In this document: positions 1 through 64,000 of the stretch, one piece after another
How the letters are laid out: every line of letters starts with the position of its first letter
How positions within the stretch are numbered: the first letter of the stretch is position 1
DNA from: Asaia bogorensis
Lineage (GTDB): Bacteria > Pseudomonadota > Alphaproteobacteria > CACIAM-22H2
Length of the DNA: 64,000 bases
Direction: 5' to 3'
NCBI GenBank assembly: GCA_945901855.1
Contig: CAMDLT010000014.1
Span: 1-64,000, forward strand
Made by a program: the position numbers and the translations under genes
The notes under the pieces: generated by a model
What the model saw: the letters and a program-made list of their open reading frames with translations, nothing else
The model's database searches: none
What the model was told of the DNA's origin: nothing

Positions 1-149
1 ACGGCACGGAAATGGTGATGCCGGGCGACAACGTGGCGATGGAAGTGACGCTGATCGCGCCCATCGCCATGGACGAAGGCCTGCGCTTCGCGATCCGCGA
101 AGGCGGCCGCACCGTGGGTGCGGGCGTCGTCGCTTCGATCATCAAGTAA
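1..149 (+). CDS. tuf: Elongation factor Tu, C-terminal end (partial)
   Basis: Only the last 48 codons are in the window, read in the frame beginning at base 3 and stopping at TAA 147-149. The fragment contains the beta-barrel domain 3 signature of EF-Tu (MVMPGDN, then the arginine-rich [13 protein letters not shown] stretch and a terminal SIIK). EF-Tu delivers aminoacyl-tRNA to the ribosome as a GTP complex. A tuf copy directly upstream of rpsJ is the usual end of the str operon in proteobacteria, so the ribosomal genes that follow are probably co-transcribed with it. The gap to rpsJ is 67 bp with no clear terminator. Confidence 0.95.
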
Positions 150-216
150 AGAAATAGACGCTTGATCCGCACGGTCCGGTATTCGGGCCGCGCGGGCCTC
201 GCGACAGGGAAACAAA

Positions 217-525
217 ATGGTCAGTCAAAGCATCCGCATCCGGCTGAAGGCGTTCGACCATCGCGTCCTCGATCAATCGACGGGCGAGATTGTCAGCACG
301 GCCAAGCGTACGGGCGCCCAGGTTCGCGGTCCGATTCCGCTGCCGACGCGCATCGAACGCTTCACGGTCAACCGCAGCCCGCATATCGACAAGGAAAGCC
401 GCGAGCAGTTCGAAATTCGGACGCATCGTCGCCTCCTCGATATCGTCGACCCTACGCCGCAAACGGTGGACGCGCTGATGAAGCTCGACCTCGCCGCCGG
501 CGTGGACGTCGAGATCAAGCTTTAA
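217..525 (+). CDS. rpsJ: 30S ribosomal protein S10
   Basis: 102 residues, the normal length for S10. The opening [12 protein letters not shown] and the central GPIPLPTR loop are diagnostic. S10 sits in the head of the 30S subunit and, as NusE, also takes part in antitermination with NusB. An AGGGAAACAAA stretch just before ATG 217 serves as the ribosome binding site. It is the first gene of the S10 block and is followed after 16 bp by rplC. Confidence 0.97.
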
Positions 526-541
526 GCCCGGGAACACGAAC

Positions 542-1234
542 ATGACGACGCGCACAGGCGTTATCGCTCGCAAGGTGGGAATGACCCGCCTCTTCACCGA
601 CGACGGCGCGCACGTGCCCGTGACGGTGCTGATGCTCGACAATTGCCAAGTCGTCGCGGTGCGCACGGCCGAGAAGGACGGTTACACCGCCCTGCAACTC
701 GGCGTGGGCAAGGCGAAGGTCAAGAATGTCGGCAAACCGCTTCGCGGCCACTTCGCCAAGGCGAAGATCGAGCCCAAGCGCAAGCTCGCCGAATTCCGGG
801 TTCCCGCTGACAAGCTGCTCGATGTGGGCGTCGAAATCGGCGCCGACCATTTTGTCGCCGGCCAGTTTGTCGATGTCGCAGGTTCCACGACCGGCAAGGG
901 TTTCCAGGGCGTCATGAAGCGCTGGAACTTCGCCGGTCTCGAAGCCTCGCACGGCGTTTCGGTCAGCCACCGCAGCCACGGTTCGACCGGGCAGCGCCAG
1001 GATCCGGGCCGTACGTTCAAGGGCAAGAAAATGGCCGGCCACATGGGCACCGCGCGCATTACCGCCCAGAACCTGAAGGTCGTCGCCGTCGACGCCGACA
1101 AGGGTCTGGTCATGGTGAAGGGCTCGATCCCCGGCCAAGCCGGTTCGTTCGTGTTCGTCTCCGATGCAGTCAAGCGCAAGCTGCCCAAGGAAGCCCCGCA
1201 GCCTGCGGGTCTTCGCAAAGCGGCTGCGGCCTGA
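542..1234 (+). CDS. rplC: 50S ribosomal protein L3
   Basis: 230 residues, slightly longer than E. coli L3 and typical of alphaproteobacteria. The N-terminal segment [13 protein letters not shown] and the central [16 protein letters not shown] loop, which reaches toward the peptidyl transferase centre, identify it. The glutamine in GQRQ is the residue methylated by PrmB in relatives. The C-terminus carries a short Ala/Lys-rich tail. L3 nucleates 50S assembly by binding 23S rRNA. It lies between rpsJ and rplD in the standard order. Confidence 0.97.
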
Positions 1235-1252
1235 AACTGAGGAAGTCGTCTT

Positions 1253-1873
1253 ATGAAGATCGCAGTCAAAACGCTGGATAACGGCCAAGCAGGCGAGATC
1301 GACCTGCCGGAGTCGATTTTCGGCCTGCCGTCGCGCCCGGATATTCTCGCGCGCATGGTGCGCTACCAGCTCGCCAAGCGCCGTGCCGGCACGCACGACA
1401 CCAAGGAAATTGGCGAAGTCTCGGGCAGCGGCAAGCGTCCGTGGGCGCAAAAGGGTTCCGGGCGCGCGCGCCAGGGCTCCAAGCGTTCGCCGCAATGGCG
1501 CCATGGCGCGATCATTTTCGGGCCCACGCCGCGCAGCCACGCGCACGATCTGCCCAAAAAGGTCCGCGCGCTCGCGTTGAAGTCGGCGCTGTCGGCCAAG
1601 CAGGCCGAAGGCAAGCTCATCGTGCTCGACACGGTGAAGCTCGGCACGCCCAAGACCAAGGAATTGGCCGCGCGCTTCAAGGCGCTTGGCATCCAGTCGG
1701 CTTTGTTCGTCGACGGCGCCGTGCCGGACGAGAACTTCGCCAAGGCCGCGCGCAACATTCCGCATATCGACGTGCTGCCACAGCAGGGCGCCAATGTGTA
1801 CGACATTCTTCGCCGCGACACGCTCGTGCTGACGCGCGACGCGCTCGCCGCTTTGCAGGAGCGCTTCAAGTGA
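1253..1873 (+). CDS. rplD: 50S ribosomal protein L4
   Basis: 206 residues, the expected length. The extended loop rich in Arg/Lys ([19 protein letters not shown], about residues 62-80) lines the peptide exit tunnel. In enterobacteria L4 represses its own operon through the S10 leader. Nothing here shows that the same control operates in this organism. Its stop codon overlaps the GTG start of rplW by four bases, so the two are probably translationally coupled. Confidence 0.97.
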
Positions 1874-2187
1874 GCAAAGCCAAGGCAACCGTGTATCCCA
1901 AGGAAACGCTGTACGGCGTCATCCTCGCGCCCGTGATCACCGAAAAGGCGACGCGCGGTTCGGAATACAACCAGGTTACGTTCAAGGTCCGCGACGACGC
2001 GACCAAGCCGATCATCAAGGCTGCGGTCGAGACGCTGTTTTCGGTCAAGGTGAAGGCCGTCAACACGCTCGTCGTCAAGGGCAAGACCAAACGCTTCAAG
2101 GGAATTCCCGGCAAGCGTTCGGACTGGAAAAAAGCTGTCGTGACGTTGGCCGCAGGCCAAACGATCGACGTCACCGCGAGCCTCTGA
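1870..2187 (+). CDS. rplW: 50S ribosomal protein L23
   Basis: 105 residues from a GTG start at 1870 that overlaps the rplD stop (GTGA). This start gives the sequence [26 protein letters not shown], whose VITEKA motif is the L23 signature. L23 lies at the tunnel exit and is the docking site for trigger factor and SRP. A longer reading frame extends far upstream inside rplD but has no ribosome binding site and would not be L23-like. Confidence 0.93.
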
Positions 2188-2200
2188 CGGAGATCGGCGC

Positions 2201-3028
2201 ATGGCTCTCAAACATTTCAAACCCCGGACCCCCGGCCTTCGCCAGCTCGTGCTGGTCGATCGTACGGGCCTGTGGAAGGGCGAACCGCACAAGCCGCTGA
2301 CCGAAGGGTCGGCGAAGACGGGCGGGCGCAACAATCTGGGTCGCATCACCACGCGCCATCACGGCGGCGGTGCGCGCAAGAAGTATCGCATCGTCGACTT
2401 CAAGCGCAAAAAGCACGACATGGAAGCAACGGTCGATCGGATCGAATACGATCCCAACCGTTCGGCCTACATCGCGCTCGTGACCTACACGGACGGCGAA
2501 AAGGCCTACATCCTGGCGCCGCAGCGTTTGGCGGCAGGCGACAAGGTCGTCTCGGGCGACAAGGCCGACATCAAGCCGGGCAATGCGCTGCCGCTTCGCG
2601 CCATTCCTGTCGGCACGGTCGTGCACAATGTCGAGCTGAAGAGCGGTCGCGGCGGCCAGATGGCGCGCGCCGCCGGCACGTACGTTCAGCTCGTTGGCAA
2701 GGACGCGGGCTACGCGATTCTGCGCCTCTCCTCGGGCGAGCTGCGCAAGGTTTCGGCCGAGTGCTTCGCCTCGATCGGCGCGGTCTCGAACCCCGACCAG
2801 CAGAATGTCAAGATCGGTAAGGCCGGTCGCTCGCGCTGGATGGGCATTCGCCCGACCGTGCGCGGCACCGCCATGAACCCGATCGACCACCCGCACGGCG
2901 GCGGCGAAGGCCGCACCAAGGGCGGCCGCCATCCGGTGACCCCGTGGGGCCAGCCGACCAAGGGTTATAAGACTCGCCACAACAAGTCGACGGACAAGAT
3001 GATCGTCCGCCGTCGCAACGCGAAATAG
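2201..3028 (+). CDS. rplB: 50S ribosomal protein L2
   Basis: 275 residues. It opens with [13 protein letters not shown] and contains the highly conserved C-terminal segment [14 protein letters not shown], whose histidine sits close to the peptidyl transferase centre, followed by [14 protein letters not shown]2 is needed for subunit association and peptide bond formation. A GGAG motif at about 2189 precedes ATG 2201. It is followed by rpsS after 12 bp. Confidence 0.97.
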
Positions 3029-3040
3029 CGGAGACCGGCT

Positions 3041-3331
3041 TTGGCTCGCTCAGTATGGAAGGGTCCCTTCGTCGACGGGTACCTGCTCAAGAAGGCGGAA
3101 AAGTCCCGCGCGTCGGGGCGCAACGAGATCATCAAGATCTGGGCGCGCCGCTCGACCGTGCTGCCGCAGTTCGTGGGTCTGACGTTCGGCGTCTATAACG
3201 GCCACAAGTTCCTGCCCGTTCTGGTCACGGAAAACATGGTCGGCCACAAATTCGGCGAATTCTCGCCCACGCGCACCTTCGCCGGTCACACGGCGACGGG
3301 CGGCGGCGACAAGTCGGCCGAGAGGAAGTAA
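3041..3331 (+). CDS. rpsS: 30S ribosomal protein S19
   Basis: 96 residues, starting at a TTG codon at 3041 preceded by GGAGACC. This start gives the conserved N-terminus [19 protein letters not shown] found across S19 proteins, so it is preferred over any later ATG. S19 binds 16S rRNA in the head of the 30S subunit with S13. The C-terminus runs through [15 protein letters not shown] start on a ribosomal gene is uncommon but well supported here by conservation. Confidence 0.95.
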
Positions 3332-3332
3332 C

Positions 3333-3737
3333 ATGAGCAAGCCCGCACACCCGCGTCCGCTCAAGGACAACGAAGCGCGCGCCATTCTGCGCTCGGTGCG
3401 CATTTCGCCGCAGAAGCTGAATCTTGTTGCGGAAACGATCCGCGGCAAGTCGGCGTCGGCGGCGCTGGCCGAACTCACCTTCTCCAAGCGCCGCATCGCG
3501 GTGCAGGTCAAGAAGGTGCTCCAGTCGGCGATCGCGAACGCCGAAAACAATCACCAGCTCGATGTCGACCGTCTGGTCGTCGCCGAAGCCCATGTCGGCA
3601 AGTCGTTCCAGCTGCGTCGCTTCCATGCGCGCGGCCGCGGCAAGTCGTCGTCCATCGTCAAGCCGTTCAGCCATCTGACGGTCGTCGTGCGCGAGCGCGA
3701 CGACAAGAAGAAGTCCGACACGGCGAAAGCGGCCTAG
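3333..3737 (+). CDS. rplV: 50S ribosomal protein L22
   Basis: 134 residues, separated from rpsS by one base. The sequence [23 protein letters not shown] is characteristic of the L22 N-terminal domain, and the [12 protein letters not shown] segment is the beta-hairpin that protrudes into the exit tunnel and can carry macrolide-resistance changes. The last residues form a Lys/Ala-rich tail. The start ATG 3333 follows the GAGAGGAAGTA ribosome binding site embedded in the end of rpsS. Confidence 0.96.
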
Positions 3738-3748
3738 GGAGTACAACG

Positions 3749-4426
3749 ATGGGTCAGAAAATCAATCCGATCGGGCTGCGCGTCGGCATCAACCGCACCT
3801 GGGACTCGCGCTGGTTCGCCGACGCCGCCTATGCGCGCTTGCTGCACGAAGATCTGCGCTTGCGCGTTTGGCTGCAGGACAAGCTGCTTCAGGCGGGCCT
3901 GAGCCGCGTGGTCATCGAACGGCCGGCGAAAAAGGCGCGCATCACGCTGCACACCGCGCGTCCGGGCGTTGTCATCGGCAAGAAGGGCGCGGACATCGAA
4001 AAGCTGCGCCTGGAAGTCGCCAAGCTCACGAAGGCCGAAGTCAGCCTCAACATCGTCGAAATCCGCAAGCCGGAAATCGACGCCAAGCTGATCGCCGAAA
4101 ACATCGCCCAACAGCTCGAACGTCGCGTGGCGTTCCGCCGCGCGATGAAGCGCTCGGTCCAGTCGGCGATGCGCCTTGGCGCGCTCGGCATCCGGATCAA
4201 CTGCTCGGGCCGTTTGGGCGGCGCTGAAATCGCGCGCATCGAATGGTACCGCGAAGGCCGCGTGCCGTTGCACACGCTGCGCGCCGACATCGACTTCGGC
4301 ACCGCGACTGCCAAGACCAACTACGGCACCTGCGGCGTCAAAGTGTGGGTGTTCAAGGGCGAAATCCTGGCTCACGATCCGATGGCGCAGGACAAGCGCG
4401 CCATGGAACAGCAGCCGGCCCGCTAA
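3749..4426 (+). CDS. rpsC: 30S ribosomal protein S3
   Basis: 225 residues. It begins [16 protein letters not shown], carries the KH RNA-binding signature [14 protein letters not shown] at about residues 72-85, and continues into the C-terminal domain with [11 protein letters not shown] and the [13 protein letters not shown] motif. S3 lines the mRNA entry channel and contributes to helicase activity of the 30S subunit. A GGAG box at 3739-3742 precedes the start. Alphaproteobacterial gene order continues to rplP. Confidence 0.97.
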
Positions 4427-4470
4427 GACCACTCGCCAAGACCAGACGCGAAAGACACGGGACAAAAAAC

Positions 4471-4890
4471 ATGCTTTCCCCAAAGCGCACCAAATACCGC
4501 AAGGCGCACAAGGGCCGTATCCACGGCAACGCGAAGGGCGGCTTCACGCTGAACTTCGGCGCCTACGGCCTCAAGGCTCTCGAGCCCGAGCGCGTGACCG
4601 CGCGCCAGATCGAAGCCGCGCGCCGCTGCATCACGCGCCATCTGAAGCGCGCGGGTCGCGTGTGGATCCGCGTGTTCCCCGACGTGCCGGTGTCGAAGAA
4701 ACCCGCCGAAGTGCGCATGGGTTCCGGCAAGGGCAGCCCCGAATTTTGGGTCGTGCGCGTCAATCCGGGCCGCATTCTGTTTGAAATCGACGGCGTGCCG
4801 AAGCAGATCGCGACCGAAGCGTTCGAACTGGCCGGCGCGAAGCTGCCAATCAAGACGCGCATGGTTTCGCGTCTGGGCGAAGAGGGCTAG
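4471..4890 (+). CDS. rplP: 50S ribosomal protein L16
   Basis: 139 residues starting at ATG 4471, which gives the conserved opening [16 protein letters not shown]. Further hallmarks are [22 protein letters not shown] and the [12 protein letters not shown] loop near the A-site tRNA. The [12 protein letters not shown] arginine region is where YcfD-type hydroxylases act in other bacteria. The gap from rpsC is 44 bp and holds no terminator. Followed by rpmC after 4 bp. Confidence 0.97.
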
Positions 4891-4894
4891 GACG

Positions 4895-5110
4895 ATGACA
4901 AAAGTCGCCGACATCCGCGGCAAGACCGACGACCAGCTGAAGGACCAGCTCGTCGATCTGCGCAAGGAACAGTTCAACCTGCGTTTCCAGAAGGCCTCGG
5001 GCCAGCTCGAAAACGTCGCGCGCGTGCGCGCCGTGCGTCGCGACATCGCGCGCATCGAAACGGTCGCAGGCGAGCGTCGGCGCAAGCCGACCTCCGCCGC
5101 CAAAGCCTGA
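4895..5110 (+). CDS. rpmC: 50S ribosomal protein L29
   Basis: 71 residues from ATG 4895. The signature [19 protein letters not shown] and the following [10 protein letters not shown] identify L29, a small two-helix protein next to L23 at the exit tunnel. The reading frame is open further upstream inside rplP, but this ATG gives the family-typical length and lies directly after the rplP stop. The tail KPTSAAKA is a lineage-specific extension. Confidence 0.93.
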
Positions 5111-5133
5111 TCGCATCCAGAGGACGACTAGAC

Positions 5134-5376
5134 ATGCCCCGCCGCACCCTGCAAGGAATCGTCACCAGCGACGCCATGGACAAGACCATCACGGTCAAGG
5201 TCGAGCGCCGCATGATGCATCCGGTCTACAAGAAGTTCATCGTGCGCTCCAAAAAGTACCTGGCGCACGACGAAACCAACCGCGCCAAAGAGGGCGACAA
5301 CGTCAAGATCCGCGAATGCCGGCCGATTTCCAAGCGCAAGTGCTGGGAACTCGTGTCCGAAGAAGCGGCATCCTGA
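5134..5376 (+). CDS. rpsQ: 30S ribosomal protein S17
   Basis: 80 residues. The start [21 protein letters not shown] and the later [23 protein letters not shown] are textbook S17 (an OB-fold protein binding the 5' domain of 16S rRNA). An AGAGGACGA box lies ahead of ATG 5134. Located between rpmC and rplN as in nearly all bacteria. Confidence 0.96.
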
Positions 5377-5399
5377 GCAGCGCCTGGAGGATTTGAACA

Positions 5400-5768
5400 A
5401 TGATCCAGATGCGCACAAACCTGGAAGTCGCGGACAACTCTGGCGCGCGTCGCGTCCAGTGCATCAAAGTCCTCGGCGGTTCCATGCGCAAGACCGCGAC
5501 GATCGGCGATATCATCGTCGTGTCGATCAAGGAAGCCATCCCGCGCGGCCGCGTGAAGAAGGGCGACGTGCACAAGGCGGTGATCGTGCGGACCTCGAAA
5601 GAGATCCGCCGCGCCGACGGCTCGTCGGTTCGCTTCGACCGCAACGCCGCCGTGCTGATCAACAAAGAGGGCGAGCCCATCGGGACGCGCATCTTCGGCC
5701 CCGTCACGCGCGAACTGCGCGGCAAGGGCTACATGAAGATCATCTCGCTGGCGCCGGAGGTGCTGTGA
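5400..5768 (+). CDS. rplN: 50S ribosomal protein L14
   Basis: 122 residues, the invariant length of L14. The motifs [17 protein letters not shown] and [15 protein letters not shown] are characteristic. L14 contributes to the intersubunit bridge and is the binding site of the silencing factor RsfS. A GGAGG ribosome binding site at 5386-5390 precedes the start. Its TGA overlaps the rplX ATG by one base. Confidence 0.97.
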
Positions 5769-6088
5769 TGGCCGTTAAACTCAAAGTCCGCAAAGACGAC
5801 GAAGTCGTCGTCATCTCGGGCCGCGACAAGGGCAAGTCGGGCAAGATCGTGCGCGTGATCCCGGACGAAAACCGCGTGGTCGTGCAGGGCGTCAATATGG
5901 TCAAGCGCCATACGCGTCCGACCCAGGGCAAGACCGGCGGCATCGTGGAAAAGGAAGCGCCGATCCACGTGTCCAACGTCTCGCATATGGACCCCAAGGA
6001 CCGCACGCCGACCAAGGTCGGCTACAAAACCGTCGACGGCCGCAAAGTTCGTTTTGCGCGCAAGTCCGGCGAACAGATCGATCGGTGA
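5768..6088 (+). CDS. rplX: 50S ribosomal protein L24
   Basis: 106 residues from ATG 5768, which shares one base with the rplN stop. It holds a KOW motif ([25 protein letters not shown], described by its key residues VISGRDKGK and the following G-KI-R) at about residues 12-36. L24 is one of the assembly initiators of the 50S subunit. The stop overlaps the GTG of rplE by four bases, indicating coupled translation. The reading frame is open upstream through rplN, but only this start fits the family. Confidence 0.95.
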
Positions 6089-6636
6089 GCGACATGGCAA
6101 CGCGTCTTCAAGACAACTACGACAAGACGATCAAGGCGGCCTTGATGCAGCAATTCGGGTACAAAAGCCCGATGCAGGTGCCCAAGCTCGAGAAGATCGT
6201 CGTCAACATGGGCGTGGGCGAAGCCGCGCACGACGCCAAGAAGCTCGAAGCGGCCGTTGCCGAGCTTGCCGCGATCACGGGCCAGAAGCCCATCGTGATC
6301 AAGGCACGCAAGGCGATCGCGAACTTCAAGCTGCGTCGCGGCCTGCCGATCGGCGCGAAGGTCACGCTGCGCGGCGCGCGCATGTACGAATTTCTCGACC
6401 GTCTGGTGACGATCGCGTTGCCGCGCGTGCGCGACTTTCGCGGCCTGTCGCCCAAGTCGTTCGACGGACGCGGCAACTACTCGCTCGGCATCAAAGAGCA
6501 GATCGTGTTTCCCGAGATCAATTACGACCGCATCGACCAGGTGCGCGGGATGGACATCATCATCGTGACGACGGCAAAGACGAACGACGAAGCCAAAGCG
6601 CTTCTGAAGTCGTTCGACCTGCCGTTTTACAACTGA
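6085..6636 (+). CDS. rplE: 50S ribosomal protein L5
   Basis: 183 residues if translation starts at GTG 6085, which overlaps the rplX stop as GTGA in the same way that rplW overlaps rplD. An ATG three codons later (6094) is the alternative and would give 180 residues. Conserved motifs include [42 protein letters not shown] and the C-terminal [16 protein letters not shown]5 binds 5S rRNA and contacts the P-site tRNA. Confidence 0.95.
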
Positions 6637-6653
6637 CGCGGCTGGAAGGATCC

Positions 6654-6959
6654 ATGGCCAAGAAAAGCTCCGTCGAGAAGAACAAGCGGCGCGAACGCAT
6701 GGCGAAGCAATTTGCCGGCAAGCGCAACCGCTTGAAGGCGATCGCGATCGACGAATCGCTGACCGCTGAAGAGCGCTTCGAAGCGCGCCTCAAACTGGCC
6801 GAATTGCCCCGCAATTCGTCCCCCAACCGGGTGCGTCTGCGCTGCGAGCTTACGGGCCGTTCGCGCGGGAACTACCGGAAATTCAAGCTCTGCCGCATCA
6901 AGCTGCGCGAACTGGCCTCGATCGGCCAGATCCCCGGCATGATCAAGGCCAGCTGGTAA
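6654..6959 (+). CDS. rpsN: 30S ribosomal protein S14 (zinc-independent form)
   Basis: 101 residues from ATG 6654, preceded by GGAAGGA. The length and the absence of CxxC pairs show this is the long, zinc-independent S14. It begins [14 protein letters not shown] and has the motif [19 protein letters not shown] followed by GNYRKF. The frame is open upstream through rplE but only this start matches S14. It follows rplE in the spc block. Confidence 0.95.
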
Positions 6960-6980
6960 GACGAAGGAAGGATTACGGAC

Positions 6981-7379
6981 ATGGCGATGAGCGATCCCCT
7001 GGGCGATATGCTTTCGCGCATCCGCAACGCGCAGACGCAGGGCCGGACGGCAGTTGATGTCCCGGCTTCGAAGCTGCGCAAGAGCGTGCTGGATGTGCTG
7101 GAGCGCGAAGGCTACATTCGCGGCTACGCGGTCGTCGACCGCAAGACGGCGGCGCCCGAACTGTCGGTCGAGTTGAAGTACCACGAAGGCGCGCCGGTGA
7201 TCAAAGAGATCGCGCGCGTCTCCAAGCCGGGCCGCCGGGTCTATGCGAAGATCCGCGATCTGCCGAAATTCTACGGCGGTCTGGGCATTTCGATCCTCTC
7301 GACGCCCCGCGGCGTCATGTCGGACAGCGAGGCACGCGCCAACAATGTCGGCGGCGAAGTCCTCTGCACCGTGTTCTGA
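6981..7379 (+). CDS. rpsH: 30S ribosomal protein S8
   Basis: 132 residues. The opening [15 protein letters not shown] and the C-terminal [17 protein letters not shown] are invariant features of S8, which binds helix 21 of 16S rRNA in the 30S platform. In E. coli S8 represses the spc operon by binding the rplE region. Whether this occurs here cannot be judged from the sequence. A GAAGGA box lies before ATG 6981. Confidence 0.97.
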
Positions 7380-7398
7380 TCGGAAGGCAGCAAAAACC

Positions 7399-7935
7399 AT
7401 GTCGCGTATCGGCAAAAATCCGGTGACAGTTCCCGCAGGCGTGACCGTCGAGGTCAAGGGCCAGGATGTCGTCGTCGCAGGCAAGACGGGGCGCCGTTCG
7501 CTCACCTTGCACCGCGAAATCTCCGCCGCCGTCAAGGACGGCAAGGTCGTGTTCGTGCCGCGCAGCCAGTCCAAGCTGGCGCGCTCGGCCTGGGGCACGT
7601 CGCGCGCACTCGTGGCCAACATGGTCAAGGGCGCCCAGACGGGTTTCGAGCGCAATCTCGAAATCAACGGCGTGGGTTTCCGCGCCGACGTCCAGGGCAA
7701 GAACCTGATGCTCAAGATCGGCTTCAGCCACGAAATCGCCTTCCCGATTCCCGAAGGGATCGCGATCAAGGTCGGCGAAAAGAACATCGCGCTGAGCGTG
7801 ACGGGCGCCGACCGCCAGCAGGTCGGCCAGGTCGCCGCCGAAATTCGTCAGCTGCGCAAGCCCGAGCCCTACAAGGGCAAAGGCATCAAGTACGCCGACG
7901 AAAAGATCCGCCGCAAAGAAGGCAAGAAGAAGTAA
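7399..7935 (+). CDS. rplF: 50S ribosomal protein L6
   Basis: 178 residues from ATG 7399 (MSRIGKNPV), the usual length. The C-terminal motif YKGKGIKYADEKIRRKEGKKK (central KGKGI) is diagnostic and binds 23S rRNA near the sarcin-ricin loop. Two repeated L6 domains are visible at about residues 10-82 and 90-165. It is preceded by GGAAGGCAGC and lies between rpsH and rplR. Confidence 0.96.
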   Translation: MSRIGKNPVTVPAGVTVEVKGQDVVVAGKTGRRSLTLHREISAAVKDGKVVFVPRSQSKLARSAWGTSRALVANMVKGAQTGFERNLEINGVGFRADVQGKNLMLKIGFSHEIAFPIPEGIAIKVGEKNIALSVTGADRQQVGQVAAEIRQLRKPEPYKGKGIKYADEKIRRKEGKKK

Positions 7936-7947
7936 GGAACCGCAGCA

Positions 7948-8310
7948 ATGGACAAGGCAAAGCTTTTGCACGACCGCCGCACCGCGCGGGTGCGGCACTC
8001 GCTGCGCGCCAAGTCGGGCGGTCGCGTGCGTCTGTCGATCTTCCGCTCGTCGAAGCATATCTACGCGCAGGTCATCGACGACAAGACCGGCCTCACGATG
8101 GCGGCAGCGTCGAGCGTGGACAAGGAACTGAAGGGATCGCTCAAGGGCGGTGCGGATATCGACGCGGCCAAGGCCGTGGGCGTGCTCGTCGCCAAGCGCG
8201 CGATCGCCGCAGGCATCAAGGAAGTCGCCTTCGATCGCGGCGGCTATCGCTATCACGGTCGCGTTCGTGCGCTGGCGGATGCCGCGCGCGAAGGCGGTCT
8301 GTCGTTCTGA
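7948..8310 (+). CDS. rplR: 50S ribosomal protein L18
   Basis: 120 residues. After a basic N-terminus come [18 protein letters not shown] and the C-terminal [24 protein letters not shown], which together define bacterial L18. It binds 5S rRNA with L5 and L25. A TAAGGAAC ribosome binding site precedes ATG 7948. Confidence 0.97.
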
Positions 8311-8334
8311 TTTCGAATTCCAGGAAGGGTTCCC

Positions 8335-8928
8335 ATGGCACGCAAGTCTGGTGAAGGCGAACGCGGTCCCGGCCGCGGCCGTCGCGGCGAGCAGGGCGAT
8401 CGCCCGCGCGATCGCGACGAAGCCGATCTCGTCGAAAAGCTGGTCGCCATCAACCGCGTCGCGAAGGTCGTCAAGGGCGGCAAGCGCTTCGGGTTCGCGG
8501 CCATCGTCGTCGTCGGCGACGGCAAGGGCAAAGTCGGTTACGGAACGGGCAAGGCCCGCGAAGTGCCCGAAGCGATCCGCAAGGCGACCGAGTACGCCAA
8601 GCGCGCGATGCAGCGCGTGCCGCTGCGCGAAGGCCGCACGCTGCACCACGACGTGCGCGGCCATTTCGGCGCGGGCCAGGTCGTGCTGCGGTCGGCCGAA
8701 CCGGGTACCGGCATCATTGCTGGCGGTCCGATGCGCGCGATCTTCGAAAGCCTGGGCATCCAGGACATCGTGGCGAAATCGACCGGCACGTCCAATCCGC
8801 ACAACATGATCAAAGCCACGTTCGACGCGTTCACGCGCATGGCGAGCCCGCGCAACATTGCCGCCAAGCGCGGCAAGAAGATTGCGGATATCGTCGGGCG
8901 TCGCGAAACCGACGCGGTCGCGGCGTAA
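8335..8928 (+). CDS. rpsE: 30S ribosomal protein S5
   Basis: 197 residues, with a glycine/arginine-rich N-terminal extension (about residues 1-25) of the kind common in alphaproteobacteria. The conserved S5 N-domain reads [19 protein letters not shown], followed by the [14 protein letters not shown] segment and the C-terminal domain with [19 protein letters not shown]5 is a decoding-fidelity protein; ram and spectinomycin-resistance changes map to it elsewhere. Confidence 0.97.
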
Positions 8929-8952
8929 AACCGGTCTTTAGGAGAAGCTCCA

Positions 8953-9135
8953 ATGTCCAAGAAGACGGTTACCGTCAAGCAGATCGCCAGCGTCCTGGGC
9001 CGCGGTCCCGGCCAAAAGGAAACGCTGGTGGGTCTGGGTCTGCGGCGCGTCGGCGCGGTGCGCACGCTCGAAGACACGCCCTCGGTGCGCGGCATGATCC
9101 GCAAGGTGCAGCATTTGTTGCAGGTCCAAGGCTGA
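8953..9135 (+). CDS. rpmD: 50S ribosomal protein L30
   Basis: 60 residues, typical for L30. The motif [20 protein letters not shown] is a clear match. L30 occupies a peripheral position on the 50S subunit and is absent from some bacteria. An AGGAG box at 8940-8944 lies ahead of ATG 8953. It is followed by rplO after a 52-bp gap. Confidence 0.96.
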
Positions 9136-9187
9136 GACCGTCCAGGACCAAGCGCGCAACGCATTCTAATTTCGATCGGAAAGTCCC

Positions 9188-9751
9188 ATGAAGCTCAACG
9201 AAATTCGCGACAACAAGGGTGCCCGCAAAACCCGCAAGCTTTTGGGCCGCGGCATCGGTTCGGGCCTCGGCAAAACCTCGGGGCGCGGCGGCAAGGGCCA
9301 GACGGCGCGTTCGGGCGTGGCGTTGAACGGCTTCGAAGGCGGCCAGACGCCGATCTATCGTCGTCTGCCCAAGCGCGGCTTCAACAATATTTTCCGTCTC
9401 GAATACCAGGAAATCAACCTCGGCAAGCTGCAGTGGGCGATCGACGAAAAGCGCGTCGATGCCTCCAAGCCGATCGACGCCAAGACGCTGGTCGAAGCGG
9501 GCATCTTGCGCCGCGAGTTCGACGGGTTGCGCGTGCTCGGCGACGGCAGCGACGATTTCAAGGCGAAGGTGCATCTGATCGCGCATGGCGCCACCAAGAC
9601 GGCGATCGCCGCGATCGAGAAGGCCGGCGGCAAGCTCGAGATCGTCATTACTAAGCGCGAAAAGGTCGAAGCGGACGCCGCCAAAAAGCGCGAACGCCAG
9701 GCCAAGCGCAAGGCCAAGGAAGCCAAAAAGGGCGGCGGCAAGGCGGCTTGA
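9188..9751 (+). CDS. rplO: 50S ribosomal protein L15 with Lys-rich tail
   Basis: 187 residues, longer than the roughly 145-165 of most bacterial L15 proteins. The core is standard: [14 protein letters not shown], then [19 protein letters not shown] and RLPKRGFNN. The extra length is a C-terminal tail of about 30 residues made almost only of Lys, Arg, Ala and Gly. L15 is a late assembly protein of the 50S subunit. Related alphaproteobacteria also carry basic L15 tails, so this looks like lineage elongation, not a frameshift. Confidence 0.95.
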
Positions 9752-9830
9752 TTCGCCCGGCAGTTCATCCCAAATCCGAAACGGTCGGACGGGGTGCTCG
9801 GCAAACGGATCGGAAAGAGGCGTTGGGCGA

Positions 9831-11174
9831 ATGGCATCGGCGGCGGAACAGCTTGCGCAGTCCTTGAATTGGGGCGCGTTTTCGAAGGCGACGGAACTCA
9901 AAAATCGCCTGTGGTTTACGCTGGGCGCGCTCGTCGTTTATCGTATCGGCACATATATCCCGTTGCCCGGAATCGATCCGGGCATTCTGCGCGAGATTTT
10001 CGAAAGTCAGCGCGGCGGTATCCTTGGCATGTTCGACATGTTCTCGGGCGGCGCCTTGGGCCGCATGACGTTGTTCGCGCTGAACATCATGCCGTACATC
10101 ACGGCCTCGATCATCGTGCAGCTGATGACGGCCGTTTCGCCCCAGCTCGAAGCCCTCAAAAAAGAGGGCGAGGCGGGGCGCAAAACGCTCAACCAATACA
10201 CGCGTTACCTGACGCTGTTCCTGGCGCTGTTCCAGTCGTTCGGCATTGCGGTTGGCCTTGAAAGCATGCGCGGCGCGGTGGGCGGTGCCGTCATCGATCC
10301 GGGCATGGGCTTCCGTTTCACCTGCGTTGTTACGCTTACGGGCGGCACGATGTTTTTGATGTGGCTCGGCGAGCAGATCACCCAGCGCGGCGTGGGCAAC
10401 GGCATTTCGCTGATCATTTTCGCGGGCATCATCGCGAACCTGCCGCAGGCCTTGGGCGCCACGCTCGAAATGGGGCGCACCGGCGCCATTTCGACCTTCA
10501 TCATTCTGGTGCTGCTGGTCATGTCGGTGCTGGTTGTGATGGCGATCGTCTATGTCGAGCGCGCGCAGCGCCGCATCATCGTCCAGTACCCCAAGCGCCA
10601 GGTCGGCAACAAAATGTTCGGCGGCGAGTCGTCGCATTTGCCGCTCAAGCTCAACACGTCGGGCGTCATCCCGCCGATCTTCGCGTCCTCGCTGCTGCTG
10701 CTGCCGTTGACGTTCGCCAACTTCAACCAGAACAACGACGTGGGCTGGCTAACGTGGCTCACCACCAATCTTGCGCACGGGCAGCCGCTTTATATCGCGC
10801 TCTACGTTGCGCTGATCGTGTTCTTCGCGTTCTTCTATACGGCCGTTGTTTTCAATCCGGTCGAGACCGCGGACAACCTCAAGAAGTACGGCGGCTTTGT
10901 GCCCGGCATTCGTCCCGGCAAGAATACGGCCGACTATCTCGACTACGTGCTGACGCGCCTCACGGTCGTGGGGGCGGGCTATCTGGCGGCGGTCTGCGTG
11001 CTGCCGGAAATTCTGATCAGCCAGTATGCGGTGCCGTTCTATTTCGGCGGCACGTCGCTGCTGATCGTGGTGTCGGTGACGATGGATACGGTGGCGCAGG
11101 TGCATTCGCATCTGCTTGCCCACCAGTACGAAGGCTTGATAAAAAAGTCCAAGCTGCGCGGAACGCGGCGCTAA
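9831..11174 (+). CDS. secY: Protein translocase subunit SecY
   Basis: 447 residues from ATG 9831 (MASAAEQLAQSLNWG), ten predicted membrane segments. Hallmarks include YRIGTYIPLPGIDP in the first helix and plug region, MPYITASIIVQLM, and the cytosolic loop motif YVERAQRRIIVQYPKRQVG. The C-terminal GTRR ending is near the usual ribosome-contacting tail. SecY forms the protein-conducting channel with SecE and SecG. An open frame extends 82 codons upstream into rplO but is not SecY-like. Encoded between rplO and adk as in most bacteria. Confidence 0.97.
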   Translation: MASAAEQLAQSLNWGAFSKATELKNRLWFTLGALVVYRIGTYIPLPGIDPGILREIFESQRGGILGMFDMFSGGALGRMTLFALNIMPYITASIIVQLMTAVSPQLEALKKEGEAGRKTLNQYTRYLTLFLALFQSFGIAVGLESMRGAVGGAVIDPGMGFRFTCVVTLTGGTMFLMWLGEQITQRGVGNGISLIIFAGIIANLPQALGATLEMGRTGAISTFIILVLLVMSVLVVMAIVYVERAQRRIIVQYPKRQVGNKMFGGESSHLPLKLNTSGVIPPIFASSLLLLPLTFANFNQNNDVGWLTWLTTNLAHGQPLYIALYVALIVFFAFFYTAVVFNPVETADNLKKYGGFVPGIRPGKNTADYLDYVLTRLTVVGAGYLAAVCVLPEILISQYAVPFYFGGTSLLIVVSVTMDTVAQVHSHLLAHQYEGLIKKSKLRGTRR

Positions 11175-11199
11175 CCAAAAATAATCGGGAGCCGACGCC

Positions 11200-11862
11200 A
11201 TGAATATCGTGCTGCTGGGCCCGCCTGGTGCGGGTAAGGGAACGCAAGCCAAGCGCATCGAAAAGTCGCTCGGTCTTGTGCAGCTTTCGACCGGCGACAT
11301 GCTGCGCGCGGCAGTGGCCGCAGGGACCGAAATCGGCAAGCGCGCCAAAGCCGTCATGGCGGCAGGGCAGCTCGTCTCCGACGACATTCTGGTCGGCATG
11401 ATTTCCGAGCGCATCGGCGAAGCGGACTGCAAGAACGGATTCATCCTCGACGGCTTCCCGCGCACCGTGGCGCAGGCCGAGGCGCTCGATGCGATGCTGA
11501 AAGCGCGCGGCTTCAAACTCGACTACGTCGTCGAAATGAAGGTCGACGACGCGGCGCTCGTTGCGCGCATTTCCGGGCGCTACAGCTGCAAGGATTGCGG
11601 CGCGGTTTTCCACGACGCGACCAAACCCGTGCGCGTCGAAGGCACCTGCGACTCGTGCGGGTCCAAAAACTTGATCCGCCGCCCCGACGACAATGCCGAT
11701 ACGGTCGCATCGCGCCTCAAGGCCTATCACGACCAAACAGCGCCAATTATCCCCTATTACCGCGATCGCGGCGCTTTGCGCACGGTCGATGGGATGGCGG
11801 AGATGGATGTCGTCACGGGCGAGCTTGCCAAGCTGTTTGGCAAGCCAATTGCCGCGATTTAG
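11200..11862 (+). CDS. adk: Adenylate kinase with zinc-type LID
   Basis: 220 residues. It catalyses ATP + AMP to 2 ADP. The P-loop GPPGAGKGTQ is at residues 7-16, the AMP-binding segment QLSTGDMLR follows, and ILDGFPRT is the NMP-binding motif. The LID carries two CxxC pairs (CKDC and CDSC, about residues 128-131 and 149-152), predicting a structural zinc ion as in Gram-positive adenylate kinases and many alphaproteobacteria. It is the last gene before the rpsM promoter. Confidence 0.97.
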   Translation: MNIVLLGPPGAGKGTQAKRIEKSLGLVQLSTGDMLRAAVAAGTEIGKRAKAVMAAGQLVSDDILVGMISERIGEADCKNGFILDGFPRTVAQAEALDAMLKARGFKLDYVVEMKVDDAALVARISGRYSCKDCGAVFHDATKPVRVEGTCDSCGSKNLIRRPDDNADTVASRLKAYHDQTAPIIPYYRDRGALRTVDGMAEMDVVTGELAKLFGKPIAAI

Positions 11863-11902
11863 GGGGGGATCTGACTGCACCAAAGATTCTTTTGCAGCGC
11901 GG

Positions 11903-11930
11903 TTGACTCGAGGGTCGCCATGCATATAAT
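11903..11930 (+). promoter_or_regulatory. Strong sigma-70-type promoter of the alpha operon
   Basis: TTGACT (11903-11908) and a perfect TATAAT (11925-11930) are separated by 16 bp. Transcription would begin near 11937, giving an untranslated leader of about 220 nt before rpsM. The hexamers stand out against the GC-rich background. A small hairpin with arms CTGCA-AAAG and CTTT-TGCAG at 11875-11897, without a U-run, lies just upstream between the adk stop and the -35 box. The promoter would allow rpsM-rpsK-rpoA-rplQ to be expressed separately from the S10-spc genes. Confidence 0.75.
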
Positions 11931-12047
11931 GCGCGCCTCTCGGTGGTCGAAAGGCCAGGGCGAGGCGCATTGTTATTGCCGTGCGTCGCGTCTGCCGAAC
12001 GGTCTGAAACTAGGTTAAGAGTCTGGACTAAAAAAGGAATTCAAGCA

Positions 12048-12100
12048 TTCGGGCCGCCAGCCCCGAACCCCGTCAGGGTGGGGGTGTGGGCGGCCTCGAA
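12048..12100 (+). promoter_or_regulatory. Long stem-loop in the rpsM leader
   Basis: The arms TTCG-GGCCGCC (12048-12058) and GGCGGCC-CGAA (12089-12100, one bulged T) pair perfectly. Inside them CCCC (12061-12064) pairs with GGGG (12081-12084), and ACCC (12067-12070) with GGGT (12076-12079), around a CGTCA loop. The structure lies about 110 nt into the predicted transcript and 60 nt before the rpsM start. No T-run follows, so it is not an intrinsic terminator. A role as a ribosomal-protein-binding leader element is inference. Confidence 0.5.
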
Positions 12101-12160
12101 CGAAACGAAACGACTTTGCGGCACCCGCCGCAGCCAACATAGAGACGAAGGAGAGCCGAC

Positions 12161-12541
12161 GTGGCGCGTATTGCTGGCGTCAACATTCCCACTGCCAAGC
12201 GTGTGGTCATTGCCCTGCGCTATATCTTCGGAGTCGGTCCGGCTTTGGCCGCCGACATCTGCAAGAAGGTGGGAATCCCCGATGCGAAACGGGTCAATCA
12301 GCTCTCCGACGAGGAAGTGCTGAAGATCCGCGAATGCATCGACCGCGAATTCCGCGTCGAGGGCGATTTGCGCCGCGAAATTGCGATGAACATCAAGCGC
12401 CTGATGGATATGGGCGCGTATCGCGGCCTGCGCCATCGCAAGGGCCTGCCGGTGCGCGGCCAGCGCACGCATACCAACGCCCGTACCCGCAAGGGCAAGG
12501 CGCGGCCCATCGCTGGCAAGAAAGTCGCCACGCGCAAATAG
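12161..12541 (+). CDS. rpsM: 30S ribosomal protein S13
   Basis: 126 residues from a GTG start at 12161, with the ribosome binding site AAGGAGAG seven bases upstream. The sequence opens [23 protein letters not shown] and ends with the conserved [26 protein letters not shown]13 forms head-to-body bridges and contacts tRNA. It is the first gene of the alpha operon and lies 230 bp after the promoter at 11903. The leader contains the stem-loop at 12048-12100. Confidence 0.97.
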
Positions 12542-12565
12542 TCCGTCAGATTCGAGGAACGATTT

Positions 12566-12970
12566 ATGGCCGAGAAAAAAGCAGCAGCCGCAGCCGGGCG
12601 TCCGCGCCGCCGCGAGCGCAAGAACATCGCGTCGGGCGTGGCGCATGTGAACGCGTCGTTCAACAACACGATGATCACGATCACGGATCCGCAGGGCAAC
12701 ACGATTTCGTGGTCCTCGTCGGGCACGCAGGGCTTCAAGGGCAGCCGCAAATCGACCCCCTACGCCGCCCAGATGGCCGCCGAAGACGCGGGCAAAAAGG
12801 CGATGGAACACGGCATGCGCACGATCGAGGTCGAAGTGAAGGGGCCGGGTGCGGGCCGCGAATCGGCGCTGCGCGCGTTGCAGGCGGTCGGCTTCCAGAT
12901 CACGTCGATCCGCGACGTGACGCCGATTCCGCACAATGGCTGCCGCCCGCCCAAGCGCCGTCGCGTCTGA
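12566..12970 (+). CDS. rpsK: 30S ribosomal protein S11
   Basis: 134 residues. After a basic N-terminal tail come [22 protein letters not shown] and the C-terminal motif [22 protein letters not shown], both diagnostic. S11 forms the 30S platform with S18 and contacts mRNA near the E site. AGGAACG lies before ATG 12566. A 119-bp gap with a hairpin separates it from rpoA. Confidence 0.97.
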
Positions 12971-12976
12971 TTGCGC

Positions 12977-13013
12977 CCCGGTTCGCGCAGTTGCGCGCGC
13001 CGGGACCTTGACA
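12977..13013 (+). promoter_or_regulatory. Hairpin and TTGACA box between rpsK and rpoA
   Basis: CCCGG (12977-12981) with CCGGG (13000-13004) and CGCGC (12984-12988) with GCGCG (12993-12997) form a GC-rich hairpin with a 4-nt loop. It is followed immediately by a perfect TTGACA (13008-13013). The -10 position at 17-bp spacing reads GATTTG, which is poor. The element could be a processing or pausing site, or part of an internal promoter that adjusts RNA polymerase alpha output relative to S13/S11. The evidence does not decide between these. Confidence 0.3.
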
Positions 13014-13089
13014 AGAAATTTGCCGGATCGGATTTGGCGCTTTTTGGTGCCACACGCACGATCCGCAAGACCACCCGAAAGGTGATCCT

Positions 13090-14106
13090 GTGCTGCAGAA
13101 GAACTGGAAAGAACTCATCAAGCCCCAGAAGCTGGACATCGAGCCGGGCGACGATGCCAAGCGCGAAGCCACGGTCGTTGCCGAACCGCTCGAGCGCGGC
13201 TTCGGTCTGACGCTGGGCAACGCGCTGCGCCGCGTGCTGCTCTCGTCGCTGCAGGGTGCCGCGATCACGACGATCAAGATGGACGGCGTGCTGCACGAGT
13301 TCTCGTCGATTCCGGGCGTACGCGAAGACGTGACCGACGTCGTCTTGAACATCAAGGCGATCGCGCTGCGCATGCATGGCGACGGCCCCAAGCGCATCGT
13401 GCTGAAGGCGACCGGCCCCGGCGAAGTGCGCGCAGGCCAGATCGAAACCGGCCACGACGTGGAGGTCATGAACCCCGACCACGCGATCTGCACGCTCGAC
13501 GACGGCGCCAAGCTCAATCTGGAAATGACCGTCGAAAGCGGCAAGGGCTACGTTCCGGGCGCCACGTCGCGTCCGGCCGACGCGCCGATCGGCATCATTC
13601 CGGTCGATGCGCTGTTCAGCCCCGTTCGCAAGGTTTCGTACAAGATCGAAAATACGCGCGTCGGCCAGGTCACCGACTACGACAAGCTGTCGATGCGCAT
13701 TGAAACCAACGGCGCCATCACGCCGGAAGACGCCGTGGCCCTGGCCGCGCGCATCCTGCAGGACCAGCTCCAGCTCTTCATCAATTTCGAAGAGCCGAAC
13801 GCGGAACGCGTCGAAGAAAAGGTCGGCGATCTGCCGTTCAACAAGAACCTGCTCTTGAAGGTCGACGAGCTCGAGCTCTCGGTGCGCTCGGCCAACTGCC
13901 TCAAGAACGACAACATCATCTATATCGGCGACCTTGTGCAGAAGTCGGAAGCGGAAATGCTCCGCACGCCGAATTTCGGCCGCAAGTCGCTGAACGAGAT
14001 CAAGGAAGTTCTGTCCCAGATGGGTTTGCATCTGGGCATGCAGATCCCCGGCTGGCCGCCCGAAAATATCGAGGAGCTCGCCAAGAAACTCGAAGAGCCG
14101 TACTGA
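13090..14106 (+). CDS. rpoA: DNA-directed RNA polymerase subunit alpha
   Basis: 338 residues from GTG 13090 ([12 protein letters not shown]), with GAAAGGTGATCC ahead of it. The N-terminal dimerisation domain (about 1-230) contains [22 protein letters not shown]. The C-terminal domain (about 255-325), which binds UP elements and activators, contains [15 protein letters not shown] and [16 protein letters not shown]. It assembles the polymerase core with beta and beta-prime. In alphaproteobacteria rpsD is not part of this operon, and it is absent here too. Confidence 0.98.
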
Positions 14107-14135
14107 ACGGTTTTTCGCTGAAGGAGTAGAAGACA

Positions 14136-14582
14136 ATGCGTCACGGAGTCGCCGGCCGGAAGATGGGCCGCACCTCGCCGCACCGCCAAGCAACGCTCGC
14201 CAATATGGCGGTGTCGCTGATCGTGCACGAGCAGATCAAGACCACGGTTTCCAAGGCCAAGGAACTGCGCCCCTATGTCGACCAGCTGATCACGCTGGGC
14301 AAGAAGGGCGGTTTGGCCAATCGTCGCCGCGCGCTCTCGATGCTGCAGGACACGATCGTGGCCCAGAAGCTGTTCGGCGCCCTCGCCGAGCGCTACAAGG
14401 CGCGCAACGGCGGCTACACGCGCGTGCTGCGCGCGGGCATGCGCCATGGCGACGCGGCGTCGCTCGCGGTGATTGAACTGGTCGACCGCGATCCGGCCGC
14501 CAAGGGTGCGGCCGACAAAGCGCGCGTCGCCGCCGAGCGCGAAGCGATGGACAAAGCCGAGGCCTCGACCGCGACCGCGTAA
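14136..14582 (+). CDS. rplQ: 50S ribosomal protein L17
   Basis: 148 residues. It begins [28 protein letters not shown] (key residues MRHG-GRK-GRTS-HR), the N-terminal signature of L17, and has a C-terminal Ala/Glu/Lys-rich extension of about 25 residues beyond the family core. AAGGAG (14121-14126) precedes ATG 14136. It closes the ribosomal super-operon, being followed by a strong terminator. Confidence 0.97.
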
Positions 14583-14610
14583 GCGCCGCATTTCGACGCT
14601 ACTTCAAGAC

Positions 14611-14641
14611 GGCGCCGGGCAACCGGCGCCGTTTTTGTTTG
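14611..14641 (+). terminator. Intrinsic terminator of the ribosomal operon
   Basis: A perfect nine-base stem, CGGCGCCGG (14611-14619) and CCGGCGCCG (14624-14632), encloses a GCAA tetraloop and is followed by TTTTTGTTT. It lies 29 bp after the rplQ stop. This is the clearest Rho-independent terminator in the window and marks the boundary with the protease operon. Confidence 0.92.
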
Positions 14642-14743
14642 CGCTCGGGTTGCGCGCTTGGTGCGGCACGAAAAACGCGACGTCGCCAGCCCCGGCCCCT
14701 GTCGCTCGTGACGCCGGGCGTGCGAAGGAACTATACTGAAGCC

Positions 14744-16129
14744 ATGCGTTTGCTTTCCGCTTTTTTGGTTCTTTTGCTCGCACTCCCCGCCGCCGCGCAG
14801 ACGCGCGCGGTGCCGGAATCGCGTGCGCAAGTGCAATTGTCGTTTGCCCCCGTCGTCAAACGCGCGGCGCCGGCCGTGGTGAACGTTACGACCCGGCGCG
14901 TGCAGCGCACGGTGGCCTCGCCGTTTGCCAACGATCCCACCTTCCAGCGCTTTTTCGGCAACCAGTTTCCCGGCATGGGCGAGCGCGTGCAGAATTCGCT
15001 GGGCTCGGGCGTCATCGTCGATCCGGCGGGCCTCATCGTCACCAATTTCCACGTCATCCGCGGCGCCGAGGAGATCATCGTCAGCCTTGCCGACCGGCGC
15101 GAATTCGAAGCAAGCGTGGTCCGCGCCGACGAGCGCACCGACCTTGCCGTGCTGCGCATCGATGCGGGCAGCGAGGCGTTGCCCACGCTCGAATTCAAGG
15201 ATTCCGACGATCTGGAAGTGGGCGACATCGTGCTCGCCATCGGCAACCCGTTCGGGGTCGGGCAGACGGTCACGCAGGGCATCGTTTCGGCCGTGGCGCG
15301 CACGATGGCGGGCATCGCCGATTTCCGGTTTTTCATCCAGACCGATGCCGCGATCAATCCGGGCAACTCCGGGGGCGCGCTCGTCACGCTCGACGGCAAG
15401 CTGATCGGCATCAATACCGCCATTTTTTCGCGCGACGGCGGCTCGAACGGCATCGGGTTTGCCGTTCCCGCCAACATGGTGCAGACGGTTGTGGCGTCGG
15501 TCGCGTCGGGCGGGCGGCTTGTGCGCGCGTGGCTGGGCGCATCGGGCCAGAGCGTGACCAACGAGCTTGCGCCCGGCTTGGGGCTCGCGCGCCCGGCTGG
15601 GGTTGCGATTACGGACATCTATCCGGGCGGGCCTGCCGAGCGCGCGGGCTTGCGGCGGGGCGATGTCGTGCTCGGCATCGAAGGGCGGGAGGTCAACGAC
15701 AACGACGCGCTGCGCTTTCGCATCGCAACGCAGCCGATCGGCCAAAACGTGCGCTTGACTGTCTGGCGCGGCGGGCGCGAAAGCACGGTGACGGCCGCGC
15801 TGACGGCGCCCATCGAAGTGCCGCCGCGCGACGTAACGCCCCTGCGCGGCCAGCATCCGTTTTCGGGCGCGACGCTTGCGAATCTGTCGCCGGCGTTCGT
15901 CGAGGAACTCGGGCTCGATTTGCCGCCGCGCGGCGTGATCGTCACCGAAGTGCGGCGCGGCAGTGCGGCCGCCCAATTGCGCCTGCAACCGGGCGATCTG
16001 GTTTTGCGCATCAACGAGCGCGCGATCGCCACCGTCGAAGACGCGCGCCGTGCCGTGCAAACGCCGCTGCCTTGGCGCTTGCAGGTCCAGCGCGGCGGGC
16101 GCGTGCTCAACACCACGATCGGCGGATGA
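14744..16129 (+). CDS. Deg-type periplasmic serine protease with PDZ domains
   Basis: 461 residues. Residues 1-18 form a signal peptide ending AAAQ. The trypsin-like domain (about 33-250) has the triad His103 (TNFHV), Asp133 (RTDLA) and Ser209 (GNSGG). Two PDZ domains follow at about 255-350 and 370-455. The protein resembles DegP/DegQ/MucD and would degrade misfolded envelope proteins. It lacks the long Q-loop of E. coli DegP. A TATACT box at 14732-14737 with GTGACG 18 bp upstream could be its promoter, which would leave almost no leader. It overlaps rarA by four bases. Confidence 0.93.
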   Translation: MRLLSAFLVLLLALPAAAQTRAVPESRAQVQLSFAPVVKRAAPAVVNVTTRRVQRTVASPFANDPTFQRFFGNQFPGMGERVQNSLGSGVIVDPAGLIVTNFHVIRGAEEIIVSLADRREFEASVVRADERTDLAVLRIDAGSEALPTLEFKDSDDLEVGDIVLAIGNPFGVGQTVTQGIVSAVARTMAGIADFRFFIQTDAAINPGNSGGALVTLDGKLIGINTAIFSRDGGSNGIGFAVPANMVQTVVASVASGGRLVRAWLGASGQSVTNELAPGLGLARPAGVAITDIYPGGPAERAGLRRGDVVLGIEGREVNDNDALRFRIATQPIGQNVRLTVWRGGRESTVTAALTAPIEVPPRDVTPLRGQHPFSGATLANLSPAFVEELGLDLPPRGVIVTEVRRGSAAAQLRLQPGDLVLRINERAIATVEDARRAVQTPLPWRLQVQRGGRVLNTTIGG

Positions 16130-17445
16130 GTTCGCCCCGCAAACCGGCGGCGCCCGGCCTGTTCGCGGCCCCGCCAAGCGACCGGCCCTTGGCCGAACGC
16201 CTGCGCCCGGCCGTGTTGGCCGAGGTCGTGGGCCAAGACCATCTGCTGGCGGGCGACGGGCCGCTTGCGCGCATGCTCGCGAACAGGAAGCTTGCCTCGA
16301 TCGTGCTGTGGGGTCCGCCGGGCTGCGGCAAGACGACGATCGCGCGCCTGTTGGCCGATGCGGTTGGGCTCGAATTTGTCGCGCTGTCGGCGGTGTTTTC
16401 GGGCGTCGCCGATTTGCGCAAGGCGTTTGCCGAAGCGGTCGAGCGCCGCTTGATGGGCAAAGCCACGCTGCTGTTCGTCGACGAGATCCACCGCTTCAAT
16501 CGCGGCCAGCAGGACGGCTTCCTGCCCTATGTCGAAGACGGCACGGTGACGCTGGTGGGGGCCACGACCGAAAACCCGTCGTTCGAAATCAACGCGGCGC
16601 TGCTGTCGCGCTGCCAGGTGCTGGTCCTCAAACGTTTGGACGAAGCCAGGCTCGGCGCTCTGCTGGCGAAGGCCGAGGCCGAGCACGGCGCCAAGCTGCC
16701 CTTGACGGACGATGCGCGTGTCGCCCTCGTAGCGATGGCCGACGGCGACGGGCGCTACCTCTACAATCTTGCCGAGCAGGTGTTCCAGCATCGCGGCGCA
16801 GCCCTCGATACGAGCGCGCTCGTGCAGGCGGTGCAGCGGCGAGCACCCCTTTACGACAAGGCGCAGGAGGGGCACTACAACCTCATCTCCGCATTGCACA
16901 AATCGATGCGCGGGTCCGATGCGGATGCGGCGCTCTATTGGCTTGCGCGCATGCTGGCGGGCGGCGAAACGCCGCTTTACATCGTGCGTCGTCTCGTACG
17001 GTTTGCGGTCGAGGATGTGGGGCTTGCCGATCCGCAAGCGGTCCAGCAGGCGCTGGCGGCCAAGGACGCTTACGATTTTCTGGGCTCGCCCGAGGGCGAA
17101 TTGGCGATCGCGCAGGCCGTGCTCTATCTTGCGTGCGCGCCCAAATCGAACGCGGGCTACGTGGCAAGCAAAGCCGCGATGGCGGCGGCCAAGGAGACGG
17201 GCTCGCTGATGCCGCCGATGCATATTCTGAATGCGCCGACGGCGCTGATGAAAGAGCTTGGCTACGGCAAGGGCTATGCCTATGACCACGACGCGCCCGA
17301 TGCGTTTTCGGGCCAGAACTATTTCCCCGACCAAATGCCGCGTCCGGTTTTCTACGACCCGCCCGAACGCGGCTTCGAGCGCGAAATCCGCAAACGCCTG
17401 GACTATTGGGCCAAGCGGCGCGCTCAGCGCATGGGGGACGAGTGA
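16126..17445 (+). CDS. rarA: Replication-associated recombination protein A (AAA+ ATPase)
   Basis: 439 residues starting at ATG 16126, overlapping the protease stop as ATGA. The Walker A motif GPPGCGKTT is at about residues 63-71 and the Walker B motif LLFVDEIHRF at about 115-124. LAERLRP and VGQDHL near the N-terminus and the C-terminal YFPDQM segment are typical of the RarA/MgsA/WRNIP1 family. RarA acts at stalled replication forks as a tetramer related to clamp loaders. It is immediately upstream of the foreign-looking nucleotidyltransferase cassette. Confidence 0.95.
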   Translation: MSSPRKPAAPGLFAAPPSDRPLAERLRPAVLAEVVGQDHLLAGDGPLARMLANRKLASIVLWGPPGCGKTTIARLLADAVGLEFVALSAVFSGVADLRKAFAEAVERRLMGKATLLFVDEIHRFNRGQQDGFLPYVEDGTVTLVGATTENPSFEINAALLSRCQVLVLKRLDEARLGALLAKAEAEHGAKLPLTDDARVALVAMADGDGRYLYNLAEQVFQHRGAALDTSALVQAVQRRAPLYDKAQEGHYNLISALHKSMRGSDADAALYWLARMLAGGETPLYIVRRLVRFAVEDVGLADPQAVQQALAAKDAYDFLGSPEGELAIAQAVLYLACAPKSNAGYVASKAAMAAAKETGSLMPPMHILNAPTALMKELGYGKGYAYDHDAPDAFSGQNYFPDQMPRPVFYDPPERGFEREIRKRLDYWAKRRAQRMGDE

Positions 17446-17490
17446 TCCACATGGCCATTAGGGTGCGCATATGCATTTTTTCGAATCCGG

Positions 17491-17519
17491 TTGCAGATAA
17501 TCTTTAGGTGTTAGATCAT
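17491..17519 (+). promoter_or_regulatory. Possible promoter of the nucleotidyltransferase cassette
   Basis: TTGCAG (17491-17496) and GATCAT (17514-17519) are spaced by 17 bp in the AT-richer 108-bp gap after rarA. Each box matches only part of the consensus (three and four of six positions). A start near 17526 would leave a leader of about 28 nt before ATG 17554. No terminator was seen between rarA and this point, so read-through is also possible. Confidence 0.28.
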
Positions 17520-17553
17520 TGGTTTTTTCCCGTGTAACGATGAGGGGCCGAGG

Positions 17554-18552
17554 ATGATGGGTTTGTTGGAGCAACGCTCCGCCTATTGCGATGAACGCCT
17601 TGGGAAGCTTCGGTCAGCGATTTCGAGGAATGCGAATATCCCGAACCTCGAAGACTTGTGTGTCTACGTGACAGGATCGTTCGGACGCGGCGAGGCGTCG
17701 CCGCACTCCGATCTCGATCTGTTTTTTCTCAATCGCGGTACCGTGTCGAAGCATGGGCTGACGAACCGCGACAAAGCGCTGCTCTTTGCCGACCTCATCC
17801 GTGTCGTCGAAGATCTTTGCTTCCCGCCTTTGACCAAAGGCGGCGCCTACCTGAAAATCCACTATCTTGATGACGTTTTGGATTCGATCGGCAGCCAGAC
17901 CGAAGATTTTGAAAATTCATTTACGGCCAGAATGCTTTTGTTAACTGAAAGCACCGCCGTTTTGAACGCGCCGATGTTTGACGCGGCGCTGCGCAAGCTC
18001 ATTGATGTCTATTTTCGCGACTATCACGACCACGAAAAAGAGTTTCGGCCGATTTTCCTCATCAACGATATAGTTCGGTATTGGAAAACAATGTGCATGA
18101 ACTACGAGCACAATCGGCACCGGACCGATGACGCTGCCAACGACGACCCTGCCGGGATTCAGCGCAACAAGAACAAGGCGCACACCAAAAATTTCAAACT
18201 GAAATTCAGTCGGATGCTGACTTGTTTTTCTTTCGTTATCGCGTGTGTGGCTCAGGGGCGAGGAATCGGTCCGGAGAACGTTGAAAATATTGCGAGAAAG
18301 ACCCCTTTGCAGCGGCTCGACTGGGTTGCTCAACAGAGGCCTCAAGCTAAAGAAATGGTCGAAATGGCGAAGGCAGAGTATGCTTGGTTTCTGGAAAAGA
18401 CAGGATGCGACTCGGGTGAGCTTGAGGCGTGGATTTCGAATCGGGAAGTTAGGAATACCGCCTTCGACAAGGGTCGCACATTCGGCGCGACAATTTACCG
18501 TCTGCTGAGCAGCGTTACCGAACCAGACACTTTGAGGTACCTTGTCGTATGA
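17554..18552 (+). CDS. Polymerase-beta-fold nucleotidyltransferase (GlnD/CD-NTase-like)
   Basis: 332 residues. The signature hG-[S]-x(n)-D-x-D of the superfamily is clear: GSFGRGE at 41-47 and HSDLDLFF at 51-58, giving metal-ligand candidates Asp53 and Asp55. The third acidic residue is not obvious. The region 170-190 (NDIVRYWKTMCMNYE) probably packs as a helical C-terminal domain. It would transfer a nucleotide to an unknown acceptor (nucleotide, RNA or protein). Base composition is visibly more AT-rich than its neighbours and arginine codons are less biased, suggesting acquisition. The stop overlaps the next gene by four bases. Either ATG 17554 or 17557 may be used. The specific function is unknown. 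Confidence 0.8.
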   Translation: MMGLLEQRSAYCDERLGKLRSAISRNANIPNLEDLCVYVTGSFGRGEASPHSDLDLFFLNRGTVSKHGLTNRDKALLFADLIRVVEDLCFPPLTKGGAYLKIHYLDDVLDSIGSQTEDFENSFTARMLLLTESTAVLNAPMFDAALRKLIDVYFRDYHDHEKEFRPIFLINDIVRYWKTMCMNYEHNRHRTDDAANDDPAGIQRNKNKAHTKNFKLKFSRMLTCFSFVIACVAQGRGIGPENVENIARKTPLQRLDWVAQQRPQAKEMVEMAKAEYAWFLEKTGCDSGELEAWISNREVRNTAFDKGRTFGATIYRLLSSVTEPDTLRYLVV

Positions 18553-19163
18553 GCAACGTCGTGCGCTTCTTCAATACGGCATATTTTGGCGGCAGCGACA
18601 TTGTGCGACTGCTCAACGCGATCATCTATGTTGCCAATCCGACCGAGAAAGACGCTGCACACATCACGTTTCAGGGCCCCTTCTTCTCGCCGTCCGAGGC
18701 GCAGGACATGCTGCCTGCCGACGTGGCGGGCGCGCCGGTTGGCGTCGATGGAACAGCTAACTTCTTCGACTGCGGGCAGCAGACGATTTTTTTGAAATGC
18801 CATTCGCCAAAGATATTCAAACACTGGCACAAACCGGATGGGTTTCTGACCCAGCACATTACGCTCTATGATGGCCGCCAAGCGGATTTCGCCACGCGTC
18901 TTTTCGACCGTATCCGTCGGTACCATTGGTCGTTTGAACTTTACGTCGATCATGTAGCGACAGTGCGCTCGGTCAAGGGCGAGTACCGGCCGGGCTTGTT
19001 CAATTCGATTGAGCGCCCGCTGATCGAGGAACTCGATGGCACCAAATTCGTCCATACGCGTTTTGTTGAAATGACCGATGTCGATCGACTGGATTTGATC
19101 GAGCGGATGTGCGCGCTGCTGTTCGCACCGTCCGCCTCTCTCGGTCGCCGAGCGTTGGCGTAA
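18549..19163 (+). CDS. 2H-phosphoesterase-like protein paired with the nucleotidyltransferase
   Basis: 204 residues. Two HxT motifs, AHITFQGP (His38, Thr40) and QHITLYDG (His103, Thr105), lie 65 residues apart, the hallmark arrangement of 2H phosphoesterases such as LigT, 2',3'-cyclic phosphodiesterases, AKAP7-type 2',5'-phosphodiesterases and phage Acb1. The predicted reaction is cleavage of a 2',5' or cyclic phosphodiester. The start ATG overlaps the nucleotidyltransferase stop (ATGA), and the stop is one base before the rluC-like TTG start. The assignment rests on motifs only; overall similarity to a named subfamily was not tested. Confidence 0.6.
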   Translation: MSNVVRFFNTAYFGGSDIVRLLNAIIYVANPTEKDAAHITFQGPFFSPSEAQDMLPADVAGAPVGVDGTANFFDCGQQTIFLKCHSPKIFKHWHKPDGFLTQHITLYDGRQADFATRLFDRIRRYHWSFELYVDHVATVRSVKGEYRPGLFNSIERPLIEELDGTKFVHTRFVEMTDVDRLDLIERMCALLFAPSASLGRRALA

Positions 19164-19164
19164 A

Positions 19165-20175
19165 TTGTCAGGAGTCCAGGAAATCCGCGTCAAGGCGGAC
19201 GATGCGGACCAGCGGCTCGATCGCTGGCTCAAGCGGCGTTTTCCAGCCTTGGGGCAAGGGCGCATCGAGAAGCTGCTGCGCACGGGCCAGATCCGCGTCG
19301 ACGGCAAACGCGCCAAATCGAACCAGCGGCTCGCGCCCGAGCAGGCGATCCGCCTGCCGCCGCATATCGACATGCCCCCGCCCGACGAGCCCGAAGGCGG
19401 CGGCCCGGCCGTGCGCGTGCCGCGCGCGATCTCCAAGGCGGATGCCGAGCTCATCCAATCGTGCGTCATCTACAAGGACGACGACGTGATCGTGCTCAAC
19501 AAACCGCCGGGCCTTGCCGTGCAGGGCGGGACGGGCACCGAGCGCCATATCGACGGCATGCTCGACGCGCTGCAGTTCGACCAGGAGGGCAGGCCCAAGC
19601 TCGTGCATCGCTTGGACCGCGACACGTCGGGCGTGCTGGTGCTGGCGCGCGGGGCGCGCAACGCGCAGCTGCTGGGCGATTCGTTCCGGCACCGCAATGC
19701 CCGCAAAATTTACTGGGCGCTGGTGGTGGGCGCCCCCAAACCCGCGCAAGGCAAGATCGATCTGGCGCTTGCCAAAGAAGCGGGCCCCAGCGGTTACGAG
19801 CGCGTGGCGCCCGACGCGGACGACGGCAAACGCGCGGTCACGCTGTTCTCAACGGTCGAGGTTGCGGGCGACCGCGCGGCATGGCTTGCTTTGTGGCCGC
19901 GCACGGGCCGCACCCATCAGCTGCGCGTGCATTGCGCCGAAGCGCTGAAGACGCCGGTCGTCGGCGACGGCAAATATGGCGGTACCGAAGCAAGGCTGGT
20001 CGGCGACGGGCTTTCGGCCAAGCTGCATCTGCACGCGCGCTCGATCGAAATTCCGCATCCGTCGGGCGACGGGTTGCTCAAAGTTCGCGCGCCACTGCCC
20101 TTGCACATGAAAAAAACCTGGGAATTTTTTGGCTTCGACGTCGATGCGCGCACGGACCCGTTCCCGCGCGACTAA
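19165..20175 (+). CDS. rluC: RluC/RluD-type pseudouridine synthase
   Basis: 336 residues from TTG 19165, chosen because MSGVQ is the usual N-terminus of alphaproteobacterial RluC-like proteins. An S4-like RNA-binding domain is at about 14-70 (RLDRWLKRRFP, GQIRVDGKR). The catalytic domain carries HRLDRDTSG with catalytic Asp151, then RTHQLRVHC. It would isomerise uridines in 23S rRNA. No good ribosome binding site precedes it, so translation may depend on coupling to the gene ending at 19163. Confidence 0.9.
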   Translation: MSGVQEIRVKADDADQRLDRWLKRRFPALGQGRIEKLLRTGQIRVDGKRAKSNQRLAPEQAIRLPPHIDMPPPDEPEGGGPAVRVPRAISKADAELIQSCVIYKDDDVIVLNKPPGLAVQGGTGTERHIDGMLDALQFDQEGRPKLVHRLDRDTSGVLVLARGARNAQLLGDSFRHRNARKIYWALVVGAPKPAQGKIDLALAKEAGPSGYERVAPDADDGKRAVTLFSTVEVAGDRAAWLALWPRTGRTHQLRVHCAEALKTPVVGDGKYGGTEARLVGDGLSAKLHLHARSIEIPHPSGDGLLKVRAPLPLHMKKTWEFFGFDVDARTDPFPRD

Positions 20176-20218
20176 GCGGCCTTGGCCGCCCCTTCAAAAA
20201 CCGGCAAACTCGCGTTCA

Positions 20219-20914
20219 ATGAACCTCCAAAATCCCCCGCGTCTGGCCCTGTTCGATTTTGACGGCACGTTGGTCGACAGCCAGCATGCGATCCAAGCCT
20301 GCATGCAAAGCGCGTTCGACAGCATGGGGCTTGCGGCCCCGACGCTTGCCCAAACCCACCGCGTGATTGGCCTGCCGCTCGAGCGCTGCATGGCGCTGCT
20401 GGCGCCAAGCCAAACCGAGGCTGCGCATCTGGAACTCACGGCCGCCTACAAGCGCGCGTTTTTCGAACTGCGCACCGATGGCGGCATGGTCGAGCCGATG
20501 TTTCCAGGCGCCCTTGCAGCGCTCGACGCGATCGAGGCGGCGGGTTGGCAGCTTGGCATCGCCACTGGCAAAGCGCGCCGCGGGCTCGATGCGGTGCTGG
20601 CGTCGCACGGGTTGCTCGCACGCTTTAGAACGCTGCAAACCGCCGACCGCGCGCCCGGCAAACCCGACCCGACGATGGTCCGCTGGGCGCTCGAAGAAAC
20701 CGGCGTGGATCGCAAAAACGCCATCATGATCGGCGATACAAGTTTCGACATGGCGATGGCGAAGGCGGCCGGTATTCCCGCACTCGGCGTCGTTTGGGGC
20801 TATCATGCGCCCGACGAACTCGTGGCGGCCGGGGCGACCCGCATCGCCGAATCCTACGACGACGTGCCGGACTTGATCCGGCAGATTTGGGGAGAAGCAC
20901 AATGCGCGTCTTGA
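20219..20914 (+). CDS. HAD-superfamily phosphatase (phosphoglycolate phosphatase-like)
   Basis: 231 residues. Motif I is LFDFDGTLVDS with nucleophile Asp13 and acid Asp15. Motif II is the Ser/Thr region around GIATGKARRGLD, motif III the lysine in PGKPDPTM, and motif IV MIGDTSFDM. The cap domain after residue 20 is of the C1 type. It belongs to the Gph/PpaX group, so the substrate could be phosphoglycolate, pyrophosphate or another small phosphoester. The 3' end overlaps the next gene by 13 bases. Confidence 0.88.
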   Translation: MNLQNPPRLALFDFDGTLVDSQHAIQACMQSAFDSMGLAAPTLAQTHRVIGLPLERCMALLAPSQTEAAHLELTAAYKRAFFELRTDGGMVEPMFPGALAALDAIEAAGWQLGIATGKARRGLDAVLASHGLLARFRTLQTADRAPGKPDPTMVRWALEETGVDRKNAIMIGDTSFDMAMAKAAGIPALGVVWGYHAPDELVAAGATRIAESYDDVPDLIRQIWGEAQCAS

Positions 20915-23040
20915 AATGGGTTGCCATCGGGCTTGCGGGCCTCGTGGTGCTGGTCGTGGCGGGCGTGTTCGTCGTGGTCTCGACGATCGACCCCAACCAG
21001 TACAAACCCCAGATCGTCGAGGCCGCCAAAAAGGCGACCGGGCGCGATCTGGTCCTCAAGGGCGACATCAAGCTTGCCGTCGGCTTGAATCCCAGTTTCA
21101 GCATCGCCGACGTGACGTTCGGCAATGCGGCATGGGGCACGCGCCCCGAAATGGTCAAGGTCGGGCGCTTCGAAGTGCAAGTGGCGCTGATGCCGCTGCT
21201 CTCCAAGCAGGTCGACGTCAAGCGACTGGTGCTGGCCGACACCGACATTTTGTTGGAGACCAACGCCGCCGGTGCGGGCAACTGGGCGTTCGACGCCGCA
21301 AAACCCGCCGCACCCGCCCAGCCCGCCAACCAACCCGCCCAAGCGGCGGGCGCGCCGTTGCCGTTGCCGGTGGTTCGCGAGGTGGAACTGCGCAACGCGC
21401 GCTTTGCCTTCCGCGACGGCAAGACGCGCGAAACCCAGGAAGTCAAACTTGAGCGCGTTCTGCTCAATGCCGACAGCATTTCCTCGCCGCTCAAAATCGA
21501 AATTGCCGGGGCGGTCAACGTGCCGGCTTTGGCAGGCGAGCAGAAATTCACGCTGAAGGGCGAGGTGGGCTCGATCGAACGCGCGCTGCAAACGGCCGGT
21601 GCGCCGTGGCCGGTCAATCTGGCCTTCGGGGTCGGCGACAATGTTTTGACCGGCAAGCTTGCAGGCGCCATCCAGGCGCCGTCCGCAGCCCAGGGCATCG
21701 CGATGGCGCTCACGCTTGCAATCCCCGATCTGCAGAAGCTCGCAGCACTTGCCAAGGCCGACAGCCCGATCGCGGGCCCGCTCAATCTTGAGATGCAAGT
21801 GCGCGACCCGGCCCCCCAACGCTACCAGATCTCCAACCTCAAGCTCGCGATGGGCCTGCAAAACGCGGTCGATCTTTCGGGCGAGGCGACGGTCGTGCTG
21901 CCGCAAACGCCGACCGGCAAACCGGCGGTGCAGGCCAATCTGCGCTCGACGACGATCGATCTGGTGAAGCTGTTTCCGGCCAAGCCTGCGGCAGCCCAGG
22001 CACGCCCGGCGACCGCAACGTCATCCGGCGCGGCGCCAAGCGACGGGCGCGTCATTCCCAACGAAAAGCTGCCCTTCGAAGCGCTGAACAGCGCCAATGC
22101 CGACATCAAATACGCCGCCGACAGCATCGTCACGGCCGGCGCCACGCTGCGCGATCTCAATCTTGCGCTCGTGCTCAACAACGGCGCGTTGACCGTGCGG
22201 CCGCTGACCTTCGATATGGACGGCGGCAAGTTCCTGGTCGAGACCACCGCCAACGCCGCGCAGAAAAACTTCACCCAGAAGGTCGAGATGCGCAATCTCG
22301 ATGTCGGCCGTGTTTTGACCGAGCGCAAGTTGAACGATTGGTTCAAAGGCGGCCTTACCACGTTCGATCTCAATCTGCGCGGCCAGGGCGACACGGCGCG
22401 CGCGTTGGCGGCCTCGCTGAACGGCGACGTGTTCTTGAACATGGGGCCGGGCGAACTGGGCCAGGCCGCCACGCGCGTGATCGGCGATTGGCTCGCCAAG
22501 GTGGCGCCGCCCTTGGCAGCCGTGAATATCGGTACTTCCGTGCGCTGCGGCATCCACAAGATCGATTTCCAGAACGGCGTCGGCACGTTTCGCGCCGGTC
22601 TGCTCGATACGGGGGTGATGTCGGCGCGCACCAGCGGCACGCTCAATCTTGGCACCGAACAGCTTGGCCTCAACCAAGTGGTCGGCCCGATTGCCGTCTT
22701 TGTTCGCGGCACGTTTGCCAATTCCAGCATCGTTCCGGATCCGGCCGGCAGCGCGCAAGCGCTGCTCTCGGGCGGGGCAGGCGCGATCACGGGCCTTGTC
22801 GGCGGTGCAGGTTCGATCGTCGGCGGTTTGATCGGTGGATCGCAGCCGCAAGGGACACGCGCGCCGGCGGCCTCGAACGCCAACGCCTGCGCGCAAGCGC
22901 TGGCAGCGGCCACCGGCCGACCGGCGCCGGCGGCCCCCGCAGCCGCACCGGCACCGGCCGCACAACCAGCCCCGGCCCAGCCTGCAGCGCCGGGCGGCAT
23001 CCAATTGCCGGGCGGCATGCGTTTGCCGTTCAGCCGTTGA
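20902..23040 (+). CDS. AsmA-family envelope protein
   Basis: 712 residues starting at ATG 20902 inside the HAD gene. One N-terminal membrane helix (about 5-28) is followed by DPNQYKPQIVEAAKKATGR, the AsmA N-terminal signature, and a long beta-rich periplasmic region with LARGE repeats of the AsmA/TamB type ending near 650. The last 70 residues are low-complexity Ala/Pro followed by a glycine-rich tail. AsmA-like proteins are thought to move phospholipids between membranes. ATP12 follows with a four-base overlap. Confidence 0.87.
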   Translation: MRVLKWVAIGLAGLVVLVVAGVFVVVSTIDPNQYKPQIVEAAKKATGRDLVLKGDIKLAVGLNPSFSIADVTFGNAAWGTRPEMVKVGRFEVQVALMPLLSKQVDVKRLVLADTDILLETNAAGAGNWAFDAAKPAAPAQPANQPAQAAGAPLPLPVVREVELRNARFAFRDGKTRETQEVKLERVLLNADSISSPLKIEIAGAVNVPALAGEQKFTLKGEVGSIERALQTAGAPWPVNLAFGVGDNVLTGKLAGAIQAPSAAQGIAMALTLAIPDLQKLAALAKADSPIAGPLNLEMQVRDPAPQRYQISNLKLAMGLQNAVDLSGEATVVLPQTPTGKPAVQANLRSTTIDLVKLFPAKPAAAQARPATATSSGAAPSDGRVIPNEKLPFEALNSANADIKYAADSIVTAGATLRDLNLALVLNNGALTVRPLTFDMDGGKFLVETTANAAQKNFTQKVEMRNLDVGRVLTERKLNDWFKGGLTTFDLNLRGQGDTARALAASLNGDVFLNMGPGELGQAATRVIGDWLAKVAPPLAAVNIGTSVRCGIHKIDFQNGVGTFRAGLLDTGVMSARTSGTLNLGTEQLGLNQVVGPIAVFVRGTFANSSIVPDPAGSAQALLSGGAGAITGLVGGAGSIVGGLIGGSQPQGTRAPAASNANACAQALAAATGRPAPAAPAAAPAPAAQPAPAQPAAPGGIQLPGGMRLPFSR

Positions 23041-23762
23041 GCGAGACCAATGCGGCACCCGTCTTTGCCGAGCCGAGCGTCCAGACGCTCGGCGACGGCT
23101 TTGGCGTGGCGCTCGACGGCATGGCGCTCAAAACGCCGGCGGGCACGGTTTTGCGCGTGCCGACAAAGGCGTTTGCCGAGGCGTTGGCGGACGAGTGGCG
23201 CGGGGTTTTGCCGCGCGGCAAATTCGCCAAGTTCGATTTCGAGAAAGTACCGCTGACGCGTATCGCGGGCACGGCTTGCGACCGCATCGCGCCCAAACGC
23301 GACGCCGTGATCGACGAATTCGTCGCCTATGCCGAAACCGATCTGGTCTGCTACCGCGTGGGCGAACCGCGCGATTTGGCTGCGCGCCAGATCGCAACCT
23401 GGCAACCGCTGCTCGATTGGCTCGCCCTCGCGTTCGATGCGCGGCTTGAGGCGCACATGGCCGTCGCGCCGCGCCCGCAACCCGCATCGAGCCTGGGGGC
23501 GCTGCGAAAATCGCTGCACGGCTTCGACGACCTTAAATTGTCGGGGCTTGGGGTAGCGGTCGAAGCGTGCGGGTCGCTTGCCATCGGGTTGGCGCTGGCC
23601 GAGGGGCGCTTGGATGCGGCCGGCGCGTTCGCTGCCGCCGAGCTCGACGCGCTGTTCCAGATCGAGCGCTGGGGCCCGGACCCCGTGCATACGGCCAAGC
23701 ACGCCGCCATCCGCGCCGATCTTGTTGTTTGCGAACGGTTTTTGGCGCTGGCGAAAGCCTAG
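23037..23762 (+). CDS. ATP12-family chaperone for F1-ATPase assembly
   Basis: 241 residues from TTG 23037, which overlaps the AsmA-like stop as TTGA; no ATG gives the family N-terminus. Conserved stretches are the LDGMALKTPAG region, KFDFEKVPLTRIA, the ETDLVCYR segment and the C-terminal FQIERWGPDP. ATP12 binds the F1 alpha subunit before hexamer assembly in mitochondria and alphaproteobacteria, which supports the taxonomic placement. No terminator is visible between its stop and pccB. Confidence 0.9.
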   Translation: MSETNAAPVFAEPSVQTLGDGFGVALDGMALKTPAGTVLRVPTKAFAEALADEWRGVLPRGKFAKFDFEKVPLTRIAGTACDRIAPKRDAVIDEFVAYAETDLVCYRVGEPRDLAARQIATWQPLLDWLALAFDARLEAHMAVAPRPQPASSLGALRKSLHGFDDLKLSGLGVAVEACGSLAIGLALAEGRLDAAGAFAAAELDALFQIERWGPDPVHTAKHAAIRADLVVCERFLALAKA

Positions 23763-23820
23763 CCGCTTTGCTACTCCCTGAGGACGGCACAATTCCGTCA
23801 TAGAAGGAAGTCCGTCGTCC

Positions 23821-25353
23821 ATGCAGGAAATTCTCAACGAACTCGAAGCGCGTCGGCAAAGCGCGCGCGCGGGCGGCGGCGCCAAGCGCGTCGAAGCGCA
23901 GCACGCCAAGGGCAAACTTACGGCGCGCGAGCGGCTCGACGTGCTGCTCGACGAAGGCTCGTTCGAAGAATGGGACATGTTCGTCGAGCATCGCTCGGTC
24001 GAGTTCGGCATGGCGGACCAGAAAGTCCCCGGCGACGGCGTCGTCGCGGGGTGGGGCACCGTCAACGGGCGCCTCGTGTTCGTCTATTCGCAGGATTTTA
24101 CCGTGTTCGGCGGCTCGCTTTCCGAAGCGCATGCCGAAAAAATCTGCAAGATCATGGACCAGGCCATGAAAGTGGGGGCGCCCGTCATCGGCCTCAACGA
24201 TTCGGGCGGGGCGCGCATCCAAGAAGGCGTCGCGAGTCTTGCGGGCTATGCCAACGTGTTCCAGCGCAACGTGCTGGCCTCGGGCGTGGTGCCGCAAGTG
24301 TCGCTCATCATGGGGCCGTGCGCGGGCGGTGCGGTCTATTCGCCCGCGATGACCGACTTCATTTTCATGGTCAAAGACAGCTCCTACATGTTCGTGACCG
24401 GTCCCGACGTCGTCAAGACCGTGACGCACGAAATCGTCTCGGCCGAGGATCTGGGCGGTGCCGCGACCCACACGCAAAAATCGGGCGTGGCCGATCTGGC
24501 GTTCGACAACGACGTCGAAGCGCTTTTGCAAACGCGCCGCTTTGTCGATTTTCTGCCGCAGAACAACAAAGCCAGCGTGCCGCAGCGCCCAACGCACGAC
24601 AGCCCCGAGCGCGTCGAGCCCTCGCTCGATACGCTCGTGCCGGCCAATCCCAACAAGCCCTACGACATGCACGAAGCGATTTTGAAAATCGTCGACGATG
24701 CCGACTTTTTCGAAATCCAGCCGGACAACGCCAAAAACATCATTGTCGGGTTCGGGCGCATCGAAGGGGCGACGGTCGGGTTCGTTGCCAACCAGCCGAT
24801 GGTGCTGGCCGGGTGTCTCGACATCGCGGCTTCGATCAAGGCCGCGCGCTTCGTGCGTTTTTGCGACTGCTTCGGCATCGCGATCGTCACCCTCGTGGAC
24901 GTGCCGGGCTTCATGCCCGGAACCGCGCAGGAATATGGCGGCATCATCAAGCACGGGGCGAAGCTGCTGTATGCCTATGCCGAGGCGACGGTGCCGAAAG
25001 TGACGCTCATCACGCGCAAGGCGTATGGCGGCGCCTACGACGTGATGGCGTCGAAACATCTGCGCGGCGATTTGAACTACGCGTGGCCGACGGCCGAAAT
25101 TGCCGTGATGGGCCCCAAGGGTGCGGTCGAAATCATCTTTCGCGCCGACATGGGCGACCCTGCCAAAATCGAAGCGCGCACCGACGAATATCGCAAGCGC
25201 TTCGCCAATCCGTTCGTGGCGGCCTCGCGCGGCTTCCTCGACGACGTGATCTCGCCCGCATCGACGCGCCCGCGGCTGGCCCGCGCGCTCGCGATGCTGC
25301 GCACCAAAAAACTCGAAAATCCGTGGAAGAAACACGGGAACATTCCGCTGTGA
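23821..25353 (+). CDS. pccB: Propionyl-CoA carboxylase beta subunit
   Basis: 510 residues, carboxyltransferase subunit. The N-domain has the [19 protein letters not shown] opening and the acyl-CoA pocket around [12 protein letters not shown]. The C-domain has [24 protein letters not shown] and [12 protein letters not shown], which form the carboxybiotin oxyanion holes. With PccA it converts propionyl-CoA to methylmalonyl-CoA. GAAGGAAG (23803-23810) is a good ribosome binding site. Its stop overlaps the next small gene (GTGA). Confidence 0.95.
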
Positions 25354-25565
25354 AAGACCCCCGCGCCGAACGCCTGCGCCAGTTTCGGCTGCATGCGCTG
25401 GTCTTTACCGGCGTGCTGTTTCTGGCGATCGCGGCGAATGCGCTGGTCTCGCCCGGATATCCGTGGTGGATGTGGCTTGGCAGCGTGTGGGCGCTGCCGC
25501 TCTCGCTGCATTGGGCCTATGCCCATGAAATCATCGGGCCCAAAATTTCACGCGGGGACCGCTGA
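25350..25565 (+). CDS. Small two-helix membrane protein (2TM type), first copy
   Basis: 71 residues from GTG 25350, which overlaps the pccB stop. After a basic N-terminus ([11 protein letters not shown]) come two hydrophobic helices (about 19-38 and 44-62) joined by SPGYPWWMW, then a short polar tail. The pattern resembles the 2TM domain family, which has no assigned function. The stop shares one base with the start of a second, related small gene. Lying inside the pcc operon suggests a link with carboxylase assembly or membrane association, but this is inference. Confidence 0.75.
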
Positions 25566-25759
25566 TGCGACGGGCTTTGCAAATCCATTTCGCCGTGGCG
25601 CTCGCAAGCATCGGAATTTTGGCGGGCGTAAACGTGCTTTTTGTGCCGGGCTTCCATTGGTGGGCGCTTGTCGCCGTCGCATGGGGCGTGCCGTTGGCGC
25701 TGCATACCGCCTATGCGCTGGGTCTCTTTGGGGAACTTTTCGGATCGAAGGATCGCTGA
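25565..25759 (+). CDS. Small two-helix membrane protein (2TM type), second copy
   Basis: 64 residues from ATG 25565. It repeats the plan of the preceding protein: a short basic start ([10 protein letters not shown]), two hydrophobic helices at about 8-28 and 33-53 separated by VPGFHWWA, then a charged end. The shared PG[YF]xWW turn suggests an old tandem duplication. pccA begins one base after its stop, so it is almost certainly co-translated with the carboxylase. Confidence 0.75.
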   Translation: MRRALQIHFAVALASIGILAGVNVLFVPGFHWWALVAVAWGVPLALHTAYALGLFGELFGSKDR

Positions 25760-25760
25760 C

Positions 25761-27767
<2,007 letters not shown>

Positions 27768-27769
27768 CC

Positions 27770-28147
27770 GTGCCGACGGCGCAAACGGCAGGGGACCAAA
27801 AGGCTGGCGCGCGCGCCGCGTTTTTCGCGCGCATGCTAGCCGCCAATGCGCCCGCGCAAGCGGCCGAACTGCCGCCAAGCTGGCAGCAAGCGCTCGACGA
27901 ATTGCGGCTTGCCTACCTCGCGGGTGCGGGGGCCGCTTGCGTGGTGCTTTCGTTTGCGCTGGCGGAAGCGGCCCAGCGCCGCGCGGGCGACGGCGAAAAT
28001 CCCGAATATGATTTGCTGCGTGCCCGCCGCAATCGCGTGGCGCATCTGGACAAAGACGACTATCCGGATCCCGCAACGCTCGACGATTGGGCCGACGCCG
28101 CCTTGCGCACCGCACTGCGACTGGCCTATGCGGCCGCGTGGCGGTAG
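27770..28147 (+). CDS. Small protein with HEPN-like RNxxxH motif, function unknown
   Basis: 125 residues from GTG 27770, two bases after the pccA stop. The C-terminal half looks helical, and residues 87-92 read RNRVAH, matching the R-x4-H motif (often R[N/H/D]xxxH) of HEPN ribonuclease and HEPN-like domains. A long hydrophobic helix precedes it at about 46-66. There is no adjacent MNT-type antitoxin. It could equally be a DUF4145-like or unrelated helical protein. The 3' end overlaps possible upstream starts of the acylphosphatase gene. Confidence 0.5.
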   Translation: MPTAQTAGDQKAGARAAFFARMLAANAPAQAAELPPSWQQALDELRLAYLAGAGAACVVLSFALAEAAQRRAGDGENPEYDLLRARRNRVAHLDKDDYPDPATLDDWADAALRTALRLAYAAAWR

Positions 28148-28158
28148 TCTTGCACGGC

Positions 28159-28449
28159 ATGCCAAACGCCGCGCGCCGTGTCCATCACGTGACGATCAAG
28201 GGCCATGTCCAGGGCGTGTGGTATCGCGGCTGGACGGTCGAAAACGCGACGGCGCTGGGGCTGCATGGGTGGGTCCGCAACCGGCCCGACGGCACGGTCG
28301 AAGCCGTGTTCGCAGGTGCGCCCGATGCGCTCGACAGAATGATCGAGGCATGTCGGCGCGGACCTATGTCGGCGCGCGTGTCGGATGTGGTCGTGACGGA
28401 CATTGCCGACGAAGGCTGGACCGATTTTGTCCAGCGCGCGACGCTCTAG
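28159..28449 (+). CDS. acyP: Acylphosphatase
   Basis: 96 residues from ATG 28159; GTG 28138 and TTG 28150 are alternative in-frame starts. The motif [11 protein letters not shown] carries catalytic Arg23, and [12 protein letters not shown] carries Asn41. It hydrolyses acyl phosphates such as 1,3-bisphosphoglycerate or acetyl phosphate. The TAG stop lies within a CTAG palindrome that also supplies the stop of lipB on the other strand. Confidence 0.92.
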
Positions 28450-29120
28450 GCGCCGAACACTTCGAAAAACGCGGCTTCGAGCGCCATGTCGACTTCCGGC
28501 ATCGACACGATTTGGCCAAGGTCGGCAAGCGACGTGACGCCGTAGCTCGGCGCCGAAATTCCGCACGGCACGATGCCCGCGAAGTGCGAGAGATCGCAAT
28601 CGACATTGAGCGATATGCCGTGGAACGCAACCCAGCGTTTGACGCGCACGCCGAGCGCGCCGATCTTGTCCTCGCGTCGCCCGCCTTTGCCGTCTGGGCC
28701 GCGATCGACCCAGATGCCGATGCGTCCCTTGCGCCGCTCGCCCTTCACGTTGAACCGCGCGAGCGTCGCGACGATCCATCGTTCGAGATGTTCGACATAG
28801 GCGCGCACGTCGCCGCCGCGCGGTTTCAAGTCGAGCATCGCATAGGCCACGCGCTGGCCCGGACCATGATACGTGTACTGGCCGCCGCGCCCGGCTTCGA
28901 ACACGGGGAAGCGGTCGGGGGCGACAAGGTCGGCAGGCTTCGCCGAAGTGCCGGCCGTATAAAGCGGCGGATGTTCGACCAGCCAGACCATTTCGGGGGC
29001 CTGGCCGTCGCGAATTTGGGCTGCGCGCGCCTCCATAAACGACAAGGCTTGCGCGTAATCGGTAAGGCCCTCGGCCACCCGCCATTCGAGCCCGTCCAAC
29101 GGTTTGTTTTTCCAGCTCAT
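28446..29120 (-). CDS. lipB: Octanoyl-[acyl carrier protein]:protein N-octanoyltransferase
   Basis: 224 residues from the ATG complementary to 29118-29120. [31 protein letters not shown] and KIGALGVRV are the conserved LipB blocks, and VPCGIS contains the catalytic cysteine, with the lysine of DKIGA as partner. It moves octanoate from ACP to the lipoyl domains of dehydrogenases, the first step of lipoate synthesis. An open reading frame continues far upstream of this start opposite maeB, but that is an artefact of codon bias. Confidence 0.95.
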
Positions 29121-29226
29121 TCGGGCTCCGGTCCGGGAACTTGCATAAGCCCCCCCGATTTGGTATCCCCGCGTCCCGTTCCTTTGCAAGCCCTCCCTCG
29201 GCGGGCTCTGGGGAACTCCGAAAAGT

Positions 29227-29312
29227 GCGGCCGTGGCGGAACGGTAGACGCGCCAGCTTGAGGTGCTGGTGGGAGAAATCTCGTGGAAGTTCGAGTCTTC
29301 TCGGCCGCACCA
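29227..29312 (+). tRNA. tRNA-Leu (GAG)
   Basis: 86 nt including an encoded CCA (29310-29312). The acceptor arms GCGGCCG (29227-29233) and CGGCCGC (29302-29308) pair perfectly. The anticodon stem CCAGC/GCTGG encloses the loop TTGAGGT, so the anticodon is GAG (29260-29262), reading CUC and CUU leucine codons. A long variable arm, as required of class II tRNA-Leu, follows (GGGAGAAATCTCGT), then the T arm with TTCGAGT. It is transcribed away from lipB and toward maeB. Confidence 0.95.
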
Positions 29313-29345
29313 TTTTCCCTCTAACGACATAAAGGCGAACGCGCG

Positions 29346-31625
29346 ATGGCCGACGACAAGTTGCGCGAGGCGGCGCTCGAATACCATCGCCTGCCTACGC
29401 CCGGCAAACTTGCCATCGTCGCGACCAAGCCGCTTGCCAACCAGCACGACCTCGCACTCGCCTATTCGCCGGGCGTCGCCGCCGCGTGCGAGGCGATCGT
29501 CGCCGACCCTGCCGAAGCCGCGACCGTCACCAGCCGCGCCAATCTGGTCGCCGTCATCACCAACGGCACGGCGGTGCTGGGCTTGGGTGCCATCGGCGCG
29601 CTTGCCTCCAAGCCGGTCATGGAAGGCAAGGCGGTGCTGTTCAAAAAGTTCGCCGGCATCGACGTGTTCGATCTTGAGATCGACGAACGCGATCCCGACA
29701 AGTTCGTCGAGATCGTCGCGGCGCTGGAGCCCACGTTCGGCGGCATCAATCTTGAAGACATCAAAGCGCCCGAATGCTTCGAGATCGAAGCCAAGTTGCG
29801 CAAACGCCTCAAGATCCCGGTCTTCCACGACGACCAGCACGGCACCGCGATCATCGTCGGGGCCGCGATCCTCAACGGCCTGCGCGTGGTCGGCAAACCG
29901 CTCGACCAGATCAAGCTTGTCACGTCCGGTGCCGGGGCGGCCGCGATCGCGTGCCTCGATCTGCTGGTCGATCTTGGCATTCCGACCGAGAATATCTGGG
30001 TCACCGACATCGCGGGCGTTGTCTATAAGGGCCGCGTCGAGCAGATGGACCCGCGCAAAGCGCGCTATGCGCGCGAGACCAACGCGCGCACGCTCGACGA
30101 CGTGATCGGCGATGCGGACGTCTTCTTGGGACTGTCGGCGCCGCGCGTTCTCAAGCCCGCCATGGTCGCCAAGATGGGCAAGGCGCCGCTGATTTTGGCG
30201 CTTGCCAACCCCACGCCCGAAATTCTGCCCGAAGAAGTCAAAGCCGTGCGCCCGGATGCGATTGTCGCGACGGGCCGCTCGGACTATCCCAACCAGGTGA
30301 ACAACGTTCTGTGCTTCCCGTTCATCTTCCGGGGCGCGCTCGACGTGGGCGCCACCACGATCAACGAAGCGATGAAGGTCGCCGCCGTGCGCGCGATCGC
30401 CGACCTTGCGATGCAGGAACCGTCGGACATCGTGGTGTCGGCCTATGGCGGCGAGCCGCCCGCGTTCGGGCGCGACAATCTGATCCCCAAACCCTTCGAT
30501 CCGCGCCTGATCACCGAAATTGCGCCCGCCGTCGCGCGGGCGGCAATGGAATCGGGCGTCGCCACGCGCCCGATCAAGGATTTCGACGCCTATCACGACC
30601 GGCTCACGCAATTCGTCTACCGTTCGGGCTTCGTGATGAAGCCGATCTTCGAGCGCGCGCGCGCCAATCCGCAGCGCATTGTTTTTGCCGATGGCGAGGA
30701 CGAGCGCGTGCTGCGCGCGGCGCAAACGCTGATCGACGAGCAATTGTGCAAGCCCATCTTGGTCGGACGGCGCGAGACGATCCGTAAGCGTCTCGACAAG
30801 CTCGGCTTGCGGATCGAAATCGACCGCGATTTCCAGCTCCTCAATCCCGAAGACGTGCCCAACTATGCGCGCGATTGGCAGCTCTACCACCAGATCATGG
30901 GCCGCCAAGGGATCACGCCCGACGCCGCGCGCACGATGGTGCGCACGCGCAACACGGTGCTGGCGGCCTTGGCCGTGCGCCAAGGCGATGCCGACGGCAT
31001 GATCTGCGGCGTGATCGGGCGTTACAATCGCGCGGTGCAGGACATCGTCGATATTCTGGGCCTCGAACCCGGCGTCGAAGTGCCTGCCGCCTTGTCGGCC
31101 CTGGTCCATCCGCGCGGCACGGTTTTTGTGTGCGACACGCATGTCAGCGTCGATCCCACGCCCAACCAGATTGCCGACATGGCCGTGCGCGCGGCCGACG
31201 TGATCAAGCTGTTCGGCATCAAGCCGAAGGCTGCGTTGCTCTCGCATTCGAATTTCGGGTCGGGCGATTCGAAGAGTGCCCGCAAAATGCGCGCGGCACT
31301 CGAGCGCATCCAGGCGATGGCGCCCTATCTCGACGTCGACGGCGAGATGACCGCCGAGGCGGCGATGAGCCCGCAAATCCGCGCCCTTAGCGTGATGGAA
31401 AGCCGCCTCGACGGCATGGCCAATCTGCTGGTCATGCCCACGCTCGATGCCGCCAACATCTCCTTCTCGCTGATGAAGGAATTGGGCGGCGCCCAAAAAG
31501 TCGGTCCGATTTTGCTTGGCATCGGCTACGCGGCGCACGTCCTCGACAATTCGTCAACCGTGCGCGGTATCGTCAATCTGGCCGCGTTCTGCGGCGTGGA
31601 CGCACACGCAAGACGCCGCGGCTAG
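29346..31625 (+). CDS. maeB: NADP-dependent malic enzyme with phosphotransacetylase-like domain
   Basis: 759 residues, the usual length of the fused MaeB type. The malic domain (about 15-150) begins with [14 protein letters not shown]. The NAD(P)-binding domain (about 160-400) has the [16 protein letters not shown] nucleotide loop. From about 430 to the end lies a phosphotransacetylase-like domain ([15 protein letters not shown]) that usually acts as an acetyl-CoA-sensing regulatory module without activity. It decarboxylates malate to pyruvate with NADPH production, useful during growth on acyl-CoA substrates. It starts 33 bp after tRNA-Leu. Confidence 0.95.
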
Positions 31626-31711
31626 CGGCTTTCGGCTTTGCGGCCGACGCCCGAAAAAGCGCGCGTTTGCGCGTGACAAAAGCGTGCCGGACGGCTATCG
31701 ACGCGGCCAGC

Positions 31712-32617
31712 ATGTCGTTTTCGCAAATTTTCGCAAGTCGGCGTTTCGCTTGGGCGCTGTTCTTCGCGGTGCCCGCATTTTTCTCCGCCAACATGCTGGT
31801 GGCGCGCTGGAATGCCGGCGAAATTCCGCCGGTTGCGCTCGCCTTCTGGCGCTGGACGGCGACGCTGGGCATGCTGCTGCCGTTCGTCGCGCACAGCTTG
31901 TGGCGCGGCCGCGAAGAACTCTATCGCCAATGGAAGAGCTATCTTTGGCTGGGATTTCTCGGCATGGGCGTTTGCGGAGCGCCGGTCTACATGGCCGGCG
32001 TCACGACGACCGCGAACAATATCGGGCTGATCTACGCCGCGTCGCCGGTTGTGATCGTGCTGCTGGCGCGGTTGCGCTACGGCGATGCGGTCGCGGGCCG
32101 CCAGCTTTTGGGCATTGCGTTGTGCCTGTGCGGCACGCTGTGGATCGTCGGGCGCGGCGATCTTGGCAGTTTCGTGCGGCTCGAATTTGTTGCGGGCGAC
32201 CTGTTGGTCGTTCTTGCGATGCTCGCTTGGTCGGTCTATTCCGTGCAGCTCAAACACACGCCGACCGCGTTCGATGCCACCGCGCGGCTGGCGGCGATCG
32301 TGGCGGGCGGGGTTGCGGTCAATCTGCCGTTCTACGTGGCCGAAACGCTCTACATTGCCGCCCCCGCCTTCGATGCCAGAACGATCGCAACCATTCTGTT
32401 CACGGCACTCGTGCCAGGCGTGGGGTCGTATCTCGGCTATTCGATCATCGTCGCGCGTTTGGGGCCGGCTTTGGCGAGTTTGGTCATGTACCTCACTCCG
32501 CTCTACGCGGCTTTGCTCGCTTGGCTGGTGCTGGACGAACGGCTGGCCGCGTTCCATCTGGCGGGCATGGCGCTGATGCTGCCGGGCCTGTGGCTCGGGA
32601 CACGGCGCGCGGGCTGA
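31712..32617 (+). CDS. DMT-superfamily (EamA) inner-membrane transporter
   Basis: 301 residues from ATG 31712, about ten hydrophobic helices arranged as two EamA repeats (about 10-140 and 155-290). The second repeat carries the typical VPGVGSYLGYSIIVARLGPALASLVMYLTPLYAALLAWL region (key residues PGVGSY and YLTPLYA). Substrates of this family are mostly unknown metabolites or amino acids. The 3' end overlaps the convergent tetR gene by 125 bp. Confidence 0.88.
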   Translation: MSFSQIFASRRFAWALFFAVPAFFSANMLVARWNAGEIPPVALAFWRWTATLGMLLPFVAHSLWRGREELYRQWKSYLWLGFLGMGVCGAPVYMAGVTTTANNIGLIYAASPVVIVLLARLRYGDAVAGRQLLGIALCLCGTLWIVGRGDLGSFVRLEFVAGDLLVVLAMLAWSVYSVQLKHTPTAFDATARLAAIVAGGVAVNLPFYVAETLYIAAPAFDARTIATILFTALVPGVGSYLGYSIIVARLGPALASLVMYLTPLYAALLAWLVLDERLAAFHLAGMALMLPGLWLGTRRAG

Positions 32618-33170
32618 CCGCCAGCACGGTTCGCGCCGCGCGCGACAAGGCGTCGGTGCGCCGCTCGCCGCCCAGCAGCGACTGGCCGAACAAAAACGCG
32701 TAGAACAGCAAGGCGCGCGCTTTGGCCTCGGCCTGCGGCAGCCCAAGGCGCGCGAACAAGCCGCCGACTTCGGCGAGCCTCGCATCGTCGACGCGCGCGA
32801 TGCACGCGGCCGCACCCCGATGCGAGCGGGCGAACCCGCGGATCGCAAGTTCGACGCCCAAACCCTTGGGGTTGGGCTTGCGCGTATAGATGTCGAGCAT
32901 CATTTCCAAGATCTGGGCGGGCGCGGCCCGATGTGCTGCCTGCAAGCCGATCGCCGCGATGCGCGCCTTCGCCCACGCGTCTAAGGTGCGTTGCAGCAAA
33001 TCGTCGCGGTCCTTGAAATGCCAGTAAAAACTGCCCTTGGTCACGCCAAGCGCCGCCGCCAGTCGCTCGACGCGCACGCCCGAAACGCCGTCATGCGCCA
33101 GCGTCGCTAGCGCCGCCTCGATCCAGGCGGTTTCGTCGAGCCGGGCGCGCGTTGACAGGGCAAGAGCCAT
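32493..33170 (-). CDS. TetR-family transcriptional repressor
   Basis: 225 residues from the ATG complementary to 33168-33170. The N-terminal helix-turn-helix reads VERLAAALGVTKGSFYWHFKDRDDLL (core GVTKGSFYWHF, about residues 33-45). The ligand domain extends to about 185 and is followed by a Pro/Ala/Arg-rich tail of about 35 residues that overlaps the EamA gene. No ribosome binding site precedes the start, so it may be leaderless. Its position beside the palindrome at 33172 and the leucine-degradation operon suggests it controls that operon, comparable in role to LiuQ-type TetR regulators. Confidence 0.88.
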   Translation of the reverse strand: MALALSTRARLDETAWIEAALATLAHDGVSGVRVERLAAALGVTKGSFYWHFKDRDDLLQRTLDAWAKARIAAIGLQAAHRAAPAQILEMMLDIYTRKPNPKGLGVELAIRGFARSHRGAAACIARVDDARLAEVGGLFARLGLPQAEAKARALLFYAFLFGQSLLGGERRTDALSRAARTVLAVSPRAVSRATGPAASAPCPPDGTRPAVRPAPAKRAKPRRAE

Positions 33171-33180
33171 ACCATACGTT
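33152..33180 (+). promoter_or_regulatory. Probable promoter of the leucine/isovalerate operon
   Basis: A perfect TTGACA (33152-33157) is followed after exactly 17 bp by TACGTT (33175-33180), which keeps the three most conserved -10 positions (T, A and final T). Transcription would begin near 33187, about 28 nt before the GTG of the thioesterase gene. The -35 box lies inside the 5' end of the divergent tetR gene and the -10 lies within the palindrome at 33172-33189. Confidence 0.6.
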
Positions 33181-33189
33181 AGCGTATGG
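33172..33189. promoter_or_regulatory. Palindromic operator for the adjacent TetR repressor
   Basis: CCATACG (33172-33178) and CGTATGG (33183-33189) form a perfect inverted repeat around TTAG. It lies 1 bp from the tetR start codon and covers the -10 box of the predicted rightward promoter. A bound repressor would block both tetR and the operon. TetR operators are typically palindromes of this size between divergent genes; the link to this particular protein is inferred from position. Confidence 0.65.
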
Positions 33190-33214
33190 AAACGCCGGAT
33201 GAAAGAGCGCAATC

Positions 33215-33670
33215 GTGAAAAGCACGCCTGCCGATCCGAACTGGGAAGCCAAAGTGCGCGACTCCTTCGCGCGCCAGGGCGCGATGGCGACGGTGGGTGC
33301 AAGGCTCAAGCGCGTCGCGCACGGCGAGGTCGAGATCGAAATCGACAATTTGCCGGGCGTGCGCCAGCAGCACGGGTTTCTGCATGGCGGCGTGGTCGGC
33401 ATGATTGCCGACTCGGCCGGGGGTTACGCCGGATTCTCGACGATGCCGGCCGGTTCAACCGTGCTGACGGTCGAGTACAAAATGAATTTTCTGAACCCGG
33501 CCGCAGGCAAGCTGATCTTGGCGCGGGGCCGCGCCGTCAAAACCGGCCGTACGCTGGTGGTCTGCGAGGTCAATGTCGTGTCGCTCGAAAACGGGCACGA
33601 ACGGCCCTGCGCTTTGATGCTACAAACCTTGATGGCGGTCGCGGGCAAACCCGACGCGCCGCCCGTTTAG
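33215..33670 (+). CDS. PaaI-type hotdog-fold thioesterase
   Basis: 151 residues from GTG 33215. The hotdog signature is QQHGFLHGGVVGMIADSAGGYAG, with the HGG turn and the acidic residue (Asp) of the active site, followed by TVEYKMNFLNPA. Such enzymes hydrolyse acyl-CoA esters, often to release CoA from dead-end intermediates. It is the first gene of the leucine/isovalerate operon and is separated from liuA by 15 bp. Confidence 0.85.
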   Translation: MKSTPADPNWEAKVRDSFARQGAMATVGARLKRVAHGEVEIEIDNLPGVRQQHGFLHGGVVGMIADSAGGYAGFSTMPAGSTVLTVEYKMNFLNPAAGKLILARGRAVKTGRTLVVCEVNVVSLENGHERPCALMLQTLMAVAGKPDAPPV

Positions 33671-33685
33671 AGGGGGGAAAGATCG

Positions 33686-34858
33686 ATGGCCCGCAACGCG
33701 CAACCGCCCTTCGATTTCGGCCTTGGCGAAGACATCGACATGCTGCGCGACCAGGTGGCACGCTTTGCCGCCGACGAAATCGCGCCCCGCGCGGCCGAAA
33801 TCGATTCGAGCAACGAATTTCCGATGGATCTGTGGCGCAAGTTCGGCGATCTCGGCCTGCTCGGCATCACGGTGGGCGAGGAATATGGCGGCGCCGCCAT
33901 GGGCTATCTTGCGCATTGCGTGGCGGTCGAGGAACTTAGCCGCGCCTCGGCGTCGGTGGGTTTGTCCTACGGCGCGCATTCCAATCTTTGCGTCAACCAG
34001 ATCGCGCGCAACGGCACTGCCGCGCAGAAGGCCAAATATCTGCCCAAGCTCGTGTCGGGCGAGCATGTCGGCGCGCTGGCGATGTCCGAGCCCGGCGCCG
34101 GTTCCGACGTGGTCGGCATGAAATTGCGTGCCGACCGCAAGGGCGACCGCTACGTGCTCAACGGCAACAAAATGTGGATCACCAACGGTCCCGATGCCGA
34201 CACGCTGGTCGTCTATGCCAAGACCGACATGGCGGCGGCCTCGCGCGGCATCTCGGCGTTCCTGATCGAAAAGGGGATGACGGGTTTTTCGACCGCGCAA
34301 AAGCTCGACAAGCTCGGCATGCGCGGCTCGAACACGTGCGAGCTCGTGTTCCAGGATTGCGAGGTGCCGGTCGAAAACCTGCTCGGCGATCTTGGCAAAG
34401 GCGTCAATGTGCTGATGAGCGGGCTCGATTACGAGCGCGCGGTGCTGGCCGCAGGCCCCTGCGGCATCATGCAGGCGGCGCTCGACGTTGTGCTGCCCTA
34501 TGTCCGCGAGCGCAAGCAATTCGGCCAGTCGGTCGGCGAATTCCAGCTCGTGCAGGGCAAGCTTGCCGACATGTACACCACAACCAATGCCTGCAAAAGC
34601 TACGTCTACGCGGTCGCCAAGGCCTGCGATCGCGGCCAGACGACGCGCAAGGATGCGGCCGGCGCCATTTTGTACGCCGCCGAAAAGGCCACGCAAGTCG
34701 CTCTCGACGCGATCCAGCTTCTGGGCGGCAACGGCTATATCAACGACTACCCGACCGGCCGCTTGCTGCGCGACGCCAAGCTCTACGAAATCGGTGCCGG
34801 TACGTCGGAGATCCGCCGCTGGCTGATCGGGCGCGAGCTGTTTGCCGAAACCGCCTGA
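33686..34858 (+). CDS. liuA: Isovaleryl-CoA dehydrogenase
   Basis: 390 residues. The FAD-binding acyl-CoA dehydrogenase folds are complete: [29 protein letters not shown] and the C-terminal [29 protein letters not shown]. The catalytic glutamate is at the isovaleryl-CoA dehydrogenase position, Glu250 in [14 protein letters not shown], and not at the later site used by short-chain enzymes, where glycine-alanine is found. This points to isovaleryl-CoA oxidation to 3-methylcrotonyl-CoA in leucine breakdown. It is the first core step of the operon. Confidence 0.93.
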
Positions 34859-34891
34859 AACGCGGTTAGACTGGGGCCGGAGGGAAGCGCA

Positions 34892-35278
34892 ATGGCACGC
34901 AAACTGATTTCGTCGGGATCGAGTTTCGAAAAGCTTGCGGGCTATTCGCGTGCGGTCGTCGATGGCGAGTGGGTTTTTGTCTCGGGCACGACCGGGTTCG
35001 ACTATGCGACGATGACCATATCGGACGATGTCGCGGCGCAGACCGAACAGTGTTTTGCCAATATTCGCTTGGCTCTGGCGCAGGCGGATTCGGCGCTGGA
35101 AGACGTCGTGCGCGTGCAGATCTTCGTCGGTCGCGCCGAAGACTTCATGGCCGTGGCCCCCATCGTCGGCAAACATTTTGCCGACATCCGCCCGGCCAAC
35201 ACCACGCTGGTGACGGGTTTTGTCGATCCGCGCATCAAAATCGAAATCGAAGTCACCGCCAAAAAACGGGGGAGCTAG
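34892..35278 (+). CDS. RidA-family protein
   Basis: 128 residues. It has the YjgF/RidA fold with SRAVVDGEWVFVSGTTGFD and a C-terminal VDPRIKIEIEVTA. The usual arginine that binds the carboxylate of 2-aminoacrylate lies in the region RPANTTLV, replaced here by a non-standard context, so deaminase activity is uncertain. RidA proteins remove reactive enamines and imines. Why one sits between leucine-degradation genes is not clear. Confidence 0.82.
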   Translation: MARKLISSGSSFEKLAGYSRAVVDGEWVFVSGTTGFDYATMTISDDVAAQTEQCFANIRLALAQADSALEDVVRVQIFVGRAEDFMAVAPIVGKHFADIRPANTTLVTGFVDPRIKIEIEVTAKKRGS

Positions 35279-35280
35279 CC

Positions 35281-35955
<675 letters not shown>

Positions 35956-35965
35956 AGCGCAAGCG

Positions 35966-37105
35966 ATGGAACTCAGCGAAACCCAGACCATGGTGCGCGA
36001 TGCGGCCCGCCAGTTCGCGCAAGAACGGCTGTGGCCGACCGCGGCCGCACGCGAAAACGAGACGCATCTCCCGCGCGATCTGGTGCGCGAGATGGGGGCG
36101 CTCGGCTTCATGGGCATGTTGGTGCCCGACGAATTTGGCGGCGCGGAATCCGACCATGTCGCCTACGCACTGGCGCTCGAAGAAATCGCGGCGGGCGACG
36201 GCGCGGTTTCGACCGTCATGAGCGTTCACAATTCGGTGGGCTGCATGCCGTTGCTGAAATTCGGCACGCCATGGCACAAAGAAACGTTCTTGAAGCCGCT
36301 CGCGGCCGGAAAAATGCTGGCGGCGTTTGCGCTGACCGAGCCGGGGGCGGGGTCGGACGCGTCGGCCATCAAAGCGCGCGCCAAACGCGACGGCAACCAT
36401 TGGGTGCTCGACGGCACCAAGCAGTTCATCACCTCGGGTGCGACGGCGGATGTGGCGATCGTCTTTGCGGTCACCGATCCGGCGGCCGGCAAAAAAGGGA
36501 TATCGGCGTTTGTCGTGCCGACCGACAATCCGGGCTGGAAGGTGGCGCGGCTCGAAAAAAAGCTTGGCCAAAAAGCGTCGGACACGGCGCAGATCGTGCT
36601 CGACAATCTACGCCTTGCGCCCGATCTGATGCTGGGCCAGGCGGGCGACGGCTATCGCATTGCGCTGTCGAACCTCGAAGGCGGGCGCATCGGCATTGCA
36701 GCCCAGGCGATCGGCATGGCGCGCGCGGCGTTCGAGACGGCGCGCGACTATGCGCTGGCGCGCGAAAGTTTCGGCCAGAAGATCTTCGACCATCAGGCGG
36801 TGCAGTTTCGCCTGGCCGACATGGCCATGGAAATCGAGGCGGCGCGCCTGCTGACGCTCAACGCCGCGCGCCTGCGCGATCGCGGCTTGCCGTGCCTCAA
36901 GGAAGCGGCGATGGCCAAATTGTTCGCCTCCGAAATGGCCGAGCGCGTGTGCTCGGCGGCGATCCAGACGCATGGCGGCTACGGGTATCTTGCCGACTAT
37001 CCAGTCGAGCGCATCTGGCGCGACGTGCGCGTGTGCCAGATCTACGAGGGCACCAGCGACATCCAGCGCCTGGTCATCGCGCGCGCCCTGAAGGCGGAGG
37101 CTTGA
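35966..37105 (+). CDS. Acyl-CoA dehydrogenase (short/branched-chain type)
   Basis: 379 residues from ATG 35966. Motifs are [13 protein letters not shown], the tail [31 protein letters not shown] and, within it, catalytic Glu361 at the short/medium-chain position. The helix-G position that holds glutamate in isovaleryl-CoA dehydrogenase is glycine here (EGGRIG). It may act on another branched-chain acyl-CoA such as 2-methylbutyryl- or isobutyryl-CoA from isoleucine or valine. The gap to the next gene is two bases. Confidence 0.9.
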
Positions 37106-37107
37106 AC

Positions 37108-37710
37108 ATGCCAGCACCGATCGATTTCTATTTCGATTTTTCGAGCCCCTACAGCTTCTTTGCGGCCGCGCGCATCGACGATCTGGCCGGGCACTATGCG
37201 CGCAGCGTGCGCTGGCGCCCGATCCTGCTGGGCGCGGCGTTCAAAGTTACGGGCCAGCAGCCGCTGCTCGACATTCCGGTCAAAAGCGACTACGCGCGGC
37301 GCGACATTGCGCGCTTTGCCCGGCTGCTCGATCTGCGTTTGCGCATGCCCGAGAAATTTCCGTTTGCCGCGATAGCGCCCGCGCGCGCCTTCTATTGGCT
37401 GGAGGCGCAGGACCCGGCCCTCGCCAAGCGATTTGCGAAAGCCGTGTTCCGCCAAGCCTACGTCTCGGGCGCCGACGTTACGGGCATCGATTTTGTCTGC
37501 GATCTCGCCGCAGGCATGGGCGTCGCGCGCGATGCCATGAAAGAAGCGCTGGGCTCGGCTTCGGTCAAAGACAAGCTGCGCGCCGAGGTCGATGCGGCGG
37601 TCGCCAAAGGCGTGTTCGGCGCGCCTTACATCGTCGTGGACGGCGAACCGTTCTGGGGGGCCGATCGTTTGGCGCAGATCGAAGAATGGCTTGTGACGGG
37701 CGGGTGGTAG
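37108..37710 (+). CDS. DsbA-like 2-hydroxychromene-2-carboxylate isomerase family protein
   Basis: 200 residues from ATG 37108. The thioredoxin-fold N-terminus [17 protein letters not shown] has the SPYS motif in which the serine replaces the CxxC cysteine and binds glutathione in the family. The C-terminal [21 protein letters not shown] is the usual closing motif. The family includes glutathione-dependent isomerases of naphthalene degradation and kappa-class GSTs. Here a role with acyl-CoA or aromatic side products is possible but unproven. A second homologue is at 50639. Confidence 0.85.
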
Positions 37711-37711
37711 G

Positions 37712-39319
37712 ATGGGCGTTCTGGCGAGCAGCATCGACACGAAGTCCGACAGCTTCAAGGCGAACGAAGCCGCGATGCAGGCAAGCGTCGCCGAGCTGCG
37801 CGCCGCATGCGATGCGGTGCAGGGCGGCGGCGGGGCGGCGGCGCGCGCCAAGCACGAGGCGCGCGGCAAGCTTCTGCCGCGCGAGCGCATCCGCACGCTG
37901 CTCGATCCGGGCGCGCCGTTCCTCGAATTCTCGCAGCTCGCCGCGCACGGCATGTACGGGGGCGACGTTGCGGCGGCGGGGATCGTTACGGGCATCGGGC
38001 GCGTGTCGGGCCGCGAATGCGTGGTCGTGTGCAACGATGCCACCGTCAAGGGCGGCACCTATTTCCCGATGACGGTCAAAAAGCATCTGCGCGCGCAGGA
38101 GATCGCGCGCGAGAACCGCTTGCCGTGCATCTATCTGGTGGATTCGGGCGGCGCCAATCTGCCCAACCAGGACGACGTGTTTCCCGACCGCGAGCATTTC
38201 GGGCGCATCTTCTACAATCAGGCGACCTTGTCGGCGATGGGCATTGCCCAAATCGCCGTGGTGATGGGCAGTTGCACGGCGGGCGGCGCGTATGTGCCGG
38301 CCATGTCGGACGAATCGATCATCGTGCGCAACCAAGGCACGATCTTTTTGGGCGGTCCGCCTTTGGTGAAGGCCGCAACCGGCGAGGTCGTAACGGCCGA
38401 GGATCTGGGCGGGGCGGACGTGCATGCGCGCGTTTCGGGCGTCGTCGATCACGTGGCCCGCAACGATGCGCAGGCGCTGGGCCTCGCGCGCCGCATCGTT
38501 GCCAATCTCAACGGCGGCGGATCGGCGTGGAACGCGCCCGCGGCACCCGTCGAGCCGCGCTACGATCCGGCCGAGCTTTACGGCGCGGTGCCGTCGGATT
38601 TGCGCAAACCCTACGACGTGCGCGAGGCGATCGCGCGCATCGTCGATGGCTCGGAGTTCGACGAGTTCAAGGCGCTTTACGGCACCACGCTGGCGTGCGG
38701 GTTCGCGCGCATCTGGGGCTATCCGGTCGGCATCGTTGCCAACAACGGCATTCTGTTTTCCGAAAGCGCGCTCAAAGGCGCGCACTTCGTCGAGCTGTGC
38801 TGCCAGCGCAAGATACCGTTGGTGTTCTTGCAGAACATCGCGGGCTTCATGGTCGGGCGCAAATACGAGGCCGGCGGCATCGCCCGGGACGGCGCCAAGC
38901 TGGTGACGGCCGTCTCGTGCGCCAAGGTGCCGAAATTCACCGTCATCGTCGGCGGCTCCTTCGGCGCCGGGAATTACGGCATGTGCGGGCGCGCCTTCGG
39001 GCCGCGCTTTTTGTGGATGTGGCCCAATGCGCGCATTTCGGTGATGGGCGGCGAGCAGGCGGCATCGGTGCTTGCGACCGTCAAGCGCGACAATCTGGAA
39101 GCCTCCGGCAAGACGTGGCCTGCCGCCGACGAGGAGGCCTTCAAAGCGCCCATCCGCGCGCAATACGAAACGCAAGGCCATCCCTTCTACGCGTCGGCGC
39201 GGCTGTGGGACGACGGCGTGATCGATCCTGCCCAAACGCGCAACGTGCTGGGGCTGGGGCTCGCGGCCGCATCCAACGCGCCCATCGAGGAAACGCGCTT
39301 CGGCGTGTTTCGGATGTAG
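37712..39319 (+). CDS. liuB: Methylcrotonyl-CoA carboxylase beta subunit
   Basis: 535 residues, the length of MCC beta and longer than PccB. Motifs: [50 protein letters not shown] and the C-domain [22 protein letters not shown] variant ([14 protein letters not shown]). This FGRIFYNQA and NYGMCGRA combination separates MCC from propionyl-CoA carboxylase. With LiuD it carboxylates 3-methylcrotonyl-CoA to 3-methylglutaconyl-CoA. It overlaps neither neighbour and starts one base after the isomerase gene stop. Confidence 0.94.
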
Positions 39320-39323
39320 CGCG

Positions 39324-40112
39324 ATGGCCTCCGGCTTCGAAACCACGATCGATGCGCGCGGCATCGCGCGCCTGTGGCTTGCGCGCCCCGAACTGCATAA
39401 CGCGTTCGACGACGCGCTGATTGCGTCCCTTACGGACGAAATCGAGCGGCTGGGCGCGCTAGCCAACGTGCGCGCGATCGTGCTCGGTGCGCAGGGCAAA
39501 AGTTTTTCGGCCGGGGCCGATCTCAATTGGATGAAGCGCATGTCGGCCTATGGCGAGGCCGAGAATTTGCGCGATGCCGAGGCGCTCGCCCGCCTGATGC
39601 GCGTCCTCGATGCGTGCCCCAAGCCGACGCTGGCGCGCGTGCAGGGCGCTGCCTATGGCGGGGGCGTGGGGCTTGTCGCGTGCTGCGACATTGCCATCGT
39701 CGCGCACACGGCGCAGTTCTGCCTGTCGGAAGCGCGCCTTGGGCTGATCCCGGCGGTGATCGCGCCCTATGTGGTGCGGGCGATGGGCGCGCGCGCGGCC
39801 CGCCGCTATTTCCTGACGGCCGAAGTTTTCACGGCCGCCGAAGCGCACGCCATGGGCCTTGCGCATCGCGTGGTCGATGCCGACGGGCTCGATGCGGCCG
39901 TGGAAGCGACGCTGCTGCTGCTGCTGGCAGCGGGCCCGGCGGCGCAGGCCGAATGCAAACGCCTGATCGCGCGCGTGGCGGATGCGCCGATCGACGATGC
40001 GATGGTCGCCGACACGGCCATGCGCATCGCGCGCATCCGCTGTTCGCCCGAAGGCCGCGAAGGCATCGGCGCGTTTCTTGAAAAACGCAAGCCGCGCTGG
40101 GGGGCGCCATGA
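39324..40112 (+). CDS. liuC: Enoyl-CoA hydratase, probably methylglutaconyl-CoA hydratase
   Basis: 262 residues. The crotonase fold is shown by KSFSAGADLNWMKRM, the oxyanion-hole segment VQGAAYGGGVGLVACCDIAI and the FCLSEARLGLIPAVIAPYV region. Placement between liuB and liuD is the standard position of the hydratase that converts 3-methylglutaconyl-CoA to HMG-CoA. The stop overlaps the channel gene by four bases (ATGA). Confidence 0.9.
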   Translation: MASGFETTIDARGIARLWLARPELHNAFDDALIASLTDEIERLGALANVRAIVLGAQGKSFSAGADLNWMKRMSAYGEAENLRDAEALARLMRVLDACPKPTLARVQGAAYGGGVGLVACCDIAIVAHTAQFCLSEARLGLIPAVIAPYVVRAMGARAARRYFLTAEVFTAAEAHAMGLAHRVVDADGLDAAVEATLLLLLAAGPAAQAECKRLIARVADAPIDDAMVADTAMRIARIRCSPEGREGIGAFLEKRKPRWGAP

Positions 40113-41059
40113 TCGTTCGGCGGCGGAGTTTTTCGGGCGGCATTGCGGCGACGGCGATTCTGCTTGTGCTGATTTCGACTGCGGCTGCGGGCGATGTCGG
40201 CCCGGCGCTGGCCGTTACCATGCTGGCGGCGGCGCTGGTGGCGGTCGCGTTTTTCAATCTTCTGTTTCCGGGCTCGCTGTTTTTTTCGCTCGCTCTGGCC
40301 AATTCGATCGCGATCTACATTTCGATTTTCCTGTTCCTGTCGGAATCGAATTTCGCCGGCGTGTCGCAAACGGCCCAGCATATTGGGCTGCTGCTGCCGG
40401 TCGGCGGTTTCATGCTGGGCGCTTTTGTGCGCCGGGACGCGATTCGCGGCATCGTGACCGAACGCCATGCGGCGGCGCCGCGCGAAATGCGGGCCGCCGG
40501 CTACTGGCTGTTGCCGCTCGCGGGCCTGGGCGCTTTGACGTTTGCGGCACCGGCGTTTGCGCCGTCTGCTGCAGCGCTCGACGGGCTGTTCGTCGGGGCG
40601 ATGGCGCTGGCAGCGCTGTTGATGCTTGCAACCGCGCAGCAGGTCGCGATTTTTTTGCTGGATGCGGGCCTGCTGTTCGAGGAGTTTTTCCAGCGCCTGG
40701 AGCGGCTGGTGCTGCCGGTCTACGCGTTTTTGACCTTCTATTCGCTGATCGTCGTCGGCTTCGCTGCGGTCTACAAGATCGTCGATCGCACGGTCGCGGG
40801 TCCGCATTTTCGCCTGCTGGGCGAAGACAAGTCGATCAGCTTTGCCGATGCGGTCTATTTTTCGGTCGTCACGCTGTCGACCGTGGGCTACGGCGACATT
40901 CTGCCGGTGAGCCAAGCCGTGCGCATGATCGCCGTGATCGAAGTGATATTCGGCGTGACGCTGCTGCTGGTGGGCTTGTCGGAGATCATGAGCTATTCGC
41001 GCGAAGTGCAGGCGCGTCGCGACCGCGGGCCGGGCCCCAAGGACGGAACCGATGTTTAA
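40109..41059 (+). CDS. Voltage-independent potassium channel-like protein inside the leucine operon
   Basis: 316 residues with about eight hydrophobic helices. The C-terminal pore module holds SVVTLSTVGYGDILP, with the K+ selectivity filter TVGYGD at 258-263, flanked by two helices (about 200-222 and 272-292). The N-terminal 190 residues contain further membrane helices without voltage-sensor arginines. There is no recognised regulatory domain. The gene overlaps both liuC (four bases) and liuD (eight bases), so it is firmly within the operon. A role in ion balance during branched-chain acid uptake is speculation. Confidence 0.8.
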   Translation: MIVRRRSFSGGIAATAILLVLISTAAAGDVGPALAVTMLAAALVAVAFFNLLFPGSLFFSLALANSIAIYISIFLFLSESNFAGVSQTAQHIGLLLPVGGFMLGAFVRRDAIRGIVTERHAAAPREMRAAGYWLLPLAGLGALTFAAPAFAPSAAALDGLFVGAMALAALLMLATAQQVAIFLLDAGLLFEEFFQRLERLVLPVYAFLTFYSLIVVGFAAVYKIVDRTVAGPHFRLLGEDKSISFADAVYFSVVTLSTVGYGDILPVSQAVRMIAVIEVIFGVTLLLVGLSEIMSYSREVQARRDRGPGPKDGTDV

Positions 41060-43028
41060 AAAGCTGCTGATCGCCAATCGCGGCGAAATCGCCGTGCGCG
41101 TCGCGCGCACGGCCCGCGCGATGGGCATTGCGACCGTGGCGGTCTATTCGCGGGCCGATGCGAACGCGCTGCATGTCGTATCGTGCGACGAAGCCTATCC
41201 GGTCGGCGGCGATGCGCCCAAGGACAGCTATCTTCGCGGCGATGCGATTCTGGCGGCGGCCAAAGCCAGCGGCGCCGATGCCGTGCATCCGGGCTACGGG
41301 TTCCTGTCCGAGAACGCCGATTTTGCGCAAGCTTGCGCGGATGCCGGCATCGCGTTTGTCGGCCCGCCGCCCGCCGCCATCCGCGCGATGGGCGGCAAGA
41401 GTGCGGCCAAAGCCCTGATGGTCGAAGCGGGCGTGCCGGTCGTGCCGGGCTATCACGGCGCCGACCAGGACCAGGCGACGCTGGCGGATGCGGCGGCGCG
41501 CATCGGCTATCCCGTGCTTATCAAGGCGTCGGCGGGCGGCGGCGGCAAGGGCATGCGGATCGTTTCGGGTCCGGAAGCGCTGGCGGAAAATCTGCTGGGC
41601 GCGCAGCGCGAGGCCAAGTCCGCCTTCGGCGATCCGCTGGTGCTGATCGAAAAGTATCTCGCCCGCCCGCGCCATATCGAAGTGCAGGTGTTCTGCGACG
41701 CGCATGCCAACGGCGTCTATCTGTTCGAACGCGATTGCTCGCTGCAACGACGCCACCAGAAAGTGATCGAAGAAGCGCCTGCCCCCGGCATGGCGCCTGA
41801 GCGTCGTCAGGCGATGGGCGAGGCGGCCGTGCGCGCGGCCAAGGCGGTGGGCTATGTCGGCGCCGGCACCGTCGAATTCATCGCCGATCCCGACGGCACG
41901 TTCTATTTCATGGAAATGAACACGCGCCTGCAAGTCGAGCATCCGGTCACCGAGGCGATCACGGGGCTCGATCTGGTCGAATGGCAACTGCGCGTCGCGT
42001 CGGGCGAGCCGTTGCCGAAATTGCAGCGCGAACTCGCCATCGACGGCCACGCATTCGAGGCGCGTCTTTATGCCGAAGATCCCGTGCGCGATTTTCTCCC
42101 CGCGACCGGACGCCTGCACGCGCTTGCGTTTCCGGCCGATGCGCGCATCGACACGGGCGTTCGCGCGGGCGACAGCGTGACCATCCATTACGATCCGATG
42201 ATCGCCAAACTGATCGTGCACGGGCGCAACCGCGCGGCGGCGCTGGCGAAGCTGGCGGCCGCTCTCGACCGCGTGCGCATCGTGGGCGTTGCCAACAACG
42301 CGGCGTTTTTGGCGCGCGTCGCGCGCCATCCGGCGTTTGCGCGCGGCGAAATCGACACGGGCTTCATCGCGCGCTACCGCGACGATCTGGTGCCGGCACC
42401 CGCGCCCGCCGACGATACGACGCTGGCGCTGGCAGCACTTGGCGTGCTGCGTCGCCGCGCGATGCCCGATGCCGTCTCGCCGTGGGCCCGGCTTCAGGGC
42501 TGGCGCCTCAACGGGGCGGCGCACGATTCGCTGGTCTTTGCCGAGGGCGATGCGCAGACGACCGTGACCGCGCATTTCGAGGCCGACGGCTACCGCTTGG
42601 CGCTGCCGGGCGGCGAGATACGGGCAAGTGCAACGCTCAATGCCGACGGCACGCTCGATGCGGTGCTGGAAGGCCGCCGCATTCAAGCGACGATCGTGCA
42701 GAACGGCGCCGAATGGACCGTCTTCCAGGGCGCCGCATCGCGCACGCTCGTGCTGTTCGACCGCCTGGCCGCCGATGCGCGCGATGCCGACAAATCGGGC
42801 AAGCTTATTGCCCCCATGCCCGGCAAGATTGTAGCCGTGCATGTGGCGCCGGGCGACGCCGTCAAGCGCGGACAGAAGCTTATCGTGCTGGAAGCGATGA
42901 AAATGGAGCACACGATCCTGGCACCCGCCGACGGCGTGGTGGCGCGGGTGCGCTTCAAGGCGGGCGAACAGGCGGCCGAGGGCGAGGAACTTGTCGGTTT
43001 CGACGAACCGGCCGAGAAGACGCCATGA
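41052..43028 (+). CDS. liuD: Methylcrotonyl-CoA carboxylase alpha subunit (biotin carboxylase plus BCCP)
   Basis: 658 residues from ATG 41052. The biotin carboxylase domain spans about 3-445 (LLIANRGEIAVRVARTARAMG, SAGGGGKGMR, FMEMNTRLQVEHPVTEAITG). A linker with the MCC-type BT domain follows, and the biotinyl domain ends with EAMKMEH, Lys617 being the biotin site. It is about 60% similar in layout to PccA (25761) but pairs with LiuB by position. Stop overlaps liuE by four bases. Confidence 0.94.
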   Translation: MFKKLLIANRGEIAVRVARTARAMGIATVAVYSRADANALHVVSCDEAYPVGGDAPKDSYLRGDAILAAAKASGADAVHPGYGFLSENADFAQACADAGIAFVGPPPAAIRAMGGKSAAKALMVEAGVPVVPGYHGADQDQATLADAAARIGYPVLIKASAGGGGKGMRIVSGPEALAENLLGAQREAKSAFGDPLVLIEKYLARPRHIEVQVFCDAHANGVYLFERDCSLQRRHQKVIEEAPAPGMAPERRQAMGEAAVRAAKAVGYVGAGTVEFIADPDGTFYFMEMNTRLQVEHPVTEAITGLDLVEWQLRVASGEPLPKLQRELAIDGHAFEARLYAEDPVRDFLPATGRLHALAFPADARIDTGVRAGDSVTIHYDPMIAKLIVHGRNRAAALAKLAAALDRVRIVGVANNAAFLARVARHPAFARGEIDTGFIARYRDDLVPAPAPADDTTLALAALGVLRRRAMPDAVSPWARLQGWRLNGAAHDSLVFAEGDAQTTVTAHFEADGYRLALPGGEIRASATLNADGTLDAVLEGRRIQATIVQNGAEWTVFQGAASRTLVLFDRLAADARDADKSGKLIAPMPGKIVAVHVAPGDAVKRGQKLIVLEAMKMEHTILAPADGVVARVRFKAGEQAAEGEELVGFDEPAEKTP

Positions 43029-43936
43029 GATTGCCAACGCATGTGCGCATGGTCGAAGTGGGCCCGCGCGACGGCCTGCAAAACGAGGCCGTCGCGATCG
43101 ACGTTGCGACCAAGGTCGCGCTCGTCGAACGGCTTGCCGATGCGGGCCTGATGTCGGTCGAAGCGGGCAGTTTTGTTGCGCCCAAATGGGTCCCGCAAAT
43201 GGCCGATACCGACCAGGTGATGGCGCGCATCAAGCGCAAACCGGGCGTGTCCTATCCGGTTCTGGTGCCCAACATGAAAGGCTTCGAGGCGGCGCTGGCC
43301 GCCAAAGCCGACGAGATCGCGATCTTCGCCGCTGCCTCGGAGAGTTTTTCCAAGCGCAACATCAATTGTTCGATTGCCGAAAGCCTCGTGCGCTTTGCGC
43401 CGGTGGCCGAAGCCGCCAAGCAGGCGGGCATGCGCGTGCGCGGCTATGTCAGCTGCGTGCTCGACTGCCCCTACGAAGGTCCGATCGCGGCCGCGCAAGC
43501 GGCGGAAGTGGCGCGCCGTCTCTACCAGCTCGGCTGCTACGAGGTCTCGCTCGGCGACACGATCGGCACCGGCACGCCGCACCGCGCCCAGGCGCTGGTC
43601 GATGCGACCGCCGAGCATATTCCGCGTGGCGCCATCGCCGTGCATTTCCACGACACGTACGGTCAGGCATTGGCGAATATTTATGCCTGCCTCGAGCGCG
43701 GAATTGCGACCGTGGATAGCGCCGTCGCGGGGCTGGGCGGTTGCCCCTATGCCAAGGGCGCGTCGGGCAATGTGGCGTCGGAAGACGTGCGTTACATGCT
43801 GGGCGGGCTTGGAATCGCGACAGGCGTGGATCTTGGCGCCCTCGCCGCCGCCGGGCGCTTTGCGTGCCATGCGCTTGGCCGGGCGCCGGCGGGACGCGCG
43901 GCGCAAGCGCTCGCCGCAAAACAAGAAGAGTTCTAA
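43025..43936 (+). CDS. liuE: Hydroxymethylglutaryl-CoA lyase
   Basis: 303 residues from ATG 43025. The HMGL-like TIM barrel has VEVGPRDGLQNE at the N-terminus (Arg and Asp of the active site), SASESFSKRNIN-type segment (AASESFSKRNI), the metal histidines in VHFHDTYGQA, and the signature cysteine in GLGGCPYAKGASGN. It cleaves HMG-CoA to acetyl-CoA and acetoacetate, the last leucine-degradation step. The same enzyme symbol mvaB is also used. It ends the operon, as the next gene starts 46 bp later. Confidence 0.95.
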   Translation: MRLPTHVRMVEVGPRDGLQNEAVAIDVATKVALVERLADAGLMSVEAGSFVAPKWVPQMADTDQVMARIKRKPGVSYPVLVPNMKGFEAALAAKADEIAIFAAASESFSKRNINCSIAESLVRFAPVAEAAKQAGMRVRGYVSCVLDCPYEGPIAAAQAAEVARRLYQLGCYEVSLGDTIGTGTPHRAQALVDATAEHIPRGAIAVHFHDTYGQALANIYACLERGIATVDSAVAGLGGCPYAKGASGNVASEDVRYMLGGLGIATGVDLGALAAAGRFACHALGRAPAGRAAQALAAKQEEF

Positions 43937-43981
43937 TTGTATATTGCCAGCGGTCGACGGCAGGACTATCGTCACGACGTC

Positions 43982-44470
43982 ATGGCTTACGACTTCAAAA
44001 ATACGTGCGTGTTGGTGCTCGAAGACAGCGGGGCAATGCGCAAATTGCTTCGCAATATGCTCCTCGCAATTGGCGTTGGTGAAGTTGTGGATATGACGGA
44101 TGCGGGGCTTGCCTACATCAAGATGAAGATGGCGCCGGTCGATTTTGCGCTGGTCGATTGGGAGATGTATCCCGTCATGGGTCTCGAATTCGTACGCAGG
44201 ATCCGCACCGAGCGCGATTCGCCCAATCCGTTTTTGCCAATCATCATGGTGACGGCCCATACCGAGCGCGAGCGCGTGATCAAGGCGCGCGATCTGGGCA
44301 TTACAGAATTTTTAGCCAAGCCCATCAGCGCCCAGTCGCTGGCCCAGCGTATCGAGGAACTCGTCGACCGGCCGCGACCCTATGTGCGCACGAGTTCGTA
44401 TTTCGGCCCGTGCCGCCGCCGCAAGCGCGGCGGCATTTTCAGTGGCGTCGAGCGGCGCCAAAACGTCTGA
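43982..44470 (+). CDS. CheY-like single-domain response regulator
   Basis: 162 residues from ATG 43982 (MAYDFKNT); a TTG at 43937 is a longer alternative. The receiver domain (about 7-125) has the acidic pair Glu14-Asp15, phospho-acceptor Asp59 in LVDWEM, Thr91 in MVTAHT and Lys113 in LAKPI. No output domain is present. Its partner may be the Hpt protein encoded next door, suggesting an orphan phosphorelay. The basic C-terminal tail (CRRRKRGG) is unusual. Confidence 0.85.
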   Translation: MAYDFKNTCVLVLEDSGAMRKLLRNMLLAIGVGEVVDMTDAGLAYIKMKMAPVDFALVDWEMYPVMGLEFVRRIRTERDSPNPFLPIIMVTAHTERERVIKARDLGITEFLAKPISAQSLAQRIEELVDRPRPYVRTSSYFGPCRRRKRGGIFSGVERRQNV

Positions 44471-44492
44471 TGCAACCCGATCGGATCGAACG

Positions 44493-44981
44493 ATGAGCGA
44501 TGTTGTCGGCACCCGCAAATTCCAGATCATCAATCCGCCCAATCTGCTGAAATCGAAGGTCGGCGGCGGCGGTTTCGCGTTGGGAGTCCTCGAAAAGGCA
44601 GCCAAAGTCCTCGAGAGTTTGCGCGGCGAATTCGAGGAGCTTGCCAAAAGCGAGGTGGTGAAGCTGGTGGCGGCGGCGAACGTCCTCGTCGCCAACCCCA
44701 GCGATCTTGCCAGTCGCGACGAGGTCTACAAGATCGCGCACGAATTGCGCGGCCAGGGCGGTTCCTACGGCTATCCGCTGGTCACGGAATTTGGCGACAA
44801 ATTGTGCCGCTATCTGGATGCAGCCGCGGTGCTCGACGCAAAAAGCCTGGTCGTCGTCAAGGCGACGGCCAACGCGATCGCGGTCGTGATCAATTCGAAA
44901 ATATCGGGCGACGGCGGCGACACGGGCCGCGCCCTCGTGGCCATGCTCGCCCAGGCGCTGGCGCAGGTCAAAGGGGAATGA
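44493..44981 (+). CDS. Histidine phosphotransfer (Hpt) domain protein
   Basis: 162 residues from ATG 44493, 22 bp after the receiver gene. The Hpt motif IAHELRGQGGSYGYPLVTE places the phosphorylated histidine at residue 83, with the usual HxxKG-like run replaced by HELRGQGG. The N-terminus has a variable region of about 70 residues. Together with the upstream CheY-like protein it could relay phosphate from an unlinked hybrid histidine kinase. No kinase gene lies in this window. Stop overlaps the next gene by four bases. Confidence 0.75.
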   Translation: MSDVVGTRKFQIINPPNLLKSKVGGGGFALGVLEKAAKVLESLRGEFEELAKSEVVKLVAAANVLVANPSDLASRDEVYKIAHELRGQGGSYGYPLVTEFGDKLCRYLDAAAVLDAKSLVVVKATANAIAVVINSKISGDGGDTGRALVAMLAQALAQVKGE

Positions 44982-45418
44982 CGCTGCACATCGTGAAACT
45001 GTGCGTCGGCTGCGAGTCGGTCGAAGACCTGGCTGCGTGGCAAAAAAAGCGCCTCGCAGACCAGAAAGCGCGCGGCCACAAGCCCCAGCTCAAGCACGTG
45101 ACGCGCAACACGCCCAAGCGCGGCGACGAAATTGCGGGCGAAGGATCGCTTTACTGGGTCGTCAAGGGCACGATCCGCTGCCGCCAAAAAATCGTGCGCT
45201 TCGTCAGCCGCAAAGACGCGACCGGCAAGCCCGCTTGCGAAATCCATCTCGACCCCAAGCTTGTGCGCACGGCACCCAAACCCATGCGCGCGTTCCAGGG
45301 CTGGCGCTATCTCGAGGCGTCGGGTGCGCCCCGCGACCTCGACGCCAAGACCGCGCAGGCCGAAGCCAAGCTGCCGCCCCAAATGGCGGAGGAATTGCGC
45401 GCCTTGGGATTGCTTTAA
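44978..45418 (+). CDS. DUF1489 family protein
   Basis: 146 residues from ATG 44978, overlapping the Hpt gene. The sequence MTLHIVKLCVGCESVEDLAAWQ, HVTRNTPKR and the later GSLYWVVKG and RPMRAFQGWRYLE-like stretch (PMRAFQGWRYLE) match the alphaproteobacterial DUF1489 family, which has no known function. Its occurrence is a taxonomic marker for this class. Confidence 0.85.
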   Translation: MTLHIVKLCVGCESVEDLAAWQKKRLADQKARGHKPQLKHVTRNTPKRGDEIAGEGSLYWVVKGTIRCRQKIVRFVSRKDATGKPACEIHLDPKLVRTAPKPMRAFQGWRYLEASGAPRDLDAKTAQAEAKLPPQMAEELRALGLL

Positions 45419-45476
45419 ACAAGAGGGCCTTTTGTCGGCCCCGGTGCGCATCCTTTATTTTTCTTTTGCGAATGGA

Positions 45477-45531
45477 ATGTCCGGTCTAGCCTTGTGCCTT
45501 CGCCGCACCCTCAAGGGAGCCGACCGGACAT
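45477..45531. promoter_or_regulatory. Ten-bp inverted repeat flanking the start of the next gene
   Basis: ATGTCCGGTC (45477-45486) and GACCGGACAT (45522-45531) are perfect inverted repeats separated by 35 bp. The right arm includes the first two bases of the start codon at 45530, and the ribosome binding site AAGGGAG lies in the loop. In RNA this would form a hairpin that holds the start region; as DNA it could be a two-site operator. Nothing in the sequence decides which. Confidence 0.4.
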
Positions 45532-46720
45532 GGATTTTCGCCTCACCGACGCCCAGCAAGCCTTGCAAAATCGTGCGCGCGCCTTTGCCGAACGCGTCGT
45601 GGCCCCGCTTGCTGCCGAGACCGACCGCAGCGAAGCCTATCCGTGGGACACGGTCGCGGCGTTGGCGGACGAAGGTTTTATGGGCATGACAATACCCGCC
45701 GAATTCGGCGGGGCAGGGGCAAGCTATCTCGACGCTTGTTTGGTGATCGAAGAATTGGCGCGCGTGTGCGGCGTCACCGGCCGCATCGCGGTCGAAGCGA
45801 ACATGGGCGCGTTGGGCGCCATCATGGCCTACGGCACGCCCGCGCAAAAATCGCTTGCGGCGGACTTGGTGCTGAAGGGCGACAAGCCTGCGATCTGCAT
45901 CACCGAGCCCGAGGCCGGCAGTGCTGCCAACGAGATGACGACGCGCGCCGACAAACGCGGCGAGCGCTATATCCTCAACGGGCGCAAGCATTGGATCACG
46001 GGCGGGGGCGTGTCGCGGCTGCATCTGGTGTTCGCGCGCGTGTTCGACGAAAGCGGACGCGAACAAGGCATCGGCGGTTTTATCGCGGTGCGCGACCAAA
46101 CCAAGGGGCTGGTCGTCGGCAAGCGCGAACCGGCCATGGGCATGCGCGGCCTGCCGGAGACCGAGATCGTCCTCGACGACATGGACGTGCCCGCCGATGC
46201 GCTGGTCGTGGGCCCGCGCGGCCTGCGCCATGGCTTTGGCGCCTTGATGGACGCCTACAATGCCCAGCGCGTGGGGGCGGCAACCGTGGCGCTGGGCTTG
46301 GCGCAGGGCGCCTACGAACTGGCCGTGGCGCGCGCGCAAACGCGCCGCCAGTTCGGCCGCGCGATCTGCGAATTTCAGGGCCTGCAATGGATGCTGGCCG
46401 ACATGTCGGTCGGATTGCAGGCGGGCCGGCTGTTGGTCCACCGTGCGGCGGCAAGCGGCGACGGCAGTTTTCCGGATCCGCTTGCGGCGGCGCAAGCCAA
46501 GGTGTTTGTCGCCGACATGGCGATCAAGACGACCAACGATGCGTTGCAAATTTTCGGCGCGGCCGGCTATTCGCGCAACAACCCGCTGGAGCGCATGGCG
46601 CGCGACGCGCGCATGTTCACGATCGGCGGCGGCACAGCACAAATCTTGCGCACGCAGATTGCCGCGCGCGTGCTGGCCCGCAAGCTGCCCCAGTCGCCCG
46701 CACGCGAAGCGGCCGAGTAG
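45530..46720 (+). CDS. Acyl-CoA-dehydrogenase-fold enzyme lacking the catalytic glutamates; possible 3-sulfinopropanoyl-CoA desulfinase
   Basis: 396 residues from ATG 45530. The FAD fold is intact (CITEPEAGSAANEM, HWITGGGVS). However, the helix-G position that is glutamate in isovaleryl-CoA dehydrogenase is Gln246 (DAYNAQRVG), and the short-chain glutamate site near the C-terminus is glycine (TIGGGTAQILR), so neither usual base is present. An arginine (Arg85, TGRIAVE) lies where the desulfinase AcdDPN7 is recalled to have its sulfinate-binding Arg84. These features fit a 3-sulfinopropanoyl-CoA desulfinase better than a dehydrogenase. The identification is from memory and motif positions, not a search. 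Confidence 0.6.
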   Translation: MDFRLTDAQQALQNRARAFAERVVAPLAAETDRSEAYPWDTVAALADEGFMGMTIPAEFGGAGASYLDACLVIEELARVCGVTGRIAVEANMGALGAIMAYGTPAQKSLAADLVLKGDKPAICITEPEAGSAANEMTTRADKRGERYILNGRKHWITGGGVSRLHLVFARVFDESGREQGIGGFIAVRDQTKGLVVGKREPAMGMRGLPETEIVLDDMDVPADALVVGPRGLRHGFGALMDAYNAQRVGAATVALGLAQGAYELAVARAQTRRQFGRAICEFQGLQWMLADMSVGLQAGRLLVHRAAASGDGSFPDPLAAAQAKVFVADMAIKTTNDALQIFGAAGYSRNNPLERMARDARMFTIGGGTAQILRTQIAARVLARKLPQSPAREAAE

Positions 46721-46753
46721 AGGGGTACAACGATTTTTTTTGGGGCGCGCGGT

Positions 46754-47677
46754 CTACGCCCGCAGCGCTGTTGCGGGCGTTTCGGGCAGCGCCGTCGGCA
46801 CCGGGATCGGCACCGGGGGCGCATGCAGGCCGATCGCGTCGATGAGGCTTCGAATTTCCTGGCGGCCGGCGATGTGCGACAGGGTCAGCGGCGTCTGGAT
46901 GCCGCGCTCGCGCAGATCGAGCAGCGTCAGGCCCGACAAAAACAATTCGCGGAAGATCACGCGGTCGCCCAGGCCCGGCGCTTGGCGAAAAGCGAAGCGG
47001 CGTGCGAGCGTGTCGAGCGTCTGGCCCATATTGCGCTTGTTGCGCGCGTCCACGCCCGCCAGCCGGTTGCGCAGCACCAGCCAGTCGATGCTTTCGCCGT
47101 TGCGTTTGGCGCGAATTTTTTTCTGGTCCCACACCATCGCGCTGTAGGCCGACGGGCAGATCACGCGCAGCGTCATCGGCTCGACCTTGGCCAGCAGGTC
47201 CAGATCCACGAAGCTGTCGTTCATGGGCGTGACCAGCGTGTCGGCATAGGAATGCGCCACGCGGCTCATCGTCTGGTCGGAACCGGGCGTGTCGATCACG
47301 ATCGTGTCGCAATCGAGCGACAGTTCCGCGATCGCCGCTTCCAGCCGCGCGGTCTCGTCCGCCACCGCCTCGGCGCCAAGGCCGGCCGCGCGCGGTACCA
47401 GCCGGTGCTCTGGCATCGGCAAGGGCAAGCGCAGCCGTTCGATCGATTGCTGGCGGTTTTCCAGATACCGCGTCAGTGTCGCCTGACGGGAGTCGACGTC
47501 GATCGTGCCGACGCGCAAGCCCTCGCGCAGCAGCCCTACGGTCAGGTGCATTGCAACCGTCGACTTTCCGGAGCCGCCTTTTTCATTGCCCAGCACGACA
47601 ATGCGCGCGCGCCGAACCGGAGCCGGGATCGCAGCAACACAATGATAATCGTCGAGAATGCCCGAATCGGCCGTCAT
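46754..47677 (-). CDS. mipZ: MipZ-like ParA-family ATPase (division-site/chromosome positioning)
   Basis: 307 residues on the minus strand from about 47677. The deviant Walker A NEKGGSGKST is at residues 31-40, and VIDTPGSDQTMS and TLVTPMNDSFVDLDLL follow. A cluster such as KEK and the long C-terminal helices are typical of MipZ, which forms a gradient from the poles to inhibit FtsZ in alphaproteobacteria. It is transcribed opposite to the pentapeptide gene, with which it shares a 47-bp intergenic region. Confidence 0.88.
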   Translation of the reverse strand: MTADSGILDDYHCVAAIPAPVRRARIVVLGNEKGGSGKSTVAMHLTVGLLREGLRVGTIDVDSRQATLTRYLENRQQSIERLRLPLPMPEHRLVPRAAGLGAEAVADETARLEAAIAELSLDCDTIVIDTPGSDQTMSRVAHSYADTLVTPMNDSFVDLDLLAKVEPMTLRVICPSAYSAMVWDQKKIRAKRNGESIDWLVLRNRLAGVDARNKRNMGQTLDTLARRFAFRQAPGLGDRVIFRELFLSGLTLLDLRERGIQTPLTLSHIAGRQEIRSLIDAIGLHAPPVPIPVPTALPETPATALRA

Positions 47678-47724
47678 AGCTCTAGTCTACCGCGTTCTCG
47701 CCGGTTTAAACTCCCTTTTGCAAA

Positions 47725-48984
47725 ATGGAAAAAGACTCGGACCCATCGGACGATTTTCCGTCCACCGGCCATCGGCTCAAATTCGTCGCCGATCGGCACC
47801 ATGCTTTCCTGTTCGGCAAGCCGGGCGGGCAACGCGCCGATGCGCGCAAAGAGAATTTTCGCACCTCCGCGCTCGACAGCGCCAATCTGTCGTCGGCGAT
47901 CCTGACGGGCAGTATTTTCGCCGAGAGCAAACTGGTCGATTGCGATTTCTCGATGTGCGATCTGTTCGGCGCCGATTTCTCGGGCTGCGATCTCACGCGC
48001 ACGACGTTTGCCAAAGCCGATCTGCGCGCCGCCAGTTTCATCCACGCCAAGATGCGCGGCGCCAATCTTTCGGGCGCGGATTTGCGCCCCGGCCAGATCG
48101 TCGAATGGGCGACGCTCAACCCCGATGCCAAGGAAGTGGCGGCGAGTTTCGAATCGGCCGATCTCGAAAACGCGCGCCTTACCGACAGCAACCTGTCGTT
48201 CGTCTCGTTCGAGAACGCGTCGATGAAGGGCGCCTCGCTCGGCGGCGCTACGATGTTTGCGGCTAATTTGCGCGGGGCCGATCTGGCGGGCGCCAAGTTC
48301 GACGGCGCCAAACTGAAGGGCGCCCAGATGGCGGGCGCGCGGCTGTTCGGCGCCTCGTTCAAAAACGCCGATCTGTCGGGCGTGCATCTGCGCGGCGTCG
48401 AAATGAACAACGTGCAGATGGCGGGGGCGCGCCTCGAAGGCACCATCTATGCCAATCCGCCGCCGGGCCAGAATTTGCCGGACGCGCTCAAGGCCGCCGT
48501 CGCTGCCCACAAAGTTTGGGTCGACAGCGGCGGGAGCGACGGCACGCGCGCGGATTTTGCCGGGCGCGATCTGGCGGGCGTGGATTTTGGCGGCTGCGAA
48601 TTGTCGGGCGCGCGTTTCGACGGCGCGATTTTGAGCCGCGCGCGGTTCGTCGCGGCGACGCTGCGGCTCGCAACGCTGCTGTCGATACGCGGCGAGCGCG
48701 CTGATTTTTCCGATGCCGACCTGTCGGGCGCGGCGCTGACGGGGGCGCGCCTGGAAAGCGCGCTGCTCGTTGGGATCGTCGCGCGCCCGATGGAAATGCG
48801 CAAAGCCGACGGCACGCTCGCCGGTCGGCGCACGCCAACAAATTTTTCCAAGGCGTCGCTGATCGGCGCCGATCTGCGCGCTGGCGATTTGCGCGGCGCC
48901 AATTTTGTGGGCGCGGACATGCGCGGCGCCAACACGGTGGGCGCGTTTCTGGCCAATGCCGATCTGGCGGCGGCGCGCCGCTGA
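47725..48984 (+). CDS. Pentapeptide-repeat protein
   Basis: 419 residues. Most of residues 45-250 and 275-415 consists of A(D/N)LxX pentapeptides (for example ADLSGVHLRG and ADLRAGDLRGAN), which fold as a right-handed quadrilateral beta-helix. A linker at about 240-275 (PPPGQNLPDALKAAVAAHKVW) interrupts the two arrays. The function is unknown. Members of the family include Qnr/MfpA DNA mimics that bind gyrase, but no specific signature ties this one to that activity. Its stop codon overlaps the acyl-CoA synthetase start by one base. Confidence 0.87.
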   Translation: MEKDSDPSDDFPSTGHRLKFVADRHHAFLFGKPGGQRADARKENFRTSALDSANLSSAILTGSIFAESKLVDCDFSMCDLFGADFSGCDLTRTTFAKADLRAASFIHAKMRGANLSGADLRPGQIVEWATLNPDAKEVAASFESADLENARLTDSNLSFVSFENASMKGASLGGATMFAANLRGADLAGAKFDGAKLKGAQMAGARLFGASFKNADLSGVHLRGVEMNNVQMAGARLEGTIYANPPPGQNLPDALKAAVAAHKVWVDSGGSDGTRADFAGRDLAGVDFGGCELSGARFDGAILSRARFVAATLRLATLLSIRGERADFSDADLSGAALTGARLESALLVGIVARPMEMRKADGTLAGRRTPTNFSKASLIGADLRAGDLRGANFVGADMRGANTVGAFLANADLAAARR

Positions 48985-50642
48985 TGCTGCCGGCCGCCGC
49001 CAGCTACGAGGCGCTTGTCGGCCGTTTTGCCTGGAACATTCCCGACCGCTTCAATATCGGCGTCGACGTGTGCGACCGCCATGCGGCCGCGACGCCCCAT
49101 GCGCCCGCCGTGATCTTCGAAGACGCGGACGGCCGCATCCAAACGCTCGATTTTGCGGGCCTGCGCCGGGCCAGCAACCGCTTTGCCAACGTGCTCGCGG
49201 GGCTCGGCCTCCGGCGCGGCGAGCGGGTCGGCATTTTGCTGGCCCAGTCGCTTGAAACCGCGGTCGCGCATATCGCGTGCTACAAAGCCGGGCTGATCGC
49301 GGTGCCGCTGTTCGCGCTGTTTGGCCAGGACGCGCTCGCCTATCGCTTGGGCAATTGCGGGGCGGCGTGCGTGGTGGCGGACGCGGCGCAACTGGAAAAG
49401 CTGGTCGCCGTGCGCGACGAACTGCCGGCCTTGCGCGCGATCGTCGCGCTCGGCGGCAAGGGGGCGGCGGGCAGCCTCGACTATGCCGCCTTGATGGAAA
49501 AAGCGTCCGACGCGTTCGCGCCGGTCGACACGGCCGCCGACGATCCGGCCCTGATCATCTACACCTCGGGCACCACCGGCAATCCCAAGGGCGCCTTGCA
49601 CGCGCACCGCGTATTGCTGGGGCATCTGCCGGGCGTGGAATTGCCGCACGAGATGTTCCCCAAGCCCGGCGATCTGTTCTGGACGCCGGCTGACTGGGCA
49701 TGGATCGGCGGGCTGCTCGACGTGCTGCTGCCAAGCCTGCATCACGGCGTGCCCGTGCTCGCGCATCGGATGCGCAAGTTCGATCCGGGCGAAGCGCTCG
49801 ATCTGATCGCGCGGCACGGGGTTCGAAACGTGTTCTTTCCGCCGACGGCGCTCAAACTCATGCGCCAGAGCGGCGTCAAGCGCGACGCCCGCACGGCTGT
49901 GCGCTCGATCGGTTCCGGCGGGGAGTCGCTTGGCGGCGCGTTGCTCGACTGGGGCCGCGAGATTTTCGGCGTGACGGTCAACGAATTCTACGGCCAGACG
50001 GAATGCAATCTTGTGGTGTCGAACTGCGCCGCGCTCTATCCGCTCAAGGACGGCGCGATGGGCCGTGCCGTGCCCGGCCATCGCGTGGCCGCGATCGACG
50101 AAAGCGGCCGGGTTTTGCCGCCGGGCGAAACGGGCGAGATCGCAGTTGCCAGGCCCGATCCCGTGATGTTTTTGCGCTACTGGGAAGACCCTGTCGCGAC
50201 GGCGCAAAAATTCGCGGGCGACTGGCTCAAGACCGGCGACACGGGCCGCGTCGACGAAGACGGCTATTTTCGCTATGTTGGTCGCGCCGACGACGTCATC
50301 ACGTCGGCGGGCTACCGCATCGGGCCTGCCGAAATCGAAGAATGCTTGCTGCGGCATCCGGCCGTCGCGATGGCGGCGGCGATCGGCGTGCCGGACGACA
50401 TTCGCACCGAAATCGTCAAGGCGTTTGTCGTGCTGAAGCCGGGGTTCGCGGGCGATGCGGCCCTTGCCGAAGCGCTCCAAAGCCAGGTGCGCGTTCGGCT
50501 CGCGGCGCACGAGTATCCGCGCGAGATCGAATTCGCGTCCGAACTGCCGCTGACGGCAACGGGAAAAATCATGCGCCGCGAATTGCGCCGCGCCGAGATC
50601 GACAAAAGAAACGCCAGCAAATCGGGGGAGAGACCGACATGA
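48984..50642 (+). CDS. AMP-forming acyl-CoA synthetase
   Basis: 552 residues. The ANL superfamily motifs are YTSGTTGNPKGALHAHR (phosphate loop, about 191-207), the acceptor motif FYGQTECNL (about 336-344), and the C-terminal YFRYVGRADDVITSAGYRIGPAEIE. The DWAWIGG stretch after the phosphate loop resembles medium-chain acyl-CoA and acetoacetyl-CoA synthetase families. It would activate a short or medium-chain carboxylic acid. The fatty-acid substrate cannot be read from the sequence. It is followed by the isomerase-like gene with a four-base overlap. Confidence 0.88.
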   Translation: MLPAAASYEALVGRFAWNIPDRFNIGVDVCDRHAAATPHAPAVIFEDADGRIQTLDFAGLRRASNRFANVLAGLGLRRGERVGILLAQSLETAVAHIACYKAGLIAVPLFALFGQDALAYRLGNCGAACVVADAAQLEKLVAVRDELPALRAIVALGGKGAAGSLDYAALMEKASDAFAPVDTAADDPALIIYTSGTTGNPKGALHAHRVLLGHLPGVELPHEMFPKPGDLFWTPADWAWIGGLLDVLLPSLHHGVPVLAHRMRKFDPGEALDLIARHGVRNVFFPPTALKLMRQSGVKRDARTAVRSIGSGGESLGGALLDWGREIFGVTVNEFYGQTECNLVVSNCAALYPLKDGAMGRAVPGHRVAAIDESGRVLPPGETGEIAVARPDPVMFLRYWEDPVATAQKFAGDWLKTGDTGRVDEDGYFRYVGRADDVITSAGYRIGPAEIEECLLRHPAVAMAAAIGVPDDIRTEIVKAFVVLKPGFAGDAALAEALQSQVRVRLAAHEYPREIEFASELPLTATGKIMRRELRRAEIDKRNASKSGERPT

Positions 50643-51238
50643 CCAAAACCATCGCGTATTATTTTTCGCCCAATAGTCCGTGGGCCTATCTGGGGCACGA
50701 GCGGTTCGTCGCCATCGCCAAGCGGGCGGGCGCGCATATCGACGTTCGGCCCGTCGATTACGGGCGCATCTTCCCGCAGTCGGGGGGCGTGCCGGTCGCC
50801 CAACGCGCAAAGCAGCGCCAAGCCTATCGCATGACGGAGCTGAAACGCTGGCGCGAACTGTTGGGCATCCCGATCAATTTCGCGCCGAAATTCGCCGCTG
50901 TTTCCGGGGTCGCGGCCGCGCGCATGATCATCGCGGCCGACATGAAAGAGCTCAACGCCATGGCGCTTGCGGGGTTCGTCGGCAAAGCGGTGTGGGAGGA
51001 AGATCGCGACATCGCCGATCCCGTCACGCTGCAAGCGATCGCCGCCGAGCACGGCCGCAACGCCAAGCTGCTGTGGGACACGGCGCAAAGCCAGGCGACG
51101 CAAGACGCCTACGATGCCTATACAGCCGAGGCGATCGAACGCGGCGTGTTCGGCGCGCCCACCTACGTCTACAAAGACGAGCTGTTCTGGGGCCAGGACC
51201 GGCTCGAATTTCTCGAGCGCGCCTTGGCTTCAAGCTAG
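50639..51238 (+). CDS. DsbA-like 2-hydroxychromene-2-carboxylate isomerase family protein, second copy
   Basis: 199 residues from ATG 50639, overlapping the acyl-CoA synthetase stop. The N-terminus YYFSPNSPWAYLGHERF carries an SPWA loop at the cysteine/serine position and GVFGAPTYVYKDELFWGQDRL is the closing motif. It is related to the protein at 37108 but not a recent duplicate, since the core sequences differ throughout. In both cases the gene sits beside acyl-CoA enzymes, hinting at a role linked to CoA thioester or aromatic metabolism. Confidence 0.85.
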   Translation: MTKTIAYYFSPNSPWAYLGHERFVAIAKRAGAHIDVRPVDYGRIFPQSGGVPVAQRAKQRQAYRMTELKRWRELLGIPINFAPKFAAVSGVAAARMIIAADMKELNAMALAGFVGKAVWEEDRDIADPVTLQAIAAEHGRNAKLLWDTAQSQATQDAYDAYTAEAIERGVFGAPTYVYKDELFWGQDRLEFLERALASS

Positions 51239-51245
51239 GCGCGCA

Positions 51246-53600
51246 ATGGCGCGGCCGGATCTAGCGTCCCTCGTCCAGGCGCTTGGCGCGCGCGATTTCG
51301 GCGCGGCCGAGCGCCTTGCCAGGGAAGCCTGCCAGCGTCTTCCGGGCGATGCGCTCGCGCGCCGCTATCTTGCGGCGATCTTGCTCGAGCAAGGCCGGGC
51401 GGGCGAAGCGCTGGCGGCGATCGAAACGCCGCCCGCGGTAAAGAACGACGCCGATCTCGATTTTCTGCGCGGCCATGCGTGCGCGGCGCTGGGGCAGAGC
51501 GAGGCGGCGGCCGATTGTTTCGCGCTTGCGACCGCCGCGCGTCCGGGCTTTGCGCAAGCCTGGGCGGCGCAAGGGCTGATGCGCCACCGCGCGGGCGCGC
51601 TTGCGCAAGGCCAGCTTTGCTACGAAACGGCCTTGCGCTTGGCGCCGGGCGACAGCGACACGCTCGAAAAACTGGCGGCGTTGCGCGACGATCGGGGCGA
51701 TCCGGCGGGCGCGCAGAAACTGCTGGAAGCCGCCCTCGCGACGCAACCGCAGGCGGCAGGGCTATGGGCGGCGCTGGGTCTGTCGCGCCTGCGGTCGGGC
51801 GGCGATGCGTTGGCGCCCTTGGCCGAAGCCCGGCGCCTTGCGCCCGCATCGGCCGACCACGCCTACAATCATGCATTGGCATTGGCGAAGGCAGGCGACG
51901 CGGCGGCGGCCGAAAGCGCGTATCGCGCGGCGTTGGCGCTTGCGCCCGACATGGCGGCGGCGCGCCTCAACCTTGGCAATCTGCTGGCGACGCAAAAACG
52001 CTACGCGCAGGCGGCCGAACAGCTGGCGGCGGCCGACCTGCAAATGCCGGACGTCGCGCGCAGTCTTGCGAGCGTGCATTTGCGCGCAGGCAACCCGGCG
52101 GCGGCGGCGGCGGCGGCGGAAGCGGGTTTGCAGCGCCATCCGGGCGATCCCGACCTGCGCTTGACGCTGGCGGCCGCCTTTTGGGAGATCGGGCGCTTGG
52201 CGGAGGCGGAAGCGATTTTCCGCCGTCTGCTCGAGTTCGAAGCGATCCGCCCGTCGGCGCGCCAAGGCTTGTCGAATGTCTTCTACGAACTTGCGCGCCC
52301 CGACGAGGCGATGGTGGAATTGCGCGAAGCCTTGGACGAGCGGCCGGGCGATGCCAATCTGGCGCAGAGCCTGGCGTTTGTCGCGCAATACAGCCAGACG
52401 GCCGATGCGCGCACGCGCTTGGATGCCGCACGGCTGGCCGCGCGCGCCATCGAGGCGGGCGCGCCCGCACCTGCCGAGGTTCCCGCGCGCGCGCGCGGCA
52501 ACTCGCCATGGCGCATCGGCGTGGTGTCGGGCGATCTGCACGGCCATCCGGTCGGCCAGTACCTCGCCGCCGTGCTGGCGGGCCTGCCGAGCGCGCAGGC
52601 GCAGATTTTCTGCTACGCGAACGGCGCCAAGGACGATGCGACCAATGCTGCCATCCGCGCTGTGGCCACGCGGTGGCTGCGCGTGGAGACGCTGGACGAT
52701 CGAACGCTCGCGGCGCAAATCCGCGCCGACGGCATCGACGTGCTGCTCGACCTGTCGGGCTACACGCCGCACAATCGCTTGGGCGTGTTTGCCGCGCGCG
52801 CGGCCCCGTTGCAGGGCAGCTGGCTTGGCTATCCCGCACCCACCGCGCTCCGCCAGATCGATTTTGCGCTGGCCGATCGCGTGCTGACGCCCGGCCCGAT
52901 GGCCGCCGATTTCGACGAAAAAATCGTCTGGATGGAGGGCTCCTGCATGCCGTATGCGGCGCCGTTCGCCGACCTGCCGACGCCGGTGCGCCCGCCCTTG
53001 GCAGGCCGCGCGGTGCGTTTTGGCAGCTACAGCAATGCCGCCAAATTGTCGCCGGGCACGCTTGCGGCGTGGGGCGAAATCATGCGTGCATTGCCCGGCG
53101 CCACGCTGCGCTTGTGCGGGCGCCAATACGGATTGCCGGAGGTTGCGCAGGTTTTGCGCGCGCGTTTTGCGGCCGAAGACGTGGCGGGCGAACGTCTGGT
53201 GCTGGTGCCCGCCATGGCGCGCCGTGCGCTGGTCGAATCCTACGCCGAAATCGACATCGCGCTCGACACGTTCCCGTGGTCGGGCGGCGCCACGAGTTTC
53301 GAGGCGCTGTGGATGGGCGCCCCGCTGGTAACGCTGGCCGCGGACCGGCCCATCGGCCGCGTGAGTGCGAGCATCCTTGCCGCCATGGGCCATCGCGATC
53401 TCATCGCCGATACGCCGCACCAATATGTCGAGACGGCGATCGCGCTCGCGCGCGACCTTGCGCATCTCGAAGCGCTGCAAGCGCGCATGCGCCCGGCGCT
53501 CGAAGCGTCGGCCTGCTTCGACATGGCGCGCTATGCGGCGGCGTTTTTGGCGGCGATCGCGACCGCCTGGGCCGACAAGCAATTGCCGTCCGGCGCCTAG
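51246..53600 (+). CDS. TPR protein with SPINDLY/O-GlcNAc-transferase-like C-terminal domain
   Basis: 784 residues from ATG 51246. Residues 1-400 hold about ten tetratricopeptide repeats, rich in Ala and Leu (GLWAALGLSRLRSGGDALAPL and similar). The C-terminal domain has the GT41 features: RIGVVSGDLHGHPVGQYL, SYSNAAKLSPGTLAAWGEIM and the UDP-binding loop DTFPWSGGATSFEALWMGAPLVTL. It would transfer a sugar (GlcNAc or fucose type) to protein hydroxyls. Such proteins modify flagellin or other surface proteins in several proteobacteria; no flagellin gene lies here. Confidence 0.87.
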   Translation: MARPDLASLVQALGARDFGAAERLAREACQRLPGDALARRYLAAILLEQGRAGEALAAIETPPAVKNDADLDFLRGHACAALGQSEAAADCFALATAARPGFAQAWAAQGLMRHRAGALAQGQLCYETALRLAPGDSDTLEKLAALRDDRGDPAGAQKLLEAALATQPQAAGLWAALGLSRLRSGGDALAPLAEARRLAPASADHAYNHALALAKAGDAAAAESAYRAALALAPDMAAARLNLGNLLATQKRYAQAAEQLAAADLQMPDVARSLASVHLRAGNPAAAAAAAEAGLQRHPGDPDLRLTLAAAFWEIGRLAEAEAIFRRLLEFEAIRPSARQGLSNVFYELARPDEAMVELREALDERPGDANLAQSLAFVAQYSQTADARTRLDAARLAARAIEAGAPAPAEVPARARGNSPWRIGVVSGDLHGHPVGQYLAAVLAGLPSAQAQIFCYANGAKDDATNAAIRAVATRWLRVETLDDRTLAAQIRADGIDVLLDLSGYTPHNRLGVFAARAAPLQGSWLGYPAPTALRQIDFALADRVLTPGPMAADFDEKIVWMEGSCMPYAAPFADLPTPVRPPLAGRAVRFGSYSNAAKLSPGTLAAWGEIMRALPGATLRLCGRQYGLPEVAQVLRARFAAEDVAGERLVLVPAMARRALVESYAEIDIALDTFPWSGGATSFEALWMGAPLVTLAADRPIGRVSASILAAMGHRDLIADTPHQYVETAIALARDLAHLEALQARMRPALEASACFDMARYAAAFLAAIATAWADKQLPSGA

Positions 53601-53632
53601 AAATCCAAGGCCGGTGTGCCTATGTTCTGTCG

Positions 53633-54346
53633 GTGGCCGACAAGAATCTTCCCGCACGCGGACAGAACCCGGCGGTTGCCGCGTTCCTTGGCCGTGCCAA
53701 GGCGCTGGCACCGGTCGCGGGCGCGCGTGCGCAGACTGCCAAGGGCCGCCTGATCTTCGCGATGGACGCCACCGCCAGTCGCCAACCGATGTGGGAGCGC
53801 GCGGCCAAAATCCAGGGCGAGATGTTCATGAGCGCGCGCGATCTGGGCGGGCTCGCGGTGCAACTCGTGCATTACGGCGGCTTGGGATCGTTTGCGGCGT
53901 CGCCGTGGGCCGACAACGCGGCCGACCTTGTCAAACGCATGGTGGCGGTGCGCTGCGAGGCGGGCGAAACCCAGATCGCCAACGTGCTGCGCCATGCGGC
54001 GGTCGAAACGCGGGCGCAAAAAGTGGGCGCGCTGGTTTTTGTCGGCGATGCGGTCGAAGAAAGCGGCGACTTGCTGGCCGGGCTCGCGGGCCAATTGGCG
54101 CTGGCGGGGCTGCCCGTGTTCGTCTTCCACGAAGGCGGCGATCCGGTGGCGCGCCAAACGCTTCAGACCATCGCAAGGCTCACGCGCGGCGCCTATTGCC
54201 CGTTCGATGCCAACGCGCCCGACGCGCTCAAGAACCTGCTTGCCGCCGCTGCCGCTTATGCGGCGGGCGGCCGCACGGCGCTGGCGGATTTCGGCAAACG
54301 CGCGGGCGGCGGTGCGGCGACCGCCTTGCTGGCCCAGCTCAAATAG
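53633..54346 (+). CDS. VWA-like domain protein upstream of a J-domain gene
   Basis: 237 residues from GTG 53633. The segment RLIFAMDATASRQPMW has a MIDAS-like DATAS (Asp45, Thr47, Ser49), close to the DxSxS metal site of von Willebrand A domains, and later VGALVFVGDAVEE fits the strand that supplies the third metal ligand. No membrane helix or signal peptide is seen. The gene is immediately upstream of the J-domain protein, with a one-base gap, and is probably its functional partner. Confidence 0.7.
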   Translation: MADKNLPARGQNPAVAAFLGRAKALAPVAGARAQTAKGRLIFAMDATASRQPMWERAAKIQGEMFMSARDLGGLAVQLVHYGGLGSFAASPWADNAADLVKRMVAVRCEAGETQIANVLRHAAVETRAQKVGALVFVGDAVEESGDLLAGLAGQLALAGLPVFVFHEGGDPVARQTLQTIARLTRGAYCPFDANAPDALKNLLAAAAAYAAGGRTALADFGKRAGGGAATALLAQLK

Positions 54347-54347
54347 C

Positions 54348-55049
54348 ATGGGCCTGTTTTATCTTCTGATCGGCTGCGCGGTCGCTTTCGTGCTGTGGCT
54401 TTTGCTGCGTGCGCTTGCCGATGCCTCGCCCAAAAAAATCGTCGCGGGCGCCAAGATTGCGGGCGCCGGGCTCGGCCTTGCGGCGGCGTTGGGGCTGCTG
54501 TTGACCGGGCGGCTATGGTCGGTTCTGGCGCTCGGCTCGACCTTTGCGCCGGCCTTGATGCGCTGGTTCAAAGGCTGGCAGATCGAGCGCGGCGCCACCG
54601 CGCAAACGCCGGACGCGGCCGACAGCCAGGTCGAGACCGCGATGCTGCGCATGTCGCTCGATCTTGCAAGCGGCGCGATGGACGGGATCGTGCTGGCGGG
54701 GCCGCAGCGCGGGCGCAAACTGTCGGAACTGGCGCCCGCCGAAATTCTGGCGCTGCTGGCAAGCGCGCGCATCGACGATCCGGATTCCGCACCCTTGCTC
54801 GAAGCCTATCTCGACCGCGCGGCGCCGGACTGGCGATCGGGCGAACGCGATGCGCCGCCGCCCGCGTCCGGCGCAGCCGCGATGAGCCGGGCGGAAGCCG
54901 CGCGGCTGCTGGGCGTTGCCGAAGACGCCGACGAAGCGACGGTCAAGGCCGCGCACCGGCGCTTGATGATGAAGGTGCATCCCGACCATGGCGGCACGGC
55001 CGAGCTTGCCGCGCGCCTCAACGACGCCAAAAAAACGCTGCTGGGCTAA
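54348..55049 (+). CDS. Membrane-anchored J-domain protein (DnaJ-like, Tim14 type)
   Basis: 233 residues from ATG 54348. Two hydrophobic helices (about 4-20 and 38-70) anchor it in the membrane. A middle segment follows, then the J domain at about 176-233 with the HPD tripeptide at 211-213 (KVHPDHGG). The topology with a C-terminal J domain is like DjlA and the mitochondrial Tim14/Pam18 proteins. It would stimulate DnaK at the inner membrane. The upstream VWA-like gene suggests a dedicated assembly partnership. Confidence 0.8.
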   Translation: MGLFYLLIGCAVAFVLWLLLRALADASPKKIVAGAKIAGAGLGLAAALGLLLTGRLWSVLALGSTFAPALMRWFKGWQIERGATAQTPDAADSQVETAMLRMSLDLASGAMDGIVLAGPQRGRKLSELAPAEILALLASARIDDPDSAPLLEAYLDRAAPDWRSGERDAPPPASGAAAMSRAEAARLLGVAEDADEATVKAAHRRLMMKVHPDHGGTAELAARLNDAKKTLLG

Positions 55050-55091
55050 CGCAATGGATCCGGCAAATGTTCGGCCGGACGTCGAATATTT

Positions 55092-56078
55092 CTAGCGGAC
55101 GGGCGGCACTTGCGGCGGCACGGCGATGCCGCGCGCGCTAAGCAGCGCGCGCAGCCGGTCGGGATAGTCGGTAATGATGCCGTCTACCCCAAGGCCGATC
55201 AGCGCCGCCATGTCGCTTTCCGCATTCGCGGTCCAGGGGACGATTTGCAGCCCCAAGCCCTTGGCCTCGGCGACGGTCTCGGTCGAGAGATTGCGCCAGA
55301 AGGGCGACCAGATTTTCCCGCCTGCCGCTGCAACCAGACGCGGTGTCGATTGGCCGTGGGCGGCGGCATCGAGCCCGGTCCAGGGCGACACGCCCTTGCC
55401 CTTGCCGACAGTGTCGGCGCCCGCACCGTCCGCGCGCTCGAAGGTCAGGTACGCGCGCGCGATCTCCGGCGCTTCGTTTGCGACGATGGCGAGCGTGCGC
55501 CAGTCGAAACTTTGGATCGTGGTGCGTGCGGCGATGCCCAAGCGTCGGATCTCGGCGATCAAGATGCGCGCGAATTCCGCGGGCGGCAGCGTTTCGTCGG
55601 GCATCAGCGGCGAAATCTTGGTTTCGATGTTGAAGCGCACATGCGCGGCATTCGCGCGGTTGGCAAGCGCTGCCACCTCCGCCAAGGTCGGCATCGGCGT
55701 GCCGGGCATGGGCGTTTGACCGGCGAACTGGCGTGCATACTCCGTGCCCGGACGGATGGCGCCGACATCGAAGCGCTTGAGTTCATTGAGCGTCAGCGAG
55801 CGCACGGTCGGGGCGGGCGGGTCGATCCACGTGCCGTCGGCGCGTTTTGTTATGTCGGGATTGAGCCTGCGGTCGTGCGCGACGATCACGATGCCGTCGG
55901 CGGTGATGCCGGTATCGAACTCAAGCGTTGCAACGCCGACCGCCAAGGCGGCGGCAAAAGCGGGCAGGGTGTTTTCGGGCGCCAGCCCGCGCGCCCCGCG
56001 ATGGCCCTGCAAATCGAAGGCTGCGGCCGGAACCGCGATGGCCAGCAGACCTGTTAGAACGAGAGCGAGGCGGCGCAT
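55092..56078 (-). CDS. Glycerophosphoryl diester phosphodiesterase (secreted)
   Basis: 328 residues on the minus strand from ATG complementary to 56076-56078, with an AGGAG ribosome binding site six bases upstream. Residues 1-20 form a signal peptide ending AAAF. The GDPD fold shows FDLQGHRGARGLAPENT with the catalytic histidine and arginine, EFDTGITADG (metal-binding acids) and a C-terminal VDGIITDYPD. It would hydrolyse glycerophosphodiesters such as glycerophosphocholine in the periplasm. An upstream frame beginning at 56435 is not supported by the signal peptide position. Confidence 0.9.
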   Translation of the reverse strand: MRRLALVLTGLLAIAVPAAAFDLQGHRGARGLAPENTLPAFAAALAVGVATLEFDTGITADGIVIVAHDRRLNPDITKRADGTWIDPPAPTVRSLTLNELKRFDVGAIRPGTEYARQFAGQTPMPGTPMPTLAEVAALANRANAAHVRFNIETKISPLMPDETLPPAEFARILIAEIRRLGIAARTTIQSFDWRTLAIVANEAPEIARAYLTFERADGAGADTVGKGKGVSPWTGLDAAAHGQSTPRLVAAAGGKIWSPFWRNLSTETVAEAKGLGLQIVPWTANAESDMAALIGLGVDGIITDYPDRLRALLSARGIAVPPQVPPVR

Positions 56079-56379
56079 CCATTGCTCCTGCGAAGGCCGG
56101 TATTTGCCAGTGTGGCACTGTCTTAAGCGTTTTTCAGATTGCCCCGACGCGCCAAATGTAACGCGCCGAATCGTCGGGCCGTCTCCCCCCACGCCCCCCG
56201 AAAATCTTGATCGACGGCGAATGGGGCACCGGGGACTAGCGCCGGCATCATGTATTTTTTGTGTTTCAATTTTCGTCGCCTGCACGCTCTCGGATGCCAG
56301 ACTTGCTGAAGTCGACGAAAACATAAAAAATCCTTTTATTGTATAAAATCTGTTAAATTGAATAAGAAAGGAACGTACA

Positions 56380-56628
56380 ATGATCAATGTCTTGCGAGGA
56401 TCAAAAATTCCCCGATCTTCTTTGAGGCGAATCAAGTCAAATCAAGGGCTTGGTGCGCGACACGTCGCGTCTATGTCGCGTCTATGTCGCGCAGATGTCG
56501 CGTCTGCGTCGCGCCTATGTCGCATGGATGTCGCGCCAAAATTTGGGGTGGTTGCCGCCTTTGAACGGAGCCTGCGCCGGGGCCAGCGTCCGCGCCAACT
56601 TGCGGGGCGCGCGTGGCTATGGCATTAG
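56380..56628 (+). CDS. Possible small Arg-rich open reading frame
   Basis: 82 codons from ATG 56380, preceded by a good AAAGGAA ribosome binding site at 56367-56373. The predicted peptide is rich in Arg, Ser and Cys and runs through the 11-bp tandem repeat, whose length is not a multiple of three, so its middle part is dictated by the repeat in shifting frames. It has no recognisable domain. The tidy ribosome binding site is the only positive evidence; this may be a leader peptide or chance. Confidence 0.22.
   Translation: MINVLRGSKIPRSSLRRIKSNQGLGARHVASMSRLCRADVASASRLCRMDVAPKFGVVAAFERSLRRGQRPRQLAGRAWLWH
56464..56537. repeat. Tandem 11-bp repeat upstream of galU
   Basis: Six full copies and a partial seventh of a unit close to GTCGCGTCTAT run head to tail from 56464. 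The first two copies are identical, and the later ones differ at one to five positions. GTCGC is kept in every copy. The 11-bp spacing is close to one turn of B-DNA, so each copy faces the same side of the helix. It might be a protein-binding array or a slippage-prone repeat. It is not a CRISPR, as there are no spacers. Confidence 0.7.
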
Positions 56629-56701
56629 CGCCCAGCCTCGCGCGTTCTTGTCGCGTCGGGGCGCATGGTGCGTTTCCGCCAGCTTTCAGGATTTTCCCTT
56701 C

Positions 56702-57571
56702 ATGATGCGTCGCGTTCGCAAGGCAATCTTCCCCGTGGGCGGCCTTGGCACAAGGTTTTTGCCGGCCACCAAAGCGATGCCCAAAGAAATGCTGCCCGTC
56801 GTCGACAAGCCGCTGATCCAGTACGCGGTCGAAGAAGCGCGCGCGGCGGGCATCGAAGAAATCATCTTCGTCACCGGGCGCGGCAAGACGACGATCGAAG
56901 ACCATTTCGACCATTCGTACGAGCTGGAAAACACGCTCGAATCGCGCGGCAAAACGGCCGAACTCGAAGCGCTGCGCGCGTGGCTGCCGCCGGCCGGCGA
57001 CGTTGCCTATACCCGCCAGCAGGTGCCGCTGGGCTTGGGCCATGCGGTGTGGTGCGCGCGCGATCTGGTCGGCGACGAACCGTTCGCCGTGCTGCTTGCC
57101 GACGATTTGATTTTGGCGGGCACGCCCTGCCTCAAGCAGATGTGCGACATCTATCCCGAGGTGCGCGGCAACATGGTCGCCGTCATGGACGTGCCCAAGG
57201 CGCACACGTCGCGCTACGGCATCCTGTCGCCCGGCCGCGACGACGGCAGGCTCGTGCAAGTGCGCGGCCTGGTCGAAAAGCCGAAATCGGAAGATGCCCC
57301 TTCGACGCTTGCGGTCATCGGGCGCTATATTCTGGAACCGGCCGTCTTCACCCATCTCGACAAAAAATCCAAAGGGGCCGGGGGCGAAATCCAGCTCACG
57401 GACTCGCTGATCCCGATGATCGGCACCAGCCCTTTCCACGGCTACCGCTTCGAAGGCCAGCGCTTCGATTGCGGCGATAAAATCGGCTTTTTCGAAGCCC
57501 AGATCGCGTTCGCCTTGGCCCGCGAAGATCTGGGCGCCGCCGCCCAAGCCGTCCTCAAGCGCTACACGTAG
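56702..57571 (+). CDS. galU: UTP-glucose-1-phosphate uridylyltransferase
   Basis: 289 residues from ATG 56702 (or 56705). The nucleotide-binding signature FPVGGLGTRFLPATKAMPKEMLP is at about residues 9-31, with VDKPLIQYAVEEA following. Aspartates in the LLADDLIL region coordinate the metal. It makes UDP-glucose from UTP and glucose-1-phosphate. It starts the sugar-nucleotide cluster galU-ugd-pgm, which probably supplies precursors for surface polysaccharide. Ribosome binding is weak, with an AGGA 12 bases upstream. Confidence 0.95.
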   Translation: MMRRVRKAIFPVGGLGTRFLPATKAMPKEMLPVVDKPLIQYAVEEARAAGIEEIIFVTGRGKTTIEDHFDHSYELENTLESRGKTAELEALRAWLPPAGDVAYTRQQVPLGLGHAVWCARDLVGDEPFAVLLADDLILAGTPCLKQMCDIYPEVRGNMVAVMDVPKAHTSRYGILSPGRDDGRLVQVRGLVEKPKSEDAPSTLAVIGRYILEPAVFTHLDKKSKGAGGEIQLTDSLIPMIGTSPFHGYRFEGQRFDCGDKIGFFEAQIAFALAREDLGAAAQAVLKRYT

Positions 57572-57584
57572 AAGGAATACCCGC

Positions 57585-58919
57585 ATGCGTATCGTAATGG
57601 TCGGAACCGGCTATGTCGGCTTGGTCACCGGGGCCTGCTTCTCCGAGTTCGGCGTCGATGTGGTGTGCGTCGACAAGGACGAAGCCAAGATCGCCAGGCT
57701 CAAGGCTGGCGGCATTCCGATTTTCGAACCGGGCCTCGACAAGCTCGTCGAATCGAACGTCAAGGCCGGGCGCCTGTCGTTCACGACTGACCTCAAGGCG
57801 GCCGTGCCGGGCGCTGACGCCGTGTTCATCGCGGTTGGAACGCCCTCGCGGCGCGGCGACGGCCATGCCGATCTCTCCTACGTTTACGCCGCCGCCGAGG
57901 AAATCGGCCGGGCGCTCACCGGCTATGCCGTGGTCGTCACCAAATCGACCGTGCCGGTGGGCACGGGGCGCGAGGTTTCGCGCCGCATCAAGGCCGTTCG
58001 ACCCGACGCCCAGTTCGACGTCGCCTCCAATCCCGAATTTCTTCGCGAAGGGGCCGCGATCGGCGACTTCATGCGGCCCGACCGCGTGGTGATCGGCGCC
58101 GAGAGCGAGCGCGCGCGCGAGGTGATGCGCCAGCTTTACCGGCCGCTCTATCTGATCGAAACGCCGATCGTCTTCACGGCCCTCGAAACGTCGGAGCTGA
58201 TCAAATACGCGGCCAACACGTTTTTGGCCGCCAAGATCACCTTCATCAACGAGATCGCCGATCTTTGCGAGAAAGTCGGCGCCGACGTGCACGATGTCGC
58301 CAAGGGCATCGGGCTCGACGGGCGCATCGGCAAAAAGTTTTTGCACCCCGGTCCCGGCTACGGCGGTTCGTGCTTCCCCAAGGACACGCTGGCGCTGGTG
58401 AAGACCGCGCAGGATTACGGCTCGCCTTTGCGCATCATCGAAACGGTCGTCGACATCAACGACAAGCGCAAGAAGCGCATGGCCGAAAAGGTCGTGGCTG
58501 CGTGCGGCGGTTCGGTCAAAGGCAAGACGGTGGCCGTGCTCGGCCTCACCTTCAAGCCCAACACCGACGACATGCGCGACAGCCCCTCGCTCGACATCCT
58601 GCCGGCCTTGCAGGCGGCCGGTGCCCGCGTCGTCGCCTACGACCCCGAAGGCATGCATGAAGCCAAGCACATGCTGCCTGGCGTCGAGCTTGCGAAGGAC
58701 GCCTATGCCGCGATGGACGGGGCCGACTGCCTGGTAATCGTCACCGAGTGGAACCAGTTCCGCTCGCTGCAATTGGACCGGGTGAAGAAGCTGCTGAAAT
58801 CGCCGGTCGTCGTCGATCTGCGCAACGTCTATTCGCCCGCCGACATGAAAGCCGCAGGTTTCGTCTACCATTCGGTTGGCCGCCCGGCCGCCGCGACCGG
58901 TTCGGGAGCCGAGGAATGA
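57585..58919 (+). CDS. ugd: UDP-glucose 6-dehydrogenase
   Basis: 444 residues. The NAD-binding motif GTGYVGLVTGACFSEFG lies at residues 7-23, the central domain has TKSTVPVGTGRE, and the active-site cysteine is Cys263 in GPGYGGSCFPKD. It oxidises UDP-glucose to UDP-glucuronate using two NAD+. AGAAGGAATA before ATG 57585 is a clear ribosome binding site. Stop overlaps the mutase by four bases (ATGA), so the three sugar genes are probably one operon. Confidence 0.96.
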   Translation: MRIVMVGTGYVGLVTGACFSEFGVDVVCVDKDEAKIARLKAGGIPIFEPGLDKLVESNVKAGRLSFTTDLKAAVPGADAVFIAVGTPSRRGDGHADLSYVYAAAEEIGRALTGYAVVVTKSTVPVGTGREVSRRIKAVRPDAQFDVASNPEFLREGAAIGDFMRPDRVVIGAESERAREVMRQLYRPLYLIETPIVFTALETSELIKYAANTFLAAKITFINEIADLCEKVGADVHDVAKGIGLDGRIGKKFLHPGPGYGGSCFPKDTLALVKTAQDYGSPLRIIETVVDINDKRKKRMAEKVVAACGGSVKGKTVAVLGLTFKPNTDDMRDSPSLDILPALQAAGARVVAYDPEGMHEAKHMLPGVELAKDAYAAMDGADCLVIVTEWNQFRSLQLDRVKKLLKSPVVVDLRNVYSPADMKAAGFVYHSVGRPAAATGSGAEE

Positions 58920-60316
58920 GCTACCGCCACGCCTTCGACCCGACCGTGCTGCGCGAATACGACGTGCGCGGCATCGTCGGCAAGACGCTGCACGCGGACG
59001 ATGCCTACGCGCTCGGACGCGGCTTCGGTTCGGCGATCGCCGCGACCGGCGGCAAGCGCGTGGCGCTCGGGTGGGACGGGCGCCTGTCGTCGCCCGCAAT
59101 GGTTGCAAAGCTGGCAGAAGGTCTGTCCCAGTCCGGCCTTGAGGTGCTGAAGTCGGGCCTGGGGCCGACGCCTCAGCTCTATTACGCCGTGCGCGAAAAC
59201 CATCTCGACGGCGGCGTGATGGTCACGGGTTCGCACAACCCGGCCGACTACAACGGCTTCAAGATGATGCGCGCCAAAGCCTCGTTCTGGGGCGCCGAGA
59301 TCCAGGCGATGGGCAAGGCGGTCGCCGCGGGCGATCTCGTGTCGCGGGCGGGCTCGATCGGCGAAATTGCCGTGCAGTCCGCCTATATCGACCGGCTGCT
59401 GCGCGACTTCCCCGTCGGCGGCAAGCCGCTTAAGGTTGTATGGGACGCGGGCAACGGCTCGATGGGCGACGTGCTGGTCGCGGTCGCCAAGCGGCTGCCC
59501 GGCCGCCACGTGCTGCTCAACGAGACGATCGACGGCACCTTCCCCGCCCACCATCCCGATCCGACCGTCGCCAAAAATCTTGTCCAACTGCAAGACGCCG
59601 TGCGCGCCGAGAAGGCGGATCTTGGCATCGCCTTCGACGGCGACGGCGACCGGATCGGCGTGGTGGACGGGCAGGGGCGCATTCTGTGGGGCGACCAGCT
59701 GGTCGCGGTGCTGGCGTCGGAGATCCTCGCGCGGCTGCCGGGCTCGACCATCATCGCCGACGTCAAGGCGAGCCAGGTGCTGTTCGACGAGATCGCCCGC
59801 ATGGGCGGCAAGCCGCTGATGTGGAAGACCGGCCATTCGATCATCAAGACCAAGATGGCCGAAACGCTGGCGCCGCTCGCGGGCGAAATGTCGGGCCATA
59901 TTTTCTTCGCCGACGGCTGGTACGGCTTCGACGATGCCATGTACGCGGCCTTGCGCCTGCTGAAGATCTTGGCGACGGGGCCGGCCTCGCTCGCGGATTT
60001 TCGCGACCGCATGCCGGCCGTCATCAACACGCCTGAGTTGCGCTTTCCGTGTGCCGACACGCGCAAGCGCGGCGTGGTCGACGAGGTCAAAGCGCGCCTC
60101 GCCGCCGCCGGCGCCAGCGTGTGCGACGTCGACGGCGTGCGCGTGACCACGCCGGACGGCTGGTGGCTGCTGCGCGCGTCGAACACGCAGGACGTTCTGG
60201 TCGCGCGCTGCGAATCGCAGTCGGATGCGGGCCTTGCAAGGCTCCGCAGCGCTCTCGAGGCCGAGCTTGGCCGGTCGGGCATCGCCCTGCCGGAGGACGC
60301 GACCGCCGGGCACTAG
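58916..60316 (+). CDS. Phosphomannomutase/phosphoglucomutase (alpha-D-phosphohexomutase)
   Basis: 466 residues. The phosphoserine loop is TGSHNPADYNGFK with Ser106, the metal-binding loop is DGDGDRIG (Asp241, Asp243, Asp245), and the sugar-binding loop near GEMSGHIFF (about residues 321-329) is present. It would interconvert hexose 1- and 6-phosphates, supplying glucose-1-phosphate for GalU and mannose-1-phosphate for GDP-mannose. The AlgC-type name manB/pgm depends on the preferred sugar, which cannot be read. The next gene starts one base after its stop. Confidence 0.92.
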   Translation: MSYRHAFDPTVLREYDVRGIVGKTLHADDAYALGRGFGSAIAATGGKRVALGWDGRLSSPAMVAKLAEGLSQSGLEVLKSGLGPTPQLYYAVRENHLDGGVMVTGSHNPADYNGFKMMRAKASFWGAEIQAMGKAVAAGDLVSRAGSIGEIAVQSAYIDRLLRDFPVGGKPLKVVWDAGNGSMGDVLVAVAKRLPGRHVLLNETIDGTFPAHHPDPTVAKNLVQLQDAVRAEKADLGIAFDGDGDRIGVVDGQGRILWGDQLVAVLASEILARLPGSTIIADVKASQVLFDEIARMGGKPLMWKTGHSIIKTKMAETLAPLAGEMSGHIFFADGWYGFDDAMYAALRLLKILATGPASLADFRDRMPAVINTPELRFPCADTRKRGVVDEVKARLAAAGASVCDVDGVRVTTPDGWWLLRASNTQDVLVARCESQSDAGLARLRSALEAELGRSGIALPEDATAGH

Positions 60317-60317
60317 G

Positions 60318-60728
60318 ATGCGTTTTTTCTTCTATGGCACGTTGTTGGACGAAGACGTTCGGCGTGCCGTGCTGGGCAAGCTTGCTCCGGTTGCGAGCGA
60401 AGCTGCCCGTCTTTCGGGCTGGCGACGGTTTTCGCTTGCGGGCGTATCCTTCCCGATCGCCCGGCCGGACCCGAGCGCGTCCATCGACGGCCTGCTGGTT
60501 CGCGGCCTGACCCCGGAAGCTGGCCGCTTGCTCGACATCTACGAAGGCGTCGGCTACGCCCGCCGCACGGTCGAGCTTGTCTCGGGCGTGTCGGGCATTT
60601 TGTATGTCGAAGACGGCAGCCGCAGCTTTACGGCGTTGCCCTCGCCTTGGGATCTGGACACCTGGGTCCGCCGCCACAAAAAAGCGTATTTGGCCTTGCT
60701 CGCCAAATCGCCCCAGTCGCCGCGCTAG
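60318..60728 (+). CDS. Gamma-glutamylcyclotransferase-fold (AIG2-like) protein
   Basis: 136 residues from ATG 60318. The family motif MRFFFYGTLLDE (YGTL) starts the protein and the acidic catalytic residue of the cavity is in LDIYEGVGY (Glu, about 77). Related enzymes cyclise gamma-glutamyl amines or have other activities. The substrate is unknown. The TAG stop is part of a CTAG that also gives the stop of the carboxypeptidase gene on the minus strand. Confidence 0.83.
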   Translation: MRFFFYGTLLDEDVRRAVLGKLAPVASEAARLSGWRRFSLAGVSFPIARPDPSASIDGLLVRGLTPEAGRLLDIYEGVGYARRTVELVSGVSGILYVEDGSRSFTALPSPWDLDTWVRRHKKAYLALLAKSPQSPR

Positions 60729-61960
60729 CCGGCGTTGGCAACCGACGGCTGGGTGCGGCGTTCGGCGGTGGGGCCGACAATCATGCAGTCCATGTCTTTG
60801 GCATCGAGCGCACGGCAGGCGGCGCGCGCTTGGGCCTGGGTAAGGCCCGTCAGACGCGCGCGGTGGGCGGCCGCGTTGCGCGCGGCCGAGGCAGGCCCCA
60901 GGATCTGGATTTCGGCTTTTGCCACGTGCTGGGATGCAATCCGCGCGGCGTCTTCGGCTGCCTTGCGGGCGGCCGAACGCTGGTTGAAGGCACCGACTTG
61001 AATTGCCCAGTCGCCGGGACCCGCCGCGACCGTCCTTTCGGGTCGCGTGGCGGCGGCGGCGGGGGCGGCGGCGGGGGCGCGCGTCGCGGCGGCCATGGCT
61101 GGCGCCGGTCTGGCCTTGGGCGCTTGGGCGACATCGACGGCGGGCGGCACGCCGCGGCGCTCGAACCCGGCATCGAGCAGTTTGGCCATATGCTGGTCGC
61201 GCTCGCTGGGGTTGGGACCGCCGATCACGGCACCGACAATGCGGCGCCCGTCGCGAACGGCCGAGGCCACCAGATTGAAGCCCGAGGCGCGGATGAAACC
61301 CGTCTTGATGCCGTCAGCGCCTTCGTACCAGCGCATGAGCCGGTTGTGGCTGGAAAACTGCCGTCCCTCGTACGTGAACTCGGCGGTCGAGAAATAATGG
61401 TAGTGGTGCGGATACTGGCGGATCAGTTCGCGCCCCAGCGTCGCCATGTCGCGCACAGTGGTGATTTGCGCGTCATGGGGCAGGCCCGAGGCGTTCATGA
61501 AGGTCGTGGCCGACATGCCGATCTGGCGCGCACGGCGAGTCATCATTTCGGCAAATCGCGGCTCGCTGCCGCCCAAACCCTCGGCCGCGACCACGGCCGC
61601 ATCGTTGGCCGAGCGCGTGACCAGTCCCAAGATCACATCCCGGACGCGGACGCGATCGCCTTCCTCCAGCCCAAGCTTGGTCGGCGACTGGCCGGCCGCA
61701 AAGGCGCTGACGTTCCAGCGCTGGTCGAGCGTGATTTTTTTCTGGTCGAGCGCTTCGAAAATCAAAAACAGCGTCATCATCTTGGTGAGCGATGCGGGAT
61801 GGCGCCGCTCGTCGGCACCTTGCTCGTTCAGCACGCGGCCGGTTTCGAAATCGACGACGATCGACGCGTACCGCGCCTCGGCCGGCGCGCCGAAGCCCAA
61901 AATCGCCGCCGCAAACAGCAACAGAAACAGGCCATTCCGCCCAAGATTTCGCAAACCCAT
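60725..61960 (-). CDS. dacC: D-alanyl-D-alanine carboxypeptidase (PBP5/6 type) with SPOR domain
   Basis: 411 residues from the ATG complementary to 61958-61960; an ATG at 61984 is an alternative. A signal peptide (about 1-29, ending PAEA) is followed by the S11 peptidase with Ser57-x-x-Lys60 (SLTK), Ser117-x-Asn119 (SAN) and Lys219-Thr-Gly (KTG). After an Ala/Pro-rich linker of about 40 residues comes a SPOR domain (about 320-400) that binds septal denuded glycan. It trims the terminal D-Ala of peptidoglycan pentapeptides, likely at division sites. Confidence 0.92.
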   Translation of the reverse strand: MGLRNLGRNGLFLLLFAAAILGFGAPAEARYASIVVDFETGRVLNEQGADERRHPASLTKMMTLFLIFEALDQKKITLDQRWNVSAFAAGQSPTKLGLEEGDRVRVRDVILGLVTRSANDAAVVAAEGLGGSEPRFAEMMTRRARQIGMSATTFMNASGLPHDAQITTVRDMATLGRELIRQYPHHYHYFSTAEFTYEGRQFSSHNRLMRWYEGADGIKTGFIRASGFNLVASAVRDGRRIVGAVIGGPNPSERDQHMAKLLDAGFERRGVPPAVDVAQAPKARPAPAMAAATRAPAAAPAAAATRPERTVAAGPGDWAIQVGAFNQRSAARKAAEDAARIASQHVAKAEIQILGPASAARNAAAHRARLTGLTQAQARAACRALDAKDMDCMIVGPTAERRTQPSVANAG

Positions 61961-62070
61961 GGTCTGTTGGCCTCTTCGCTGCATGTTTCCGAATATTTCA
62001 GCGACTCGAGATTACCTGTGCCGTCGAATCGTGTCACTATAAAACCGTAATTTCATGGGATTAGTGAAAC

Positions 62071-62787
62071 ATGGTGAAGTCCTTGTCTATGCGTCGAATG
62101 TCGCTGGCTCTGACGGTTTTGATCGCGCCGCTGGCAGCGTGCAGCAACGTCGAGCGCGCCAACGATCCGATCACGGGTCGCTTGTCGTGGTTTGCGTTGC
62201 TCGAAGGGCGCGATATTCGCGAAGCATGCGTGCCGGGCGCGCCTGCGCGTTACCGCTTCGTGTATAACGGCACCTACGAACAGCAGACCCGCGTCTATGA
62301 CGTGACCCGGACCGAGGCGGGTGCGACGTTCAAAGTCGCCGTCACCACCGGCGCCGCGACGGTGGTCGAGTATCGCGGCGCCGCGCAGAACCCGTGGAGC
62401 CCGGTTCGCGACTATCTTGCGCCGGTCGATCTCGATACCTATCGCGCCTTGGCACGCGCCCTGGAAGCCGATGGCTTCGGCCAGCCGCCGCGCACAGACG
62501 TCGCATTTCCGTCCTGGAACTATTATTGGATCGTGTCGGCTTGCGCGGACGGGAAATACCACTTGAATGGCTGGCTCAACGGTACGCCTGACGGCAAGAC
62601 CCCTTTTAATGCCCTGACATTTCCAGCTTTTTTGCAAAAACTTGATCAAACCGAGATCGCGTTTGCCAATCCGCGGCCAAACCCGTTTGCCGACTATCGC
62701 GAACGCCATGCCGACCAGGCGCCGGATCGAAATTTCGAAGTTCGACTGTCAAAAAATGGACTTTCCTTGACACAAACTTTGTTTTAA
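62071..62787 (+). CDS. Putative lipoprotein of unknown function
   Basis: 238 residues from ATG 62071; ATG 62089 is a nearby alternative. Residues 7-24 form a lipoprotein signal peptide ending in PLAAC, with the lipidated cysteine at about position 24. The mature region has no domain I recognise. It contains several Tyr/Trp-rich segments (WNYYWIVSACADGKY). The gene lies between the carboxypeptidase and the phasin. A TATAAA at 62038 may be its -10, without a convincing -35. Confidence 0.6.
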   Translation: MVKSLSMRRMSLALTVLIAPLAACSNVERANDPITGRLSWFALLEGRDIREACVPGAPARYRFVYNGTYEQQTRVYDVTRTEAGATFKVAVTTGAATVVEYRGAAQNPWSPVRDYLAPVDLDTYRALARALEADGFGQPPRTDVAFPSWNYYWIVSACADGKYHLNGWLNGTPDGKTPFNALTFPAFLQKLDQTEIAFANPRPNPFADYRERHADQAPDRNFEVRLSKNGLSLTQTLF

Positions 62788-62852
62788 TTCATTTAGTAAC
62801 AATGGTTTGACGTGCATTTCTGGAAAGAATATTGCACTGCACCATTTTTCAC

Positions 62853-62880
62853 TTGAAGCGCCCCAAAAAACGCTTATATT
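62853..62880 (+). promoter_or_regulatory. Phasin promoter
   Basis: TTGAAG (62853-62858) and TATATT (62875-62880) are 16 bp apart in an AT-rich stretch. Transcription would start near 62887, inside the palindrome described at 62887. A second TGC-N3-GCA element (TGCACTGCA, 62833-62841) lies upstream of the -35 box. The layout fits a promoter controlled by a repressor bound at the start site. Confidence 0.6.
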
Positions 62881-62886
62881 CTTCGC

Positions 62887-62903
62887 ATGCTGCATTGCAG
62901 CAT
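62887..62903. promoter_or_regulatory. PhaR-type operator at the phasin start site
   Basis: The palindrome ATGCTGCATTGCAGCAT (arms ATGCTGC and GCAGCAT, 3-bp spacer) contains CTGC-N3-GCAG, which is the recognition pattern I recall for the PHB-responsive repressor PhaR of Paracoccus and Rhodobacter. It begins six bases after the -10 box. PhaR leaves such sites when polyhydroxybutyrate accumulates, allowing phasin synthesis. PhaR itself is not encoded in this window. Confidence 0.6.
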
Positions 62904-62927
62904 TTCGACATTGGAAGCGGGTGCCAC

Positions 62928-63575
62928 ATGGGTAAGACCAAAGGCAAGAACAAGGGTGCAAAGTCGGTTGCGGACAAGCCTTCGGGCGTGGCCGCAGCAG
63001 TGCTTGCAACCGCTTCGAAAGCCGAAACGGCGCAGAAAGCGGCCAAAAAGCCCGCCGAGATGCCTGCCGCGCCCGTGCAAGAATCCCAACCCAACCCCAA
63101 AGGATCCCCCACAATGACCGACCAATTCCAGCAGATCACCCAGATGTTTAGCCCCAAGGGTTTCGAGCAGTATCTTGGCCAGGCCAAGGAACAGATCGAA
63201 AAGGCGCAGGCCCAAACGACCAAGTCGTTCGAAGGCATGGCCGCTTTCTCGAAGGAAAATGTCGACGCCTTCGTCACGGCGTCCACGCTCTACGCCAAGG
63301 GCTTCGAGAATGTCGGCAAGGCATGGTACGCGCTCGGCCAGGAAACGCTCGAAGCCTCTTCGGCCGTCGCCAAGGCGCTGCTCGGCGCCAAGACGCTGAA
63401 GGAAGCCGTTGATCTGCAAACCGACTTCGCCAAGACGACGTTCGACAAGTACGCCGCCGAAAGCACCAAGCTGTCGGAAATGACGATCAAGTCCGCCAAC
63501 GAAGCGCTGCAGCCGATCAATGCCCGCGTCAATGTCGCGGTCGAAAAGATGCTGAAGCCCGCCAACGCGGCCTAA
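62928..63575 (+). CDS. Phasin (polyhydroxyalkanoate granule protein)
   Basis: 215 residues if translation begins at ATG 62928 (MGKTKGKNKGAK). A second start, ATG 63114 (MTDQFQQITQMF), has the strong ribosome binding site AAAGGA at 63099-63104 and would give 153 residues, the usual phasin core. The core is amphipathic and helical (FEQYLGQAKEQIEKAQAQTTKSFEGM, then ASTLYAKGFENVGKAWYALGQE) and coats PHA granules. The longer form adds a Lys/Ala/Pro-rich N-terminus. Both starts may be used. Confidence 0.87.
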   Translation: MGKTKGKNKGAKSVADKPSGVAAAVLATASKAETAQKAAKKPAEMPAAPVQESQPNPKGSPTMTDQFQQITQMFSPKGFEQYLGQAKEQIEKAQAQTTKSFEGMAAFSKENVDAFVTASTLYAKGFENVGKAWYALGQETLEASSAVAKALLGAKTLKEAVDLQTDFAKTTFDKYAAESTKLSEMTIKSANEALQPINARVNVAVEKMLKPANAA

Positions 63576-63602
63576 ACGTTCGGCTCCCTTGGGAGCGGTC
63601 GG

Positions 63603-63636
63603 AAAAACCCGCCAGCCGCAAGCTGGCGGGTTTTTT
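63603..63636 (+). terminator. Terminator after the phasin gene
   Basis: CCCGCCAGC (63608-63616) and GCTGGCGGG (63622-63630) form a nine-base stem around CGCAA, flanked by A-run (63603-63607) and T-run (63631-63636). The symmetrical A and T flanks mean it can act in both directions. It separates the phasin gene from clpS. Confidence 0.9.
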
Positions 63637-63763
63637 CGCGAGGTTTCCACCCCAAAAAGATGCAAATTTGGTGCATACCGCTCACCCCTTTATTTGATCG
63701 GCTGGAATGCCATATTATCGGGACGAAACCTCTTCCTGCATGACCGAACGGCAATAGCCCCAG

Positions 63764-64000
63764 ATGAGCGACGACAAAGATTCCGATCGCGGCACCGGCG
63801 ACGACAATTCGGGCAATGGCGTTGCGCTGCAAACCCGCACGCGCACCAAAAAACCTGCCATGTACAAGGTGTTGATGCTCAACGACGACTACACGCCGAT
63901 GGAATTCGTCGTGCACGTGCTTGAGCGCTATTTCAGCAAAGACCGCGATGCCGCGACCGCCATCATGCTGCAAGTGCACCAGCGCGGTGTCGGCGTGTGC
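63764..64000 (+). CDS. clpS: ATP-dependent Clp protease adaptor ClpS (partial)
   Basis: The first 79 codons are in the window, running off the right end. After an acidic/glycine-rich N-terminus ([18 protein letters not shown]) comes [24 protein letters not shown], whose [10 protein letters not shown] segment is the ClpS signature that binds N-degron residues. ClpS presents N-end rule substrates to ClpA, usually encoded next. Upstream, TATTAT at 63713 may be a -10 box but has no matching -35 at a standard distance. Confidence 0.93.

Follow-up and report, generated by a model that had tools for sequence, protein, structure and literature searches.

What do a putative maker and a putative breaker of phosphodiester bonds do side by side in one small transcription unit? 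The question is raised by two genes in the window, by which we mean the whole 64,000-nucleotide stretch of Asaia bogorensis DNA that was analysed. Our answer is built up from the insertion site, the two folds, the distribution of the pair and the partners of related enzymes.

Two genes inserted between rarA and rluC

The first gene (17554–18552, plus strand) encodes a nucleotidyltransferase (NTase) of 332 residues, predicted to be AMPylator-like. Its stop codon overlaps by four bases, ATGA, the start of the second (18549–19163, plus strand), which encodes a predicted 2H phosphoesterase of 204 residues. Comparison with sibling species delimited an inserted segment of about 1.72 kb (17446–19164), of which these two genes are the only cargo. 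On its left, a gene for a rarA/mgsA-like AAA ATPase (16126–17445, plus strand, start approximate, within an open reading frame from 15529 to 17445) ends at 17445. On its right, a gene for an rluC-like pseudouridine synthase (19165–20175, plus strand) begins at 19165. Both flanking genes lie outside the module.

In 7 sibling species there is no insert and rarA runs straight into rluC, with an ATGA overlap, and the C-terminal 250 residues of the window rarA product are 82–87% identical to those of siblings in which rarA touches rluC. The segment lies exactly at this junction in the window genome and in the metagenome-assembled genome of Telmatospirillum sp. M043S1SP1A48QC, and the start codon of rluC is TTG where the segment is inserted. 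The pair was not found in the remaining 9 genomes of the genus. It has moved horizontally, as a clean 1.7-kb insertion. Between the window genome and the Telmatospirillum carrier, dN/dS was 0.065 for the NTase and 0.155 for the 2H gene, values that indicate purifying selection on both.

The preliminary description of this locus had correctly given the open reading frames, the ATGA coupling, the GSFGRGE and D53/D55 residues of the NTase and the spacing of 65 residues between the HxT motifs of its partner. It had also stated that no effector gene is adjacent, and indeed no linked CBASS effector gene was found at the window locus, the insert consisting of two genes only. With nothing else encoded in the segment, the two-gene form either suffices by itself or acts on components of the host or of an invader.

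The NTase resembles protein-AMPylating enzymes

The window NTase scored 25.8 bits against the Pfam NTP_transf_2 model, for a cut-off of 21, and its AlphaFold model (pLDDT 88) has an N-terminal Pol-beta palm followed by a C-terminal helical bundle, which confirms the polymerase-beta-type assignment made earlier. Within the GSFGRGE segment and beyond, G41, D53 and D55 are arranged as G41-x11-D53-x-D55, the GX11DXD motif reported for SidM/DrrA and GlnE (PMC8605245). The residues of this motif are kept in 77–78 of 78 NTase relatives: G41, R45, E47, S52 and D55 never vary, and there is one exception each at S42 and D53. No variation occurs at E132, D172, R175 or K215 either, and only D or E is found at the position corresponding to E117.

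The model matched DrrA (Z 16.0, 263 residues) and each half of GlnE (Z 14.2 and 13.9) over its whole length, palm and helical bundle included, these matches spanning 263–270 residues. The MNT antitoxin (Z 8.6) and AadA (Z 8.0) came next, and the MNT match is limited to the palm, 114 residues. Hailong HalB, AadA and Cid1 stand further down the fold lists with low TM-scores, and their likeness probably amounts to the shared palm only. Among the matches listed, the modelled NTase is thus closest in full-length fold to the protein-AMPylating enzymes DrrA and GlnE, and it is predicted to be AMPylator-like. Neither OAS nor a CD-NTase appeared among the listed fold matches; no SMODS, cGAS-like or OAS Pfam model matched the window proteins at E up to 10, nor did any PADLOC CBASS model. 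The parallels first drawn with OAS and AKAP7, and with Acb1 and CBASS, are therefore functional analogies only, since the closest of the listed folds are those of DrrA and GlnE.

By profile, the NTase matched the PADLOC model PDC-M70A (6.5e-22, 76 bits, residues 31–234), for which a rhizobial member scores 487 bits. Its motif region also matched GlnD models weakly (2.4e-6), with a GlnD score of 26 bits for a cut-off of 519. Neither an HD eraser domain nor ACT domains were found in the NTase or in the 2H protein.

The second protein has a 2H fold

The HxT motifs of the second protein are found at residues 38 and 103. Among shuffles of its sequence, 6.5% yielded two HxT/S motifs 50–85 residues apart, so the motif by itself is weak and evidence from the family was needed. 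H38, T40, H103 and T105 proved invariant in 19 aligned homologues, which are 16–72% identical to the window protein. With the Pfam 2'-5' RNA ligase model, the window protein remained under the cut-off (15.6 bits for 27); other members exceed it (34.9 bits for L045), and 14 of 19 matched the model at E up to 0.1.

The top Foldseek and VIA matches of the AlphaFold model (pLDDT 90) are 2H enzymes, the best having a Z of 11.7 over 144 residues. In the PDB, these were Arabidopsis cyclic phosphodiesterase (CPDase, 11.7), YjcG (11.2) and Acb1 (9.2), followed by AKAP18 (7.9) and LigT (7.4), bearing in mind that a Z under 8 may reflect a common arrangement only. The poxvirus cGAMP phosphodiesterase is also among the fold relatives. 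By its model, the second protein is a true 2H fold; this assignment is firm, and the activity is predicted. The invariant motifs and the predicted fold bear out what had been proposed from the two HxT motifs.

A strictly paired and rare family

The NTase alignment, used to scan genome contigs, recovered 79 loci. In 18 loci of the clade nearest to the window, the NTase gene is immediately followed by a 2H gene. Together with locus L161 and the window, the 2H gene directly follows the NTase gene in 20 of the 20 loci that have one, in seven phyla, and overlap by ATGA is common among them; the linkage expected from the window was found throughout. Of the two results that would have spoken against the preliminary description, a second protein lacking the 2H fold and homologues that are unlinked, neither was obtained. 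In 18 host genomes the 2H family occurred solely within the pair, one genome having a second, weak 2H match. In a careful tree, the 2H-associated NTases group together with a support of 100/100.

The family is rare. Close members were present in 2 of 385 alphaproteobacterial genomes and in 1 of 345 genomes of the class to which L043 belongs, and few were gained by family-level surveys for further members. No plasmid copy of the 2H gene was found, and no description of the pair in the literature searched. A phage counter-defence gene is unlikely, because viral contigs yielded only one HD-type NTase and nothing closely related to the 2H protein, and none of the phage records encodes the NTase.

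Related NTases carry other phosphodiesterase-fold partners

A profile for each type of partner was run on all loci, and 94 loci were classified. The partner was a 2H protein in 20, an HD protein in 46, a DEDD-type exonuclease in 5 and a TIM barrel in 17, and none was found in 6. Each NTase has a single kind of partner or none, never two kinds. The 2H gene lies downstream of the NTase gene, the HD and DEDD-type 3'-5' exonuclease genes upstream, and the TIM-barrel gene is mostly adjacent. Partner label follows the NTase tree, with 8 changes for five labels in a quick tree; shuffling the labels gave 38.5, and not one of 200 shuffles was as low. That sister NTases carry other phosphodiesterase-fold partners supports the idea, put forward from the window sequence, of a maker and a breaker working together.

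By sequence, the HD partners come nearest to dNTPase folds of the EF1143/SAMHD1 type. In Pseudomonas oryzagri (L088:4831-6906), HD and NTase form a single polypeptide of 691 residues. The DEDD-type partner corresponds to the Pfam Rv2179c-like family and to PDB 7t2s (1.3e-20). The TIM-barrel partner is of the AP_endonuc_2 type, endonuclease-IV-like, and is PDC-M70B in PADLOC.

The six NTases with no partner found are L004, which is followed by a histidine phosphatase gene, L071, L089 and L110, which lie at contig ends, L100 and L109. Alone among the NTases, L071 is devoid of the first catalytic aspartate (SGID for SDLD), and it is the one partnerless member of the 2H clade. L056, L058 and L071 had been candidates for NTases of the 2H clade without a 2H gene, and were discarded: the first two have an exonuclease gene upstream, and the third is catalytically broken. 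The position of L058 inside the 2H clade was a long-branch placement; with a trimmed sequence and more members of the exonuclease type, it groups with those, a group whose monophyly has little support (8).

Several observations were made along the way. The Rv2179c-like exonuclease gene directly upstream of the NTase gene in L056, L058 and L162–L164 defines a sister class not labelled before, hosted by Bryobacterales, Myxococcales and relatives of a Methylobacterium genome. A histidine phosphatase gene often comes after the HD-NTase operon (14 loci: L061–L067, L077, L083, L084, L101, L102, L104 and L105), and it may be a third enzyme of the reversal type. An HD-NTase pair is present on a contig classed as viral (L118, IMGVR_UViG_3300035491_000331). 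Finally, the 4.5-kb E. coli plasmid pISHS7_5 (L003, NZ_CP092257.1, 1–4499) has for annotated genes an HD protein, an NTase and rop only; a module of this type was present in 1 of 5426 E. coli genomes.

In larger versions, the 2H domain is fused to restriction or methylation enzymes and to a GNAT domain

In L043, L046 and L049, the 2H domain forms the N-terminus of a protein of 1237–1250 residues. The remainder of the L043 fusion matches a full-length type IIG restriction-methyltransferase (PADLOC, 5.1e-177, residues 198–1229). The 2H domain is fused to a type II methyltransferase in L053 and L054 (1.6e-121 and 2.5e-77); in L047 its fusion partner is a GNAT domain, and a weak PIN match was also obtained. 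None of the fused proteins has lost the 2H histidines. The 2H-IIG operons of L043 and L049 comprise a third gene in the same orientation (L043:10646-11287 and L049:10682-11320), encoding about 213 residues with a D...ECKR pattern and no family match; judging from this pattern, it is possibly a PD-(D/E)xK nuclease.

Among neighbours in the same orientation are a SLATT/DUF4231-like membrane protein with two helices, directly upstream in L046 and below the Pfam cut-off, a patatin in L054 (3.3e-96 with the PADLOC Effector/Phospholipase model) and a membrane protein in L053. Some stand-alone pairs lie near restriction or methylation genes, an EcoEI-like HsdR in L045 and a C5 methylase near L057. 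Downstream in L052 are a tyrosine-phosphatase-like gene and an ADP-ribosylglycohydrolase. Fusions and neighbours point to conflict systems, by association rather than by proof. Adjacent to the 2H-IIG operon of L043 and divergent from it (L043:2630-5755, minus strand), we also observed genes for an AAA_21 (AbiEii-like) ATPase and a 350-residue protein with no Pfam match.

A writer and an eraser of nucleotidyl marks?

The explanation that we tentatively prefer, though we place it not far below an even chance, is a mobile, self-contained nucleotidylation module made of a writer and an eraser, in which the hydrolase undoes the modification made by the NTase and a protein is the likeliest acceptor. 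The NTase would transfer NMP from an NTP to a hydroxyl of its target through a phosphodiester bond, and the 2H enzyme would hydrolyse this same bond and restore the target. Palm NTases make R-O-P(5')-nucleoside bonds, and AKAP7-type 2H enzymes, DEDD exonucleases and the HD domain of GlnD, its uridylyl-removing domain, can break such bonds and release (5'-)NMP; endonuclease IV also cleaves phosphodiesters. Computation provides the two folds, the conserved catalytic residues, the coupling, the mobility, the strict pairing and the replacement of the partner by HD, DEDD-type or TIM proteins. Because a single NTase family is accompanied by one hydrolase at a time, drawn from four unrelated folds, we infer that the hydrolase reverses the NTase product. 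A protein is favoured as acceptor because the fold of the NTase is like that of DrrA and GlnE; as with GlnE, GlnD and DrrA, the target would most likely be a protein, probably one of the host or of an invader in conflict, and the module would then probably serve in defence, for instance against phages. In the larger versions, the eraser would be built into, or placed beside, effectors (type IIG restriction-methylase, methylase, GNAT, SLATT-like two-helix protein, patatin).

In favour of this reading, we count the motif together with the full-length fold, the exclusive partners, the L088 fusion, the broken L071, the histidines kept in fused 2H domains and the low dN/dS. To our knowledge, no 2H enzyme removes NMP from a protein, and none was found in the literature searched, which counts against it, as does the two-gene form, which comes without a target gene. 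The DEDD-type partner fits a nucleic acid or oligonucleotide acceptor at least as well as a protein. On the other side, RNase Z, a nuclease of RNA processing, is a known deAMPylase (PMC12663964).

Two loci, one with a patatin and one with a SLATT-like neighbour, are suggestive of nucleotide-signal systems. The NTase could make a linear or cyclic (oligo)nucleotide as second messenger, and the 2H enzyme degrade it, the effectors acting in trans or being encoded in the larger loci. Acb1, AKAP18 and the poxvirus cGAMP phosphodiesterase among the 2H fold relatives agree with this, and Rv2179c/RNase T-like exonucleases can degrade short oligonucleotides. Most two-gene loci, that of the window included, are nevertheless devoid of an effector, and neither the AMPylator-like fold of the NTase nor its lack of SMODS, cGAS-like or OAS model matches at E up to 10 would be expected, so that we hold a second messenger to be unlikely.

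We find it equally improbable that the pair is a toxin-antitoxin or regulated effector system, which would require one NTase family to silence four unrelated folds. The 2H protein would then be a nuclease-like effector, silenced by the NTase through nucleotidylation, in the manner of MntA on HepT. The MNT antitoxin is the next-best fold match of the NTase, but over 114 residues of palm, compared to more than 260 for DrrA and GlnE, and no HEPN partner is present. What would fit is that the two coupled genes move together without further cargo, that the sister HD and NTase genes are, besides rop, the sole annotated genes of pISHS7_5, that 2H is fused to type IIG restriction enzymes and to the GNAT protein with its weak PIN match, and that nucleases or nucleotide hydrolases occur in all four partner folds.

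Most doubtful is RNA-end editing, in which nucleotide(s) added by the NTase to RNA, for instance at the 3' end of a tRNA, would be removed or healed by the 2H enzyme: 2H (to which Usb1 and CPDase belong), DEDD-type (Rv2179c/RNase T-like) and HD domains are all known from RNA 3'-end enzymes, but fold and GX11DXD motif favour DrrA and GlnE, neither an RNA-binding domain nor an RNA ligase accompanies the pair, and by sequence the HD partners are nearer to dNTPase folds than to the HD of CCA enzymes.

Returning to the writer and eraser, it is possible, with a likelihood that we rate somewhat below even, that these loci form a new class of mobile conflict modules, in which an AMPylator-type NTase has its eraser swapped among 2H, HD, DEDD-type exonuclease and endonuclease-IV-like TIM proteins, the 2H form is built into restriction-modification or effector proteins, and reversible nucleotidylation controls defence. 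If true, this would be the first case of a 2H enzyme that erases nucleotidyl marks, and would connect restriction-modification to reversible nucleotidylation. The strict rule of one NTase and one hydrolase over four unrelated folds makes the substrate of the hydrolase directly testable, on small soluble proteins, and the HD form, with its natural copy on an E. coli plasmid, is easily tested.

Comparison with known systems

No named system fits the NTase-2H pair. This had been anticipated in the preliminary description, and it holds, except that a distant sister of the NTase is already the PADLOC candidate PDC-M70A. The TIM-barrel partner PDC-M70B has no match to the window 2H protein and the PDC-M70 NTase belongs to another clade, so that PDC-M70 was dropped as the same system; no test of its function was found in the literature searched.

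CBASS and OAS-type signalling share with our family an NTase accompanied, in a few large relatives, by patatin or SLATT-like genes of the effector type, whereas for the window pair neither CD-NTase nor OAS domains were matched (Pfam at E up to 10, listed folds), and its locus is devoid of an effector. The type VII toxin-antitoxin MntA/HepT, in which MntA silences HepT, is likewise a coupled NTase and partner with an AMPylation motif (PMC7641770). However, MNT proteins have less than 150 residues, a GSX10DXD motif and a HEPN partner, as opposed to 332 residues, GX11DXD and a 2H partner in the window.

GlnE and DrrA/SidM are alike in the GX11DXD motif and in the fold of the whole NTase (Z 13.9–16.0), yet the window NTase is only about 11–12% identical to them and has a separate 2H partner, when GlnE and DrrA are encoded without one. 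GlnD unites a writer and a phosphodiesterase eraser, as does the sister clade with HD partners, fused once, in L088, in the reverse of the GlnD domain order; the window pair differs by a 2H in place of the HD domain, by its two genes and by the absence of ACT domains. With CPDase, YjcG, LigT, AKAP7 and Acb1, the window 2H protein has in common its fold and the two HxT motifs that lie on strands of it, and it stands apart from these known phosphoesterases as a separate family, with C-terminal helices (residues 149–191) and linkage to an NTase.
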